A stretch of 64,000 nt of DNA, from positions 1 through 64,000 of the forward strand of contig CANJJS010000014.1 of the NCBI GenBank assembly GCA_947474705.1, in the 5' to 3' direction. The stretch's first letter is position 1. Every line of letters begins with the position of its first letter. The notes beneath the pieces are model-generated. The model was given only the letters and a program-made list of their open reading frames with translations, did no database searches and was not told the origin of the DNA. This document shows, one piece after another, positions 1 to 64,000 of the stretch. The stretch is from Acetobacteraceae bacterium. Lineage in GTDB: Bacteria; Pseudomonadota; Alphaproteobacteria; Acetobacterales; Acetobacteraceae. The position numbers and the translations under genes were made by a program.

Positions 1-33
1 ATGACGGCGGCGGATTTCGGCAATCGTATCCAT
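1..33 (-). mobile_element. Start of an IS21-family IstA-like transposase, cut by the window edge
   Basis: Reverse strand from 33 reads MDTIAEIRRRH, the typical IstA N-terminus. Upstream are two repeats of the form TTGNACGCTGTTT(T)AC (98-110, 131-146) and a TGTAAAAC.. terminus at 147. Confidence 0.5.
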
Positions 34-149
34 GTACAACACCCCAGACTCTCCAGCATAAACGCCGGAGGATCGCACGGACCGGGGTGGAAACTATTGG
101 ACGCTGTTTACCCCCGGAATCTGGAAAGGTTTGCACGCTGTTTTACAAG

Positions 150-275
150 GTAGACCCGCCGCCGGCCCGTCCGCATCGGCGCCGCCGCAGCATTGACCGT
201 CAGCCGACCCACCGCCAAATTGATCGACACACGCAGCCGGGTCAACTCCCGATCGCTCATCTGGATCACCGCCAT
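150..275 (-). pseudogene. N-terminal fragment of an IS transposase (ISNCY-like), interrupted by the IS21-like end
   Basis: Reverse strand from ATG at 275: MAVIQMSDRELTRLRVSINLAVGRLTVNAAAAPMRTGRRRVY, then diverges exactly where the TGTAAAAC IS end begins. Upstream repeats GACATTTCCATCGGG / GACATTTCTATCGGT (318-354). Confidence 0.45.
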
Positions 276-391
276 CGCACGTCACTCCAAACGTCTCGAC
301 GACAGCATGCCTCAGCGACATTTCCATCGGGCACGGGCGTGACATTTCTATCGGTGATCTACAGACGAATGCCGCAGAAGATTCCAATATG

Positions 392-1147
392 TTAAGTCGG
401 AATGGTTGGCATCGCGCTTTTCTCGGCAAGAAAATCACCAAGTGGGCGGACATTTTTACGCGAGTTACAGTCAATACAGGCTGTCACGAGATTGCCATAC
501 GAATTGTCGCCGCTCTCTGCAACAGGTTGGACATGATCAAGTGTCGCCGTGAAGCGGGTAAGCTGCTTCTGGCAATACCGGCAGTGGTAGTTATCCCTTT
601 CGTAAATTTTCATCCGATTTTCGCGGACATTATAATAATCAGCCTCGCGTCTCTCGTCTATGATTGACGATGGCAAAGCAGCTTCACGAGCCTGTCTCGC
701 ATTACGGCAGACTTCTATCTCCTCAGGCAAAAGAACTCTATACAATGTGCCATCGCGGTTAGGGTCTGCCTCTTGGCGGATCGCACCGATTTCCCCCAAA
801 CCCTCAAGTGCTGTTTGGATCGATTTATAGCTCACCGTTGCAACGACTGTTCCACCACCACTACGTGTGCCTTCGTATGGTGACTTCACGACACCAGCTT
901 TAATTAGACCGCGAACGGAAGTTCGTATCATCTGGTTGCCTGCCTCAACTATTGAGTGACGCAGCATATACATGTAGATGGCAGCCTCGTAGGGCTTCAA
1001 TTCTGGATTCAGTAGATCGACAACATCGCGAATAATGTCGGGCAATTCTAAACCGGACACGAGCGCGCGTTCCGCAGCCGCAGCGTTGCTTTCGACGTCA
1101 AGCTCCCCAAGAAGTTCCACGATCTTTTTGATTTTCTCCCTCATCAT
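392..1147 (-). CDS. Winged-helix-like N-terminal domain plus HNH endonuclease
   Basis: C-terminal YHCRYCQKQL..LDHVQPVAESGDNSYGNLVTACIDCNSRKN (CxxC, DH, N, CxxC-N). Start lies 1 nt after the resolvase stop. Visibly more AT-rich than the rest of the window. Confidence 0.85.
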   Translation of the reverse strand: MMREKIKKIVELLGELDVESNAAAAERALVSGLELPDIIRDVVDLLNPELKPYEAAIYMYMLRHSIVEAGNQMIRTSVRGLIKAGVVKSPYEGTRSGGGTVVATVSYKSIQTALEGLGEIGAIRQEADPNRDGTLYRVLLPEEIEVCRNARQAREAALPSSIIDERREADYYNVRENRMKIYERDNYHCRYCQKQLTRFTATLDHVQPVAESGDNSYGNLVTACIDCNSRKNVRPLGDFLAEKSAMPTIPT

Positions 1148-1148
1148 C

Positions 1149-1703
1149 TCAAACCGCCTCGCGCTGCAAAGCGCGGTAAACGGTCGCGCGGCTCACGCCA
1201 ACCATCTTCGCGGCTTGGGTCGGTGTTGTGCATTGGTTGATCAACTTCCGCACATGGGCAAGCCGATCAGCCGTCAGCTTCGGTTTCTGCCCGAATTTCA
1301 CCCCGCGCCGCTGTGCCGCCTTCACACCCGCGCGGGTACGCTCCACGATCAAGGATCGCTCAAGCTCGGCCAGCACCCCAATCATCTGCCACATGGCGCG
1401 GCCTGTCGGTGTCTCGGTGTCGATGGCCTCGGTGAGGGACTTAAACCGGATACCCTTGCTCCTGAAGTCGTCCAACATGGTGATAAGGTCGCGCAGACTG
1501 CGCCCGAGGCGGTCAAGCTTCCAAACGATGAGCGTGTCGCCTGTCTCCAGCTTCTTCAGGCAACGGGCAAGGGCAGGGCGGTTGACGTGTGCCCCCGTCA
1601 CCTCGTCCTTGAACACGGTCTTGCAGCCCGCCTTCTTCAAGGCGGCAAGCTGCATGGCCGGATTCTGATCCTCGGTGCTTACGCGGGCGTAGCCGTATTT
1701 CAT
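1149..1703 (-). CDS. Serine recombinase / Tn3-family resolvase-like protein
   Basis: MKYGYARVSTEDQN..WKLDRLGRSLRDL..GRAMWQMIGVLAELERSLIVERT plus C-terminal HTH (TPTQAAKMVGVSRATVYRAL). Confidence 0.93.
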   Translation of the reverse strand: MKYGYARVSTEDQNPAMQLAALKKAGCKTVFKDEVTGAHVNRPALARCLKKLETGDTLIVWKLDRLGRSLRDLITMLDDFRSKGIRFKSLTEAIDTETPTGRAMWQMIGVLAELERSLIVERTRAGVKAAQRRGVKFGQKPKLTADRLAHVRKLINQCTTPTQAAKMVGVSRATVYRALQREAV

Positions 1704-1900
1704 GGGGCTATCATGCGACCAACTTGTGCGACGCGCAACCCCTTGATTTCATAAGGGCGATTTTTCGTCTCACCACTTACCCCCCGCGACACATCCTCCC
1801 CTCCCCCGCTGTCCCCGCGACAGCGCCCCGCCATTGACGCCCCCTTGTCCATCTTCCATCACCGTGCGCGAACCCGCCCCGCCCAACGGAGTGCCCAAAC

Positions 1901-3418
1901 ATGCGCCCGGAAGACCACATCGCCGACAAGCGCCGCCCTTTCACCGGCGCCGAGTATATCGCCTCCCTGAAAGATGGCCGCGAGGTCTACATCGACGGCG
2001 AACGTGTGCCGGACGTCACCGTCCATCCGGCGTTTCGCAACGCGATCCGTTCCATCGCCCGTCTTTACGACGCATTGCACGACCCGAAGACCAAGGATGC
2101 GTTGACCTGTCCGACCGACACCGGCTCTGGCGGTTACACGCATAAATTCTTCCGGGTGCCGCGGTCGCGGGAGGATTTGGTGGGAGCGCAGGAGGGGATC
2201 GCGGGGTGGGCGCGGCAGTCGTATGGGTGGATGGGGCGGACGCCGGATTACAAGGCGGCGTTTTCCAACACGCTCGGTGCGTTTCCAGAATATTACGGCG
2301 ATTACGCCGACAATGCCCGCGCCTGGTACAAACGCGCGCAGGAAACCGTGCCTTTCATGAATCACGCGATCGTCAACCCGCCGATCGACCGACATCGCCC
2401 GCCGGAGGACGTGAAGGACATTTACGCCTGTGTGAAACGCGAGACCGACGCGGGGATTTACGTCTCGGGCGCCAAGGTCGTCGCGACCTCGGCGGCGTTC
2501 ACGCATTACAATTTCATGGGCCAGTCGTCGAAGACCGCAACGGAGGATCTGGACATGTCGGTCATGTTCATGATTCCGATCAATGCGCCCGGCCTGAAGC
2601 TGATCTGCCGCACGTCATACGAATCCGCGGCGAAATCGCCCTTCGATTATCCGTTATCCTCCCGTTTCGACGAGAATGACGCCATTTTCGTCATGGACAA
2701 TGTTTTTGTCCCCTGGGAGGATGTTTTTATCTATCGCGATCCGAAGCGGGTCATGAGTTTCTTTCCGGGCACCGGCTTTGTTCATGGCGCGATGTTCCAG
2801 GGCTGCACCCGTTACGCCGTCAAACTCGATTTCATTTCTGGGCTTTTGGCCAAGGCGTTGCGCGCGACCGGTGGCGACGAGGCGCGCAACAACCAGATCC
2901 TTTTGGGCGAGGTCATCGCCTGGCGCCATCTGTTCTGGTCGCTGTCCAACGCGATGGCCAACAATCCACAGGCATGGCAGGGCGACGCGGTGTTGCCGGA
3001 ATTGCAGGCCGCCATGTCCTATCGCGTGTTCGCGCCGGATTCCTGGCCGCGGATCAAGGACATCGTGCAGAAAACCGTGACATCGGCGCTGATCTACCTC
3101 CCGTCCTCGGTGAAGGACTTCGCCAATCCGGCCATCGAGCCCTATCTCCGCCAATATGTCCGGGGCTCCCACGGCATCGACCATGTCGAGCGTGTGAAAA
3201 TCATGAAATTGCTGTGGGATTCCGTCGGCACCGAATTCGCCGGGCGCCACGAGCTTTACGAACGCAACTATTCCGGCGGATGGGAGGACATTCGCGCGCA
3301 GGTGCTGACCGGCGCGCAACGCGGCGGCGGACTGAAAGCGATGGAGCAACTTGTCGACGAATGCCTCGCCGATTACGACACGAACGGCTGGACCGGCGAC
3401 ACCTGGACCAGCGATTGA
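1901..3418 (+). CDS. 4-hydroxyphenylacetate 3-hydroxylase (HpaB) family flavin monooxygenase
   Basis: 505 aa, full-length HpaB-like architecture (TGAEYIASLKDGREVYIDGERV; MSVMFMIPINAPGLKLICR; FDENDAIFVMDNVFVPWEDVFIYRD). Confidence 0.9.
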   Translation: MRPEDHIADKRRPFTGAEYIASLKDGREVYIDGERVPDVTVHPAFRNAIRSIARLYDALHDPKTKDALTCPTDTGSGGYTHKFFRVPRSREDLVGAQEGIAGWARQSYGWMGRTPDYKAAFSNTLGAFPEYYGDYADNARAWYKRAQETVPFMNHAIVNPPIDRHRPPEDVKDIYACVKRETDAGIYVSGAKVVATSAAFTHYNFMGQSSKTATEDLDMSVMFMIPINAPGLKLICRTSYESAAKSPFDYPLSSRFDENDAIFVMDNVFVPWEDVFIYRDPKRVMSFFPGTGFVHGAMFQGCTRYAVKLDFISGLLAKALRATGGDEARNNQILLGEVIAWRHLFWSLSNAMANNPQAWQGDAVLPELQAAMSYRVFAPDSWPRIKDIVQKTVTSALIYLPSSVKDFANPAIEPYLRQYVRGSHGIDHVERVKIMKLLWDSVGTEFAGRHELYERNYSGGWEDIRAQVLTGAQRGGGLKAMEQLVDECLADYDTNGWTGDTWTSD

Positions 3419-3425
3419 GCCCGCG

Positions 3426-3716
3426 TCATTTCGCGATCAACTGGTCCTTGATCTGGTCGTAAACCTTCTTCGGCATCACCCGCTTCGCGACCAGTTCGTC
3501 CGGGTGCTTCCAGGGCCGGCCCGCGACGATCGCGGCGGCCCGGTTGCGGCCGATGAAGCGCACCCGCGTCAGTTCCACTGGCGTGGCGGTGTTGATATCG
3601 ACCAGCACCAGGCGCAACTCCACCGGCGGCCTCTGGCCCGCCGCCGTTTGCGCATGCGCCGGCGGGGTCAGCAGAACCCCCAGCATCGCGATCGCACCCA
3701 GCCTCCAGATCCGCAT
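3426..3716 (-). CDS. Secreted helix-hairpin-helix (ComEA-like) protein
   Basis: Signal peptide MRIWRLGAIAMLGVLLTPPAHA then DINTATPVELTRVRFIGRNRAAAIVAGRPWKHPDELV. Start trimmed from the ORF-track start at 3779. Confidence 0.7.
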   Translation of the reverse strand: MRIWRLGAIAMLGVLLTPPAHAQTAAGQRPPVELRLVLVDINTATPVELTRVRFIGRNRAAAIVAGRPWKHPDELVAKRVMPKKVYDQIKDQLIAK

Positions 3717-3732
3717 CGGTTTCTTGTCCACC

Positions 3733-4809
3733 CTATCGCGCGACACCCGGCCGTTCCCGCGCCAGACGCGGCAACACATGCTCTCCGAACAGCCGCATCG
3801 AGGATTCCGCCACCGCCAGCGGCAGATCGTTGAAATTCACCTGTAACGAGGCAATTTCGAAAAATCCAACCTCTTCGCGATATCCGGCGATGGTCTCCAG
3901 TATTCGTTCCGGCGTGCCAATCCAGGCCGCGCCCTTCGCGACCTGGGTTTCGAACGTCTCAAGCGCCAGCGCCCCAACGATCTTATCGTAGCCCGGATAA
4001 TCCGCCGACGCCGCCCCCTCCGTCCACTGCCGGGCTGATTCCACCAGCGAACGCAAATACCGGTTCAACGGTTCGCGCGCGAGACGTTCCGCCTCCGCCT
4101 GATTCTCATGGCACAACATATGAAAGGCCAGCATCACCGTGCCCGGCCCCTCGTGTCCCGCCGCGGCGCGGGCGTTCCGGTAAGCGTCGATCAGGTCCCG
4201 CATCGCGCCACCCGCCATCGGGATCGCCATGATCCCGTATCCGTTGGCGCCCGCGCGCTCGAACGAGTCCCGCGTGCCCAAAGCCGCGACATAAAACGGC
4301 GGCCGCGGGGTCTGCGTCGGGCGCGGCAGCGACGTGACGTTCCGGAACGAATGGAACCGCCCCTCGGAGGTCGCGCTCTCCTGCTCCAGCAACATCCGCA
4401 CCTGCGCCACGCCCTCGTCGAACCGCGCCCGGCTTTCGTCCAGCTTCACGCCGAAATGGTGGAACTCGTGCGGCAAAAACGCCCGCGCGAAACCGCAGTC
4501 GAGGCGGCCGTCGCACAGCGCGTCCAGCATCGCCAGTTCGCCCGCGAGCTTCAGCGGGTTGTTGAATGCCGGCAGCACCGCGCCGGTGACAAGCCGGGCG
4601 TGGCGGGTGATCTGCGCGGCGGCGGCCAGAAACACGACGGGGTTCGGGCTGTAGCCGCCATAAGGCAGAAAATAATGCTCGACCGTGCGGACGTGGTGGT
4701 AGCCATACCGGTCGACCAACGCGACCAGACGCAACGCCTCGTGCCAGTAATCCCGCGCCGATTTCACCTCGGGCCCGATGTCGGGAAAGAACTGAATGCC
4801 AACTTTCAT
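3733..4809 (-). CDS. LLM-class flavin-dependent oxidoreductase
   Basis: Bacterial luciferase-like pattern ([47 protein letters not shown]). Confidence 0.88.
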
Positions 4810-4873
4810 CGCCCACCCTCCGTCGCGCCACCCACCCGCTCCGTTCTGACAGCCCCTCGCGTCCGGCTCAACC

Positions 4874-5028
4874 CGAGAGGGCGGCGCCGGGGCTTTGCCC
4901 CGGACCCCACGAGGGCTCCGCCCTTCGAACCCGCCCCAATGGGCCTTTGGGGCTCGCCCGTGGTGGGGTTCGAAGGGGCAAAGCCCCTCGCGGGGTCCGG
5001 GGCGAAGCCCCGGTGCCTCCCCTCAAGG
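4874..5028. repeat. Large imperfect palindromic intergenic repeat, copy 1
   Basis: Arms GGGGCTTTGCCCCGGACCCCACGAGGGCTCCGCCCTTCGAACCC and GGGTTCGAAGGGGCAAAGCCCCTCGCGGGGTCCGGGGCGAAGCCCC; same family as 7831-8056 and 58649-59010. Confidence 0.88.
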
Positions 5029-5090
5029 ATGCGTTGATCCCCGGCGGGAATTGGCGGAAAACACGGCCTCGCTTCGAAGAGTGTCCCGAC

Positions 5091-6455
5091 ATGCCCGAAC
5101 TTCACCTGCACAACAGCCGGACCCGCCGTAAGGAGCGGTTCGAGCCGGCCGATCCCAGCCATGTGCGGATGTACGTCTGTGGCCCGACCGTCTACGACCT
5201 CGCCCATGTCGGCAACGCGCGGCCGGCCGTGGTCTACGATGTCCTGGCGCGCCTGCTGCGCCAACTCTATCCCAAGGTGACCTACGTCCGGAACCTCACC
5301 GACGTGGACGACAAGATCAACGCCCGCGCGGCGGAGATGGGCATCCCCATCGCCGAACTCACCGCCCAGACCACCAACGACTACCATACCGACGTCGCCG
5401 CTTTGGGTGTGCTGCCGCCGGACGTCGAACCCACCGCGACCGGGCACATCCCGGAGATGATCGCCATCATTCAGCGCCTCATCGCCTCGGGACACGCCTA
5501 CGCGGCCGAGGGCCATGTCCTTTTCGCCGTCGGCAGCTTCGCCAACTACGGCAAATTGTCGGGGCGTAGCGCCGACGAGCTTCTGGCCGGCGCGCGCGTC
5601 GATGTCGCGCCTTACAAGCGCGATGCGGGCGATTTCGTGCTGTGGAAACCGTCGTCCCCCGAACTGCCGGGCTGGGACAGCCCCTGGGGCCGCGGCCGGC
5701 CCGGCTGGCACATCGAATGCTCCGCCATGTCCTGGAAGCATCTGGGCGAGACCTTCGACATTCACGGCGGCGGCACCGACCTGATCTTTCCGCACCATGA
5801 AAACGAGGCCGCGCAAAGCCTCTGCGCCTTCCCCGGCAGCCAGTTCGCCCGTTATTGGGTGCATAATGGCATGCTCCTGGTCGATGGCGTGAAAATGTCC
5901 AAATCGCTGGGCAATTTCACCACGATGCGGGACGCGCTGCGCCGCGCGTCGGGCGAAATCCTGAGATTTCTGCTGTTGCGCACCCATTATCGCGCCACCC
6001 CGGATTTCAGCGATACCGCCATAAATGAAGCAAAGAAGGAACTGGATCGGTTCTACAGAGCGCTGGAACGATGCCCGGACGCCGGGGGAAATTCAGAGGC
6101 AAGCGCCGTGCCCGATCAGGTGATGGAAGCCTTGTGCGACGATCTGAACACGCCGCTGGCGTTGTCGGCGATGCACGCCTTGGCCGACGCCGCGCTGACC
6201 GGAGACGCCGCCGCCGCCGCGGGGCTTCAGGCCTCTGGCCGCCTTTTGGGCTTCCTGACCCAGACGCCGGACTCCTGGTTCCGGGGCGAGGCCGATGACA
6301 GCAATGCCATCGAGGCGGCGATCCAGGAACGGCTGGCGGCGCGGAAAGCGCGGGATTTCGCCCGCGCCGACGCGATCCGGTCGGACCTGACGGCGCGCGG
6401 CATCCTTCTGGAAGACGGGCCGGGCGGAACCACCTGGCGCCGGGCCAGTCAATGA
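5091..6455 (+). CDS. cysS: Cysteine--tRNA ligase
   Basis: [42 protein letters not shown]. Start moved to MPELHLHNS because the upstream ORF extension is palindromic repeat. Confidence 0.97.
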
Positions 6456-6465
6456 AGGACACAGC

Positions 6466-6996
6466 ATGCGTACGCTTCTACTTCTGATGGTCGTCGCGAT
6501 CGGCGGGATCGCGCTGGTGAAAGGCACCGTCAACTTCTCGACCGACGACCACGTGCGCCCCGTCGGCGGCGGACTCGCCATCCCCGGTCTGACGAACATG
6601 CCCAACATCGCGGCCATCGCGGGCCAGGCGACGGCGCAATTGTCGCAGGTGGCGGCGGCCTTGAACGGACAGACAACCGGACCGGCGACACCGGGCGCGG
6701 GACGCACCCTGCCCGTCTCCGCCCCCGGCGGCACCACCCAGACCGTCGCGACACCAACCGGGACCGCCCCAACCGCGACGGTCCCGGCGGCCCCGAAAGC
6801 GCCACCTTTGCCGCGGGTCACATCCGCCAATGACACCTATATCCCACCCGGCATCCCACCCGCCGCGGCCAGGCCCAGAGAACAGGTGGCCGCGCCGCGG
6901 ACCGGCGAGCCCACCAATTCGCAATCGCCCTTCAATCCCGCCGCTTACCGCGATCGGTTCGAAACGGTCGTGAAGGCCCTGCGTGGCTCGCCATGA
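6466..6996 (+). CDS. Hypothetical Pro/Ala/Thr-rich exported protein
   Basis: ORF between cysS and trmJ-like gene with N-terminal hydrophobic segment. Confidence 0.6.
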   Translation: MRTLLLLMVVAIGGIALVKGTVNFSTDDHVRPVGGGLAIPGLTNMPNIAAIAGQATAQLSQVAAALNGQTTGPATPGAGRTLPVSAPGGTTQTVATPTGTAPTATVPAAPKAPPLPRVTSANDTYIPPGIPPAAARPREQVAAPRTGEPTNSQSPFNPAAYRDRFETVVKALRGSP

Positions 6997-7026
6997 CCGA
7001 GGCGGGACGATGACGGAGTTGGGACG

Positions 7027-7827
7027 ATGACCGGCAGGGACGGCGGCGCCGATCTGAAGCCGTCGGGCAACACGCCGGTCGTGGTCCTGGTCCGGCCGCA
7101 ACTCGCCGACAATATCGGCGCCTGCGCCCGCGCGATGGGCAATGGCGGATTGTTCGAAATGCGGATCGTCGCCCCGCGCGATGGCTGGCCGCAGGAACGC
7201 GCCTGGCGCAACGCGTCCGGCGCCGACCGCATCCTGGACGCCGCGACCGTCCACGACTCGGTGGCGGACGCGGTCGCCGATTTGCACCACGTCTTCGCCA
7301 CCTGTCCGCGCCCGCGCCACATCGTCAAACCCGTCCTGACCGCCCGTGGCGCCGCGGCCGAGATGCGCGCCATCGCCGATCGCGGCCTGCGCATTGGCCT
7401 GCTGTTCGGTCCGGAACGCGCGGGGCTCGACAACGACGACATGGCCCAGGCCGACGCGCTGATCCGGTATCCGCTCAATCCTGGATTTATGTCGCTGAAC
7501 CTGGCGCAGGCCGTCATGATCATCGCCTACGAATGGTGGATGGCCGCCGACGACACGCCGGCGCGCGAGCTGATGACCAACGAAAGCCAGGTCGCGCCCA
7601 AAGGCCGTCTCGAAAATTTCCTGACACACCTGATCGGCGAACTCGACGCCAGCGGGTTCCTGCGCAACCTGCCGAAGCGGCCGGGCATGGTGCGCAACAT
7701 CCGCCATTTCTTCCAACGCGGCGAGGCGACCGAGCAGGAACTGCGGACCCTCCACGGCATCGTCACCGAATTGTCGCTGGGCCGCCGCCTGCGGGGGCGG
7801 ACGGAACCGGGCGCTGACGGGGGGTAG
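7027..7827 (+). CDS. trmJ: TrmH/SpoU-family RNA methyltransferase, TrmJ-like
   Basis: VVVLVRPQLADNIGACARAMGNGG; LLFGPERAGLDNDD; YPLNPGFMSLNLAQAVMIIAYEWW. Confidence 0.88.
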   Translation: MTGRDGGADLKPSGNTPVVVLVRPQLADNIGACARAMGNGGLFEMRIVAPRDGWPQERAWRNASGADRILDAATVHDSVADAVADLHHVFATCPRPRHIVKPVLTARGAAAEMRAIADRGLRIGLLFGPERAGLDNDDMAQADALIRYPLNPGFMSLNLAQAVMIIAYEWWMAADDTPARELMTNESQVAPKGRLENFLTHLIGELDASGFLRNLPKRPGMVRNIRHFFQRGEATEQELRTLHGIVTELSLGRRLRGRTEPGADGG

Positions 7828-7830
7828 TGG

Positions 7831-8056
7831 CTTCCGGGCGATTGGGGAGCGGGGTTTAAGCCCCGGGGCGCTGCCCCGGACCCCGCGAGGGCTCTGCCCT
7901 TCGAACCCGCCAGGGCGGGGGCCCTGGACCCGTTTCATCTCCCCCAAAAAGACGGCATCCAAGGCCCTGCCTTGGTGGGGGTCGAGGGGGCAACGCCCCT
8001 CGCGGGGTTTGGGGCAGCGCCCCAAGGCTTAAACCTCTCCCCCGATTGCCCGAAAG
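7831..8056. repeat. Large imperfect palindromic intergenic repeat, copy 2
   Basis: About 90-nt arms CTTCCGGGCGATTGGGGAG..TTTAAGCC..GGGGCGCTGCCCC.. versus reverse complement of 7962-8056; begins about 3 nt after the trmJ stop. Confidence 0.9.
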
Positions 8057-8126
8057 CCCCCCGTTCGCACTGGAATTCGTGCCCCGAAGAGCGCTATCAC
8101 TCCGCGCGCGAGACGGAAGGCATGCG

Positions 8127-10013
8127 ATGACGGACCTGCACTGGTTGCCCGAGATTCCCGACTGGCGCGCGCGCCTGCGCGGCCTGGCGAAAAAGACGGA
8201 CGGGATCTGGGACGAAGCCGTCGCGCTGGCGAACGGGCGCGTCAACTTCGTCCTGACCAACGCCCTCGACGAGCAACTGCGCCGCCTGATTTCCACCCCG
8301 CCCGACGGCCTCGCCGCCAAACCCGTCCGCCTCGCGATTCTGGGGTCCAGCACCCTGACCCATCTTCTGCCCGCGATCCGGGTCGCGGGAGTCCGTCGCG
8401 GCATCTGGATCGACACGTACGAGAACGACTTCGGCCAGTATATCCAGGAACTCTCCGAGCCTGACTCGGCGCTGCACGCGTTCAAACCGACGATGGCGCT
8501 GCTGGCGCTGGACGCGCACGACCTGACGGCGGGCGTCACCGCCGCCATGGACAACGACACCGCCGCCGCCGCGCTGGACGAGGTATGCGATCGCATCCGC
8601 GCCACCTGGCGACTGGCCCGCGAGACATTACGCTGCCCGATCCTGCAACAGGCCGCGCTTCCCGTCCATTTGCCCGTCCTCGGCAACAACGAACACCGCG
8701 CCGCCGGGTCTCGCGCCACCTTCGTCGAGCGGCTCAACACACGCCTGCGGGGGATGGCGGAGGAAGAGGGGGTCGATCTCCTCGCCATCGACGACCGCGC
8801 CGCGCGCGATGGGCTGCGAGTTTGGCACGATCCGGGCCTGTGGCACCGGGCGAAGCAGGAAGTCGCCCATGGCGCCGCGCCGATGTATGGGGACCTCGTG
8901 GGACGCTGGATCGCCGCCAAACTGGGGCGTTCGTTCAAGTGTCTCGTGCTCGACCTCGACAACACCGTCTGGGGCGGTGTGATTGGCGACGACGGCATGG
9001 AAGGCATCGAACTCGGCCAGGGGTCGCCGCTGGGCGAGGCTTATGCCGCTTTCCAAAATTACACCCGCGAACTGAGCCGCCGCGGCGTGATTTTGGCGGT
9101 TTGTTCCAAAAACGACGAGGCCAACGCGATCGAACCGTTCGAGAAACATCCCGACATGGTCCTGCGGCGGTCCGACATTTCCAGCTTCGTCGCCAACTGG
9201 TCGGACAAGGCGGGGAATATTCGGGCGATCGCGCAGGAGCTGAACATCGGCCTGGATTCGTTGGTTTTCATCGACGACAACCCATTCGAGCGGAACCTGG
9301 TGCGCCAGGAATTGCCGATGGTCGCCGTGCCCGAGGTGTCCGACGACCCCACGGCCTATCCCATCGCCCTGTCCGACGCGGGGTATTTCGAGGGGTTGTC
9401 GATCACCGACGAAGACCGCGAGCGCACCGGCCAATACCAGGGTAACAAGGCCCGCGACGCGTTAAAGGCGTCGGTCACCGATTTGCCGGCCTATCTTCGC
9501 GGGCTGGAGATGCAACTGGTCTGGAAGCCATTCGATCGGGTCGGGCTGCAACGCATCGTGCAATTGATCAACAAATCCAACCAGTTCAACCTGACCACGC
9601 GCCGCTACACCGACGAGGACGCGATCGCCGTCATGGCCGATCCCGATGCGTTTGGCCTGCAACTCCGCCTGCTCGACCGTTTCGGCGATAACGGCGTGAT
9701 CGCGATCGCCGTGGGCCGGATACAGGCGAACAAGGACCTCCTGATCGACACCTGGCTCATGAGTTGCCGCGTATTGGGCCGCCAGGTCGAGCCGACCACG
9801 TTGAACCTGATCGCCCAGCAGGCGAGGAAATTGGGGGCGAGACGTTTGATCGGCGTGTATATTCCGACCAAGAAAAACGGCATGGTGAGGGAACACTATG
9901 TCAAACTGGGCTTTTCCGTCGTGGAAACCGATCCTTCGGGCGGCAGCCGCGCGGTGCTCGACCTGGCCGACTTCCAGCCGGCCGAAACTTTCATCCATGT
10001 GACCGAGGGCTGA
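8127..10013 (+). CDS. HAD-IIIC family phosphatase / FkbH-like protein
   Basis: CLVLDLDNTVWGGVIGDDG and VFIDDNPFERNLVRQELP; N-terminal SGNH-like region, C-terminal GNAT-like region. Confidence 0.88.
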   Translation: MTDLHWLPEIPDWRARLRGLAKKTDGIWDEAVALANGRVNFVLTNALDEQLRRLISTPPDGLAAKPVRLAILGSSTLTHLLPAIRVAGVRRGIWIDTYENDFGQYIQELSEPDSALHAFKPTMALLALDAHDLTAGVTAAMDNDTAAAALDEVCDRIRATWRLARETLRCPILQQAALPVHLPVLGNNEHRAAGSRATFVERLNTRLRGMAEEEGVDLLAIDDRAARDGLRVWHDPGLWHRAKQEVAHGAAPMYGDLVGRWIAAKLGRSFKCLVLDLDNTVWGGVIGDDGMEGIELGQGSPLGEAYAAFQNYTRELSRRGVILAVCSKNDEANAIEPFEKHPDMVLRRSDISSFVANWSDKAGNIRAIAQELNIGLDSLVFIDDNPFERNLVRQELPMVAVPEVSDDPTAYPIALSDAGYFEGLSITDEDRERTGQYQGNKARDALKASVTDLPAYLRGLEMQLVWKPFDRVGLQRIVQLINKSNQFNLTTRRYTDEDAIAVMADPDAFGLQLRLLDRFGDNGVIAIAVGRIQANKDLLIDTWLMSCRVLGRQVEPTTLNLIAQQARKLGARRLIGVYIPTKKNGMVREHYVKLGFSVVETDPSGGSRAVLDLADFQPAETFIHVTEG

Positions 10014-10018
10014 CCGAA

Positions 10019-10264
10019 ATGGCGACCGAAGCCGAGATTTACGCCGACCTGACGACGATCTTCAACGACGTGTTCCTGCGCGACGACATGGTTCTGACGC
10101 CGGCGCTGAACGCGAAGGATGTCCAGGGCTGGGATTCCTTCAAACAGATCGAAATCATCATGGCCAGCGAGGAGAAGTGGAAGCTCCGCTTCACCACGCG
10201 GGAACTGGACACGTTGAAGTGCGTCGGCGATTTGGTTGCCACCATCGCCGCGAAGACCGCCTGA
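10019..10264 (+). CDS. Acyl carrier protein
   Basis: 81 aa with GWDSFKQIEI around the phosphopantetheine Ser; start a few nt after the FkbH-like stop. Confidence 0.9.
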   Translation: MATEAEIYADLTTIFNDVFLRDDMVLTPALNAKDVQGWDSFKQIEIIMASEEKWKLRFTTRELDTLKCVGDLVATIAAKTA

Positions 10265-10390
10265 CGGAGGGGTTCGCCGCCGTCCCGGCCTGGCGATTGG
10301 CATTGTGGCACGCCCGCGCGGGCGTGCCGCTTCCGATTTCCCGCCCGGCGCGCGTGACACCGGGAGGGCTCGGCCGTTCTGGCCCGGATA

Positions 10391-11245
10391 TCACTTCGCC
10401 TTGGCGAAATACGCTTCGTGCCGGGTCACCTGGTGCCGGTAATTCTCCCGGTAACGGTCGCTCACTTCCTGGTGCAGGGCCAGTGCGGTGGCGTCGCGCT
10501 CGGCTTTGGGCGGGTCATACAGATCGAAATGGCCGTACTTGTCCTCGCCCCGCACCAGCATCGCCTTGCAACGCACCGGCCCGTCCACCCGGACATGCGG
10601 CGGGACGAAATTCAGGCCGATGCCGATTCGCCGGTGCGCCGCCCCGTTCGGCGCCGACCGGTGTATCGCCAGTTCGTGATGCAGCGAGAACTGGCCCGCC
10701 TCCAACGCCATCGCCGTCGGATTGGTCTGGTCGAAATCTTCCACGATCGTCTGACCCGCGCGATTGATGCTGTTTGGCAGCCCCATCGGCGAATGCTGGT
10801 ACAGACGCGGTTCGCCGTGGAACGACAATTGTTCCATGCACCCCGCCTCCCGCGAGGCGTCGGTCAGCGCCACCCACGCGCATACGGAGATTTTGGGCTC
10901 AAGCCCGAAATAGCCGCCATCCTGATGCCAGGCGGCATAGGTTTGGGAGCCCGCCTCCTTGATGAAGAAGGTGCTGGTCCAGACCAGAATGTCCGGCCCG
11001 ATCACGTCCTCGATCGCGTCGAGGATTTTCGGGTGGCGGATCAATTTGTCGAACCAAGGCGCATGCGCGTGCGCCTGAGAGCGCCATTTGACGTCGGCGT
11101 CCGCGACCGCGCGGCCGAGTTCGGTTTCCAGCCGGTCCAGGCCCGCGCGGCATTCGGCGATTTCCGCCGGTGTCAGCCCGGGCAGCGGGAACAAAAAACC
11201 GTTTTCGCGAAAGAAATCCGCCTGCTGTTGTGTCAGCGCCTTCAT
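10391..11245 (-). CDS. Phytanoyl-CoA dioxygenase family protein
   Basis: AAWHQDGGYFGLEPKISVCAWVALTDAS..HHELAIHRSAPN. Start at MKALTQQQ with GGAGGG RBS. Confidence 0.88.
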   Translation of the reverse strand: MKALTQQQADFFRENGFLFPLPGLTPAEIAECRAGLDRLETELGRAVADADVKWRSQAHAHAPWFDKLIRHPKILDAIEDVIGPDILVWTSTFFIKEAGSQTYAAWHQDGGYFGLEPKISVCAWVALTDASREAGCMEQLSFHGEPRLYQHSPMGLPNSINRAGQTIVEDFDQTNPTAMALEAGQFSLHHELAIHRSAPNGAAHRRIGIGLNFVPPHVRVDGPVRCKAMLVRGEDKYGHFDLYDPPKAERDATALALHQEVSDRYRENYRHQVTRHEAYFAKAK

Positions 11246-11469
11246 GGGTCCCTCCGTTCTCCGCGGTCCTTGGACCCGGATTGCATCGGTAAGGGTTTTC
11301 ACGCGCGCGCCATCTTGGCAAGGGGCGCGCGCCAGGATCGGCCACGCGTGCCCATGATCCCCGTTCGGAGAAAAAGCGCGCGTGGCCTACCCCGCACATG
11401 ACCCGCGGTGGCGTGGATCGCACACAACAACCACCGCGAGTGTCCCCATAAAGAACAAAACATGAACTT

Positions 11470-11645
11470 TCAAGCTTTTTCCGCCGGATGCGCCAGCGCA
11501 TCGGCCAAGGCGGACACCAGCCCGTCGCGGCGGATCGGTTTGGCCACGAAGCGTGCCATCCCCGCCGCGAGGCACATCGCGATATCGCCGGGCGAGGCGT
11601 CGCCGTCAGCGCGACGATCGGCGTCGCGCTGTTCGGTCCCGTAAC
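11470..11645 (-). pseudogene. Decayed receiver-domain (REC) remnant with a frameshift
   Basis: Reverse strand NSATPIVALTA | (+/-1 nt) | DASPGDIAMCLAAGMARFVAKPIRRDGLVSALADALAHPAEKA*. The two halves are in different frames and there is no REC N-terminus upstream. Confidence 0.55.
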
Positions 11646-11758
11646 CTTCTTTCCGGCCCCGCCGCGGGGGGCGCGGGACGAAACGGCGAGCGCATTTCCA
11701 GCGCCGCGATCGCGAGCTATGATCGGCCGAGAACACGCGAAAACCAGAGGAGGGCGTC

Positions 11759-12667
11759 ATGGAAGCCATCGTTGGCAGCGGCAGGCACACTTACAACGTC
11801 AATGAAAACTGGGCTGTCGCGCCGCCGGAGATCGAAATGAAGCCGGCCGCGGTCGCGGTCGATTCTCAGGACCGCGTCTTCTGCTTCAACCGGTCCGACG
11901 CGCATCCGGTGGTGATCTTCGATCGCGACGGCAAATATCTTGGCTCCTGGGGCGCGGGATTGTTCCGATTTCCGCACGCCATCCGCATCGACGCCAATGA
12001 CAATGTCTGGCTGACGGACGAGCATCACGGCCAGTTCATGCAGTTCACCAACGATGGGAAATTGCTACGGACCATCGGGGTCAAGGGCGCGCGCGCCGAT
12101 ACCGGCGTGCCCGACGACGATTTTACCTCGCTGGCCTGGAAGAAAGTCACCCATGGCGGCGGCCCGTTCAATTTGCCGACCGATATTCTCGAAGCGCCCG
12201 GCGGCGAGTTGTTCATGGCCGATGGCTACGGCAACGCCCGCGTCCACAAATTCTCGGCCGACGGCCGCCATCTGATGTCCTGGGGCGAGCCTGGCAAGGC
12301 GCCAGGTCAGTTCAACCTGCCGCATGGACTCTGGCTGGATCGCCGCGGACGGCTGCTGGTCGCGGACCGCGAAAACGACCGCGTACAGGTGTTCGATCTG
12401 AACGGAAACCTTCTCACCGTCTGGCCCACGGAACTGATCGGCCCCGCCTTCTTCTATGTCGACAACGAGGATATCGTTTACATCCCGGAACACAACGGCG
12501 GCATGGTCAGCATTCTGACGCTTGACGGAGAACGCCTCGCCCGCTGGGGCGCGCCGATCCACAAATCCATCCACGGCATCTGGGGCGATTCGCAAAAATC
12601 GATCTATGCGGTTCAGCCCGGCGAGTGGGGCCGCGTCCGCCGCGTCGTCAAATACAGCCGGCGCTGA
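11759..12667 (+). CDS. NHL-repeat / 6-bladed beta-propeller protein (peptidyl-alpha-hydroxyglycine lyase-like)
   Basis: Repeated blades: FDRDGKYLGSWGAGLFRFPHAIRIDANDNVWLTDEHHGQF; PGQFNLPHGLWLDRRGRLLVADRENDRVQVF. Confidence 0.85.
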   Translation: MEAIVGSGRHTYNVNENWAVAPPEIEMKPAAVAVDSQDRVFCFNRSDAHPVVIFDRDGKYLGSWGAGLFRFPHAIRIDANDNVWLTDEHHGQFMQFTNDGKLLRTIGVKGARADTGVPDDDFTSLAWKKVTHGGGPFNLPTDILEAPGGELFMADGYGNARVHKFSADGRHLMSWGEPGKAPGQFNLPHGLWLDRRGRLLVADRENDRVQVFDLNGNLLTVWPTELIGPAFFYVDNEDIVYIPEHNGGMVSILTLDGERLARWGAPIHKSIHGIWGDSQKSIYAVQPGEWGRVRRVVKYSRR

Positions 12668-12678
12668 GGAAAAAATCC

Positions 12679-13494
12679 ATGCCCGCAACACAACGCGTCG
12701 CGCTGATCACCGGCTGCGGCAAACCGATCGGCATCGGCGCCTCCATCGCCCGCGCGCTGGCGGAGGCGGGAGTCACCGTAGTCGTCACCGACGTCGCCCC
12801 CACCGGCGTCGCCAACGAGCATAACGTCCAGGGCGATGTCGATCCGCACTGGCGCGGCATCGATCAACTCGTGGAACAACTCGGCGGCGCGGCCTCCTCG
12901 GCGATCGGGGATGTCAGCAACGAGGCGGACGCGAAACGCATGGTCGATACGGTCATGGACCGTTACGGCCGGCTCGATATTTTGGTCAACAACGCCGGCG
13001 CCCCGCAAGGCGCCGACCGCAACCGGATCGAGGACGTGCCGGTGGAGGCCTGGGATCGGACCATGGCGGTGAACGGGCGCGGCACGTTTCTGATGTGCCG
13101 CGCCGTCGCGCCGATCATGCGCAAAGCCGGCTGGGGCCGGATCGTGTGCATTTCGTCGAAGGCCGCGCTCCGGCCGGGTCCCAAACACGCCACCTATGGC
13201 GCGTCGAAAGCGGCGATTCTCGGGTTCATGAAGGGCCTGTCGCTGGATCTCGCGAAGGACGGCATCACCGTCAACGCGATTTTGCCCGGCCCCATTCGCA
13301 CCACTCGCGCCATCAGCACGAACCGGCGCGAATTCGGCGACGATCTGGAGCGCGGTTTCGCCGAACGGTCCAAGGCCATTCCCGTGGGACGCTTCGGCAC
13401 CCCGGAAGAAGTCGCCGCGGCCGTGGTTTTTCTCGCCTCCGACGGGGCGTCTTTCGTGACCGGACAGGCGCTCGGCGTCGATGGAGGATGGTGA
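12679..13494 (+). CDS. SDR family oxidoreductase
   Basis: VALITGCGKPIGIGASIA, NNAG, YGASKAAI, VTGQALGVDGGW. Confidence 0.93.
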   Translation: MPATQRVALITGCGKPIGIGASIARALAEAGVTVVVTDVAPTGVANEHNVQGDVDPHWRGIDQLVEQLGGAASSAIGDVSNEADAKRMVDTVMDRYGRLDILVNNAGAPQGADRNRIEDVPVEAWDRTMAVNGRGTFLMCRAVAPIMRKAGWGRIVCISSKAALRPGPKHATYGASKAAILGFMKGLSLDLAKDGITVNAILPGPIRTTRAISTNRREFGDDLERGFAERSKAIPVGRFGTPEEVAAAVVFLASDGASFVTGQALGVDGGW

Positions 13495-13496
13495 AC

Positions 13497-14252
13497 ATGA
13501 GCGAAACAATCGACCTTCCCGCCGCGGGATATCGTTACATTCCCGGCGTCTTTCAATATTCCGCCGGCATCGCCGCGCTGGACGGGTTTCAGATCGAGCG
13601 CGTGACGTTTCAGACCCCGGTTCCCCTTGAAGAAGGCTTCGCTTTCATCGAACGCCATCTGACAGAACAAAATCTGCCGTTGCTGTCGTTCGCGGCCTGC
13701 GAACTGCGCTCCCCCGCGCCGTTCGACGACGCGGGTTTCGTCGCGTTCAACCGTCATTACTGTGGCACGCTGGAACGCTGGGGAATCATGAAGGACGACA
13801 GAAACCCGGTCGCCCGCAGCAATGTTTGCCCGGAGATCGGAAAACCCGCCGGGCCGTCGTTTCACGCCTTCTGCTTCGCCCGCCCGGTCGCGGGCGCGCG
13901 CGGCTCCTTCGCCATCTCCGGCAGCGGAGAGGCCGAGGACGGCCATGCCTCGTACCGGGAACGGACGGTACGCTGGGGCGAGACCTCCCCGGACGCCATG
14001 CGCGACAAAGCCATCTATGTACTGGGCCGGATGGAGCAGCGCATGGCCGCGATTGGCAAGGGCTGGGCCGATACGACATCGGCGCAGGTCTATACCGTTT
14101 ACGACCTGCATCCCTTTCTTCAGGACGAAATCGCCCGCCGGGGCGCGGCGCGGCATGGGCTGACATGGCATCTCGCCCGCCCGCCGGTGGTGGGTTTGGA
14201 CTACGAGATGGATTGCCGGTCGGTGCCGGTGGAGCGCCGCGTCGCGGTCTGA
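13497..14252 (+). CDS. RidA/YjgF-like hypothetical protein
   Basis: YRYIPGVFQYSAGIAALDGFQIERVTFQTPVPLEEGFAFIERHL; 4-nt spacing from SDR; start trimmed from 13095. Confidence 0.55.
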   Translation: MSETIDLPAAGYRYIPGVFQYSAGIAALDGFQIERVTFQTPVPLEEGFAFIERHLTEQNLPLLSFAACELRSPAPFDDAGFVAFNRHYCGTLERWGIMKDDRNPVARSNVCPEIGKPAGPSFHAFCFARPVAGARGSFAISGSGEAEDGHASYRERTVRWGETSPDAMRDKAIYVLGRMEQRMAAIGKGWADTTSAQVYTVYDLHPFLQDEIARRGAARHGLTWHLARPPVVGLDYEMDCRSVPVERRVAV

Positions 14253-14264
14253 CGCGGCGCGCGC

Positions 14265-14867
14265 TTATTTCCCGCCGGCGGTCTGCGCCTTCATCGCCGC
14301 GATCAACGCGTCGATGTCGTTGTTGTTCCGCGACAGGAACGCCGCGTAGTCCTGCCGCTGCGTCAACCGCAACGACGTGCCCTCCGCCAGCACATCCACG
14401 ATCCTTGGCGCCGAAGCGGGCTGGCCGATCACCCATTCGACCGTCGTCGGCGGGTTGTTCGGCCGTTCCACCACCGTCGTCACGATCGCGTCCTCCTCCT
14501 GCGCGCGGCCGCGCTGCACCGTCACCGTCACGCCACGGTATTCGCCGAGTTTCGACGAGATATTCGTGACGAGTACCTCGTGAAACGCCGCGAGGTAGCG
14601 TTTTTGCTGGTCCGGCGTCGCCGTGCGCCAAAACCGGCCAAGGCAAAACCGGCCGACACCGTCGAGGTCGACCGCGACCTCCAGGATCTGCGTCAGCGCC
14701 CGGCGCTTTTCGGCGGCACCCTGACCGCCATTGACGATAGCTGTCAGCTTATCGCCGGTCTGGCGCACGAAGGCGCTGGCTTTTTCGATCGCCTGCGCCC
14801 AGCCGTCGCGAGGGCCGGCGGCGAGCAAAAACGCGGCGACGGCGAAGCAGCGGCGTCTGTTCAACAT
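14265..14867 (-). CDS. mlaC: MlaC/Ttg2D family phospholipid-binding protein
   Basis: Signal peptide, LGRFWRTATPDQQKRYLAAFHEVLVTNISSKLGEYRG; downstream of mlaA-like gene. Confidence 0.85.
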   Translation of the reverse strand: MLNRRRCFAVAAFLLAAGPRDGWAQAIEKASAFVRQTGDKLTAIVNGGQGAAEKRRALTQILEVAVDLDGVGRFCLGRFWRTATPDQQKRYLAAFHEVLVTNISSKLGEYRGVTVTVQRGRAQEEDAIVTTVVERPNNPPTTVEWVIGQPASAPRIVDVLAEGTSLRLTQRQDYAAFLSRNNNDIDALIAAMKAQTAGGK

Positions 14868-14887
14868 GTGTGTCCCGAACCTCCCGA

Positions 14888-15751
14888 TTATTTCGCCGGC
14901 GGAGTCGGCCGAGGCGTCTCCGCCGTGTTGGCGGCGTTCGCGCCTGGCCACCAAACAGGGATCGTCGCGCGCGTGTCGGCCCGCATTGACTCAAGCTTAC
15001 CCTTGCGGTTCTGCCGGTAGAGACTCCGGAAGGTCGCGTAGGGGTCCAGCGCCGTTTTTTCGATCTGTTCGACCGGGTCCAGCAGGCGTTCGCGCGTCGA
15101 TACCGCGCCAACACCGGTTTTGGTCCAACTGGCGGCCGTCGCGGCCCGGGTCCCGCGCCCGATCCAGCCGAATGGATCGATCGCGATATCCACTCCGAAT
15201 CCGGTGACTTCCCGCGGGCTGGAGGGGCCCAGGATCGGCAGAAACAGGAACGGTCCTTCCGGCACGCCCCAGTTCGCCAGCGTCACGCCGAAATCCGCGT
15301 CGTGGTCGGGGTAGCCCAGGTCTTTGGCGACATCGAAAACGCCGCCGAGTCCGATGGTGGTGTTGATGACGAAGCGCATCGCGGTATCGCCCGCGCGCCG
15401 CGGCTTGCCTTGCAGCGCGTCGTTCGCCAGCCGCACCGGCCCGCCAAGATTTTCCAGCACATTGTTGACACCGGTTCGCACCCGTCCCGGCACCACGTAA
15501 CGATACCCCCGCGCCACCGGCTTCAGGATCGCGGTGTCGAGCCCGTTGTTCACCTTATAAAAGACCCGATTCGTGGGTTCCAACGGATCGTTGGTCTGAC
15601 GAAAATCCGCCACGGCCTCCGGATCGCCGGCGGGCGGCGGAGTCGCGCATCCCGCCAAAACGGCGCACAGCGAGAGCCCGGCCGCGAGCGCGAACCGTCT
15701 GGCCGCGCGGCGCGGCGCCGGCCGCGCGCGTGTGGGTATCTCGACGGACAT
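14888..15751 (-). CDS. mlaA: MlaA/VacJ family lipoprotein
   Basis: Lipobox LCAVLAGCA; NDPLEPTNRVFYKVNNGLD; GVFDVAKDLGYPDHDADFGVTLANWGVPEGPFLFLPILGPSS. Confidence 0.93.
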   Translation of the reverse strand: MSVEIPTRARPAPRRAARRFALAAGLSLCAVLAGCATPPPAGDPEAVADFRQTNDPLEPTNRVFYKVNNGLDTAILKPVARGYRYVVPGRVRTGVNNVLENLGGPVRLANDALQGKPRRAGDTAMRFVINTTIGLGGVFDVAKDLGYPDHDADFGVTLANWGVPEGPFLFLPILGPSSPREVTGFGVDIAIDPFGWIGRGTRAATAASWTKTGVGAVSTRERLLDPVEQIEKTALDPYATFRSLYRQNRKGKLESMRADTRATIPVWWPGANAANTAETPRPTPPAK

Positions 15752-15882
15752 CCTGACCACTGATTCCCTTGGCTCCAGTGACGGGAACCTACCATGGGCC
15801 GGGCCCGATGCAATGAATACCGTCAACGGATACGCCGAGTTAATGCTTGCAATGACCGGGACGAATGGGGATTGAACGGAGC

Positions 15883-16809
15883 ATGGACGACGATACACAA
15901 CATACCCTGCGGCGGTGGCTCACCGGCCCCCGCTTCACCTCCCTGCCGGTCCGCGATGCCTCGCATCCCGTGCCGCTGCTTTCCTTCGAGTTCTCGCCGC
16001 CGCGCACGGAGGCCGCCGAACACCAACTCTGGACCTGTATCGAGCGTCTCGGCCCCCTGGGTCCCCGATTCGTCTCCGTCACCTACGGCGCGGGCGGATC
16101 CACCCGGGAACGCACCCACGGCACCGTCGCCCGCCTGGCGAAGGAAACGACGCTGGTGCCGGCCGCGCATTTGACCTGTGTCGGCGCCACCAAGGAAGAA
16201 GTGAATGAGGTCGCGCGGCAGTACTGGGACGCCGGCGTCCGCCATATCGTCGCGCTGCGCGGCGATCCGCCGCCAGGCACGGACTACGCCCCGCATCCCG
16301 GCGGCTACGCCTATGCCGCCGACCTCGTCGCCGGTCTGCGCGCCATCGCGCCATTCGAGATTTCCGTCGGCGCCTACCCCGAAACCCACCCCGCCGCGAT
16401 CAGCCCCACGGACGATCTGGACGCGCTGAAGCGGAAGCTGGACGCGGGGGCGACACGGGCGATCACGCAGTATTTTTTCGACACCGATGTGTATCTGCGG
16501 TTCCTCGACCGCTGCCTCGCGGCCGGGATCAAGGCCCCCGTCGTGCCGGGCATCATGCCGGTGTCGAATTTCGCCCAGATCGCGCGGTTTTCGGCCATGT
16601 GCGGCGCGAGCGTGCCGGACTGGCTGGGACGGATGTTCGAGGGCACGGAAAACGAGCCCGAACTGCGGCGCATGATCGGCATGGTGGTCGCGGCGGAGCA
16701 GGTCCGGCTGTTACAGGCGAACGGCGTGGACGAGTTCCATTTTTACACGTTGAACCGGCCCGAACTGACGTTCGCGATCGCGCATGTGCTGGGGTGTAGG
16801 GCGGCCTGA
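15883..16809 (+). CDS. metF: Methylenetetrahydrofolate reductase
   Basis: LSFEFSPPRTEAAEHQLW, SVTYGAGGSTRERT, VPGIMPVSNFAQIARFS. Confidence 0.93.
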   Translation: MDDDTQHTLRRWLTGPRFTSLPVRDASHPVPLLSFEFSPPRTEAAEHQLWTCIERLGPLGPRFVSVTYGAGGSTRERTHGTVARLAKETTLVPAAHLTCVGATKEEVNEVARQYWDAGVRHIVALRGDPPPGTDYAPHPGGYAYAADLVAGLRAIAPFEISVGAYPETHPAAISPTDDLDALKRKLDAGATRAITQYFFDTDVYLRFLDRCLAAGIKAPVVPGIMPVSNFAQIARFSAMCGASVPDWLGRMFEGTENEPELRRMIGMVVAAEQVRLLQANGVDEFHFYTLNRPELTFAIAHVLGCRAA

Positions 16810-16815
16810 CCGGCT

Positions 16816-18348
16816 TCAGCGCCCCACGAAATCCCGCAACGCCGCCGTAACCGCCCGCACCACCGAATCCCAGTCGCCGATGGAAGGCTGGCGGAAAATC
16901 CGCATCGACGGATACCAGGCGGTGGTCTCCCCCTTCAGGAACCAGCGCCAATCGGTATCGAACCGGTTCAGCAACCAAACCGGCTTGCCCATGGCACCGG
17001 CGAGATGCGCGACCGACGTGCAGATACTGATCGTCAGATCGAGGTTTTCGATCAACGCGGCGGTGTCCGAGAAATCCTTCAACTCCGCCGAAAAATCGTG
17101 CAGCACCATCCCGTCCGGCGGAGTAGCGGCCTGCGCCGCGGGCGGCCCCACCTGCAACGACACGAATTCCGCACCCTTCACCGACGCCAAGGGCCCCAGC
17201 GCCGCAAGCGACACCGATTTGAGGATTTCCGCCGAGACGAGTTCGGCGTTGCCGAGCCGCGAACCCGCCCCCCAGACCAGACCGATCCGCGGACGGCCGA
17301 TCCCGGCCAGACGATCGCGCCAGGCCGCGACGAGGTCCGGCTCGGCGCGAAGATACGGCGTATCGCCGGGGATGGTTTCCTTCGTGGTCCCGAACGCGAG
17401 CGGCAGACTCATGACGGGGCAATGAAGATCGTGCGGCGGGGGCTCCGCGCCATCGGGCAGGAGTTGCGCCACGCCCGGCAATGTTGTCAGCAGCCGGGCC
17501 AAGGGCGCCTGGGGCTCCAGTATCACCGTGGCCCCGGCGCGCGCGGCCATGGGCACATAGCGGCAGAACTGGATCGTGTCGCCGAGGCCCTGTTCCCAGT
17601 GGACAAACAGCGTTTTACCTTCAAGGCTGGTTTCGCCAAGCCACGGCGGCGTGGCGAAGGACCGCCGAACCCGATGCGGAAACACTTCCCATCGCCGTTC
17701 CATCAAGCGGTAGCCCGCCGGGAGATCGCCCTGTAACAGGCGCAGCAGACCCTTATTGTGGTAACCAAAAGGGTCGTCCGGGTTCATCGCGATCGCCCGG
17801 TCCAGTTCCGCCTCGGCTTCCTCGAAACGGCCCAGCCACTCCAACGAGACCCCCCGCATCATGGGAATCCCGATATCCCCCGCCGCCAAGGCGAGCGGGA
17901 CGGCGTCGTAGGCCGCCACGGCCTCCTCGTGCCGGCCCATGAGCGCCAAGGTTTTCGCGAGGTAAACATACCCAACATTGAGATTGGGTGCCAGGCGCAT
18001 CACCTGCGCGAAACACGCCGATGCCTCTTCGAAACGGCCGAGACGAGAAAGCGTCAACCCTTTGCCATGCAAAACCGACCAATCCGGACCGGTCGCCGCA
18101 AGCGAGGCGTCCATGAGTTGGATAGCTTCCTCCAGATTGTCTGTCTCGCCGCGCGCCATGAGTGCCACGGTCAGATCCGAAAGCGCTTCGGAACGAAAAA
18201 AGCCGGTCGTCAGTACCCGCCGGAAAGCGGCGATCGCGCCATCGAGGTCGCTTCGCTGAAAGGCACTCCGTCCGCGCGCCAACAAAGCTTCCGCCAGCGC
18301 CCCATCGGCGATGGGCGAGACTCCGCGCGCGCTGGGCAATATGGGCAT
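16816..18348 (-). CDS. TPR protein with C-terminal glycosyltransferase-9-like region
   Basis: TPR helices then LFVHWEQGLGDTIQFCRYVPMAARAGATVILEPQAPLARLL and LTISICTSVAHLAGAMGKPVWLLNRFDTDWRW. Confidence 0.85.
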   Translation of the reverse strand: MPILPSARGVSPIADGALAEALLARGRSAFQRSDLDGAIAAFRRVLTTGFFRSEALSDLTVALMARGETDNLEEAIQLMDASLAATGPDWSVLHGKGLTLSRLGRFEEASACFAQVMRLAPNLNVGYVYLAKTLALMGRHEEAVAAYDAVPLALAAGDIGIPMMRGVSLEWLGRFEEAEAELDRAIAMNPDDPFGYHNKGLLRLLQGDLPAGYRLMERRWEVFPHRVRRSFATPPWLGETSLEGKTLFVHWEQGLGDTIQFCRYVPMAARAGATVILEPQAPLARLLTTLPGVAQLLPDGAEPPPHDLHCPVMSLPLAFGTTKETIPGDTPYLRAEPDLVAAWRDRLAGIGRPRIGLVWGAGSRLGNAELVSAEILKSVSLAALGPLASVKGAEFVSLQVGPPAAQAATPPDGMVLHDFSAELKDFSDTAALIENLDLTISICTSVAHLAGAMGKPVWLLNRFDTDWRWFLKGETTAWYPSMRIFRQPSIGDWDSVVRAVTAALRDFVGR

Positions 18349-18486
18349 GGGTCCGGCTCCCGTTCTTCGAAAGCAGGAAGATGCACCGAAACGCCACCTG
18401 GGGCGACCGGCGATTTCCACGCCGGCGCGGCAGTCCCGCCCAGACACCAACCACGCGGAAGCCGAGCCCGGACAAACCGGCCAGGA

Positions 18487-20391
18487 TCAGCCCGCGGCAT
18501 CGTCCGGTTCTGGCGGCATATATCCGCGAAGGACGGATAACATCGGTTCCAGATGTTTGGCGTAGGGGCGCCAGCGTCCTATCGAACTGTCGAACAGCGG
18601 TTGGCGCACCTGCCAAACGCTCACGGTCGCGACAACACGCTCCGTCCGATGGAAATTCAGGCATTCGGCCTCCCAGTCGAGACCGAGGAACGCGATCAGG
18701 CGCCGGCTTTCCGCTTCAAGGTTTCCGACCAGCGTTTCGTATTGAATTTCCATGATCGGACCCGGCAAGGTCGCGACCCAGTAATCCGCCAGTTGATAAG
18801 TCGCCACCGCGCGGTTGGCGCATTGCGCCAAATCGTTAGACCACGGCATACGGTCGGCGAAATCCAAGGTGTAACAAGAAAAACACACATCTCTTAAATC
18901 GCGACGACAAATAATAATAGGCGCATTTGGGTACAAAACGCGAATTTGCCCCAGCATTTGAATGTTATCTGGCAGCTTATCGATCACGCGCGCCGCCCCG
19001 CCGCCAAGTTCCCGCAACACGTCAAGATGTGCCGCGGTTTCCCGGCGAACAAGCGCGGGGTCCCATACCGAGGGAGAGATCGTGTTGCGGCCGTGGGTCA
19101 AACGTTCGACCATGCGCGACACGTCCCGCAATTCTCCCGCCCCGAACACGCGCGAGTGGCTGGCCGCGATTTGTTCGACCAGCGTCGTGCCCGACCGCGG
19201 CATGCCCACAATGAAAACCGGCAAAGACGACGGATTCCCCAAATCCTGGACGCGGGACCACAGACCCGCGGGAAACTCCGCGAAGGTGGTGCTCAGGAAC
19301 TCGTGGCTTGTCTCGTGTATGTAGCTTTTGCCGGCCGCTTCATTCTTCGCCATGCTCAGACTGTTGGCGACGCGATAGGCGGCGATCGCCTCGTCATACG
19401 CGCCTCCCCTGTCAAGGGCCTGCGCCAGGGCATAGTTCGCCGTGCTTCGTTTGTCGTCGGGCAGGTCTGGATCTTCCAACCTGACACGCATGGCCGCGAT
19501 CTGTTCCGCTGCCTCCGGCCGCTCAGCCGTGCGGAGTGTTTGTGCCTGGAACCAGGCTGGGTCTGTCGTGCCGGGGCCCTGTGTCCGGCAAATCTCATTG
19601 GCTTCCTGGAACCGGCCCAACCAGACCAGGCTGGTCACCAATTGGCGCAGCAGCTCGGTGTGACCGGGACGTTTCAAAAGCTCCGCGCGACAAAACGCGT
19701 TCAATTCCCGCGCTTTTTGGCAGCCGTGCAATGTTCCGGCATAAGCGACGACCGCGTCTTCGAAGTCCGGCGCCAGCGCCAACGCCCTGGCATGCACGGG
19801 CAATGCCTCGTCGGCGCGCTCCAACATACAATAGGCTGTACCGAGATTGATCAGCGCCTCGATACGATCAGGCTGTAGCCTCGCGATTTCCCGCCACGCC
19901 GCGACCGCGGCGGCCGCGTCCTCTCGCCCAATCGCGGCGAATCCCATCGCGGCGTGCAACGGCACCGAGTCCGGCAAATGCGACACCGCGGCCCGAAACG
20001 TTTCCATGCCATCGTCGTACCGATCCTGGGCGATCTGACACAGGCCCAAATGGAGCCAGCCATCTTCAAGATCCGGATCGAGTTCGATGGACCGCGCGGC
20101 GGAGTCCTCGGCTTTCGCTTCTCGTCCAAGAGCACGCAGGCCCCGCGCGAGATTGGCATGAATATCGGCGAATTCCGGGTCGAGTCCGGCCGCGTATTCC
20201 AACACAGGAATCGAGGCAGCCGTAGCGCCCGTGTTCTGCAGAAGCACGCCGTAAAGGTTCAATGCCTCGACATGAGTCGGCGTCCTGTCGAGGATGGCCC
20301 GGCACATCTCCATCGCGCGATCCAGGTCGCCATCCGCGTACGCATTCGCGGCATGGTCGAAATCGTCGCCCGGTTCGGTCGGATCTGACAT
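18487..20391 (-). CDS. TPR plus sulfotransferase family protein
   Basis: TPRs then PVFIVGMPRSGTTLVEQIAASHSRVFGAGEL (PAPS loop) and VIDKLPDNIQMLGQI. Confidence 0.92.
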   Translation of the reverse strand: MSDPTEPGDDFDHAANAYADGDLDRAMEMCRAILDRTPTHVEALNLYGVLLQNTGATAASIPVLEYAAGLDPEFADIHANLARGLRALGREAKAEDSAARSIELDPDLEDGWLHLGLCQIAQDRYDDGMETFRAAVSHLPDSVPLHAAMGFAAIGREDAAAAVAAWREIARLQPDRIEALINLGTAYCMLERADEALPVHARALALAPDFEDAVVAYAGTLHGCQKARELNAFCRAELLKRPGHTELLRQLVTSLVWLGRFQEANEICRTQGPGTTDPAWFQAQTLRTAERPEAAEQIAAMRVRLEDPDLPDDKRSTANYALAQALDRGGAYDEAIAAYRVANSLSMAKNEAAGKSYIHETSHEFLSTTFAEFPAGLWSRVQDLGNPSSLPVFIVGMPRSGTTLVEQIAASHSRVFGAGELRDVSRMVERLTHGRNTISPSVWDPALVRRETAAHLDVLRELGGGAARVIDKLPDNIQMLGQIRVLYPNAPIIICRRDLRDVCFSCYTLDFADRMPWSNDLAQCANRAVATYQLADYWVATLPGPIMEIQYETLVGNLEAESRRLIAFLGLDWEAECLNFHRTERVVATVSVWQVRQPLFDSSIGRWRPYAKHLEPMLSVLRGYMPPEPDDAAG

Positions 20392-20502
20392 GTTGGACGG
20401 CCTGCCTGGAGCTTCGTTATCGGGCCGCCGCGGATCGCACGGGCGGCGACGACGTCCCGTCGCCGAGGCATACCTCGCGCGGCCTGCTTAAGCAACCAAA
20501 CG

Positions 20503-20537
20503 CAAAAAGAAACCCGGGGCACGGCGTGCCCCAGGTT
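20503..20537 (-). terminator. Rho-independent terminator of the PEP-CTERM gene
   Basis: On minus strand AACCTGGGGCACGCCGTGCCCCGGGTT followed by TCTTTTTG. Confidence 0.85.
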
Positions 20538-20577
20538 CTTTATTCTGGTCGGCTTGCGTCGTCAATCGTCTCTGGAG

Positions 20578-21339
20578 TCAGGCCTTCCGGCGGCGGCGTA
20601 CCACGCCGAGCCCGACAAGGCCCGCGCCCAGGAGTGCCATCGATGCCGGTTCCGGCACCTGCGGCACGTCGGTGGTCGTGTCGAACGTGTAGATGACCGT
20701 GATATCTGCCCGGCCTGTCGTCACGGGAGTGCCACTGAAGTTGCCCGCGGGATCGGAAACAAAACCACCAATGCCAAGCGCGAGGTTGTAATTGGCTCCG
20801 AACGTCGTGTTCCCGATAAACCCAGCCAGGCTGCTTGTTTCGGTGCGCGTGCTGGTGCTGTCGTTCGTTACAGCGACATAGCTTTTGCTCTGGCCGGGGC
20901 TCAGAACAACCGCGGGACTGGCCAGCGTCACGTTCCTGGTCAGCGCGGTCGTCAAGAAATTGGACGGCGCGCCAGCCCCCTGGGTCAGCGTCAACGTCGC
21001 CGGGCTGCTGAAGTTGCCAGTGGCCACCACTGTTCCGGTATTCCCAAGCGTCCCCGTGCTGGACAGGTGCAGGCCGCCGAGATACTGAACTTTCGTAAGG
21101 TTCCATGAGAACCCCGGCGAGGCAAGAGACGAGTCAAACCTGTCGACATTGAACGTGCCGGTCACCGGGGTCGTACCAAACGGGCTGAACAACTGTTCCT
21201 GGCAGACATAGCCAGTCCCAACGGTGTTATTGGCGCCGACCGTGCACGACAGCGCGGCCTGGGCCCCGCCGACGTTCATAAGTCCAAATGCCGCTCCCAT
21301 GGCCACGGTGCTGACGGCACCCAGGAGATTGTATTTCAT
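20578..21339 (-). CDS. PEP-CTERM sorting domain-containing exported protein
   Basis: Signal peptide MKYNLLGAVSTVAMGAAFGLMNVGGAQA; C-terminus VPEPASMALLGAGLVGLGVVRRRRKA. Confidence 0.95.
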   Translation of the reverse strand: MKYNLLGAVSTVAMGAAFGLMNVGGAQAALSCTVGANNTVGTGYVCQEQLFSPFGTTPVTGTFNVDRFDSSLASPGFSWNLTKVQYLGGLHLSSTGTLGNTGTVVATGNFSSPATLTLTQGAGAPSNFLTTALTRNVTLASPAVVLSPGQSKSYVAVTNDSTSTRTETSSLAGFIGNTTFGANYNLALGIGGFVSDPAGNFSGTPVTTGRADITVIYTFDTTTDVPQVPEPASMALLGAGLVGLGVVRRRRKA

Positions 21340-22287
21340 GATCGGTCAATCCTATTCCACAGCGGTTGATACGGGTTGTCTGGGATAGTCTAAGCAATCG
21401 GCGTGCCAAGATAAAAATATTATGAAAATCAACATGTTAATGAACCCATCCTCCCGATGCCAGCGGCCTCTGTAAAGCTTGGTTTACACTTTTCCCGGCC
21501 AGCGCGGTTTTCCATCGTAAAGCGTCAAACCGGCCACACGGCGTTTTGTCACGTATTTCCGGCTTTGCCTCGCGCGGCGAGACTTTCTCCACCCAAACGC
21601 CCCGGGCATCGGTGCGCCGCCCGTGCGGCGAGCCACCTCGCCCAGGCCTGGCCATCCGGTCCGTCCCCAGGATCGGCCTCGCACAGGCCACCCGAGAGCG
21701 ATGTGCCGCGTCAAAGCCCATCGTGGCCGCGCCGCGATGCCCCAGGCGCCGCGTGTCACCGCCCGCCCAGGACATTGGTTCCCCTGTGGGTGCGCGTTTC
21801 CGCGACCAATCGCCGCGAAATTTCTCGCGCCGCCTGGGCGAGGAGGCACCGGGTCAGGCCAGCCCGGCCAGAACGTCGGAAAATTTTACATTTGAGAAGC
21901 GGGGCCCCGATCGGACAATCGACACGACAAGGGATACAGCCCGGATGAAGGGACCCGCTCGATGGCCGGATCGCGGGACCATCGTCCCTCGGGCGGGCCG
22001 CGGTTACCAGCGGGTCGAACGATTGGCTCGTCGCCGTGCCGCTGCCGGTGGCCCGGTCAGGCGGGGCGACGACGGGTGGGGGCGGGCCGCGACGAGGGGG
22101 GCGGGCCGCGACGCGGTTGGGGGCGCGGCGACCGGCGGTTTATTCAATACCAGGCGGCGGGGTCGCCCGACCCGTTATCGGCGGCGGAGGCCGGCGATCC
22201 ACGACTTTTCGCGCTGAAAGCAAAGGCGTGGATGCTCCGCCTTCGCGGACCATGACGGGGGGCGGTGCGTCCGGCCCGGCGCGGGAT

Positions 22288-22317
22288 CGCGCCGCCGGTT
22301 GGAAAACCGGCGGCGCG
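22288..22317. terminator. Perfect GC-rich hairpin 3' of the amidohydrolase operon
   Basis: CGCGCCGCCGGTT-GGAA-AACCGGCGGCGCG; no U-tract, so terminator function is inferred. Confidence 0.5.
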
Positions 22318-22324
22318 CGGCCTG

Positions 22325-23350
22325 TCAGGGCAACCGGTAAAACCGGTGCGCGGTGTCGTGGAACAAAGCCGCCTTCTCGCCGTCCGAGGCCCCCGCAGCG
22401 ATCCGCTTGAACGCGTTCCACAACACGGGATAAGAGCACATGCCCTTGTCCACCGGGAAATTGCTCTCGAACATACAGCGGTCCGCGCCGAAATCCTCGA
22501 TGCACGCGTCCATGTAAGGCGCCCAGGCGGCGGCGAGTTCGCCGGAGGAGGGGGGTAGGACGTTTTCGTGAAAATCGAAGCCGTTCACGACCATGGCGAG
22601 GCCGCCCAGCTTCATATGTACGTTCGGGCACCCGGCCAGCGCCTTCATGCCCGCGCGCCACGCAGCGAACACCTCGTCGCCCTTGCCGCGATAGGGGCCG
22701 ACGCCAAGCGGGCCGCCGACATGGTTCAGCACGATCGGCGTGCCGGGAAACGCCCGCGCCAGGTCCACCAACTGATCGATCTGCGTGTGATACAGCCAGG
22801 CATCGTAGCTGAGACCGTGCCGTTCCAGCCAGGCGAAACCCTTGCGAAAGGCGGGCTCGGCCATCAGCCCGTGGGTGGGCGGGATGGCCATGCTCGCCAG
22901 AATGCGGTGGTTTCGGGCGGTGATGTGGCGGATGCCGCGGAAGCGGCCCTGCCCGGCGGCGATATGCGCCCGAAGGACGGCATCGACGCGATCGCCAAGG
23001 GTGAAATCGGTGTGGCCGACGATGCCCGCGCAGATGTTTGTTCGTGTGCCGCGCCGCACGGCTTCGGCGGCGACGGAGGCGACGAAGTCCGTCTCGCCCA
23101 CCGGCTTCATCTCCTCGGGCCCATCCGCGCGATAGGCCCAGAAACACTGCAAAAACACGGTGGAGACGATGTTGTGGCCGCTGTTCACGTCGGCCAGCAG
23201 CTCATCGAGAAAATACTTGTTTCCGGGGTGATCCCACAGATGGTGGTGCGGATCGACGATCGGCAGCTCGGGTTCCAGGATGTCTTCGCGCAGCTTGCTC
23301 AGCCATTCGGGGCGAGGCAGCGGGTGGCGCAGAACGATGGGCGCGGTCAT
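22325..23350 (-). CDS. Amidohydrolase family (TIM-barrel) protein
   Basis: IVDPHHHLWDHPGNKYFLDELLADV; TPIVLNHVGGPLG; MFESNFPVDKGMCSY. Confidence 0.92.
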   Translation of the reverse strand: MTAPIVLRHPLPRPEWLSKLREDILEPELPIVDPHHHLWDHPGNKYFLDELLADVNSGHNIVSTVFLQCFWAYRADGPEEMKPVGETDFVASVAAEAVRRGTRTNICAGIVGHTDFTLGDRVDAVLRAHIAAGQGRFRGIRHITARNHRILASMAIPPTHGLMAEPAFRKGFAWLERHGLSYDAWLYHTQIDQLVDLARAFPGTPIVLNHVGGPLGVGPYRGKGDEVFAAWRAGMKALAGCPNVHMKLGGLAMVVNGFDFHENVLPPSSGELAAAWAPYMDACIEDFGADRCMFESNFPVDKGMCSYPVLWNAFKRIAAGASDGEKAALFHDTAHRFYRLP

Positions 23351-23369
23351 GGCGTTGTCTCCGGTGCGA

Positions 23370-24236
23370 TCAGGCGGCGAGGACGGCTTCGTCGCCGACG
23401 ATGGTCGTGCGGTGCATCACGCGGCGTTCGGTGGGATCGTGCGGCGTGACGGCGTGGAGGGTGCAGCGGTTGTCCCACATCAGGACATCGTCCGGTTCCC
23501 ACCGGTGCCTGTAGATAAACCGTTCCTGGGCCGCGAACGCCGTCAGAACCTCGATCAAACGGCGGGCTTCCGTGTCGTCCAGACCCTCGATCGCGTCGTT
23601 GTAGATTGGACTGATATATAAAGACTTCCGTCCCGTGACCGGATGGCGCCGGACCAGCGGCTGCCACACGGGCGGCATCGCGGCGGCTTCCTCGGGCGTA
23701 AGAGGTTTCAGGCTGGCGAGCCGGTGCAAATTCTCGAAATCGTGGCGCGCGCGGCGGCCCTCGATCTGGCGCTTCAGGCTGCCGGGCAGTTCGTCGTGGA
23801 CCATGTACATATTAATGAATTGCGTTTCCCCGCCGGTGCGGCTGATTTCCACGCCGTGCAACAACGACCCAATACAGGGCATACGCCGGTAACTGCTGTC
23901 GGTGTGCCACAACTGGGCCAGCGAGACCTGCTTCACCGTCGGGTGCGACGGCGGCATCAGATTGCCGTCGTCGTCGACGTTGGAGACCCGGAAAATCTCC
24001 TTCACCGCGCGGGACCGGATGATCGTCTGATGAAAGATCTCGGGTTCGCCGAAATACCGGGTGAAGGCGACATGTTCTTCGTCGGTGATATTTTGGTCCG
24101 GGAAGACGACGACCAGATGCTCCATCCAGGCATCGTGCACCGCCTGGAAGGTTTCGGGGTCCATCTCCTGGCGCAAATCGACGCCGCGGATTTCGGCGCC
24201 GATGGCGGGGTGCAGCGGTTTGACGGAGAGGGTCAT
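23370..24236 (-). CDS. TauD/TfdA family 2-oxoglutarate-dependent dioxygenase
   Basis: IGAEIRGVDLRQEMD, LWHTDSSYR, MWDNRCTLHAVTPHDPTERRVMHRTTI. Start trimmed; 4-nt overlap with cupin stop. Confidence 0.93.
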   Translation of the reverse strand: MTLSVKPLHPAIGAEIRGVDLRQEMDPETFQAVHDAWMEHLVVVFPDQNITDEEHVAFTRYFGEPEIFHQTIIRSRAVKEIFRVSNVDDDGNLMPPSHPTVKQVSLAQLWHTDSSYRRMPCIGSLLHGVEISRTGGETQFINMYMVHDELPGSLKRQIEGRRARHDFENLHRLASLKPLTPEEAAAMPPVWQPLVRRHPVTGRKSLYISPIYNDAIEGLDDTEARRLIEVLTAFAAQERFIYRHRWEPDDVLMWDNRCTLHAVTPHDPTERRVMHRTTIVGDEAVLAA

Positions 24237-25186
24237 CGCGGGTGCTCCGCGAATTCGAAGCCCATGGCGCGAGCGTGATAATAAATGCCGCCGTCCTGAA
24301 TAATCAAAAACCGGGCCTGGGCGGTGCCTTCGTTGTGATGGGAATGGACGGAGACGGGCGGCGTGATGGTGGTGGCCCAAGGCGACCAGTCCTTGCGGCG
24401 TCCGTCGATCAGGGAGAAGCAGGACTCGCCGCGGATGATCAGCGACACGGCGACCGAATTATGCCGGTGCGGCGGCTGGACGTAACCGCCGGGCAAGGAG
24501 TTCATCGCCGCGGTCAGCGTCGGCAGGATATTCCGCGTGGCTTCCTGACGCTCGGCGGAAAAGATCAGGGCCGAGCCGGCGATGCTCGAATCGCGTCCGA
24601 TCTCGTAGATCAGATCGATCTGCCGGTCGATTTCCCCGGCGCGGTAATGCACGAGATCCGTGGGCGAGCGTCCCGGCGCGGGCGGGCGCAGATTTTCGAA
24701 CGCGAGTTGCGGTTCATTGGTGACCAGCCACAGGACGGCGGTGGTTTCCGCGGTATGCGACGCCGGCTGTCCGCCCGGCAGGACGAAGACATCGCCCACC
24801 GCCCACGCGATCTCCTCCGCACCGCAGCGGGTGACGCCGCCGCCCTGAATGACATAGGCGATGGTGCCGCTGGCCGCGAAGTCGGTGGTCAGCATCTCGC
24901 CGGCGCGAATGCGGGCGTAATGGGCCAGGACGAGCGGCGTGGTCGCCGGGAAGTCGCAGCCGAGAACGGACGACAGGTCGCAGGGGATCAGGCCGGTCGG
25001 AGTCGCTTCGTCCAGCGCGCGGCGCGGTTCCTCGGTGAAGGCGTGATCCGGCACGGGGGGCAGAACCACGTTGAAGGCATTGCCGGTGTTGAAGAAACGC
25101 CCCCGTGCTTCGGCCGGTGTGCGCGGCTCGGCGGCGTGTTGCGCCGGCAGCGCGGCGATGTCACGCGGGCGGAGATCGTCGGGCAT
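24233..25186 (-). CDS. Bicupin-like protein
   Basis: IAYVIQGGGVTRCGAEEIAWAVGDVFVLPGGQPASHTAE and PGGYVQPPHRHNSVAVSLIIRGE. Confidence 0.8.
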   Translation of the reverse strand: MPDDLRPRDIAALPAQHAAEPRTPAEARGRFFNTGNAFNVVLPPVPDHAFTEEPRRALDEATPTGLIPCDLSSVLGCDFPATTPLVLAHYARIRAGEMLTTDFAASGTIAYVIQGGGVTRCGAEEIAWAVGDVFVLPGGQPASHTAETTAVLWLVTNEPQLAFENLRPPAPGRSPTDLVHYRAGEIDRQIDLIYEIGRDSSIAGSALIFSAERQEATRNILPTLTAAMNSLPGGYVQPPHRHNSVAVSLIIRGESCFSLIDGRRKDWSPWATTITPPVSVHSHHNEGTAQARFLIIQDGGIYYHARAMGFEFAEHPR

Positions 25187-25214
25187 TGTTTGGACTCCTT
25201 GGCCAGAGGCGAGG

Positions 25215-26327
25215 TCAGGCGCGGTGGACCGTCCCCTCCCCCACCAGATATTTTTTCAGCACTTCCATATCCGGGTCGCAACCCAGTCCGGGGCCGCCGG
25301 GCACCGCGATGCGGCCATTCTTGGCGACGACCAGTTCGTGATAGGGGCTGGCTTCCAGATCGATGAACAACCGCTCGAACGGCGCATCGGGGGCCAGCGC
25401 GGCGTTGCAGTGCAGCGAGGCCAGGAAGCCCGCGCCGAAATAGGCATTGTGCGGCACGACCCGCACGCCGAACGCCTTGGCCAGCGCGGCGATTTCCACC
25501 ATCGCCGAGGGGCCGCCGATCTTGATCACGCTGGGTTGCGCGACATCCAGAGCACCCGCCTCGAAGGCGGTCCGGAAATCGTGCAATCCGGCGGCGTTTT
25601 CGCCCGCGGCGATCGGCAATCCGCCTTCCAGGCGCACCTGTGCGAGGCCCTCGTAATCGCCGGGCGGCCAGACCGGCTCCTCGAACCAGGTCAGATCGTA
25701 TTCTTCCACCTGGCGGGCGATGTCGATCGCCTGCCAGACCGTCCAGGGGCAGTTGGTGTCGACCATCAGTTTCGCGTTGCCGATGGCTTCGCGGGCGGCG
25801 GCGATTTCCGGCACCGTGATCTCATGCAATTTGATGTCTTTATAGCCTTCGCCGATCGCCCGCTCGCAGGCGGCGGCGACCAGGGAGGCCTCGCCGTAGC
25901 GCAGCAGGCTGGCGTAGGTGGGCATCGACGTGACGGGCGAGCCGCCCAGCATGCGCCACAGCGGCTGTCCCGCGGCTTTGCCGGCGATGTCCCACAGCGC
26001 GATGTCCAGCGCCGACAGAGCGAAAACATGCGGGCCGTTGCGGCCGAAACCATGATAGGCCTTGCTCAGGCGCTGGCGCAGCCCGGCGATGTCGCGCGCG
26101 TCCTGGCCCAGCAGCGCCGGTGCGAGCTGGCTGTCCAACGCGGCCATGGTGGTGGCGGAGGCGGCGTGCCCGAACGCCTCGCCCCAGCCCTCCAGCCCCT
26201 GATCCGTGACAACCCGCAGCCATATGGAATTCATCGTCTGCCAGTTCAGCCCGCCCATGACGGCGGGTTTGCCCCCCATGTCGAAGGGAATCCGGGTCCA
26301 GTAGGTCTCGACGGCGGTGATTTTCAT
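25215..26327 (-). CDS. Mandelate racemase/muconate lactonizing enzyme family protein
   Basis: Enolase-superfamily pattern: LMVDTNCPWTVWQAIDIARQVEEYDLTWFEEPVWPPGDYEGLAQV..GLPIAAGENAAG. Confidence 0.92.
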   Translation of the reverse strand: MKITAVETYWTRIPFDMGGKPAVMGGLNWQTMNSIWLRVVTDQGLEGWGEAFGHAASATTMAALDSQLAPALLGQDARDIAGLRQRLSKAYHGFGRNGPHVFALSALDIALWDIAGKAAGQPLWRMLGGSPVTSMPTYASLLRYGEASLVAAACERAIGEGYKDIKLHEITVPEIAAAREAIGNAKLMVDTNCPWTVWQAIDIARQVEEYDLTWFEEPVWPPGDYEGLAQVRLEGGLPIAAGENAAGLHDFRTAFEAGALDVAQPSVIKIGGPSAMVEIAALAKAFGVRVVPHNAYFGAGFLASLHCNAALAPDAPFERLFIDLEASPYHELVVAKNGRIAVPGGPGLGCDPDMEVLKKYLVGEGTVHRA

Positions 26328-26484
26328 GGCGCGCTCCCGCGATCCCTTTCGGGGGTTTCATCCTGTTGGCGCGAATCTACCGCGCGGGGCGCGACAGCGA
26401 TACAGGGGGGATTTCCTTGACGCGATTTTCACGGCGGTCGATTTTCCGGAATCGCGGGGAACCGCGTTTTTTCGGAGTAAATAT

Positions 26485-26733
26485 ATGAGTGTTTCGATTA
26501 AATCCTGGCTGGGACAGGTGACCACCGGTCACGGCATGATGGTCCTGGCCCCGACATTGCTGTCGGTTCTGTCGGGGTCCACCACCTGGTCCGCCGCCGC
26601 GCCGCTGCTGGTCGCGGGCGCGGTGGGTCTGGCCTGGCCGGAGAACACGGGCCTGCGATCCGCGTCTCAGGCCGCGGCGGCGGATGTGGCCAACATGATC
26701 TCCGCCTACCAAACCCAGAAAAAGGCGGGCTGA
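26485..26733 (+). CDS. Small hydrophobic protein of unknown function
   Basis: 82 aa, CGGAG RBS upstream of ATG at 26485, one hydrophobic segment, strong terminator just downstream. Confidence 0.65.
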   Translation: MSVSIKSWLGQVTTGHGMMVLAPTLLSVLSGSTTWSAAAPLLVAGAVGLAWPENTGLRSASQAAAADVANMISAYQTQKKAG

Positions 26734-26747
26734 ACAGGGCTGTCGCG

Positions 26748-26792
26748 GCGGACGGCGGGATGGGTTAAAGGGGGGCCGCCTTCCGCGTTTTT
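26748..26792 (+). terminator. Rho-independent terminator
   Basis: GCGGACGGCGG .. CCGCCTTCCGC G TTTTT (one mismatch). Confidence 0.75.
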
Positions 26793-26812
26793 CACGAGTC
26801 CGATTCGTCGTC

Positions 26813-28675
26813 ATGTCCCTTCTCGTCATCTCTGGCGCCACCATCCGTCTCGGCGGCCGCGCGTTGTTGGACGGGGCCGATCTCACGATCGACCCCGGCC
26901 GGCGCATCGGCCTGGTGGGACGCAACGGCGCGGGCAAATCCACACTGCTGCGCGCGATTATCGGCGACATGGCCCTGGACGGCGGCGAGATGCGGTTCGC
27001 CCGCAACGCCCGCATCGCCACCGTGCGCCAGGAAGCGCCCGAGGGGCCCGCTACGCTGCTGGAAACCGTGCTGGAGGGCGATCCGGAACGCCTCGCGCTG
27101 CTGGCGGAAGTGGACCACGCCGATCCGCTGCGGGTCGCCGAGATCCACGAACGCCTGCGCGCCATTGGCGCCGACTCCGCGCCCGCCCGCGCCGCCACGA
27201 TCCTCGCCGGCCTGGGCTTCGACGAGGCCGCGCAGGGCCGCGCGGTTTCAACCTACTCCGGCGGCTGGCGGATGCGTGTCGCGCTGGCGACGGCGTTGTT
27301 CGCCAACCCAGACCTGTTGTTGCTGGACGAGCCGACGAACCACCTCGACCTGGAAGCCACGATGTGGCTGGAAACTTGGCTGGCGCGGTTCCCTGGCGCC
27401 GCCCTGGTCGTGTCGCACGATCGCGGGCTGCTGGACCGCGCGGTGGAGGCGATCGCGCATCTCGACAAAGGCAAGCTGTCACTGACTCCTGGCGGCTTCG
27501 ACGAATTCGTCCGCATCAAAACCGAAAAGGCCGCGCAACAGACCCGCGCCGCCGAGCGAATCTCGGCGGAACGCGCGCATATTCAGTCCTTCATCGACCG
27601 GTTCCGCTACAAAGCCAGCAAGGCCCGCCAGGCCCAGGCGCGGATCAAGGCGCTGGACCGGCTGCCGAATATCGAGGCGGTGATCGAGGACACGCCAACC
27701 CGTTTCTCCTTTCCCGAACCCGCCCGGATCGCGCCGCCGATCCTCGCGTTGGATCGGGCCGACGCCGGATACAATGGCGTGCCAGTCTTGCGGAACATGT
27801 CTCTCACGGTCGACATGGACGACCGCATCGCGCTGCTGGGCGCCAACGGCAACGGCAAATCGACACTGGCGAAACTGCTGGCGGGCCGGATGGAACCTTT
27901 GGCGGGAGAAGTTCGCCGCGGCCCGAAGTTGCGCGTCGGATATTTCGCGCAGCATCAGACCGACGAACTGGTCATGGGCGAAAACCCGATCGACCACATG
28001 GCGCGAGCCTTGCCGCGGGCGACGGCGACGGTGGTGCGCTCGCAGCTCGCGCGCTTCGGCCTGGACGCGGCGCGGGCGGAGACGCCGGTGGCGAATTTGT
28101 CCGGCGGCGAAAAGGCGCGGCTTTTACTTGCCCTGGCCACAAGAGACGCGCCGCAATTGCTAATATTGGATGAACCGACCAACCACTTGGACATCGACGC
28201 CCGCGACGCGTTGGTGAAGGCACTCGCCGATTTCGAGGGCGCGGTGCTTTTGATTACCCACGATCCGCATTTGGTCGAACTGGCGGCGGATCGGCTTTGG
28301 CTGGTGGCGGATGGGACCGTGCGGAACTTCGATGGCGACCTCGACGATTACCGGGCGTTGCTGGTGGAACGGGCCCGGCCCATGGCGAAAGCCGAGGTGG
28401 CCGCGCGCAAAGACGATCGCCGGGAACGCGCCGAGGCGCGCGCCGCCCTGGCGCCGTTGCGGAAACAGGCGAAAGACGCCGAAGCGTTGCTGACGAAACT
28501 ATCGGCGGAACGCAAGGCTCTCGAACAAAAGCTGGCCGATCCGGCGATGTACGCGCCGGGCCGGGCCAAGGACATCGCGGCCGCGAACACGCGACTCGCC
28601 ATGTTGCGGCGCGAAGCGGAGATCGCGGAAACCGCGTGGCTGGAAGCGGAAGAAGCTCTGGAATCATCCGTCTGA
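26813..28675 (+). CDS. ABC-F family ATP-binding protein
   Basis: Two Walker A (GRNGAGKST, GANGNGKST) and two signature/Walker B sets (YSGGWRMRVALA..LLLDEPTNHLD; LSGGEKARLLLA..LILDEPTNHLD), no TM domain. Confidence 0.96.
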   Translation: MSLLVISGATIRLGGRALLDGADLTIDPGRRIGLVGRNGAGKSTLLRAIIGDMALDGGEMRFARNARIATVRQEAPEGPATLLETVLEGDPERLALLAEVDHADPLRVAEIHERLRAIGADSAPARAATILAGLGFDEAAQGRAVSTYSGGWRMRVALATALFANPDLLLLDEPTNHLDLEATMWLETWLARFPGAALVVSHDRGLLDRAVEAIAHLDKGKLSLTPGGFDEFVRIKTEKAAQQTRAAERISAERAHIQSFIDRFRYKASKARQAQARIKALDRLPNIEAVIEDTPTRFSFPEPARIAPPILALDRADAGYNGVPVLRNMSLTVDMDDRIALLGANGNGKSTLAKLLAGRMEPLAGEVRRGPKLRVGYFAQHQTDELVMGENPIDHMARALPRATATVVRSQLARFGLDAARAETPVANLSGGEKARLLLALATRDAPQLLILDEPTNHLDIDARDALVKALADFEGAVLLITHDPHLVELAADRLWLVADGTVRNFDGDLDDYRALLVERARPMAKAEVAARKDDRRERAEARAALAPLRKQAKDAEALLTKLSAERKALEQKLADPAMYAPGRAKDIAAANTRLAMLRREAEIAETAWLEAEEALESSV

Positions 28676-29122
28676 GTATCCGCGATGAAACGGCGAAGCG
28701 AATTTCGATATTTGGTTCAAATTTCATACCTGGCCTGACCGGGCGCCTGGAGTTCCGTCCGAAGGATACCGGAAAAAAATCGTTAAATGCGCGGTTTGGG
28801 TGTCTGGCGAGGCCAAAAGGGTTGCAAGCGGCAAACCGATCGAGTACGGATCGATTGCTTTATTCAATGGGAATCGATCCACCGGGCCGGATGCGATGGC
28901 CGGAACACTCACCGACTTCGAAAATGTCTGGCGCTGGATCGGTTGCCAATTGGCATAAGGCCACTAAGAAACTGTCACGAGACGTGTTGGAATTCGTACC
29001 CCGCGACACCGGTAATCCGCCGGCGAAGCGCCGAGTTCAGATGTATTCACATCGGACCCGGGCACGACGTGTGGCGACGTACGTCCTTCTCATCTATCCG
29101 GGTGACCGAATTGCCAGATCAA

Positions 29123-29968
29123 ATGAAACCGCGTGCCGACCTTGGCCAGCGCCTGACGTTATCTCAGGAACAGCCGCCCTCCCCCCCCATGGACGACGCC
29201 GAAGCCCAAATGCGCCGCGCCCTGGGCTTGCACGGAGAGGGCGCCAGACCCCGCCCGGACATGGACCGCCAGGACCCTGGACACCGCATGGGGGGCGGCC
29301 TGTTCGGGCAAACCCCGCACCGGCGCCGCTTCGTGCAGGACGGCGAAATCCCGGTGACCGTGGTGCGCCGAGACCCAGGAGACACCCCAGGCGGAACGCC
29401 GGCTGGCCCGACCTCCAGCCGGCTGCAAAGGCTCGAGGCGAGTCTGGCCGCCGAAACCGCCGCGCGCGACAAAGCCGAACGCGCGTTACAGGAGGCACAG
29501 GCCGCGACACAGGCGCTGCGCACCAAGATCGGGCATCATGAACTTGAAAAGAACGAAGCCGTCGCCGCGGGGCGCCGCGATCGCGAGGAAGTCGTTTCAT
29601 TTCGGCAAGAACTTAGCGAAACGAAAATCCTCCTGGACGAAACGAAAACGCTCCTGACCGAGGCTGAAGAACGCGCGGACGAGGCTGAATCGGAACTGCG
29701 CGCACTGCGCGCGGAAATGCTTCAGGAACCCCGTGGCCGGGAACGCGCCGAACGTTTGTTGCGCGAAGCGGTGGAGGCCGCGGAAGAGGCCGAAGAAGAG
29801 ACCGTGGAGGCAATGCCCTTACGCAAGGCGACACCGGCGCGGGCCGAAATCGCCCGGCCGCCGGCGCGCCGGGGCCGGCCGCCGAATGTCCGTCCTGATC
29901 CGGAACCCGAGCAGGAACCCGTCAAATGGTGGCTGTCGGAGCCCAAGGCCGCCGTTAAGCGTCGTTAA
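29123..29968 (+). CDS. Coiled-coil hypothetical protein
   Basis: MKPRADLGQRLTLSQEQPPSPPMDDAEAQMRRALGLHG.. long heptad-like region, Arg/Pro-rich tail ending EPVKWWLSEPKAAVKRR. Start trimmed from 28787. Confidence 0.6.
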   Translation: MKPRADLGQRLTLSQEQPPSPPMDDAEAQMRRALGLHGEGARPRPDMDRQDPGHRMGGGLFGQTPHRRRFVQDGEIPVTVVRRDPGDTPGGTPAGPTSSRLQRLEASLAAETAARDKAERALQEAQAATQALRTKIGHHELEKNEAVAAGRRDREEVVSFRQELSETKILLDETKTLLTEAEERADEAESELRALRAEMLQEPRGRERAERLLREAVEAAEEAEEETVEAMPLRKATPARAEIARPPARRGRPPNVRPDPEPEQEPVKWWLSEPKAAVKRR

Positions 29969-30017
29969 ACACAGGCCGCATCCGCTTAATGGGGATCGGG
30001 GGAACAGATCCGTTGGA

Positions 30018-30464
30018 TCAGGCGCCTTTCTCCCATCCGCGCGGGCCTTGTTTCCAATAAGTGAGCGTATGGCCGCCGGCGCGGCCAGCCCGCCAGCGGT
30101 CGCGCGCGGCCGCGACGCGGTCTGGGTCGTTGCCGTCGAACAAGTCGAACACACGCTGGAAATCGCCGCCGCGATCGGTGTCCGCGCCGTCGACCAGAAA
30201 CAGAAACCGGGCGCCATTCGCGGGTTCTGGCCGTGTGTCCAGCCAGACCGGTTGCAAATCGGGATCGCCGTCGGCCGGGGTGCCATGCGGTAACCAGGCG
30301 GGTTCGGCGCAGGCCCACAACGCGGTGTCCAGCGCCTTCATCCGGGCCTCGTCCGGGCAGAGAACAAGCGCGCGCTGCCCGGTCTGGAGCGTGCGGTCCA
30401 GCAGGCGCGCCAGGGCTTCTGGCAGCGCCGTCCGGGTCAGGTGATAGAAGCCGATTTCGGCCAC
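30018..30464 (-). CDS. holC: DNA polymerase III subunit chi
   Basis: MAEIGFYHLTRTALPEALARLLDRTLQTGQRALVLCPDEARMKALDTALW; beside pepA. Confidence 0.92.
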   Translation of the reverse strand: MAEIGFYHLTRTALPEALARLLDRTLQTGQRALVLCPDEARMKALDTALWACAEPAWLPHGTPADGDPDLQPVWLDTRPEPANGARFLFLVDGADTDRGGDFQRVFDLFDGNDPDRVAAARDRWRAGRAGGHTLTYWKQGPRGWEKGA

Positions 30465-30467
30465 GGA

Positions 30468-31949
30468 TTACCCTTCGTAATGATCCGCCACCAGCCGGTC
30501 GAGCAGCCGGACTCCGAACGCGGTGGCGCCCTTCGGCACGCAGGGGGAGTCTTTCCCGCTCCAGGCCATGCCGGCGATGTCGAGATGAGCCCAGGGCTTT
30601 TTGTTCACGAAACGTTGGATGAACTGGGCCGCGGTGATGGAGCCAGCGGGGCGCCCGCCGATGTTTTTCATGTCGGCGATTTCGGAGCGAAGTTGCTTGT
30701 CGTAGGCGTCGTCGAGCGGCATGCGCCAGACTTTCTCCCCGGTCGCTTTACCGGCCTCGTGCAATCTTTGCGACAATGTATCGTCGTTGCTGAACAGACC
30801 CGCGTGTTCGTGACCCAGCCCGATGATGATCGCGCCGGTCAGCGTGGCCAGGTCGACCATGAATTTCGGATCGTATTTTTCTTGCGCGTAGTAGAGGACG
30901 TCGCACAGTACCAGCCGCCCCTCGGCGTCGGTATTGATCACTTCGATGGTCTGGCCGGAATAGCTTTTCACCACGTCGCCCGGCCGCTGCGCGCTGCCGG
31001 AGGGCATGTTTTCCACCAGCCCCACCAGACCGATCGCATCGACCTTCGCTTTGCGGCCCGCGAGCGTGGCCATCAGGCCGACGACGGTGCCGGCGCCCGC
31101 CATGTCCCACTTCATGTCTTCCATACCGCCGGCCGGTTTGATGCTGATGCCGCCGGTGTCGAAGGTCACGCCTTTGCCCACGAAAACGACCGGCTTTTCT
31201 TTATCTTTGCCTTTCCCGCCGCCCGCGCCGTTCCAGTGCATGACCACCATCCGCGGCTCGTTCACGCTGCCCTGGGAGACGCCCAGCATGGCGCCGAACC
31301 CCAGTTTCTGTAGTTCCTTTGGGCCCAAAACCTCAACCTTCAGGCCGAGTTCAGCTAGCTTCTCGCAGCGCTTCGCCATTTCGGCGGGGGTGAGGACATT
31401 CGGTGGCTCGCTGACCAGGTCGCGGGTCAGGAACACGCCTTCGGCCACCGCCTTGCCGCGTTCCCAGGCCGCGCGGGCTTTGGCGGCGTCCGCGGTCAGC
31501 ACCGAGAGTTTGGTCAGTTTCGGCTTGTCCTCGGCCTTTTCCGTGGTGCGGTAGCGATCGAAACGGTAGGCTTTCAGCGCCGCGCCCACCGCGATATCGG
31601 CCGCCTGCGCCGCCGTCAGCGTGCCCACGGCGACGGCCGCCACGGCCTCTCCCGCCATGGCCGCCGCGACCGCCCCGCCGGCTTCGTTCAGGACCCGTTC
31701 GTCGATTTCGGCCGGTTTTCCCAGGCCCACGACGACGACCCGCGCGATTCCGGCGCCGGGCGCGAGGATCGACACCGTCTTGCCTTTCGCGCCTTTGAAC
31801 GACGCGACCTCCAGGGCCCGCGCGATGGTGCCGCCGGTTGCCTCGTCCGCCTGCTGCCACAATCCCGATGGCTTTTCGCCTTCGTGCGCCAGCAGCGCCA
31901 GCGCGCCGGATTTGGGAAGCGCCGTTCTGGCGAAAGCGATATCGAGCAT
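30468..31949 (-). CDS. pepA: Leucyl aminopeptidase
   Basis: VGKGVTFDTGGISIKPAGGMEDMKWDMAGA; NTDAEGRLVLCDVLYYAQEKYDP. Confidence 0.97.
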   Translation of the reverse strand: MLDIAFARTALPKSGALALLAHEGEKPSGLWQQADEATGGTIARALEVASFKGAKGKTVSILAPGAGIARVVVVGLGKPAEIDERVLNEAGGAVAAAMAGEAVAAVAVGTLTAAQAADIAVGAALKAYRFDRYRTTEKAEDKPKLTKLSVLTADAAKARAAWERGKAVAEGVFLTRDLVSEPPNVLTPAEMAKRCEKLAELGLKVEVLGPKELQKLGFGAMLGVSQGSVNEPRMVVMHWNGAGGGKGKDKEKPVVFVGKGVTFDTGGISIKPAGGMEDMKWDMAGAGTVVGLMATLAGRKAKVDAIGLVGLVENMPSGSAQRPGDVVKSYSGQTIEVINTDAEGRLVLCDVLYYAQEKYDPKFMVDLATLTGAIIIGLGHEHAGLFSNDDTLSQRLHEAGKATGEKVWRMPLDDAYDKQLRSEIADMKNIGGRPAGSITAAQFIQRFVNKKPWAHLDIAGMAWSGKDSPCVPKGATAFGVRLLDRLVADHYEG

Positions 31950-32042
31950 GGTCTTCGAGCCCCCTGGGGATATTCCTGTTACGGGACCTTAACCCGGCGC
32001 CGGGGGCTTTGCCATGGGCCCAGGAGAGGCTATCGGCGGAGG

Positions 32043-33014
32043 ATGATCGAGATTCTCTCCGCGGGACCGGACGGCATCGCGCGCGCGGCGACGCTGCTGC
32101 GCGACGGCCGCCTGGTCGCTTTCGGCACTGAAACGGTTTACGGTCTGGGCGCCGACGCGACGAATTCCGCCGCCGTCGCGGCCATTTTCGCGGCGAAGGG
32201 CCGGCCGCGTTTCAATCCGCTGATTTGCCATTACCCGGTCGCCGCCGCCGCCTGGGAGGACACGATCCCCACCGCCCTGGCCCATGCCCTCGCCGCCGCG
32301 TTCTGGCCTGGGCCTTTGACGATGGTTCTGCCACGGCGCGCCGGATCCGCGGTCGCGTTGCTGACCGGCGCGGGTCTGGAGACACTGGCGGTCAGGGTGC
32401 CCGCGAACCGGTCCGCCCGGCTTCTGCTGGCGGCGGCGAACCGGCCCATCGCCGCGCCCTCCGCCAACCTGTCCGGCCAGGTCAGCCCCACCTCCGCCGC
32501 GCACGTCCTCGCGGGATTGCGCGACCGCCTCGCCGCCGTGGTCGATACCGGGCCCTCCGAGGTCGGGGTCGAGTCAACCGTATTGGACCTGTCCGGCGCC
32601 ACGCCGGTCCTGCTGCGGCCGGGCGGCGCGACATTGGAAGCCCTGGAAGCGATCGCCGGCCCTATCCTTCGGGCCGGGCCGCCAGACGATCCCTTGGCCC
32701 CGCGTTCCCCCGGACAACTGGCGTCGCATTACGCCCCCGCCCTGCCCGTCCGGCTCGACGCCACCGCGGCGCTGCCAGATGAAGCCCTGCTGGCGTTTGG
32801 CCCGCCCTGTCCAGGCGCGGGGACGGTGTTTCAGCTCAGCGAGCGTTCGGATCTGGCGGAAGCCGCCGCGCGTCTGTTCGAAGGTTTGCGCTGGCTGGAC
32901 AGCGAAGGCCATCGCCTCGGCGCCCGCGCGATCGCCGCGATGCCCATCCCCCCCCACGGCCTGGGCCTCGCGATCGACGACCGGTTGCGCCGCGCCGCCG
33001 CACCGCGCGTTTAA
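32043..33014 (+). CDS. L-threonylcarbamoyladenylate synthase (Sua5/YciO/YrdC)
   Basis: LLRDGRLVAFGTETVYGLGADATNSAAVAAIFAAKGRPRFNPLICH; Sua5-type C-terminal extension. Confidence 0.94.
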   Translation: MIEILSAGPDGIARAATLLRDGRLVAFGTETVYGLGADATNSAAVAAIFAAKGRPRFNPLICHYPVAAAAWEDTIPTALAHALAAAFWPGPLTMVLPRRAGSAVALLTGAGLETLAVRVPANRSARLLLAAANRPIAAPSANLSGQVSPTSAAHVLAGLRDRLAAVVDTGPSEVGVESTVLDLSGATPVLLRPGGATLEALEAIAGPILRAGPPDDPLAPRSPGQLASHYAPALPVRLDATAALPDEALLAFGPPCPGAGTVFQLSERSDLAEAAARLFEGLRWLDSEGHRLGARAIAAMPIPPHGLGLAIDDRLRRAAAPRV

Positions 33015-33103
33015 CGCCACACTGACTTCTTATTCATGCGCGGGAATTTTCGTATCGGCGTAATGTCCCTTAAAATAGGCTGACAAGATCGTGTCTGGGG
33101 AGA

Positions 33104-33595
33104 ATGAGCATGAACGACGCGGCCACCGGCGCGCGGCTTTCGCGTACTGTTCTGTCGGAACTACGGCATGCGGGAAAGCCCGACCTCGCGTCGTGCGACG
33201 CGCTCGCGGCACAATGCTTCGATGCGCTGCCGAACCCAATCAAGATCATGAACGCGGCCGAACACATCGTCTTCTATAACCGCGCCGCGTTCCAATATTT
33301 CGGTCCCCGTGTCGCCTGGGCGCGATCGCCCGGGGAATGCGACCAGTTATTCCACCACGAAGACCACATCGCCCGGCGGCAGGCACGCGAAAAAGTCCTG
33401 AAGCACGGCGTGCCGCTACGGATCGACCTGCGCGCGATTCGATTCGACTATGTGCCGATATGGCACGAGTTCGACCTGACGCCGTTATTCGACGCGAGCC
33501 AAAAGGTCACCGGCGTGTTGGTCAGGATGACGAATATCGAGGAACCGCGCCGCATCGGACAAACCGAGCCTCCCGGGTTGCGCGGCCAGGCTTAA
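33104..33595 (+). CDS. Stand-alone PAS-domain protein
   Basis: FDALPNPIKIMNAAEHIVFYNRAAFQYFGP..; no output domain in 163 aa. Confidence 0.65.
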   Translation: MSMNDAATGARLSRTVLSELRHAGKPDLASCDALAAQCFDALPNPIKIMNAAEHIVFYNRAAFQYFGPRVAWARSPGECDQLFHHEDHIARRQAREKVLKHGVPLRIDLRAIRFDYVPIWHEFDLTPLFDASQKVTGVLVRMTNIEEPRRIGQTEPPGLRGQA

Positions 33596-33635
33596 GCGGC
33601 GAGATTCAGCCCGTCTGTCCGAACCGGAGGAAACA

Positions 33636-34376
33636 ATGCGTTTAAAAGATAAAGTCGCCATCGTCAGCGGTGGCGCGAACGGCATGGGCGAGGCCGAGGC
33701 CCGCCTCTTCGCCCGCGAAGGCGCCGCCGTCGTCATCGCCGACGTCATCGAAAAAGGCGAATCCGTCGCCGCGGACATATGCGCCAGCCAGGGCCGCGCC
33801 CGTTTCATCCGCACCGATGTCACGTCCGAAACCAACTGGGCTTCCACGATCGCCGAAACCGTCCGCGAATTCGGCAAACTCGATATCCTGGTGAACAACG
33901 CCGGCATCAGCGGCAGCGCGGTCGGCGATCACGATCTGCTGGATGGCTGGATGAAAATCCTGAACATCAACGCCACCGGCGTGTTTCTGGGCACGAAACT
34001 GGCGGCGGCGGAGATGATGAAAGCCGGGAAGGGTTCGATCGTGAACATTTCCTCGATCATGGGCTTCGTCGGCAGCGCGGACGGACATCCGGGCTACGCG
34101 GCCTCGAAAGGCGCGGTGCGGCTTTATACGAAGGCGGCGGCCTGCCGCTACGGACCCCACGGCGTGCGCGTGAACTCCGTCCATCCCGGCTACATGCCGC
34201 CGATGCTGAACGGCACCAACGGCGGGACACGGTCCTCGAAAATCGAATTCACGCCGCTGCGCCGTCTGGGCGAGCCCATGGATGTCGCCTACGGCGTTTT
34301 GTACCTGGCGTCGGACGAGGCGTCGTTCGTCACGGGGACGGAACTTGTGATCGACGGCGGTTATATCGCGCAGTAA
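33636..34376 (+). CDS. SDR family oxidoreductase
   Basis: VAIVSGGANGMGEAEARLFAREGAAVVIADV, NNAGISG, YAASKGAV, VIDGGYIAQ. Confidence 0.94.
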   Translation: MRLKDKVAIVSGGANGMGEAEARLFAREGAAVVIADVIEKGESVAADICASQGRARFIRTDVTSETNWASTIAETVREFGKLDILVNNAGISGSAVGDHDLLDGWMKILNINATGVFLGTKLAAAEMMKAGKGSIVNISSIMGFVGSADGHPGYAASKGAVRLYTKAAACRYGPHGVRVNSVHPGYMPPMLNGTNGGTRSSKIEFTPLRRLGEPMDVAYGVLYLASDEASFVTGTELVIDGGYIAQ

Positions 34377-34380
34377 CGAA

Positions 34381-34911
34381 TCAGGCGGGCCACTGGCGGC
34401 GGATCGGATCGGTTCCGTCCCAGTTGGCCGCCGCCGCGCGCACCGCGTCGAAAATCCGCATCCGCGTGGGCGTGGCATGCGCCATCTCGATCACCGTGCC
34501 GGGATGACCCTCCTGGCGGAAATACACGAACCGCCCGCGGGGACCGTCGCCTTCCTGCGCCACCGTATACCCATTGGCCAAAGCGCGCTGAAGCACGGCG
34601 TCGTAATCCTCCGGCCAGCTCGACCAATGCTGCATCCCCTCGCGTCCCGCGGCGAGGAATTCCTTGTACATGCTTGGCGTGTCGCACCGTTGCTGGATCA
34701 GTTCCAGTTGCACGTCGCCAGAATTGGCCAAGGCAATCGAGGCGTGCAGATCGTCGTAACGTTTCCCGTTATACGAAAACGAGGAAACGGTGAATTTATC
34801 GGCGTAAAACCACGGGCCGACCCCGCAGACCTCCGACCAGTGTTTCATCGCGCTTTCGATGTCGCGCACGACAATGCCCACCTGACGAAACGATCCAAAG
34901 AGCCGGCTCAT
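34381..34911 (-). CDS. VOC/glyoxalase family protein
   Basis: FRQVGIVVRDIESAMKHWSEVCGVGPWFY..LELIQQ. Confidence 0.85.
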   Translation of the reverse strand: MSRLFGSFRQVGIVVRDIESAMKHWSEVCGVGPWFYADKFTVSSFSYNGKRYDDLHASIALANSGDVQLELIQQRCDTPSMYKEFLAAGREGMQHWSSWPEDYDAVLQRALANGYTVAQEGDGPRGRFVYFRQEGHPGTVIEMAHATPTRMRIFDAVRAAAANWDGTDPIRRQWPA

Positions 34912-34922
34912 GCTGTGTCTCC

Positions 34923-36143
34923 TTACGCTTTGACGAGAGGGCAGGCGCCCTCGGACAAGGGACGGAAGGCCTCTTCGGCCGGTGTGGTTCCCGCGAGTTT
35001 ATAGAGATCCCAGGGGTGTTTGCTTTCCGACGGCTTCTTCGCCTCGAACAAATACGCCGGATGGATCTTCCGCCCGTCCTCGCGCACGCGTCCGGGTCCG
35101 AAACAATCGTCGTCGGTGGGCATGGCCTTCATCCGGGCGACGACAGCGGCGCCATCGGCCTTCGCGGCGGCGGCGCCGAGGTCCTTCACGGCTTTCAGGT
35201 AATGCAGCGTGCAGGAGTAGTTGCCGGCCTGCGCCATGTTCGGCCACAACTGCACCTTGTCCTTGATACGGTTTTGAAATGCCCGCGTGCGGTCGTTGAG
35301 GTCCCAGTAATAGGACTCCGACAATTTCAGCCCCTGCGCGAGTTCAAGCCCGATCGACTTCACGTCTTGCGTGTAGCAGATCATCGCCGCGACGTTCATG
35401 GTTTTGCCGACGCCGAACTCCGCGGCCTGCTTCATCAGGTTGATCAGGTCCTGACCCGCGCCGCAGAAGCCCAGCACCTTCGCGCCGGACGCCTGCGCCT
35501 TAATGATGGCGCTGGAGAAATCCGTGGTTTCCGGGAAGGGATAGCTTTCCATCCCCACCACCTTGCCGCCGGCCGCCTGGACGAAGCGCGCGGTGTCGCG
35601 TTGCAGCGACTCGCCGAAGGCGTAGTTCGGATACACGAAATACCAGCTCGTGCCGCCCGCTTTCACGACCGCGTTCCCGGTCGATTTCGCGGTCATATAG
35701 GTATCGTAGGCCCAATGAATCGAATTGGGCGTGCAGGCCTTGCCGGAAATATCGGATGTCGCCGTGCTCGTGGCGATCATCACCTTGTTCTTTTCCTTGA
35801 CCAGGGACGCGAGCGCCAGCGCCGCCGAGGATGCCGCGCAGTCCATGACCACATCGACCCCGTCCTGATCGAACCAGCGCCGCGCGATCGACACCGCGAC
35901 ATCCGGCTTGTTCAGATGGTCGGCCGCCAGAACTTCCACGTCGAAGCCCGCCGCGCCGAATTCCAGCACCGCCTGTTTGGTGCAGACGACCGAGGTCGGG
36001 CCGTTCAAATCGCGATAAGGCCCCGACTGGTCGTTGATGACACCCAGTTTGATGACCGGTTTGGCCTGCGCGCGCGCATGAAAAACAGGAACGGCGGCGG
36101 ACGCTGCCACGGCCCCGAGGGCCGCGCGACGCGAAAGGATCAT
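34923..36143 (-). CDS. ABC transporter substrate-binding protein (branched-chain amino acid type)
   Basis: Signal peptide; VIKLGVINDQSGPYRDLNGPTSVVCTKQAVLEFG; periplasmic binding fold. Confidence 0.9.
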   Translation of the reverse strand: MILSRRAALGAVAASAAVPVFHARAQAKPVIKLGVINDQSGPYRDLNGPTSVVCTKQAVLEFGAAGFDVEVLAADHLNKPDVAVSIARRWFDQDGVDVVMDCAASSAALALASLVKEKNKVMIATSTATSDISGKACTPNSIHWAYDTYMTAKSTGNAVVKAGGTSWYFVYPNYAFGESLQRDTARFVQAAGGKVVGMESYPFPETTDFSSAIIKAQASGAKVLGFCGAGQDLINLMKQAAEFGVGKTMNVAAMICYTQDVKSIGLELAQGLKLSESYYWDLNDRTRAFQNRIKDKVQLWPNMAQAGNYSCTLHYLKAVKDLGAAAAKADGAAVVARMKAMPTDDDCFGPGRVREDGRKIHPAYLFEAKKPSESKHPWDLYKLAGTTPAEEAFRPLSEGACPLVKA

Positions 36144-36218
36144 TGTGAAAACTCCCTGCGTTTTTTGGTGACTCCCGCCTTATGGCGGGAGATGTTTCGA
36201 CACTCAAGCGGTTTGTCG

Positions 36219-36692
36219 TCAGGCGATTTCGAACCAGAAGTCCAGCACGTCGCCTTTGCGTTGCTCGGCGAATTTCGTGACGACCCGCGTGCCGATCGCG
36301 AGTTTCTCCGCCGCCTCCCGCGGGTTCGTCAGATCGACATTGCGAAAGTATCCGCCAAGCGCGGTGTCGGCGCCGTCCAGCAGCACATAGCCGAAGGCAT
36401 AGGGCGGCGGCGGCAGGCCGTTGAATTGTTCGTAGACAAAGGTGAAGGCCTCGATCCGCCCGCCCGGCCCGACCTCGACCCATTCCGTGGTCGGAAGCAG
36501 GGTTTCGTCGGAGAAGGCGCGCGGCGGCACCAGCACGCGGTTCGATTGCGCGCAGCGGCGGCCGAAGATGCGGCCGTGGTCGCGGATCTGGGTGAAGAAG
36601 TAGCTCGCGGTTTCGCCCAGAGCGTGGTCGTAGGCGATGTTCCAGACTTCCTGGCGTCCCAGAAGTTCCATTGGTTGCTCCATGCCGGTCAT
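36219..36692 (-). CDS. OB-fold / DUF35-like acyl-CoA-associated protein with degenerate zinc ribbon
   Basis: GRIFGRRCAQSNRVLVPPRAFSDE aligned by eye to the DUF35 ribbon; OB-fold tail; 4-nt overlap with thiolase-like gene. Confidence 0.75.
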   Translation of the reverse strand: MTGMEQPMELLGRQEVWNIAYDHALGETASYFFTQIRDHGRIFGRRCAQSNRVLVPPRAFSDETLLPTTEWVEVGPGGRIEAFTFVYEQFNGLPPPPYAFGYVLLDGADTALGGYFRNVDLTNPREAAEKLAIGTRVVTKFAEQRKGDVLDFWFEIA

Positions 36693-37870
36693 GCCTCGAT
36701 GACCATCGTTCCGAAAATTTGATGATCGCCGCCATTGCCGCTGGCGATGCCGACCCGCGCGCCGGGGACCTGATGGGCGCCCGCGCGGCCCCAGACCTGG
36801 AGCGCGGTTTCGGCGACGCGCGCCATGGCGGTGACGGCGATGGCGTTGGTGCAGAGCGTGCCGCCCGAGGGGTTTACGGGAATGCGCCCGCCAAGCTCGA
36901 ATTCTCCGTCGCGCAGCCGTTTTATCGAATCGCCGAATTTATCCACGAGACGCGCGGCGTCGATGGCGTGGTATTCCGTGTTGCTGAAGGGCGCATAGAG
37001 TTCCGCGACATGCACCTGCTTCGACGGATCGGTAATACCGGCCATTTTGTACGATTGTTCGAAGGACCTGCCCAGAGCATAGGCGTCCGCGTGCTCCGCG
37101 GTGGGATTGGTGCCCATTCGGTCGCCCATCCAGTACGTCTCGGCACGGCACGCGACTCCGGTGATCCAGACCGCGTCAAGTTTATTGTCGCGGATGAATT
37201 TTTCCGACGCCAGCACCATCGCCGCGCCGCCGGAGGATTGTGGGCAGCAATCCATCAGCTTGATCGGCCAGGAAATGCAGCGGGAGTCCATGACATCGTC
37301 GATCGTCACGGTCTTGCGCAGATGCGCCCGCGGATTCAACGAGGCCTGACGCCGATTTTTCACCGCGACATAGGCCATATCCTCCTCGGTCATGCCGTAA
37401 CGTTTCATATAACGAACGGCGGACATGGCGAGCATGTTGATGGTGCCAAGCGGCAAAGCGCGCTCGTAGGTCGGGTCCCAGATTTTGTTGAGGACTGTTT
37501 GCGAGTCGCCGCACTCGCCAACCTTGTCGGCGCCGGCGGTCAACACGACGTCGCAGACGCCCGATGCGATATGGTAATAAGCCGCCGTCACCGACGAAAT
37601 GCCGGTTGCCCCGCCGGTGTTGATTCGCAAAAAACGTTTGTTCCGCCCGCCGACCGCGTCGACTCCCAGACGTTCCGCATTGCCAATCCCGACCATCGCG
37701 TCCGGCGACAAGGAATAGACCACGGCATCGATCGCGTCGAAATCCAGGCCCGCGTCCATCATCGCGGGCACAACGGCCTCCCGCACCAGATCGGGATAAC
37801 TGGCATCGTCGCGGCGGGAGCGAAAATTCGATTGGCCGATACCGATGATGCCGACTCGATCGTTGCTCAT
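36689..37870 (-). CDS. Thiolase-fold (SCP-x/Ltp-like) protein lacking the canonical nucleophilic Cys
   Basis: LRINTGGATGISSVTAAYY at the nucleophile region; VNPSGGTLCTNAIAVTAMARV near C-terminus. Confidence 0.85.
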   Translation of the reverse strand: MSNDRVGIIGIGQSNFRSRRDDASYPDLVREAVVPAMMDAGLDFDAIDAVVYSLSPDAMVGIGNAERLGVDAVGGRNKRFLRINTGGATGISSVTAAYYHIASGVCDVVLTAGADKVGECGDSQTVLNKIWDPTYERALPLGTINMLAMSAVRYMKRYGMTEEDMAYVAVKNRRQASLNPRAHLRKTVTIDDVMDSRCISWPIKLMDCCPQSSGGAAMVLASEKFIRDNKLDAVWITGVACRAETYWMGDRMGTNPTAEHADAYALGRSFEQSYKMAGITDPSKQVHVAELYAPFSNTEYHAIDAARLVDKFGDSIKRLRDGEFELGGRIPVNPSGGTLCTNAIAVTAMARVAETALQVWGRAGAHQVPGARVGIASGNGGDHQIFGTMVIEA

Positions 37871-39015
37871 GGCGCATCCCCTTTGGGCGTGGCCCCCAGA
37901 ATCACGGCCGATTGGTATTGCAGCGCGAAGCCGCTGCCCGCGTGCGCGAGTCCCAGCCGCGCCCCTTCCACCTGGTGCGCGCCCGCTTTTCCTCTGATCT
38001 GTTGGGCGATTTCCGCGATGCGGATCATGCCCGTGCAGAACACGGGATTAAATGTCACGACCCCGCCGGACAGGTTGACCGGCGATTTGCCGCCCTTCGC
38101 GAACCAGCCTTCCGCCATGCGCGCCGCGATTTGCTCGCGCGGACACAAGCCCAGGGCGTCGTAGGCGATGAGTTCGCAGTACGGCGTGGCGTCGGTGATT
38201 TCCACGACATCGAAGGCAGCGGCGGGGTCTTTAATACCAGCCTCTTCATAGGCCTGACGCGCGGCTTCTTCCAGCGCGGGCGCTTTGGACAGATCGCGGT
38301 CGCCCAGAAACGCCGCCTCCGTGGCCCATCCCATGCCGCGCAGCCAGGCCGGGTTTTCGAACCCGCGCTCGGCGACGAAATCCGCGCCAGCCAGCACCAT
38401 CGCCACGGCGCCGGTGACCGGTTCCGTCGTCATGCGATCCGTCAGTGGCCAGCGCGCCTTGCCCGGCGCCGGACGGGCTGACGGATCGGGCCATGCGACG
38501 GCGGCATGGCGGCGGTTCTTCACCGCCACCGTCTCAGCGAAAACCCATGCGTTTGGCCAGACATGGTTCAGCGCGCCCGCCTGCATCGCGTGCGCCGATA
38601 ATTCGTCGAGTGGCAGAGCGCGATGGAAATAGGGATCGGCGCCCAGGCGTTGCGCTTCCGACATGGAGGAGACTTCGGTCGGGCTCCAGGACACCACCAG
38701 TTGCGTTCGAAACTGTCCCGATGCGACCCGCAGCGCGCCAAGCACGAAGGCATGTTCGGACGAGGACGGTGTCGACAGAATGTCGCGATCCACGCCGCCC
38801 GTCGGCCCCGAGGCCATCATCACGGAAATGGCGCGCCCATCGAACTGGTCGTTACACCCCACGACGATGCCGTCGATGTCCTCGATGGTCAGACCGGCAT
38901 CCGCCAGCGCCGCCTGAGAAATGTCGTAGATGATCTCTTCCAGCGAGCGGTCGCGGCCCGTGATCGCGGGCCGGATCGCGCAACCGACAACGGCGGGACG
39001 AACCTTGTACGGCAT
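37867..39015 (-). CDS. Thiolase-fold (SCP-x/Ltp-like) protein lacking the canonical nucleophilic Cys
   Basis: LSTPSSSEHAFVLGALRVASGQF at the nucleophile region; SPVNLSGGVVTFNPVFCTGMIRIAEIAQQIRG near C-terminus. Confidence 0.82.
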   Translation of the reverse strand: MPYKVRPAVVGCAIRPAITGRDRSLEEIIYDISQAALADAGLTIEDIDGIVVGCNDQFDGRAISVMMASGPTGGVDRDILSTPSSSEHAFVLGALRVASGQFRTQLVVSWSPTEVSSMSEAQRLGADPYFHRALPLDELSAHAMQAGALNHVWPNAWVFAETVAVKNRRHAAVAWPDPSARPAPGKARWPLTDRMTTEPVTGAVAMVLAGADFVAERGFENPAWLRGMGWATEAAFLGDRDLSKAPALEEAARQAYEEAGIKDPAAAFDVVEITDATPYCELIAYDALGLCPREQIAARMAEGWFAKGGKSPVNLSGGVVTFNPVFCTGMIRIAEIAQQIRGKAGAHQVEGARLGLAHAGSGFALQYQSAVILGATPKGDAP

Positions 39016-39018
39016 GGC

Positions 39019-40653
39019 TTACATCCCGCCCGGATAGCTCGGACCGCCACCGCCCTCGGGCGTGACCCAGTCGATATTCTGTTCCGGGTCCTTGATATCG
39101 CAGGTTTTGCAATGCACGCAGTTCTGTGCGTTGATCCGCAGTTGCGGTTTGCCCGCGACCTCCTCGATTTCGTAAACACCGGCCGGACAATAGCGCGTCT
39201 CCGGGCTGGCGTATTTCTTGTAGTTGACGGCGATCGCCTTCGCGGGATCTCGCAATTGCAAGTGCGCGGGCTGGTTTTCCTCGTGGTTGGTGTTGGAGAT
39301 GAACACCGAGGACAGGCGGTCGAAAGTCAGTTTTCCGTCGGGCTTCGGATAGTCTATCGGCTGCACCTGATTCGTTTCCATCAGGGTTTCGTTGTCGGCA
39401 TGCGGATGGTGCAAGGTCCAGGGCGCCTTGCCGCGGAACAGGAATGTGTCGATCGCGGAGTAAATGACCCCGCCGTAGGTCCCCCATTTCGCGAAGGCCG
39501 GCCGCAGATTGCGCACCCGGTCCAGCTCGTCCCAAACCCAGCTTTCGCGCAGGTTTTCGGGATAGGCCGTCAGTTCGTCCGGCGATCCGTTCGCCAGCGC
39601 CTCGATCGCCGCCTCCGCCGCGACCATGCCGGATTTCATCGAGGTGTGCGTGCCCTTGATCTTCGGCACGTTCACGAACCCCGCGCTGTCGCCGATCAGG
39701 GCGCCGCCGGGGAAGATCAGCGTCGGGATGGACTGGAACCCGCCCTCGTTGATGGCACGCGCGCCATAGGCGATGCGCCGCCCGCCCTCGAAATGCGGCC
39801 GCATATCGGGGTGGGTTTTCAGCCGCTGCATTTCCTCGAACGGCGACAGATAGGGATTGCTGTAGTCGAGACCGACCACATACCCGTAAGATACCAGGTT
39901 CTTGCCGAAGTGATACAGGAACGAGCCGCCATAGGTGTTCGACTTCAACGGCCAGCCAAAGGAATGCTCGATCAGGCCGGGCTTGTGATTCTCCGCCGGA
40001 ATCTCCCACAACTCTTTGATGCCGATGCCATAGGTCTGCGGTTCGTGCCCATCGCGAAGATTGTAGCGCTTGATCAGCCGGCCGCTCAGCGAACCGCGGC
40101 AGCCCTCGGCGAACAACGTGTATTTGGCCCGCAGTTCCATGCCACGCGCGAAGTTGTCGGTGGGTTTGCCGTCCTTGCCGATGCCCATGTCGCCGGTGGC
40201 GATGCCGACGACCTTGCCGTCTTCCTCCAGCACCTCCGACGCCGCGAAGCCCGGGTAGATTTCGACGCCCAGCTCCTCCGCCTGCGTGCCCAGCCAGCGG
40301 ACGAAATTTCCAAGCGAAACGATGAAATTGCCGTGGTTATTCATCTGCGGCGGGGTGGGGAGGCGCGTGGAATTGGCCTCGGTCAGCCACAGAAACCGGT
40401 CCTCGCGCGCGGGCGTGTCGAGCGGGGCGCCTTTGGCGGCCCAATCCGGAATCAGTTCGTTCAGCGCGCGCGGTTCCAGCACGGCGCCGGACAGCGTGTG
40501 GGCGCCGATCTCGCCGGCCTTTTCGACCAGGCACACGGCGCAATCGGGCGAAAGTTGTTTCAGCCGAATCGCCGCGGCCAGGCCGGCGGGCCCGCCACCG
40601 ACGATCACGACGTCGAATTCCATGGCTTCGCGTGGGGTCTCGTCCTCGCCCAT
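39019..40653 (-). CDS. Electron transfer flavoprotein-ubiquinone oxidoreductase
   Basis: [23 protein letters not shown]-terminal 4Fe-4[34 protein letters not shown]-like ending. Confidence 0.95.
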
Positions 40654-40735
40654 CGTCCACTCCTCAGGTTTCGGGGCTTCTTAAAGGACACCGGCGCGGT
40701 TGCGCAAAGCCCCCTTCGCGGGCACCACTATATCC

Positions 40736-41491
40736 ATGGATGACCTGAGCCTGCTGCGGCTGCAAATCGAGTGGGGCGCCGACGAGGCGTTGGAGGACTC
40801 TCCGGTCGACCGGCTGCGTCCGCTGGCCCCGCCGCCGACGCGCGCGCCTCGGGTGGAGGCGGCTCGCGCGATGCCGGATCGCGCCCAGGCGGCGGTGGGA
40901 ACGCCGGGGGAACGGGCTTTGGCGGCGGCATCGAAGGCTGACACACTGGACGCGTTGAAGGCGGCGATCGGGGGGTTGGAAGGCGATCCCCTCCGCGACA
41001 TGGCCACCAACCTGGTCTTCGCGTCCGGCGATCCGCATAACGGCCTGCTGCTGGTCGGCGGACCGCCTGGGGCCGACGACGACCGCTCCGGCCTGCCGTT
41101 CTCCGGTCCGGAGGGCGCGCTGCTGGACCGGATGCTGGCGTCGGTTGACCTGAAACGCGACGCGATGCTGCTCGCGCCGCTGATCCCCTGGCGCCCGCCC
41201 GGCGGACGCGTGCCCAATCCCGGCGAGTTGCAACTCTACCGCCCCTTCCTGGTGCGCCTGATCGCGCTGACAGCCCCGGAGCGGATTGTTTTCTGGGGTG
41301 CCATGGCCGCGAGCACGGTCCTTGGCGCGCCGCATCGGTCCCGCACGATCGGTTGGGCGGATGGCAAGATCGACGGCCAAACCGCGAAAATTCTTGTCCT
41401 GCCCGTTTTGTCCGACATCCTGAAAACACCCGCCCGCCGGAAAGACGCCTGGACTGGCCTGCGCGCGTTGCGGCGGGCGCTGGACGCCTGA
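40736..41491 (+). CDS. Uracil-DNA glycosylase family-4-like protein without cysteines
   Basis: LLLVGGPPGADDDRSGLPFSGPEGALLDRMLASVDLKRDAMLLAPLIPWRPPG; start trimmed to MDDLSLL. Confidence 0.78.
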   Translation: MDDLSLLRLQIEWGADEALEDSPVDRLRPLAPPPTRAPRVEAARAMPDRAQAAVGTPGERALAAASKADTLDALKAAIGGLEGDPLRDMATNLVFASGDPHNGLLLVGGPPGADDDRSGLPFSGPEGALLDRMLASVDLKRDAMLLAPLIPWRPPGGRVPNPGELQLYRPFLVRLIALTAPERIVFWGAMAASTVLGAPHRSRTIGWADGKIDGQTAKILVLPVLSDILKTPARRKDAWTGLRALRRALDA

Positions 41492-41570
41492 CGATCGAGA
41501 GAGGAAACCGTGGGGACGGCGCCCATCGGCCGCCGGCCATTCGCGAGACATGGGCGTTCTTCGCGCTGCC

Positions 41571-41999
41571 TCAGGTTTCGATCTGTAAGCCGTGGCGTTG
41601 GCCATGTGCGGCGGCGAAGCCCGCGATGCGGCTGTCGTACGTGATCAACGGACAGGCATGCTCGATGGCCGTGGCGACGAGCAACAGATCGGCGGGGTCG
41701 CGGTGCGAAAAGTCGCGCAGTTCATAAGCGCGCGCGGCGGCGCGATGGGTCAGCGGCACGGCCTCGACGCCGGGCCGGTCGATGAGGCGTTCGAACCAAA
41801 TGTCCGGTGGAAACGCCAACGCGATCCGCCCAACGCTGACCAATTGCGCGATCTCCCAGGCGGAAATGGCGCTGATCAGGATCGTACCGCCCCGCCGGTG
41901 GCACTTGTCGATCAACCCGCGCGTCGAATGCCGAAGCCGCTCGTCGCCATCGCCCAACCAAAGCGCGATATGCGTATCGAGGAGGATCGCGTCCGTCAC
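41571..41999 (-). CDS. PIN-domain toxin (VapC-like)
   Basis: ILLDTHIALWLGDGDERL..SAISAWEIAQLV..RDPADLLLVATAIEHACPLITYD. Confidence 0.93.
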   Translation of the reverse strand: MTDAILLDTHIALWLGDGDERLRHSTRGLIDKCHRRGGTILISAISAWEIAQLVSVGRIALAFPPDIWFERLIDRPGVEAVPLTHRAAARAYELRDFSHRDPADLLLVATAIEHACPLITYDSRIAGFAAAHGQRHGLQIET

Positions 42000-42250
42000 C
42001 GGTCGATTTCGGCGCCGGTCTCAGCGTCGGTTGGCTCGTAAGGCAACGGTTCCGTCAGATCCACGCCCTCCGCCACCCGGACGGTCCCGCGAAGAACACC
42101 AAACAACGACCCGGTCCGCGCGGGCCCGCCTTCCAGACGGCGAAGCGCCATCGCCACGGCCTCGGTCCGGTCTCCGGCGGTGTAACGGTCGGCCATGGCC
42201 GCGATCAGAGCGACGACGTCAGGCCGGTCGATGACGACACTTTCTGTCAT
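41996..42250 (-). CDS. Antitoxin of the VapBC-like pair
   Basis: 84 aa MTESVVIDRPDVVALIAAMADRYTAGDRTEAVAMALRRLEGG..LFGVLRGTVRVAEGVDLTEPLP; ATGA overlap with toxin. Confidence 0.8.
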   Translation of the reverse strand: MTESVVIDRPDVVALIAAMADRYTAGDRTEAVAMALRRLEGGPARTGSLFGVLRGTVRVAEGVDLTEPLPYEPTDAETGAEIDR

Positions 42251-42455
42251 GGGGGCATTCTCCGAGCGCACCTCTGATAAGCGCCGGGCGAGGAATCGGC
42301 AAGGAACAAGCCCAACGGCCGCCGCTGTTCGTCCAGGACGCGGGTTTTGCCGGACACCCGATCGCGCCACACTTGACCCCGCCCCCCAGGATGGCAGCAT
42401 CCCCGCACCGGACGGCCAAACGGCCGTCCCAACGCCACCACGGAAGGAAACACCC

Positions 42456-43367
42456 ATGACAGTCCGCTTCGACGATCGCGTCGCCATCGTCACCGGCGCC
42501 GGCGCCGGTCTCGGCAAGCAACACGCCCTCCTCCTCGCCTCCCGCGGCGCCAAGGTCGTCGTCAACGATCCCGGCGGCGCGGTCGACGGCAAAGGCGGTG
42601 CCAACGCCGTCGCCGACGAGGTCGTCGCGGAAATCCGCGCCGCGGGCGGCGAGGCCGTCGCGAATTACAACTCCGTCGCCGACGCCAAATCCGCGCAAGG
42701 GATCATCGACACCGCGATGAACACCTGGGGACGGCTCGACGCGCTGGTCAACAACGCCGGCATTCTGCGCGACAAAGCTTTTCAAAATATGTCGCTCGAA
42801 GATTTCGAGTTTTGCTCCCAGGTCCATTACATGGGCACGGTCTACTGCACCAAGGCCGCCTGGCCGATCATGCGGGAACGCCGCTACGGCCGCATCGTGG
42901 TGACGACATCCGGCTCCGGCACCATCGGCAATTTCGGCCAGAGCAACTACGGCGCCGCGAAAATGGCGGTGAACGGGCTGATCAACGTGCTCCGCCTGGA
43001 AGGCTCGCGTTACAATATCCTGTGCAACGCGATCTCCCCCTCCGCCCGCACCCGCATGACCGAGGACCTGCTGCCCGAAGCCATGCGCGTCTACATGAAG
43101 CCGGAACTCGTCTCCCCCGCCGTCGCCTGGATGGCAAGCGAGAACTGCAACGTCACGGGTCAGATCGTCGCCGCCGCGGCGGGCGGTTATTCGGTGGTGC
43201 AATACTTCCAATCGGAAGGCGTGCAATTCGATCCGGATCAGCCGGTGACCCTGGAAATGTTCGACGAAGCCTTTCCAAAAATCTCCGACATGACCGGCGC
43301 CGCTCCCCTTGGCCGCAACCGCACCCGCCTCGAAGAGCGTCTCCGCGCCCTGGGCCGCCTGGGCTGA
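42456..43367 (+). CDS. SDR family protein ((3R)-hydroxyacyl-CoA dehydrogenase-like)
   Basis: VAIVTGAGAGLGKQHALLLASRGAKVVVNDPGGAVDG, NNAGILRDKAF, YGAAKMAV. Confidence 0.93.
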   Translation: MTVRFDDRVAIVTGAGAGLGKQHALLLASRGAKVVVNDPGGAVDGKGGANAVADEVVAEIRAAGGEAVANYNSVADAKSAQGIIDTAMNTWGRLDALVNNAGILRDKAFQNMSLEDFEFCSQVHYMGTVYCTKAAWPIMRERRYGRIVVTTSGSGTIGNFGQSNYGAAKMAVNGLINVLRLEGSRYNILCNAISPSARTRMTEDLLPEAMRVYMKPELVSPAVAWMASENCNVTGQIVAAAAGGYSVVQYFQSEGVQFDPDQPVTLEMFDEAFPKISDMTGAAPLGRNRTRLEERLRALGRLG

Positions 43368-43375
43368 CAAAAACC

Positions 43376-43404
43376 AGAGCCGCCGGCGAAACCGGCGGCT
43401 CTTT
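43376..43404 (+). terminator. Rho-independent-like hairpin
   Basis: AGAGCCGCCGG-CGAAA-CCGGCGGCTCT-TT, 11-bp perfect stem just after the SDR stop. Confidence 0.75.
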
Positions 43405-43580
43405 CCACCCGCGCGACAAACGCGACACGAAACCCCGTTACGCGCGACACAACAGCGACACAGCCCAGATAAATTCCTTGCATCGACGGTGGCAACGGGC
43501 CGCCGCAACCCAAAAGGACGCTTCGACCGGAACGGCTGCTTTCAGCAAACACCGGACGAGGCGATGCAAGGAGAAAATCG

Positions 43581-44285
43581 ATGGACGCTTCTTTCTGGCT
43601 CGAATCCTGGCGCGATGGCGGAACCAAGACCAGCTTCCATCGCCGCGACGTCCATCCCTTCGCGACGCGCTATCTTCCGGCCCATGAACTCGCGGGCAAA
43701 CGAGTCTTCGTCCCCTGCTGCGGCAAGGACAACGTCCTGAATTACTTCCGCGACAACGCGGCCCATGTCGTCGGCGTCGATCTCGCCCGGAGCGCGATCG
43801 AGGAATACATGGCGGACAACGGCATCGCACTCGACGAGGTCGAACCCGGCCGCTTCGAAGGCGACGGCATCACCCTGCTGGCCCGCGACCTGTTCGCCCT
43901 GACGGCGGACGACCTTGGCGCCATCGACATCGTCTGGGACCGCGCCTCTTTGATCGCCTTCCCCGACGAGGGCCCGGACAGCCTCCGTCAACGCTACATC
44001 CGTAAGATGCACGACCTGCTGTCCCCCGGCGCCCGCATCCTGCTGGTCACGCTGGAATACGGCCCGATCATGCCGGAACCGCCCTTCAGCGTGGACCCCG
44101 CCACGGTGCGCGGCTACTTCGCCGAGGGCTTCGCGGTCGATCACATCCTCGACGACGCCCAGCCCAATCACCGCATGGTCGAGAAATTCGGCCTGCGCTT
44201 CTTCAGCGAACATGCCTTCGAAATGACCCGCCGCGGAGAAAAGCGGCACGACGGCGCCCGGACCCGGGAACTCGTCGCGGCATAA
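43581..44285 (+). CDS. Thiopurine S-methyltransferase-family methyltransferase
   Basis: FWLESWRDGGTKTSFHRRDVHP; GKRVFVPCCGKDNVLNYFRDNAAHVVGVDLARSAIEEY; DIVWDRASLIAFP. Confidence 0.85.
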   Translation: MDASFWLESWRDGGTKTSFHRRDVHPFATRYLPAHELAGKRVFVPCCGKDNVLNYFRDNAAHVVGVDLARSAIEEYMADNGIALDEVEPGRFEGDGITLLARDLFALTADDLGAIDIVWDRASLIAFPDEGPDSLRQRYIRKMHDLLSPGARILLVTLEYGPIMPEPPFSVDPATVRGYFAEGFAVDHILDDAQPNHRMVEKFGLRFFSEHAFEMTRRGEKRHDGARTRELVAA

Positions 44286-44298
44286 ACGCCACGCGACA

Positions 44299-44331
44299 CG
44301 CCTCGCCCCGGCCGGGCGAGGCGCCGTTTTT
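44299..44331 (+). terminator. Rho-independent terminator
   Basis: CGCCTCGCCC-CGGCC-GGGCGAGGCG-CCGTTTTT. Confidence 0.85.
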
Positions 44332-44425
44332 CACCGCCGCCGATTTCATGCTGCATTGCGGCAAAAGCGGCACGGCGCTTGCTTCACGTATTCCGCCACT
44401 CAACCAAACCGATTGCGCGGATCCC

Positions 44426-45049
44426 GTGAAAGTCCTTCTCGCCGACGACGACCCAGGCCGAATCAGTGCCCTGACAGCGGTGCTGTCGGCCGATGGCGGC
44501 CTGACCATCCTACGCCCGAGACCCGGCGAATTGCTGATGGACGCGGTCGCCGCGCTGACCCCCGATATCGTCCTGGTCGATATGGCCCGGCCCGACCGCG
44601 ACGCGCTGGAAGGCATTCGCGCGGTGTCCGCCCATACCCCCCGCCCCATCGCCATGTTCGTCGATCACGACGACCCCGCCTTCATGGAAGAAGCCATCGG
44701 CGCGGGCGTGTCCTCGTACAACATCGCCGGTGTGCCCCCGCCGGATATCAAACCCATCCTGCGCGCCGCGGCCGCCCTGTTCCGCCGCCACCAAACCGCC
44801 CGCGACGAACTCCGCGACGCCGAGGTCCGGCTGCGCGAACGCGCGCTGGTCGATCGCGCCAAGGCCATCCTGATCCGCGAGCGCCGCATCGCCGAACCCG
44901 AGGCCTACCGCCTGCTGCGCAAGCGCGCGATGGGCTCGGGACGGCGCATCCCCGATATCGCGCGCGAAATCGTCGAAACGCACGAACAGCTTACCGCCGC
45001 GCCGGAAACCCCGGCCGGGCCGGACCACGCCAAAGGAGTCTCGCCATGA
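44426..45049 (+). CDS. nasT: ANTAR-domain response regulator, NasT-like
   Basis: KVLLADDDPGRI receiver and C-terminal ANTAR (RLRERALVDRAKAILIRERRIAEPEAYRLLRKRAMGSGRRIPDIAREIV). GTG start proposed; the ORF track starts at 44348. Confidence 0.88.
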   Translation: MKVLLADDDPGRISALTAVLSADGGLTILRPRPGELLMDAVAALTPDIVLVDMARPDRDALEGIRAVSAHTPRPIAMFVDHDDPAFMEEAIGAGVSSYNIAGVPPPDIKPILRAAAALFRRHQTARDELRDAEVRLRERALVDRAKAILIRERRIAEPEAYRLLRKRAMGSGRRIPDIAREIVETHEQLTAAPETPAGPDHAKGVSP

Positions 45050-46179
45050 GCACCCGTGTTCGCATCGGCATGTTGCGCCTCGCGGATTCCGCGCCCGTGG
45101 CGGTGGCGAAAGCCGGCAACCTCTTCAAACCCCTCGCCATCGACCCCGTTCTTTCCATCGAGCCCTCCTGGGCGAATCTCGCCGACAAACTCACCTACGG
45201 GCTCCTGGACGCGGCGGTGATGCTGCCACCGCTCGCTTTGTCCCTGGCAATCGGCCTTCGCGGGCCACGGGCGGACGTGATCGTTCCGATGGGTCTGTCG
45301 CAGGGCGGCAATACCATCGTGTTGCGGGGCGAAACGCCGGGCGCGGAGACCGAATTGCCACCGGGGTCGCGGCTTTTGACCTGGCTCGCGCGCCAGCCCA
45401 AACCCCCGCGCATCGCGGTTGTGCATCGCTATTCCACCCATAACCTACTGCTGCGCTACTGGCTGGCGTTAACCGGCGTGGATCCCGATCGCGACATAGA
45501 GACCGTGGTGGTGCCGCCGGAACTGGTGGTCGAGGCGCTGGCGAACGGCCAGATCGACGGGTTTTGCGCGGGCGCCCCCTGGGGGACGGCGGCGCGCCTG
45601 TCCGGCGCCGGCGAGGTACTGCTGGGCACCTCCGACATCTGGCCCTTTCACCCGGAAAAATGTCTCGCGGTCCGTGCCGGCTGGGCCGCCGCGCACCCCG
45701 AGGCCCTGACCCGTTTGCTACGGGCGCTCATGCGCGCGCAGGTCCTGTGCGACCAGCCCGGCGAGGCCGATTGGGTCGCGGAGGTGCTGGCCGATCCGGA
45801 GGGGCTTGCCTTGCCGCGCGCCGCGACCCGCGCGGCTTTGCCGGGCCACGGCGGTCCAGGTGGGGGGACAGGTGGGGGGACAGGTGGGGGGGCAGGTGGA
45901 GGAGCGGCGCACGAGCATATCTTGTTCCACGTCGCGGGCGCCGCGCACCCGGCGCCACCGCATGGGCTTTGGTTCTTACGGCAAATGCGCCGCTGGGGAT
46001 GGCTGGACGAGGGGTTGGACCTGGCCGCAACGGTCGCATCGGTCTACCGCCCCGACCTTTATTCGTTGGCCGCACGCATGGAAGACCTGTTCGCGGTGCC
46101 GCCCCACGCGCGCGGCCATGCCGCGTTCGCCACCGGTTTGGCGTTCGCCGGTCCGGCCAACGCCATGCCCTCGCGCTGA
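45046..46179 (+). CDS. nasS: Nitrate/bicarbonate-binding protein-like sensor, NasS-like (CmpA/NrtA family)
   Basis: VRIGMLRLADSAPVAVAKAGNLF, LTYGLLDAAVMLPPLALSLAIGL, GAPWGTAA; no signal peptide; ATGA overlap with nasT. Confidence 0.87.
   Translation: MSTRVRIGMLRLADSAPVAVAKAGNLFKPLAIDPVLSIEPSWANLADKLTYGLLDAAVMLPPLALSLAIGLRGPRADVIVPMGLSQGGNTIVLRGETPGAETELPPGSRLLTWLARQPKPPRIAVVHRYSTHNLLLRYWLALTGVDPDRDIETVVVPPELVVEALANGQIDGFCAGAPWGTAARLSGAGEVLLGTSDIWPFHPEKCLAVRAGWAAAHPEALTRLLRALMRAQVLCDQPGEADWVAEVLADPEGLALPRAATRAALPGHGGPGGGTGGGTGGGAGGGAAHEHILFHVAGAAHPAPPHGLWFLRQMRRWGWLDEGLDLAATVASVYRPDLYSLAARMEDLFAVPPHARGHAAFATGLAFAGPANAMPSR
45849..45906 (+). repeat. G-rich 12-nt tandem repeat (about 3-4 units) inside nasS
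   Basis: AGGTGGGGGGAC AGGTGGGGGGAC AGGTGGGGGGGC AGGTGGAGGAGC, encoding GGGTGGGTGGGAGGG. Confidence 0.95.
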
Positions 46180-46278
46180 AAAGACCAATATTTAATCATA
46201 CGACCAACTTATGATCACATCCACCCGCCACCACCGCCGCCGCGAGCATAAATTATAATCAAATCCGCCTTTCGAACC

Positions 46279-46294
46279 TGGCATCATTCTTGCT
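46279..46294 (+). promoter_or_regulatory. Candidate sigma54 (-24/-12) promoter for the nirB operon
   Basis: TGGCATCATTCTTGCT: GG and GC elements with 10 nt between, matching the TGGCA-N6-TTGC layout. Confidence 0.65.
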
Positions 46295-46338
46295 GCGATA
46301 GCGAAGAGAGGCGCGCCACATTCGGCGTATGCCAGACA

Positions 46339-46392
46339 CCACTCCCCTCAAAGGCGAGACGGGGTGGAAGGCAGGAGCGACAGACCCGCTCC
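46339..46392 (+). promoter_or_regulatory. Candidate ANTAR (NasT-type) RNA target: two tandem hairpins with hexaloops
   Basis: CCAC(T)CCC CTC-AAAGGC-GAG(AC)GGGGTGG and GGAGCG-ACAGAC-(C)CGCTCC; both hexaloops have A at position 1 and G at position 4. Confidence 0.72.
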
Positions 46393-46617
46393 CACCCAAT
46401 GACCGACGGGTCAACGACGATCCGTCCGATCGGTGTGAATGTCATGAATCAGCGTTTTCTCCCCTTCGACTCCGCGCGGAACCGGTTCGCGCCCCCGGCG
46501 TGTTTCGCCAACGCATCCCAAAACCGAGGCGATCGCCGCCCGGCCCCCGCGCGCCCGCCGGGACACGGGCGCGCGACACTGTCCGGCCCGGCCGAAATTT
46601 AAGCGAGGAGACACATC

Positions 46618-49062
46618 GTGAACATGATCGCCAAAATCCCCGCCCGCCGCCGCCTGATCCTGATCGGCAACGGCATGGCCGGCGTCCGCGCCCTGGAAGA
46701 AATCCTGACCCGCGCCCCCGATGTCTTCGACATAACCGTCTTCGGCGCCGAGCCGCACGGCAACTACAACCGCATCATGCTGTCCCCGGTCCTCGCCGGC
46801 GAAAAAACCTTCTCCGACATCGTCACCCACGACCGCGACTGGTACGAAACCAACGCCATCGAACTGATCGCGGGCGAGGCCGCCGCCACGATCGACCGCG
46901 ACGCGAAGACCGTGACCGGCGCCAACGGCACCGTCCGGCCCTACGACGCCCTGATCCTCGCCACCGGTTCCAACCCCGTCATCATCCCCTTCCCCGGCCA
47001 CGACCTTCCGGGCGTCATCGCCTTCCGCGACATCGGCGACGTCGACACGATGCTGGCGGCCAGCCGCACCGGCACCCATGCCGTCGTCATCGGCGGCGGT
47101 CTGCTCGGCCTGGAAGCCGCGAACGGGCTCGCCCGCAACGGCATGGACACGACCGTCCTTCACCTGATGCCCACGCTGATGGAACGCCAGCTCGATCCCG
47201 TCTCCGCCGGGCTTCTGAAAAAGGATCTGGGCCATCGCGGCATGACCGTGCTGACCGAGGCCAACACCAAGGCCATCCACGGCGCCGGCAAGGTCGAGAC
47301 GGTGGAACTCGCCGACGGCACCATGCTGAAAGCCGACCTCGTCGTCATGGCCGTCGGCATCCGCCCCAACACCGCGCTGGCCAAATCCGCCGGACTCGAC
47401 ATCGGCCGCGGCGTCAAAGTGGACGACTTCATGCGGACGTCCGACCCCGCCATCTACGCGGTCGGCGAGTGTGTGGAACATAACGGAGCCGTCTTCGGCC
47501 TGGTCGCGCCCTTGTTCGACATGGCGAAAATCCTCGCCGACCACGTCACGAACACCGCCGAAACCCCCTACATCCCCGCCGTTACCGGCACCCGCCTGAA
47601 AGTCACGGGAATCGATATGTTCTCCGCCGGCGACTTCACCGGAGACGACACCACCGACGACGTGATTTTCCGGGATGCCGCCCGCGGCGTGCACAAACAC
47701 CTCACCATTCGCGACAACAAACTCATCGGCGCCGTCCTGTATGGCGAGGCCGCCGACAGCGGCTGGTATTTCGATCTGATCCGCCGCGGCGCCGACATTT
47801 CCGATATTCGCGACATGCTGGTCTTCGGACCCGGTGTCGCCGGTGGCGGCGACTCCGGCGTCGAATCCCTTCCCGACACGGCGGAAATTTGCGGCTGCAA
47901 CGGCGTGTCCAAGGGACGCATCCTGACCGCCATCGCCGAACTGAAACTGACCAGCGTCGACGAGGTCCGCGCCCGCACCAAAGCCTCGGCGTCCTGCGGC
48001 AGTTGCACCTGCAACGTGGAAAAGCTCCTGCAATTCGCGCTTGGCGACGGCTACGACGCCACGCCCAAAATCAAAGCCATGTGCAAATGCACGGCACATG
48101 GGCACGACGCCGTGCGCGCGGCGATCGTGGAACGGCGGCTGAAATCCATACCCGCCGTCATGCGCGCCCTCGACTGGGTGTCCCCCGACGGCTGCGCCAG
48201 TTGCCGGCCCGCCCTCAACTTTTATCTCCTTTGCGCCTGGCCGGGCGAATACGCGGACGACGCCCGCTCACGCTTCGTCAACGAACGCATGCACGCCAAT
48301 ATCCAGAAAGACGGCACTTATTCCGTGGTGCCGCGGATGTGGGGCGGGGTTACCTCCGCCAAGGAACTGCGCGCGATCGCCGATGTCGTGGACAAGTACG
48401 ACATTCCCACGGTGAAAGTCACGGGAGGGCAGCGCATCGACCTGCTCGGCGTGCGCAAGGAACAACTCCCGCATGTCTGGCGCGACCTGAACGCCGCCGG
48501 AATGGTCTCGGGACACGCCTACGGCAAGGCGCTCCGCACCGTGAAAACCTGCGTCGGATCGGAATGGTGCCGCTTCGGCACCCAGGACTCGACCGCCATG
48601 GGCGTCGCGCTGGAGAAAATGACCTGGGGGTCCTGGACCCCGCATAAAACCAAAATGGCCGTCTCCGGCTGCCCGCGCAATTGCGCCGAAGCCACCATCA
48701 AGGACTTCGGAGTCATCGCCACCGAAAGCGGCTGGGACCTCCACGCCGGCGGCAACGGCGGCATCACCGTCCGCGTCACCGACCTCCTCGCGAAAGTCTC
48801 GACCGAAGAAGAGGTCCTGGAATACGCCGCCGCCTTCATGCAGCTTTACCGCGAGGAAGCCCGCTACCTCGAACGCACCGCGCCCTGGATCGAACGCGTG
48901 GGAGTCGCGTACGTCCGCGACCGCCTCTCCGACGCCGGCGGCCGCCGCCTGTTGCGCGACCGTTTCCTCGAATCGCAGCGCCTGGCCCAGTCGGATCCAT
49001 GGGCGGAACGCGCGGAGGGCGCGGAAAGCCACGAGTTCCGCTCTCTCGCGACGGTGGAGTAA
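46618..49062 (+). CDS. nirB: Assimilatory nitrite reductase large subunit
   Basis: LILIGNGMAGVRALEEIL; BFD-like CGCNGVSKG; siroheme/4Fe-4S motif TVKTCVGSEWCRFGTQDS..VSGCPRNCAEA. Confidence 0.97.
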   Translation: MNMIAKIPARRRLILIGNGMAGVRALEEILTRAPDVFDITVFGAEPHGNYNRIMLSPVLAGEKTFSDIVTHDRDWYETNAIELIAGEAAATIDRDAKTVTGANGTVRPYDALILATGSNPVIIPFPGHDLPGVIAFRDIGDVDTMLAASRTGTHAVVIGGGLLGLEAANGLARNGMDTTVLHLMPTLMERQLDPVSAGLLKKDLGHRGMTVLTEANTKAIHGAGKVETVELADGTMLKADLVVMAVGIRPNTALAKSAGLDIGRGVKVDDFMRTSDPAIYAVGECVEHNGAVFGLVAPLFDMAKILADHVTNTAETPYIPAVTGTRLKVTGIDMFSAGDFTGDDTTDDVIFRDAARGVHKHLTIRDNKLIGAVLYGEAADSGWYFDLIRRGADISDIRDMLVFGPGVAGGGDSGVESLPDTAEICGCNGVSKGRILTAIAELKLTSVDEVRARTKASASCGSCTCNVEKLLQFALGDGYDATPKIKAMCKCTAHGHDAVRAAIVERRLKSIPAVMRALDWVSPDGCASCRPALNFYLLCAWPGEYADDARSRFVNERMHANIQKDGTYSVVPRMWGGVTSAKELRAIADVVDKYDIPTVKVTGGQRIDLLGVRKEQLPHVWRDLNAAGMVSGHAYGKALRTVKTCVGSEWCRFGTQDSTAMGVALEKMTWGSWTPHKTKMAVSGCPRNCAEATIKDFGVIATESGWDLHAGGNGGITVRVTDLLAKVSTEEEVLEYAAAFMQLYREEARYLERTAPWIERVGVAYVRDRLSDAGGRRLLRDRFLESQRLAQSDPWAERAEGAESHEFRSLATVE

Positions 49063-49067
49063 CGGCC

Positions 49068-49391
49068 ATGACCGAAACCGCCGCCTGGACCCGCGTTGGC
49101 GCGATCGACGACATCCCCATTCTCGGGTCGCGCGTCGTCGCGACCCCCACGGAGGATATCGCGATTTTCCGAACCGCCGGCGACCGTATCTTCGCGCTTT
49201 ACGACCGCTGCCCGCACAAACAGGGCAAATTGTCGCAGGGCATCGTGCACGGCACCGCCGTCACCTGCCCGTTGCATAACTGGGTGATCGGGCTCGACGA
49301 CGGCCTCGCCAAAGACCCCGACGAGGGCTGCGTCGACACCGTCCCCGTCCGGCTGGAGGGACGGGACATTTTCCTGGCGGTGAAACCGTGA
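49068..49391 (+). CDS. nirD: Nitrite reductase small subunit (Rieske type)
   Basis: YDRCPHKQGKLSQGIVHGTAVTCPLHNWVIGL. Confidence 0.95.
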   Translation: MTETAAWTRVGAIDDIPILGSRVVATPTEDIAIFRTAGDRIFALYDRCPHKQGKLSQGIVHGTAVTCPLHNWVIGLDDGLAKDPDEGCVDTVPVRLEGRDIFLAVKP

Positions 49392-52039
49392 CCGAGGTCC
49401 ACACGGCCTGCCCCTATTGCGGGGTCGGCTGCGGGGTCGTGTCGAAATCCGACGGCACGATCGCCGCCGACGCCTCCCACCCCTCCAACCGCGGCCGCCT
49501 CTGCTCCAAAGGCGCCGCCCTGGGCGCAACCCTCGACGACGCCGGACGCCTGCTGAAACCCCAAATCGGCGGCAAGGATGCCTCCTGGGACGACGCGCTG
49601 GGCCTGATCGCGGCGCGGTTCAAACAAACCATCGCCACCCATGGGCCGGACAGCGTCGCCTTCTACGTCTCCGGCCAGTGCCTGACCGAGGATTATTACG
49701 TCGCCAACAAATTGATGAAAGGGTTCATCGGGTCCGGCAACATCGACACCAATTCCCGCCTCTGCATGGCCTCCTCCGTCGCCGGTCACGTCCGTGCCTT
49801 TGGCGAGGACGTCGTCCCCGGCGTCTACGAAGACTGGGAGGAAGCCGACCTGGTTGTCCTCGTCGGCGCCAACGCCGCCTGGTGCCATCCGGTCCTGCAC
49901 CAGCGCCTGATGGCCGCGAAAGCCGCGCACGGCACCAAGATTGTCGTCGTCGACCCCCGCCGCACCGCCACCGCCGACAGCGCCGACATGCACTTGCCCA
50001 TCGCCGCGGGCAGCGACATCGCGCTGTTCAACGGTCTGCTGGCCTACCTGGCCAAGACCGGCAAGATCGACACGGGCTGGGTCCGGGACCACGCATCCGG
50101 CCTCGAGGACGCCCTCGCCGCCGCGGCTGTCCCCGGCCAGGACATCGTCGACGCGGCCGCCGCCGAATGCGGCATCGACCCAGAACTGCTGGAAACCTTC
50201 TACGACATGTTCGCGCGGACGGAGCGGACGATGACCGTTTGGTCCCAGGGCGTGAACCAGTCTTCGGTGGGCACGGACAAGGTCAACGCGATCGTCAACG
50301 TCCATCTCGCCACCGGGCGCATTGGGCGGCCCGGCATGGGTCCTTTCTCGGTCACCGGGCAGCCCAACGCGATGGGCGGGCGGGAGGTCGGCGGTCTGGC
50401 GAATCAACTCGCGGCCCATATGCGTTTCGACGACGCGGAAGACCGCGCCGCGCTCCGGGCATTCTGGCAAGCGCCCATGCTGGCGCCAGGCCCAGGGGTG
50501 AAAGCCGTGGAGATGTTCGATGGGATCGCGGCGGGGACAATCAAGGCGGTCTGGATCGTCGCCACCAACCCGGCCGCCAGCCTGCCGCGCGCCGACCTGG
50601 TCCGCGCCGCGCTGCGCGCCTGCCCCTTCGTCGTCGTCTCCGATTGCTGGAACACCGACACAACGCCATTCGCCGACGTGCTGCTGCCCGCCGCGGCGTG
50701 GGGCGAGAAAGACGGCACCGTCACGAACTCCGAACGCCGCATCTCCCGCCAGCGCCCGTTCCGGCCCGTGCCCGGCGAGGCCCGCCCGGACTGGTGGCAA
50801 TTCGCCGAAATCGGCCGCCGCATGGGCTTCGATCATGAATTCGCCTGGACATCGCCCGCCGCCGTGTTCCGCGAACACGCGGCTTTGTCCGGCCACGCCA
50901 ATAATGGCCGCCGGATTTTCGACATTGGCGCTTTGGCCGGTCTGACGGACGCGGCCTACGACGCCCTGCGCCCCGTCCGCTGGCCGCTGCCCGCCGGCAG
51001 TTCCGGCGAGGGCGGACGGCTGTTCGCCCAAGGCGGTTTCCCAACGCCGGATGGCCGCGCCCGGATCGTGCCGGTCGTCTGGTCCGGCCGCCCCGATCGC
51101 GGCGGCCACCGCTTCCTGCTGAACACCGGCCGCGTCCGCGACCAGTGGCACACCATGACCCGCACCGGCCTCGCGCCCAAACTGATGGCGCACACGCCGG
51201 AACCGCTGCTCGCTCTGCACCCCGCCGACGCCGCGGCGGAGGGCCTCGCGGACAACGCGCTGGCGCGGCTTTCCACCGCCGAGGGCGAGATGTTGATGCG
51301 GGTGAAGATCGAGCACGCGCAGCGGCGCGGCGAAATCTACGCGCCGATGCACTGGACCGACCAGTTCGCCTCCTCCGGCCCCGTCGACCGTGTGGCCGGC
51401 GCGCGGCGCGATCCGATCTCCGGCCAGCCCGAACTGAAGGCGACGCCCGCCAGCCTCGAACCCGTCGCCGCGACGTTTCACGGCACGTTGCTGCGGCGCC
51501 AGAGCGGCCCGTTGCCCGATCTCTGTTACTGGGTGCGCGTTCCGCTGCCGGAGGGGCAAATGTACCGCCTCACCGGTCTGCGCCCCTTGCCCATGGGCGA
51601 CGATCTGTCCCGCTTCGCCGCGGCCTTGCTGCCGATGCCGGACGGCGCCGAGTGGCTGGAGGTGTCCGACCCCAAACGCGGCACGCTCCGGGTCGCGATC
51701 CTCGTGGATGGCGCGGTCGAGGCGGCGCTGTTTCTGACCCGCGATCCCGCCACCCTGCCCGCCGAGGCGGCGCTGACCCCGATCCTTGGCGCGCCGGTCC
51801 CCGACACGGCCCGCGGCCGCCTGCTCGCGGGCAGGCTCTACGACAAGACCGCGGCGGAGGGGCCGCGCGTCTGCGCCTGCTTCGGCGTCACCCGCGACGC
51901 CGTCCGCCATGCCGTCGTCACCCACCGGCTGCGCACCCGCGAGGAAATCGGCGTCGTCCTTGGCGCCGGGACCAATTGCGGGTCCTGCATCCCCGAACTC
52001 GAGGAGATCCTGCGCGATGTCCGCATGCCCGCGTCCTGA
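49388..52039 (+). CDS. nasA: Assimilatory nitrate reductase catalytic subunit with C-terminal BFD-like [2Fe-2S] region
   Basis: CPYCGVGCGVVSKSDG; molybdopterin oxidoreductase; C-terminal RVCACFGVTRDAVRHAV..TNCGSCIPELEEIL. Confidence 0.96.
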   Translation: MTEVHTACPYCGVGCGVVSKSDGTIAADASHPSNRGRLCSKGAALGATLDDAGRLLKPQIGGKDASWDDALGLIAARFKQTIATHGPDSVAFYVSGQCLTEDYYVANKLMKGFIGSGNIDTNSRLCMASSVAGHVRAFGEDVVPGVYEDWEEADLVVLVGANAAWCHPVLHQRLMAAKAAHGTKIVVVDPRRTATADSADMHLPIAAGSDIALFNGLLAYLAKTGKIDTGWVRDHASGLEDALAAAAVPGQDIVDAAAAECGIDPELLETFYDMFARTERTMTVWSQGVNQSSVGTDKVNAIVNVHLATGRIGRPGMGPFSVTGQPNAMGGREVGGLANQLAAHMRFDDAEDRAALRAFWQAPMLAPGPGVKAVEMFDGIAAGTIKAVWIVATNPAASLPRADLVRAALRACPFVVVSDCWNTDTTPFADVLLPAAAWGEKDGTVTNSERRISRQRPFRPVPGEARPDWWQFAEIGRRMGFDHEFAWTSPAAVFREHAALSGHANNGRRIFDIGALAGLTDAAYDALRPVRWPLPAGSSGEGGRLFAQGGFPTPDGRARIVPVVWSGRPDRGGHRFLLNTGRVRDQWHTMTRTGLAPKLMAHTPEPLLALHPADAAAEGLADNALARLSTAEGEMLMRVKIEHAQRRGEIYAPMHWTDQFASSGPVDRVAGARRDPISGQPELKATPASLEPVAATFHGTLLRRQSGPLPDLCYWVRVPLPEGQMYRLTGLRPLPMGDDLSRFAAALLPMPDGAEWLEVSDPKRGTLRVAILVDGAVEAALFLTRDPATLPAEAALTPILGAPVPDTARGRLLAGRLYDKTAAEGPRVCACFGVTRDAVRHAVVTHRLRTREEIGVVLGAGTNCGSCIPELEEILRDVRMPAS

Positions 52040-52787
52040 AGGCCGTGTGACCCTGGTTGGCGCCGGGCCCGGCGACCCCGATCTTCTCACCTTGCGCGCC
52101 GTCAAGGCGATCCAGAGCGCCGATGCCCTGCTGTTCGACGCGCTGATCGATCCGGCGATCCTTGACCTCGCGCGGCCGGAGGCCCGGCGGATCGATGTCG
52201 GCAAGCGCTGCGGGCGGCACGCGATGCGGCAATCGGCGATCAACACGCTGATCGCGCGGCTGGCCCAGGAGGGCGCGCATGTCGTGCGGCTGAAGGGCGG
52301 CGACCCCTTCGTCTTTGGCCGCGGCGGCGAGGAACTGGACTCGCTGCGCGCCGCCGGGGTGCCGGTGACCGTCGTCCCCGGCGTGACCGCCGCCTGCGCC
52401 GCCGCCGCGAGTTTGCAGGTGCCGCTGACCCATCGCGACGTCGCGCGGTCCGTCCATTTCGTGACGGGTCATGGCGCGGATGGCGCGGTGCCCATGCATG
52501 ACTGGCTCGCGCTGGTGCGAAGTGGCGGCACGATCGCCGCATACATGGCCAGCCGGACACTGCCCAAGGTCGCGGCGGGTCTGATCGCGGCGGGAATGCC
52601 GGGCTCGACTCCGGCGGTGGCGGTGGAGCACGCGTCGCGGCCGGGGGAACGGCGCCTGTTCGGCACGATCGCCGGCCTGCCGGAGGCACTGGCGGCGGCG
52701 GGGTTCGAGGGACCGACCCTGGTTTTGATCGGAGACGTCGTGGCGTTAAGCCGGGAGATGGCGGTGCCGCTGCGCGCGGCGGCCTGA
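52017..52787 (+). CDS. cobA: Uroporphyrinogen-III C-methyltransferase
   Basis: VTLVGAGPGDPDLLTLRAVKAIQSADALLFDALI; VRLKGGDPFVFGRGGEE; VVPGVTAACAAAA. Start trimmed from 51786. Confidence 0.95.
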   Translation: MSACPRPEGRVTLVGAGPGDPDLLTLRAVKAIQSADALLFDALIDPAILDLARPEARRIDVGKRCGRHAMRQSAINTLIARLAQEGAHVVRLKGGDPFVFGRGGEELDSLRAAGVPVTVVPGVTAACAAAASLQVPLTHRDVARSVHFVTGHGADGAVPMHDWLALVRSGGTIAAYMASRTLPKVAAGLIAAGMPGSTPAVAVEHASRPGERRLFGTIAGLPEALAAAGFEGPTLVLIGDVVALSREMAVPLRAAA

Positions 52788-52836
52788 CGGCGGAGCGGGG
52801 GGCGGGCCCGCCCAAACCGGGTTCGCGGGAAAAACG

Positions 52837-54402
52837 TCAGAACTGCCAGTAAAGAAACTCCGACACGCGCCCGAGCCCCAGCACGCCCGCGACCGCCAGG
52901 GCCGCCGTGGCACAGGCCCAGCCCCGGGTGAGCGCGAAGGCCGGCCAGCGCGAGGCGGCGGCGGGCGGCATGCCCAGCGCCGGTTGCCAGGAACGCAGAA
53001 GTTCCAGCGCGTTCGGCGGGACCAGCGCCAGACCGAGCCCCACCCCGATCCAAACGGACAACTGAAGCAAGGGCCCGCCAACGATATCGGTGCGCGGCTC
53101 ACCAAACACGGGCGGCGGCCCGGACACCCCGTTCAGACCCACCATGCCCGCGACGATGTTCCAACCGGCGGCGACCGACGCCGCGTGAAACCACACCAGC
53201 GCCACGGTCGCCGTCAGGAAGGTCAGCGCCCAGCCGGCGGGCCAGGCGAGGCGCTGGTACCGGGCGGTATCCGGCCAGATTTTCGGCCGCGCCAGCCGCC
53301 AGGCATGGTTGACGGTCAACGCCACGCCATGAATGAGCCCGAACAGGAGATATTGGTTGCCCGCCCCGTGCCACAGGCCCGACAGGAACATCGTGGTCAG
53401 TGTCGGCAGGGCCACGATCGCCCCAAACGCCGCCCATGTGGTCTTCGGTCCCGCGAGTCCGGGTTGTCCGGCCGCCGCCCGGCGGCGCGCCAGCGCCATC
53501 GCGAGCGGATTATACACATAAGCCGTCAGAAACCGCGTCAGCGACATGTGCCAACGGCTCCAGTATTCGACAATGCTTCGCGCTTTCAGCGGCGAATTGA
53601 AATTCATCGGCAATTTCAATCCCACCATGCGCGCGAGCCCGAGCGCCATATCGGAATAGCCGCTGAAATCGAAATACATTTGCAAAGCGAACCCCACCGC
53701 GGCCGCCCATGCGTACGCCGGAGACAGGCCGTGGCCGGACTCGGCGGCGTGAAACAATGGCGAGACCAGATCGGCGAGCCCGTCCGCCAGCACGGTCTTC
53801 TTGAACAGCCCGATCGTCAGCAGGACCAGACCAACCGCGATATTCTCAGGTTTCATCCGGTAATCCGCCGTTTCGAACTGCGGCATCATGTCGCGATGAT
53901 GCACGATCGGCCCCGCGATCAGATGCGGGAAGAACACGACGAACAGCAGGAAATCGCGGAAGCGGCAGGTCTCGATCCGCCCCGCCGCGATATCCGCCAG
54001 CAGGGTCAGTTGCTGGAATGTGTAAAACGAGATGCCCAGCGGCAGGACGATCGCCGGCCAGGAGATGTCCAGGCACGCGATCGCGCCCGCGGTGTCCAGG
54101 AAAAACCCGGTATATTTGTAATATCCGAGCAGCAGCAAATTTCCCGCCACCGCGAAACGCAGCAGCCAGGCGCGCGTGGACACGTTCCGGGTACGAATCA
54201 TCTGGACCGCGATGGCGTGATTGCAGACGATCGAGCCCAGCAACAACGGCAAATACCGCGCGTTCCAGGCGGCGTAGAACACCAGCGAAGCCAGGATCAA
54301 CCAAAGCTGGGCCGCCCGGGCGCCAAGCCGCGCGAGCAGGAACGTTCCGGCCAGGACAACCGGGAGAAACCCGAAAAGAAACGGGTAGGAATTGAAAATC
54401 AT
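52837..54402 (-). CDS. MBOAT family O-acyltransferase
   Basis: YPFLFGFLPVVLAGTF; YFDFSGYSDMALGLARMVGLKLPMNFNSPLKARSIVEYWSRWHMSLTRFL; LSGLWHGAGNQYLLFGLIHG. Confidence 0.95.
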   Translation of the reverse strand: MIFNSYPFLFGFLPVVLAGTFLLARLGARAAQLWLILASLVFYAAWNARYLPLLLGSIVCNHAIAVQMIRTRNVSTRAWLLRFAVAGNLLLLGYYKYTGFFLDTAGAIACLDISWPAIVLPLGISFYTFQQLTLLADIAAGRIETCRFRDFLLFVVFFPHLIAGPIVHHRDMMPQFETADYRMKPENIAVGLVLLTIGLFKKTVLADGLADLVSPLFHAAESGHGLSPAYAWAAAVGFALQMYFDFSGYSDMALGLARMVGLKLPMNFNSPLKARSIVEYWSRWHMSLTRFLTAYVYNPLAMALARRRAAAGQPGLAGPKTTWAAFGAIVALPTLTTMFLSGLWHGAGNQYLLFGLIHGVALTVNHAWRLARPKIWPDTARYQRLAWPAGWALTFLTATVALVWFHAASVAAGWNIVAGMVGLNGVSGPPPVFGEPRTDIVGGPLLQLSVWIGVGLGLALVPPNALELLRSWQPALGMPPAAASRWPAFALTRGWACATAALAVAGVLGLGRVSEFLYWQF

Positions 54403-54659
54403 CGCGCGCGCGCTTCGGCTCCGGTCTTGCGCGCGATCAGGGTGGCGAATTCGCCGGCATTGGTCAGTTCCTCCATTTCCACGGTCTGGAATGTCACGCC
54501 GAACCGGCGCTCGGCTTCGACCATCAGCCCGATATGCGCCATCGAGTCCCACCCCGGCACATCGGCGGCGGTGGTCTCCGGCGTCAGGATCAGGGTGTCG
54601 TCGCCGAACATGTCGCGAAACAGGTCCGTCAGGCGGGCGAGGGCCGTTACGGTTTCCAT
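54399..54659 (-). CDS. Acyl carrier protein
   Basis: 86 aa with VPGWDSMAHIGLMVEAERRFGV; ATGA overlap with MBOAT gene. Confidence 0.9.
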   Translation of the reverse strand: METVTALARLTDLFRDMFGDDTLILTPETTAADVPGWDSMAHIGLMVEAERRFGVTFQTVEMEELTNAGEFATLIARKTGAEARAR

Positions 54660-54663
54660 CGGA

Positions 54664-54867
54664 TCAACCCTCCGCGACAGACATGATCGCGCGTTCGGCG
54701 CGCGGGTCCGCCGCCATGGCGTGCGCGGTCCGGTCGCCGGGGACGGGCGGCAACCGGCCCGGTTCGCCCGCCGTGTCTCCGCCCGACGTGTGTTCTCCCG
54801 CCGCGTGCCCACCCGTCGCGGGGGGCCACGGCTCGATTTCTCCAGGGATCGATCTCGCCAGTTCCAT
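54664..54867 (-). CDS. 67-aa hypothetical microprotein
   Basis: AAGGAGG RBS 7 nt from ATG; stop (GGT TGA) sits within the RBS/spacer of the downstream ACP gene. Confidence 0.55.
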   Translation of the reverse strand: MELARSIPGEIEPWPPATGGHAAGEHTSGGDTAGEPGRLPPVPGDRTAHAMAADPRAERAIMSVAEG

Positions 54868-54960
54868 CGTTCCGCCTCCTTCGCATCCGGTCCTGGCGGA
54901 TCGGATACAGGAAGAAGGTTAACGAACCACTCACGCGGCGGGGTTTCGCCGCGGCACCTG

Positions 54961-57018
54961 TCAGGCCGGCGATCGCACCGGGAGGTCCGGCGCCAGCCGT
55001 GTCAGGGCCGGCAGGTCGTTTTCGACCGCGCACGCCACGTAAAGCCCGGCCGGAGGGTCCGGCGCCCGGTCGTCGGCGATCCGGCCTTCCCCGTCGAGCG
55101 GCAGCGGGGTCAGGCCCAGATCGCGGTAAACCTTCAGCAGATCGGGACCGACACCCCAGAACGCGGGCGAGCGGCCCTCCTGTGTCGCCAAATCACGGAG
55201 GCGCCAGATCGCCGACACCTTATCGCCGGGCGATCCGGCCGGGTCGCCCAGACCGATCAACATCCCGTCTTCCCGGCGGAACGCGAGCTGGGCACGCCCG
55301 GCCTCGCCCATGATCAGGCCGTCGGCCTTGCCGGGTGGCGTGCCGCCCAGCGCGCGCAACCGCCGCGCCGCCTCGGGACCCCAGGTTTCGGCGCTTACAC
55401 GGCCGGGCCGCACCAGCAGCCAGATCGCGATCGATGCCAGAACGACGGGCAGGGCGACGGCGAAGCGGACGGCGTTCGGCACGCCGGACGCGGCCGCCAC
55501 GGCCCACCAGGCGTTGTTGCCCTCGACGATCGCGTTATGCCGCGCCAGGACCAGGGCCAGCACGCAAATCGTCAGAACGATCAGCGACAGCGCGGTGGCC
55601 GGGCGGAACGGACCGCTCAACACCGAGGCGTGACGATAGAAGCATGACCGGAACGGCGCCAGCAGCGCGGCGCAGAGGATCAGCATGACGACGACCCAGA
55701 ACTGGTTGTCCTGCGTCGCCGCGAACCCCGCGCCCGCGATCGCCAGCACGATCGTCGCGGTCCAGGCGAGGTTGACTCTCTGGGCCAGGCCCAGCGCCAT
55801 CAGGACGAGACCGGCGCCGATCAGCGACGGCACGAACTGCCCCGCGTGATACGCCAGACCGGCGAATTCCGGGTCCAGCCAGGAATAATCGGTGTTCGGC
55901 GCGATCACGCCAAGCGTCATCAGCAGCGCCCCACTCACGGCGACCAGCGTCGTCGCGGCGGCGACGGCGAAATCGGGCTCGCTCCAGCGCGCCGCGGGGA
56001 TCGCGGCGGGCTGGCCGGCCGGGGACGGCTTAATGCCGAAAAAACGGGAGACCGCGCCGCCGCGCATCAGCAGTTCGTTGCCCGCGAACATCCCGCCCGC
56101 CAGGAACAGCGGGATGATGTAGTAATAGAGGCGGAACACCACAATGGCGCCGACGATATGCGGCGCATCGACAAAGGGCTCCAGGCCGAACAGCATGGCG
56201 GTGTCGAACACGCCGATCCCGCCCGGCAGATTGGCCGCGAGACCGGCGGTGTAGGAGGCGACGTAGACTCCCAGAAAGATGGTCCAGGTCAGCGCGGGCG
56301 CATCGGGGAGCAGGGCGTAGAAGATGGTGGCGGTGACCGCGACATCCACCGTCGCCAGCACGACCTGGACCAGTGCCATGCGCCAGCCCGGCAGATCGAT
56401 ATGGTGTCCGCGCAAGGTGAAGGAGCCAAGGATGCGCGATAACGCGATATAGGCGATCACCACCGCCCAAAGGCCGGCGCCGATCCCGTAGAGCGCCACG
56501 ACCGGCAAATGCTGGCCGAAGAACGGGATGGTTTTCGGTTCCAGAAACAGGATGGCGCCGCCCAGCACCAGGCCGCCCAGCGCGAAGGTCAGGCTGCAAA
56601 AGGCGACGGTTTTCCCGATCTGAAACGGCGTCAGACCCCAGTGCGCGTAGAGACGGTAGCGCACGGCGGCCCCCGACACCGCCGCGAAGCCGAGATTATG
56701 CGCCAGCGAATAGGCGCAGAACGACGCGAAGGCGACCCGTCCGTACGACACTTTGTGCCCGGCGTAGATGGTGCCTAGCCGGTCGTAAAACGTCAGAATA
56801 AAATACGACAGGATCGTCCAGATGAACGAAAACACCAGCGCCGTCGTCGGGATCGCCCGCAACGCGTCGCCAATGTCCTTCAGTTTCAGGTGCCGGAATT
56901 CCTTCTGCACGACGTAAATGGCGCCGATCAGCAGCACCAGGCCGAGCACGGCGGGCAAATGGCTCAGGTATCGGCTCAGGCCCTTGGCCTGTTTCGCCTC
57001 GGGCGGGGTTCGGGTCAT
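54961..57018 (-). CDS. MprF-like flippase with short DUF2156/GNAT-like C-terminal region
   Basis: Multi-TM flippase (ASYTAGLAANLPGGIGVFDTAMLFGL; RLYYYIIPLFLAGGMFAGNELLM); C-terminal LIMGEAGRAQLAFRREDGMLIGLGDPAG, ends soon after. Confidence 0.87.
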   Translation of the reverse strand: MTRTPPEAKQAKGLSRYLSHLPAVLGLVLLIGAIYVVQKEFRHLKLKDIGDALRAIPTTALVFSFIWTILSYFILTFYDRLGTIYAGHKVSYGRVAFASFCAYSLAHNLGFAAVSGAAVRYRLYAHWGLTPFQIGKTVAFCSLTFALGGLVLGGAILFLEPKTIPFFGQHLPVVALYGIGAGLWAVVIAYIALSRILGSFTLRGHHIDLPGWRMALVQVVLATVDVAVTATIFYALLPDAPALTWTIFLGVYVASYTAGLAANLPGGIGVFDTAMLFGLEPFVDAPHIVGAIVVFRLYYYIIPLFLAGGMFAGNELLMRGGAVSRFFGIKPSPAGQPAAIPAARWSEPDFAVAAATTLVAVSGALLMTLGVIAPNTDYSWLDPEFAGLAYHAGQFVPSLIGAGLVLMALGLAQRVNLAWTATIVLAIAGAGFAATQDNQFWVVVMLILCAALLAPFRSCFYRHASVLSGPFRPATALSLIVLTICVLALVLARHNAIVEGNNAWWAVAAASGVPNAVRFAVALPVVLASIAIWLLVRPGRVSAETWGPEAARRLRALGGTPPGKADGLIMGEAGRAQLAFRREDGMLIGLGDPAGSPGDKVSAIWRLRDLATQEGRSPAFWGVGPDLLKVYRDLGLTPLPLDGEGRIADDRAPDPPAGLYVACAVENDLPALTRLAPDLPVRSPA

Positions 57019-57022
57019 GGGG

Positions 57023-58626
57023 TCAGGCCGCCACGGGCGCGCGGGCGAGGCTTTTGCCGATCAGGTCCACTGTCGCGGGCAGGCCGTAGAGCGCGGCGAA
57101 GCCGCCGAAGCGGGGGCCTTCATGTTGGCCCAGAAGGACCTGATAGAGGCAGCCGAACCAGGCCCGCAGTTCGGGGAAGGGGTGGCGCTTGCCGACCTCG
57201 AACACCGCATGCTGGATCGCCTCGGCCGGGGTGTCCGGGGGGAGCGCGGCGAGAGTCGCCGCCAGGTCTTCCAGGGCCGCGCGCTCGAAAGGTTCGGGCT
57301 CGCGGAACTGTTTTTTGGTGGCGATGAAGTCGTGGTAAAATGCGATGGCGTGTTCCACCAGGCGGGCGAGCAGGGGCTCGGTGTCCGGCGTGGCGCCGGG
57401 GTTGTAGCGGCGGATGAAGCCCCAGAGGATGTCCGGGGTTTCCGCGTTGGCGACGGAGGCGAGGTTCAGCAGCATGGCGAAGGAGATCGGGCTGCCGGCG
57501 TGGTTCGGCAAGTGCCCGAGATGCACGTGCCAGGCCGGATTGGTCTGGACTTCGGCCTCCGCCTGAGCCGGGGCTTTGTCGATATTGGCGATATACTCGT
57601 CCACCGCGCGCGGGATCACGTCGAAATACAGCCGCTTGGCGCGTTGCGGCTGGTTGTACATGAACTGACCCAGAGATTCGGCGGGGGCGTAACGCAGCCA
57701 TTCGTCGACGGAGAGGCCGTTACCCTTGGACTTGCTGATTTTCTGACCCGTGTCGTCGAGGAACAATTCATACGTGAAGTTTTCCGGCGGCGGCGCGCCC
57801 AGAATGCGGCAGAGTCGGCCGGACAGCCGGACGGAGTCGATAAGATCCTTGCCGGACATCTCGTAATCGACCCCGAGCGCATACCAGCGCATGGCCCAAT
57901 CGGCTTTCCATTGCAGCTTGCACTGCCCGCCTTTGACGGAGGTTTCGAACGCCTCGTTCGTGTCCGGGTCGCGCCAGACGACGGTGCCCGCGGCGGGGTC
58001 GATCTTCTCCATCGGCACCTGCATGACGATGCCGGTCTTCGGATGGATCGGCAGGATCGGCGAGTAAGAGGCGCGCCGGTCCGGGCCCAAAGTCGGCAGA
58101 ATGACCTCCAGCACCTTATCGTGGCACTCCAGAACGCGGATCAGCGCGGCGTCGAAACGGCCGGAGGCGTAATACTCGGTCGAGGACGCGAACTCGTATT
58201 CGAAGCCGAACGAGTCCAGAAACGCCCGCAACCGGGCGTTGTTGTGGGCGCCGAAACTGTCATGGGTGCCAAACGGATCGGGAATCCGCGTCAGCGGCTT
58301 GCCCAGATATTCCGTCAGCATCTCCTTGTTCGGCACATTGTCCGGAACCTTCCGCAGCCCGTCCATGTCGTCGCTGAACGCCAGCAGCTTCGAGGGCAGA
58401 CCGGTCAACCGGGTAAAAGCATGACGCACCCAGGACGTGCGCGCGACCTCGCCGAACGTGCCGATATGCGGCAGACCGGATGGGCCATAGCCGGTCTCGA
58501 ACAACGCCTCCGTCCGGCCGGACGCGGCAAGACGGCGCGCCACCTTGGCGGCCTCCTCGAATGGCCACGCCTTCGGATGCGACGGTGTGACGGCCTGAAC
58601 GGACTTCTGGCTGGCTTTATCTGACA
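57023..58626 (-). CDS. lysK: Class I lysyl-tRNA synthetase
   Basis: Class I HIGH-like [17 protein letters not shown] and [11 protein letters not shown]; start trimmed to MSDKASQK. Confidence 0.95.
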
Positions 58627-58648
58627 TGCGCCGGAAGCTATGGACCAC

Positions 58649-59010
58649 GCCCCCGAAGGTCAATGCGCATTCCCGTTCATGTAACGCCTGGGGGAGAGGA
58701 TGTGCCGCTGGGTAACCCCGGGGCCTTGCCCCGGACCCCACGGGGGCGCTGCCCCTCGACCCCGCCAAGGCAGGGCCTTGGATGCCGTCTCTTTGGGGTG
58801 TTTGAAGAAGGGGGGCCATCCGTGACGTATCGACATCCGAGTAGGCCCCCCTTCTTCAAACACCCCAATTAAGTGGGTCCAGGGCCCCCGCCCTGGTGGG
58901 GTCGAGGGGCAAAGCCCTCGCGGGGTCTGGGGCAGCGCCCCAGGATCGCCCAGCGGCACGCCCTCCCCCCTGGGCGTTACATCCACGGGAATGCGCGTTA
59001 ACCTTCGGGG
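58649..59010. repeat. Very large imperfect palindromic intergenic repeat, copy 3
   Basis: Arms pair from CCCGAAGGTCAATGCGCATTCCCG (left) to CGGGAATGCGCGTTAACCTTCGGG (right), through the GGGGC.TTGCCCCGGACCCC core to GGGGTGTTTGAAGAAGGGGGGCC / GGCCCCCCTTCTTCAAACACCCC. Confidence 0.93.
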
Positions 59011-59027
59011 AAACAGGAGGACAGGGC

Positions 59028-59585
59028 ATGCCGAGAATTCCCCTCGTGGCCGTGGCGGACATGACGCCAGAGCAGGTTCGGGTGCATGAGGCGATGGTGA
59101 ACGGGCCCAGAAAGTCCGCGCCGATTGGGCCGTTGGCCGTCGCGATGCACCGTCCCGACATGGCGCAGGCGATGTCGAATTTGGGCGTGGTGCTGCGGTT
59201 CAATTCCACCTTCGCGCCGCGGCTGCGGGAGTTCGCCATTCTGCTCACGGGCCGTTACTGGGATTGCCAGTTCGAGTGGGCCTCGCATGAGGCGGAGGCG
59301 CGCAAGGCCGGTCTGTCCGACGCGACGATTGAGGCGTTGCGGGCGGGTGGCCGTGTGTTTGGCGCGGCGGACGAGCAGGCGATTCACGATTACGGGACGG
59401 AATTGCTGACCCGGCACTTCGCCTCGGACGCCACGTACCAACGGGTCGTGGCGCTGTTCGGGGTGCCCGGCGCGGTCGAGCTGACGGGGTTGATCGGCTA
59501 TTACGCCATGATCGCGCTGATGCTGAACGCGGCGGAGTTCGAGATTCCCGAGGGCATGACCCCGCCTTTGCCGCCGCGCGGCTGA
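59028..59585 (+). CDS. Carboxymuconolactone decarboxylase family protein
   Basis: LREFAILLTGRYWDCQFEWASHEAEARKAGLSDATIEALRAG; start trimmed to MPRIPLV with AGGAGG RBS. Confidence 0.88.
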   Translation: MPRIPLVAVADMTPEQVRVHEAMVNGPRKSAPIGPLAVAMHRPDMAQAMSNLGVVLRFNSTFAPRLREFAILLTGRYWDCQFEWASHEAEARKAGLSDATIEALRAGGRVFGAADEQAIHDYGTELLTRHFASDATYQRVVALFGVPGAVELTGLIGYYAMIALMLNAAEFEIPEGMTPPLPPRG

Positions 59586-59600
59586 ACGAAAGGCATCGCC

Positions 59601-60686
59601 ATGAAAATCAAATCCATCGACGTCCGCGTCCTGAAAGTGCCGCTGGAAAAGGAATACTCGGCGGGCGGGCGCTCCGTCGGCGCCAACTGGCACGTCATGG
59701 CCGAGGTCACGACCGAGGATGGGGTCGTGGGCTTCGGCTACATCGTCGCGCTAAACCACATGTTCATTGGCACAGTCGCCGCCGCGACGCGGGAACTGGC
59801 GCCGCTGCTGATTGGGATGAGCGTGGCGGAACCGGAAGCCGCCTGGCGCAAGCTGGCGAAAGCCGGCGACTGGGTCGGACCGGGCGGGCTGCTGCATTAC
59901 GCGATCGCGCCGCTGGACATCGCCATCTGGGACGCCTTCGGGAAAACGCTGAACCTACCTGTATCGAAAATGTTGGGCGGGATGCGCGACCGGCTGCCCG
60001 TCTACGCCAGCGACGGGTTCTGGTACAGCCTCAGCCTGGACGAACTGGCCGAGTCCGCGAAGCGCGCCGCCGACGCGGGTTTCAGAGCGGTGAAGTTGCG
60101 TGTCGGTAATGAGATTACGCCGGAAGGCGAGGTCGGGCGTGTCAACGCCGTCCGCGACGCGGTCGGCGACGGGGTCTCGATCATGGTCGATGCGACGGAG
60201 ACCTGGACCCTGACCCGCGCCATCCGCACCGGCAAGGCGTTGCAGGACGCGGGCGTGATCTGGATCGAGGACCCGGTCTCCCACACCGATGTCGTGTCCA
60301 TGGCACGCGTGACCGAGGCTTTGGACGTCCCGGTCGCGACCGGCGAGCATCTCTACCAGATCGCCGATTTCACCCGGTTGCTGGAAGCCCGCGGCACCGG
60401 CGTCGCCCTGATCGATCTGGGCAGGATCGGCGGGATCACGCCGTGGCGGCACGTCGCCTCCATGGCGCACGGGTTCGGGGTGCAGGTCGGCGGGCACGTG
60501 CTGCCGGAAATCCACGTGCATCTTCTGACCGCCGTGCCGAACGCGCGGGTCGTGGAGTATGTCCCGCGCTCCTCCCGGTTGTTGCGGGCGATGCCGGAAC
60601 TCGCCGACGGCGCCCTGGTCGTCCCGCCCGGCGGCGGGTTCGGGCTGGAACTGGACCAGGATGCCGTGCGGCGCTTCAGTGTGTAA
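59601..60686 (+). CDS. Mandelate racemase/muconate lactonizing enzyme family protein
   Basis: AVKLRVGNEITPEGEVGRVNAVRDAVGDGVSIMVDATETW..VIWIEDPVSHTDVVSMARV..VATGEHLYQ. Confidence 0.94.
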   Translation: MKIKSIDVRVLKVPLEKEYSAGGRSVGANWHVMAEVTTEDGVVGFGYIVALNHMFIGTVAAATRELAPLLIGMSVAEPEAAWRKLAKAGDWVGPGGLLHYAIAPLDIAIWDAFGKTLNLPVSKMLGGMRDRLPVYASDGFWYSLSLDELAESAKRAADAGFRAVKLRVGNEITPEGEVGRVNAVRDAVGDGVSIMVDATETWTLTRAIRTGKALQDAGVIWIEDPVSHTDVVSMARVTEALDVPVATGEHLYQIADFTRLLEARGTGVALIDLGRIGGITPWRHVASMAHGFGVQVGGHVLPEIHVHLLTAVPNARVVEYVPRSSRLLRAMPELADGALVVPPGGGFGLELDQDAVRRFSV

Positions 60687-60770
60687 TACCGACGCTCCGA
60701 AAGATTGACCTATCGGGACGCTCTCTCCCCGTCGTCGCCCGGCTCGATTCTACCGTTTCAATGAAACATC

Positions 60771-60835
60771 GGATTGAAAATTCGATGTCTGGTACTGCCT
60801 CTCTTCGTCATGGACCGACCCGTGCGGGCCATGAT
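60771..60835 (+). repeat. REP/RPE-like repeat, copy A
   Basis: TGAAAATTCGATGTCTGGTACTGCCTCTCTTCGTCATGGACCGACCCGTGCGGGCC. Confidence 0.75.
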
Positions 60836-60941
60836 GGGCAGGGGATTGGCTCTCCGATCCTTCCGCGCCCGCGCGGCCACGGCTACGCCCGTGCGGGCCG
60901 CGAAAAAGAACGGCCAACGCCGGCCTCGCGGAGCTCTGGCG

Positions 60942-61655
60942 TCAACCCGCTGGGGGGACAAACATGTACCCGACGCCGCGCACGTTGCGGATGCATTGCG
61001 GCTCGCCGGGATCGGCCTCCACCTTGCGCCGGAGCCGCATGATCCGGTTGTCGATGGCGCGGTCGAAGGCCTCTGCCTCGCGGTGCGAGGTGCTTTCCAG
61101 CAGCCACTCCCGCGTCAAAGGCCGGTTGGGATTGTCCACCAGCAGCTTCAGCAGGTCGTATTCGCTGGATGCCAGATGATCCTCGGTCCCGTCCGCCAAC
61201 ACCAGAATATGCCGCTCCAGATCCAGCATCGCGGTGCCGATCCGGCGTTGTCCGAGTTGCGCCGGCGGCGGCGCGGTATCGCCCGCGCGGCGCAGCACCG
61301 CGCGCACCCGGGCCAGCAGTTCCCGGGGCTCGAAAGGTTTCGGAATGTAATCGTCGGCGCCTGACTCGAGCCCCACGAAACGATCGACCGTGTCGGTCGC
61401 CGCCGTGAGCATGATGATGCCGACCCGGCTCGACCGTGCCCGCAGCCAGCGGGCCAGGGTGAAGCCATCCTCTGGCTCGCCGAGATGGACGTCGAGGATG
61501 GCGAGGTCGGGCATATTGGCCTGCGCGATTCGCTTAAGATCCGCGCCGGAGGCGACGGCCGCGACTTTCAGACCGTTTTTGCCCAGAAATTCGGCGACGA
61601 CCTGACGTTGAAACGCCTCGTCCTCGACCAGCACGATTCTCAGCGGACCGTCCAA
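60942..61655 (-). CDS. OmpR/PhoB-type response regulator
   Basis: RIVLVEDEAFQRQVVAEFL..DLAILDVHLG..GADDYIPKPFEPRELLARV plus winged helix ..SSEYDLLKLLVDNPNRPLTREWLLE..VRGVGYMFV. Confidence 0.96.
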   Translation of the reverse strand: MDGPLRIVLVEDEAFQRQVVAEFLGKNGLKVAAVASGADLKRIAQANMPDLAILDVHLGEPEDGFTLARWLRARSSRVGIIMLTAATDTVDRFVGLESGADDYIPKPFEPRELLARVRAVLRRAGDTAPPPAQLGQRRIGTAMLDLERHILVLADGTEDHLASSEYDLLKLLVDNPNRPLTREWLLESTSHREAEAFDRAIDNRIMRLRRKVEADPGEPQCIRNVRGVGYMFVPPAG

Positions 61656-61786
61656 CGCCGCGACTCCCCCAGCATTCCGTGGTCATTATCGCGCAACGCG
61701 CGGGATTTGCCAGCCCCCGGCGGCGCGGGGGTTGGCCAAATCGGGGGACCGGTCTCGGCACAGAGCCGCTTTTCTGGCCCTTCCGG

Positions 61787-61848
61787 TGGCCCGATCAAGT
61801 CGGGCCATGACGAAGAGAGGCCGTGCCAGACATCGAACTTTCATTCCA
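61787..61848 (-). repeat. REP/RPE-like repeat, copy B (inverted relative to copy A)
   Basis: Reverse complement TGAAAGTTCGATGTCTGGCACGGCCTCTCTTCGTCATGGCCCGACTTGATCGGGCC; contains the CCCGACTTGATCGGG dyad. Confidence 0.78.
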
Positions 61849-61878
61849 TGGTTGTACGGCAGCGGCAAGGCCCCGCGA

Positions 61879-63006
61879 TCAGGCGGTGAAGGTGAAGCGG
61901 CTGCCGGTGGTGCAGGCGATCAGCTTGCCCGGCAGCTCCCGTTTCGCGACATCCATGAAATTGCCGCCGGAGCAGTGCATCGGAATCAGGTGGTCGATAT
62001 CGAATTTCTTCAGTTCGGCGACGATCCGCTCCAGGTATGGCAACTGCGCCGGGGCGAGGTGGAAGCCGCCGCACAGCGCGTGGATTTTCTCGACACCGGT
62101 CACCTCCTGCGCCCGTTTCAGCGTGTTGATAATACCGGCATGGCCGCAGGAGGTAATGACCACCAGGCCGCGATCGCCGAGTTTGAAGCAGGTCGCGTGC
62201 TCGTGCAGGTGCTGGTCGGGGACGGGAGTCCCGGCCAGTTCCTCGGCGGTGAAATGCGGGTCGGCGTAAGCGGAGATCGCGCATCCCCCGCCGTTCTTTT
62301 CGCCGAACACCACGAAGGTGTTCGGCAGCACCTTTTCCACGCTGACGCGCGGCACCGTGCCCGTGGTGAAGGCATGACCTTCGACGACGATCGGCAGTTC
62401 GGACAATACCGGTTGCACCCGCGCCGCTTTCAGGTCGCGCCGGTCGAGCATGCCGTAAGACTGAAACGTCCCGTCGTCCTGTCGTTGCAGGCGCTGACAG
62501 AACGCGTCCTCGCCGCCCAGATACAGCTTCAGATCGGCTTTCATCTTGTCGCGGTGTTGCTTCAGGAAGCCCAGCATGCCGCCGAGATGGTCCAGATGCC
62601 CGTGGCTGAGGATCAGCGCGTCGATGTTGCTCAGATCGGTCCCGAGGAGGCCGAGATTGGTGTTCAGCGCGTCTCCGGTGAAACCGAAATCCAGGAGGAA
62701 GCGTTTGGTCTCCTTACCCTTGGTGGACGCGAGGTGCAGCGACAGGCCCCATTCGCTTTGCAGGGTTTTGCCATTGAACGAGGCCGGGGCGCGGACGCGT
62801 TCGACGGCGACACCGGGCGGGACGGCCGGGGCGATGAAGATGTCGTGCGCGCCGTCCAGCAGCACCCGCATGGTCAGCGTGTCCACGACCGGCGCCGCGA
62901 TCCGGATCCCGGCGGCGGCGGGATCGGCGACGCCGTAGCAGGCGAGGAACGCGCCGCTGGCGCCGGCGGCGTGGAGGAAGCCGCGGCGGTTCAACGTGGA
63001 TGCCAT
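61879..63006 (-). CDS. MBL-fold metallo-hydrolase with Tat-like signal
   Basis: NRRGFLHAAGASGAFLACYG; LILSHGHLDHLGGM (HxHxDH); VITSCGHAGIINT. Start trimmed to MASTLNRRG. Confidence 0.92.
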   Translation of the reverse strand: MASTLNRRGFLHAAGASGAFLACYGVADPAAAGIRIAAPVVDTLTMRVLLDGAHDIFIAPAVPPGVAVERVRAPASFNGKTLQSEWGLSLHLASTKGKETKRFLLDFGFTGDALNTNLGLLGTDLSNIDALILSHGHLDHLGGMLGFLKQHRDKMKADLKLYLGGEDAFCQRLQRQDDGTFQSYGMLDRRDLKAARVQPVLSELPIVVEGHAFTTGTVPRVSVEKVLPNTFVVFGEKNGGGCAISAYADPHFTAEELAGTPVPDQHLHEHATCFKLGDRGLVVITSCGHAGIINTLKRAQEVTGVEKIHALCGGFHLAPAQLPYLERIVAELKKFDIDHLIPMHCSGGNFMDVAKRELPGKLIACTTGSRFTFTA

Positions 63007-63128
63007 GAGTGCTGTTCTCCGTTGAGGCGGAAAGTCGCCCGGCGGGTGGAGCAACCGGCGTGCCGGGGCCTTTCGTTAACCGCGAGCGTATCGAACGCGA
63101 TCGCGGCTGGCAACGCGCGGGGATCGGG

Positions 63129-63476
63129 TCACGATGTCGCCGCGGGCAGGCCGGGCGGACTCGCGGGCGAAGGCCGCCGCCGTCTGGGTGACGGTGTCTT
63201 ACCGTCCAAACCGAATGGCGCGGGATCGCGGAGCGCCGCGCGCGGGGTTTGCGCGCCGGCCACCGCGCGTTTCAGCCGTTCCAGCGCGCCGTCCGCCGGC
63301 GGGCCGCTCAGCCCGATCAGAAAATCCGCGATCAGCGCGCGGACAGAGGGCGGGTAGGTCTGGGCCAGGCGCCGGTAGAATCGCGACACGGCGCCCCGGT
63401 CCCGGGGATCGATCCCCGCGAGGCAGGCGGCGACGGCGGCGAACATAACGGGAGAGGCGGGCATCAGCGTCTGCAT
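63129..63476 (-). CDS. Hypothetical protein
   Basis: 115 aa, 13-nt overlap with upstream ORF end. Confidence 0.5.
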   Translation of the reverse strand: MQTLMPASPVMFAAVAACLAGIDPRDRGAVSRFYRRLAQTYPPSVRALIADFLIGLSGPPADGALERLKRAVAGAQTPRAALRDPAPFGLDGKTPSPRRRRPSPASPPGLPAATS

Positions 63477-64000
63477 CCATCCATGGTCCGGGAAAAATCC
63501 GCCGCCGCCGCCGGTGTCAACTGAAAATACCGCCCATCGTTTTCCCTGGGCATCAACAAGCCCGAGGGGAGCCCGATATGCGGGGCGACATTTTGAAACC
63601 CCTTATCGACGTACCAGCGCAGCAAGGTCTCGCCGCCCTCTGGGGCCGCGTGCAGCCACAACCGCCCCCCCGGCGCCCCGTTCAGCCCGAGCGTCACGGC
63701 GATATCCAGTGTGGCGGAGGTGCGGAGTTGAGGGCGGCCCCGACCCTCCACCGCGTTTCTGGGCGCGGCCGTGACATACCAGACATAGACCGCGGGCAGG
63801 GCGAAATCCTGTGGCCAACGCTCATTTTCCAGCAGGGCGATCATGCCGAGGGGAAAATCGTCGGTGGCAAGGGAGAGTTGGAAAAGGCGGGGGCGGCGGA
63901 CCACGCCGACGGCGAAGGTCAGGATCGGAATCTCCCAAAGCCAGTCCCAGTCGCGATCCGGACGCGTGGCATCGGCCCGGATGAAAGGCGCGTGAACAAG
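63464..64000 (-). CDS. Hypothetical protein, 5' end beyond the window
   Basis: The ORF track begins at an internal GTG (63904), but the frame stays open to 64000: ..LVHAPFIRADATRPDRDWDWLWEIPILTFAVGVVRRPRLFQLSLATDDFPLGMIALLE. Confidence 0.7.
   Translation of the reverse strand, partial: LVHAPFIRADATRPDRDWDWLWEIPILTFAVGVVRRPRLFQLSLATDDFPLGMIALLENERWPQDFALPAVYVWYVTAAPRNAVEGRGRPQLRTSATLDIAVTLGLNGAPGGRLWLHAAPEGGETLLRWYVDKGFQNVAPHIGLPSGLLMPRENDGRYFQLTPAAAADFSRTMDGCRR

Follow-up and report, generated by a model that had tools for sequence, protein, structure and literature searches.

A bridged two-hexaloop RNA element, probably a NasT target, in the nirB leader of an Acetobacteraceae bacterium

In the leader preceding nirB in an Acetobacteraceae bacterium, we have identified an RNA element with two hexaloop hairpins, P1 and P3, whose recognition by the ANTAR-domain protein NasT is well supported and, judging from sequence comparison, very probable. 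Compared with other ANTAR target RNAs, the element is a variant in both spacing and output, and it recurs in the nitrate assimilation operons of the Acetobacteraceae. Its hairpins are conserved and covary, it occupies a single site in its genome, and no recognisable terminator accompanies it. A probable NasT target before nirB had been proposed in the initial annotation of this DNA, and the proposal is supported by the conserved hexaloops of P1 and P3 and by a NasT carrying the residues that contact G4.

The locus, its promoter and its NasT

The window (the whole stretch of DNA that was analysed, 64,000 nt) is part of an Acetobacteraceae genome and has the gene order nasT - nasS - leader - nirB - nirD - nasA-like nitrate reductase - cobA/cysG-like gene. 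Its features are as follows.

44348..45049, + strand: nasT, receiver and ANTAR domains (PF03861 and PF00072); the precise start is uncertain, with homology seen from about 44420
45046..46179, + strand: nasS, NMT1_2/NrtA-like (PF13379), presumed nitrate sensor and NasT partner
46279..46294, + strand: sigma54-type (-24/-12) promoter TGGCATCATTCTTGCT, with correct GG-N10-GC spacing and an inferred +1 near 46305
46339..46367, + strand: P1, first candidate NasT/ANTAR hexaloop hairpin; loop AAAGGC at 46350-46355, C:G closing pair, -12.8 kcal/mol
46374..46392, + strand: M, bridging hairpin GGAGCG-ACAGACC-CGCUCC (hairpin 2 of the initial annotation); not an ANTAR hexaloop, G:C closing pair
46405..46426, + strand: P3, second candidate NasT/ANTAR hexaloop hairpin; GACGGGUC-AACGAC-GAUCCGUC, loop at 46413-46418, C:G closing pair
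46444..46602, + strand: possible leader ORF of 52 codons (MNQRFLPFDS...), ATG 25 nt past the P3 loop, no Pfam match, putatively coding
46605..46610, + strand: Shine-Dalgarno-like GAGGAG of nirB, 7 nt before the GTG at 46618
46618..49062, + strand: nirB, nitrite reductase large subunit (TIGR02374), the first full-length gene downstream of the leader
49068-49391, + strand: nirD (TIGR02378), after nirB
49388-52039, + strand: nasA-like nitrate reductase (PF00384 and Fer2_BFD)
from about 52026, + strand: cobA/cysG-like gene (TIGR01469)

NasT, with its receiver and ANTAR domains, is coded together with an NrtA-like NasS beside nas genes, the arrangement by which a NasS-NasT system is recognised, and the nasT-nasS order is also present in relatives. 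A NasT-like gene had been placed just upstream of the leader; it is indeed upstream, although nasS stands between the two. The single ANTAR match in the genome is this nasT adjoining the leader, and its product is presumably the reader of the element. The ANTAR region of NasT aligns gap-free to EutV (6wsh/6ww6), in which Arg142, Lys149, Glu160 and Tyr164 contact or flip G4 and Met172 forms the plug (PMC8934654). In the residue mapping made in this analysis, where chain and paper numbering are offset by two, these four residues and the Met172 plug are identical in NasT at the same numbers, and EutV Lys147 is replaced by Arg.

Two side observations concern the neighbouring genes. NasS contains a glycine-rich low-complexity insert at residues of about 268-292 (GHGGPGGGTGGGTGGGAGGGAAHEH). 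Further upstream in the window, at 41571-41999 on the - strand, lies a PIN-domain (VapC-like) gene preceded by a small overlapping ORF that ends near 41996 on the same strand and has no Pfam match; together they probably form a toxin-antitoxin pair.

The sigma54-like promoter had been described with correct -24/-12 spacing and with the first hairpin about 35 nt past the predicted start. Both statements agree with the sequence, P1 lying about 34 nt past the inferred +1. Moreover, among 22 loci examined, 12 have a strict TGGC-N7-TTGC site in the 85 nt preceding the element, against 0.18 expected; these loci were found by the RNA model alone, the promoter not being used, and the expectation is the background rate of the same loci. 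The promoter is thus a conserved companion of the RNA element, and a sigma54 gene is present in the genome. A search of 44000-46300 for a simple NtrC-like palindrome found none.

The hexaloop pair and its conservation

A scan of the leader for hexaloops of the form A..G.. returned P1 (46350), the hairpin of the initial annotation (46380) and P3, which that annotation had overlooked. P1 and P3 both have the characters of ANTAR dual-hexaloop RNAs, namely 6-nt loops with A1 and G4, each closed by a C:G pair. The P3 stem is unbroken over 8 bp (-11.7 kcal/mol). The upper stem of P1 in the window is short and bulged, and its formation probability in the full-length fold of the window leader is 0.16. 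Among 44 leaders, which were selected by the covariance model, A1 is invariant in both loops and G4 is found in 43 (P1) and 44 (P3); for P3 the closing C and closing G are likewise present in all 44. The resulting loop consensus, C-AANGNN-G with position 3 free, holds for both hairpins, in a set (n=44) selected by a model that favours such loops. For NasR, SELEX yielded as its optimum a hexaloop closed by C:G and bearing A1 and G4 (PMC7496416), which P1 and P3 fit and the G:C-closed M does not, giving independent support for P1 and P3 as the pair. On the + strand of the window 42 loose A1/G4 hexaloop pairs were counted, and the only one of them as stable as -20 kcal/mol belongs to the leader. 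Two unrelated pairs of the - strand also attain this value, so energy alone is not decisive and conservation is.

An unguided column-pair search on the 21 leaders of the training alignment (the window included, all picked for their hexaloops and related in sequence) recovers the three helices P1, M and P3, with a covariation score of 0.439 against 0.238 when shuffled and at most 0.206 when slid. The 44 leaders, likewise related and in an alignment fitted to the model, score 0.441, compared with 0.207 after shuffling and no more than 0.153 after sliding, and double-changed cells number 121 against 46.6. P1 is paired in 86.5% and P3 in 90.6% across the 44 leaders, with both-sided changes in five of six and six of seven pairs, respectively. 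The helix of M covaries too (both-sided changes in four of five pairs, 75% paired), and relatives carry a GC hairpin of variable sequence between P1 and P3.

The initial annotation had read P1 and the hairpin at 46374-46392 as directly adjacent tandem hexaloops, AAAGGC and ACAGAC, both with A1 and G4, and had proposed that GACCCG (46383-46388) pairs with CGGGTC (46407-46412) in a mutually exclusive fold. Such a model has in its favour that ACAGAC does carry A1 and G4 and adjoins P1, and that the complementarity exists. AAAGGC stands as a hexaloop of the pair, but ACAGAC does not: M prefers the 7-nt loop ACAGACC (-9.1 kcal/mol) over the bulged hexaloop (-5.9 kcal/mol) by 3.2 kcal/mol, it is closed by G:C, and an A1/G4 hexaloop at its position occurs in none of the 37 leaders of the long-spaced class. 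The stem, of at least 5 bp, is retained in 32 of these 37 (combined shuffle p about 1e-7, a value that ignores the relatedness of the sequences). The true second hexaloop is that of P3, parted from P1 by M and kept in 44 leaders, and so the tandem arrangement is not adjacent. As for the competing fold, it was calculated over 46360-46430 at -17.0 against -29.7 kcal/mol, about 12.7 kcal/mol worse. Nor is it conserved in relatives, where the longest duplex that the bridge region can form with the 5' arm of P3 measures 5.04, against 5.15 in shuffled sequences. The earlier model is, therefore, very improbable.

In its own genome (5.48 Mb, cutoff E = 1) the leader is the sole match of the covariance model (E 7.7e-6, 56.3 bits), the window being among the training sequences, and each of the 44 loci gives exactly one match. 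Matches are found in 39 of 398 Acetobacteraceae genomes and in 20 of 102 genera, and those inspected adjoin nas/nir genes in nearly all cases; the exceptions are L203, which is weak and resembles coding sequence, and L209, where the short stretch examined lacks a nas gene. Among about 380 genomes of the class from other families, a single one has a match, with a sigma54 site and the transporter-nirB order, and a phylum-wide draw of 399 genomes gave no match besides the window's own. These large searches used strict filters, by which weak matches may be lost. The Rfam scan that the initial annotation proposed as a check returned no match above the gathering score and nothing relevant at E up to 10. 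We also observed that in the nrtA-type clusters of the family (L051, L052, L055-L057, L201, L206 and L207) the hexaloop leader is situated between nasT and nasS, not after nasS, mostly with shorter spacing.

Spacing and the missing terminator

The linker between P1 and P3 in the window is 37 nt long and is spanned by M; with M folded, about 18 nt would stay unpaired. The 37 leaders of the long-spaced class, the doubtful L203 among them, have an A1-to-A1 distance of 54-67 nt and a median unpaired linker of about 19 nt, and in seven other Acetobacteraceae leaders (L199, L201, L205-L209) the A1 spacing is 40-49 nt. Linkers in eut RNAs measure 5-12 nt, and lengthening to 14 nt already impairs the EutV response (PMC3369931); a curated actinobacterial search reported linkers of 2-25 nt (PMC8164766). 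Since the bridged 37-nt linker lies outside both published ranges, the element is classed as a variant and not as a canonical ANTAR target.

The canonical NasT leaders used for comparison were gathered from NasT loci of other Alphaproteobacteria. Their loop spacing is about 29-47 nt (one of 55), and in 11 or more of the roughly 17 credible cases an intrinsic terminator follows 55-90 nt past the second loop. The same kind of scan found a hairpin followed by a U-tract in none of the 44 unique leaders of the window's set. The lack of a U-tract after the hairpins, noted earlier, is confirmed, and it extends to any classical intrinsic terminator on the + strand of the window leader; hence the switching mechanism is probably not the textbook one. 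In three of the canonical alphaproteobacterial leaders with a terminator (L251, L254 and L255), a possible third A1/G4 hexaloop was seen downstream of the pair, near the terminator.

Likenesses to known systems are several. According to PMC12830290, the NalA leader of Pseudomonas is a sigma54-dependent RNA before nirBD, under NasT-NasS control and in an operon with cobA, much as in the window; its terminator hairpin, as reviewed there (Romeo 2012, Nie 2024), is opened by NasT, whereas no terminator was found here. The window element resembles the ANTAR dual-hexaloop RNAs (Ramesh 2012, PMC3369931; Mehta 2021, PMC8164766) in its two hexaloop hairpins, A1/G4 and C:G closing pair, and differs from them in the 37-nt linker bridged by a hairpin and in the lack of an overlapping terminator. 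In Paracoccus denitrificans (PMC5424462, PMC3795266), nasTS are likewise followed by a two-hairpin leader, that of nasA, which NasT binds; mutation of hairpin HI abolishes growth on nitrate and that of HII has little effect. The nasA leader is, however, described as controlling transcription termination, unlike the leader in the window. Finally, in mycobacterial and actinobacterial ANTAR RNAs (PMC8164766) the element lies near or over the start region and the read-out is at translation rather than at a terminator. The ANTAR protein represses there, while activation would be expected here from NasT systems.

Read-out at the first start codon and its alternatives

In most relatives a narK-type transporter gene stands between nasS and nirB; this first gene codes for an MFS-type nitrate/nitrite transporter and starts 20-61 nt past the P3 loop. 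This gene is absent from 46180-46617 of the window, and the best match to it elsewhere in the genome is just 26% identical. Its place, where relatives begin the transporter, is occupied by the 52-codon ORF, whose stop lies 15 nt before nirB. An ATG at 23-25 nt past the P3 loop is shared by four transporter-less leaders, the window, L075, L087 and L189; in the latter three the ORFs have 18-32 codons and a stop overlapping the nirB start (ATGA). The leader start site is either part of the regulated unit, with nirB coupled to it, or a relic of transporter loss. Inside the 52-codon ORF, shortly before nirB, we noted a 10-bp GC hairpin at about 46547-46574 (CGCGCGCCCG...CGGGCGCGCG) without a U-tract.

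The overall explanation that we favour, with about an even chance of being correct, is a two-part NasT target with control at the first start codon. The sigma54-type promoter at 46279-46294 would give a transcript leading into nirB and carrying the hexaloops AAAGGC (P1) and AACGAC (P3), both C:G-closed and kept close by M. By analogy with Paracoccus, where nitrate or nitrite triggers release of NasT from NasS (PMC3795266), NasS would sense nitrate or nitrite and free NasT, which would bind P1 and P3 and switch the operon on. The read-out in Acetobacteraceae leaders would not be an intrinsic terminator. Because P3 is placed closely before the first start codon, this is most likely where NasT acts. 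It may do so by raising translation of the frame that opens there (that of the transporter in relatives, the short leader ORF in the window), and nirB would follow through coupling or relief of polarity. The translational step is the weakest part of this explanation. The nirB gene of the window has a good Shine-Dalgarno of its own, the leader ORF may be a transporter relic, and the characterised NasT and NasR systems work by antitermination (NasR: PMC7496416). Forcing P1 and P3 to form changes the cost of opening the start region by a median of -0.07 kcal/mol over 37 leaders (7 eased, 6 hindered), so that no simple sequestration switch is predicted; sequestration of the ribosome-binding site relieved by P1/P3 formation was accordingly set aside, having no consistent effect. 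The hexaloops are cheap to form in most leaders, hence no strong competing fold is evident. Two further pairings were tried: in L094 the sequence just before the start codon complements the 5' arm of P3 perfectly (GATGGGTC/GACCCATC), as in a switch, and in Rhodopila-like leaders the P3 5' arm appeared by eye to pair with the start of the transporter gene. Neither is general.

Protection from Rho ranks below control at the first start codon as a read-out, and intrinsic termination is unlikely. With the same P1 and P3 target, NasT could prevent Rho-dependent (or another U-tract-independent) termination in the leader or early operon. This is a tentative reading, in keeping with the role of NasT elsewhere as an antiterminator and with the untranslated leader before the first start codon, and it needs neither a U-tract nor the sequestration switch that the calculations do not predict. 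Against it, the tests made here identified neither a terminator nor a rut-type site, the untranslated stretch measures merely about 130-140 nt, and the start site retained near P3 is left unexplained. A canonical attenuator invisible to our scans, such as the U-tract-less GC hairpin near 46547-46574, is improbable. That hairpin is strong and stands between the window leader and nirB, and NasT leaders in other families do use terminators, but in relatives the coding sequence begins so soon after the P3 loop that there is no room for it, and none of the 44 leaders has a hairpin with a U-tract. Still harder to credit is a decaying copy, out of function in this genome since the transporter was lost. 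The missing transporter, the short and bulged upper stem of P1 and the relic-like ORF would suit it, yet the sole genome match has its two loops and their closing pairs, the bridge and the sigma54 site all intact, and the element is also kept in three other transporter-less loci.

The element bears on how ANTAR targets are defined. Published models ask for a pair of hexaloops set close together and, as a rule, for a terminator; this element, widespread in the Acetobacteraceae, departs from them on both counts although its recognition chemistry is kept exactly, and it would escape existing search models and Rfam. With it one could test directly how a pair of hexaloops is read by an ANTAR dimer or oligomer (the linker puzzle, PMC8934654), and the element points to a NasT output that is not antitermination at an intrinsic terminator. 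Perhaps, and we put this forward as a rather doubtful possibility, the Acetobacteraceae turned the NasT antiterminator into a terminator-free element, with bridged hexaloops beside the start codon and an ANTAR protein activating translation of the first ORF. If this is true, a switch in which an ANTAR protein acts positively, and on translation, would count as a new mode.
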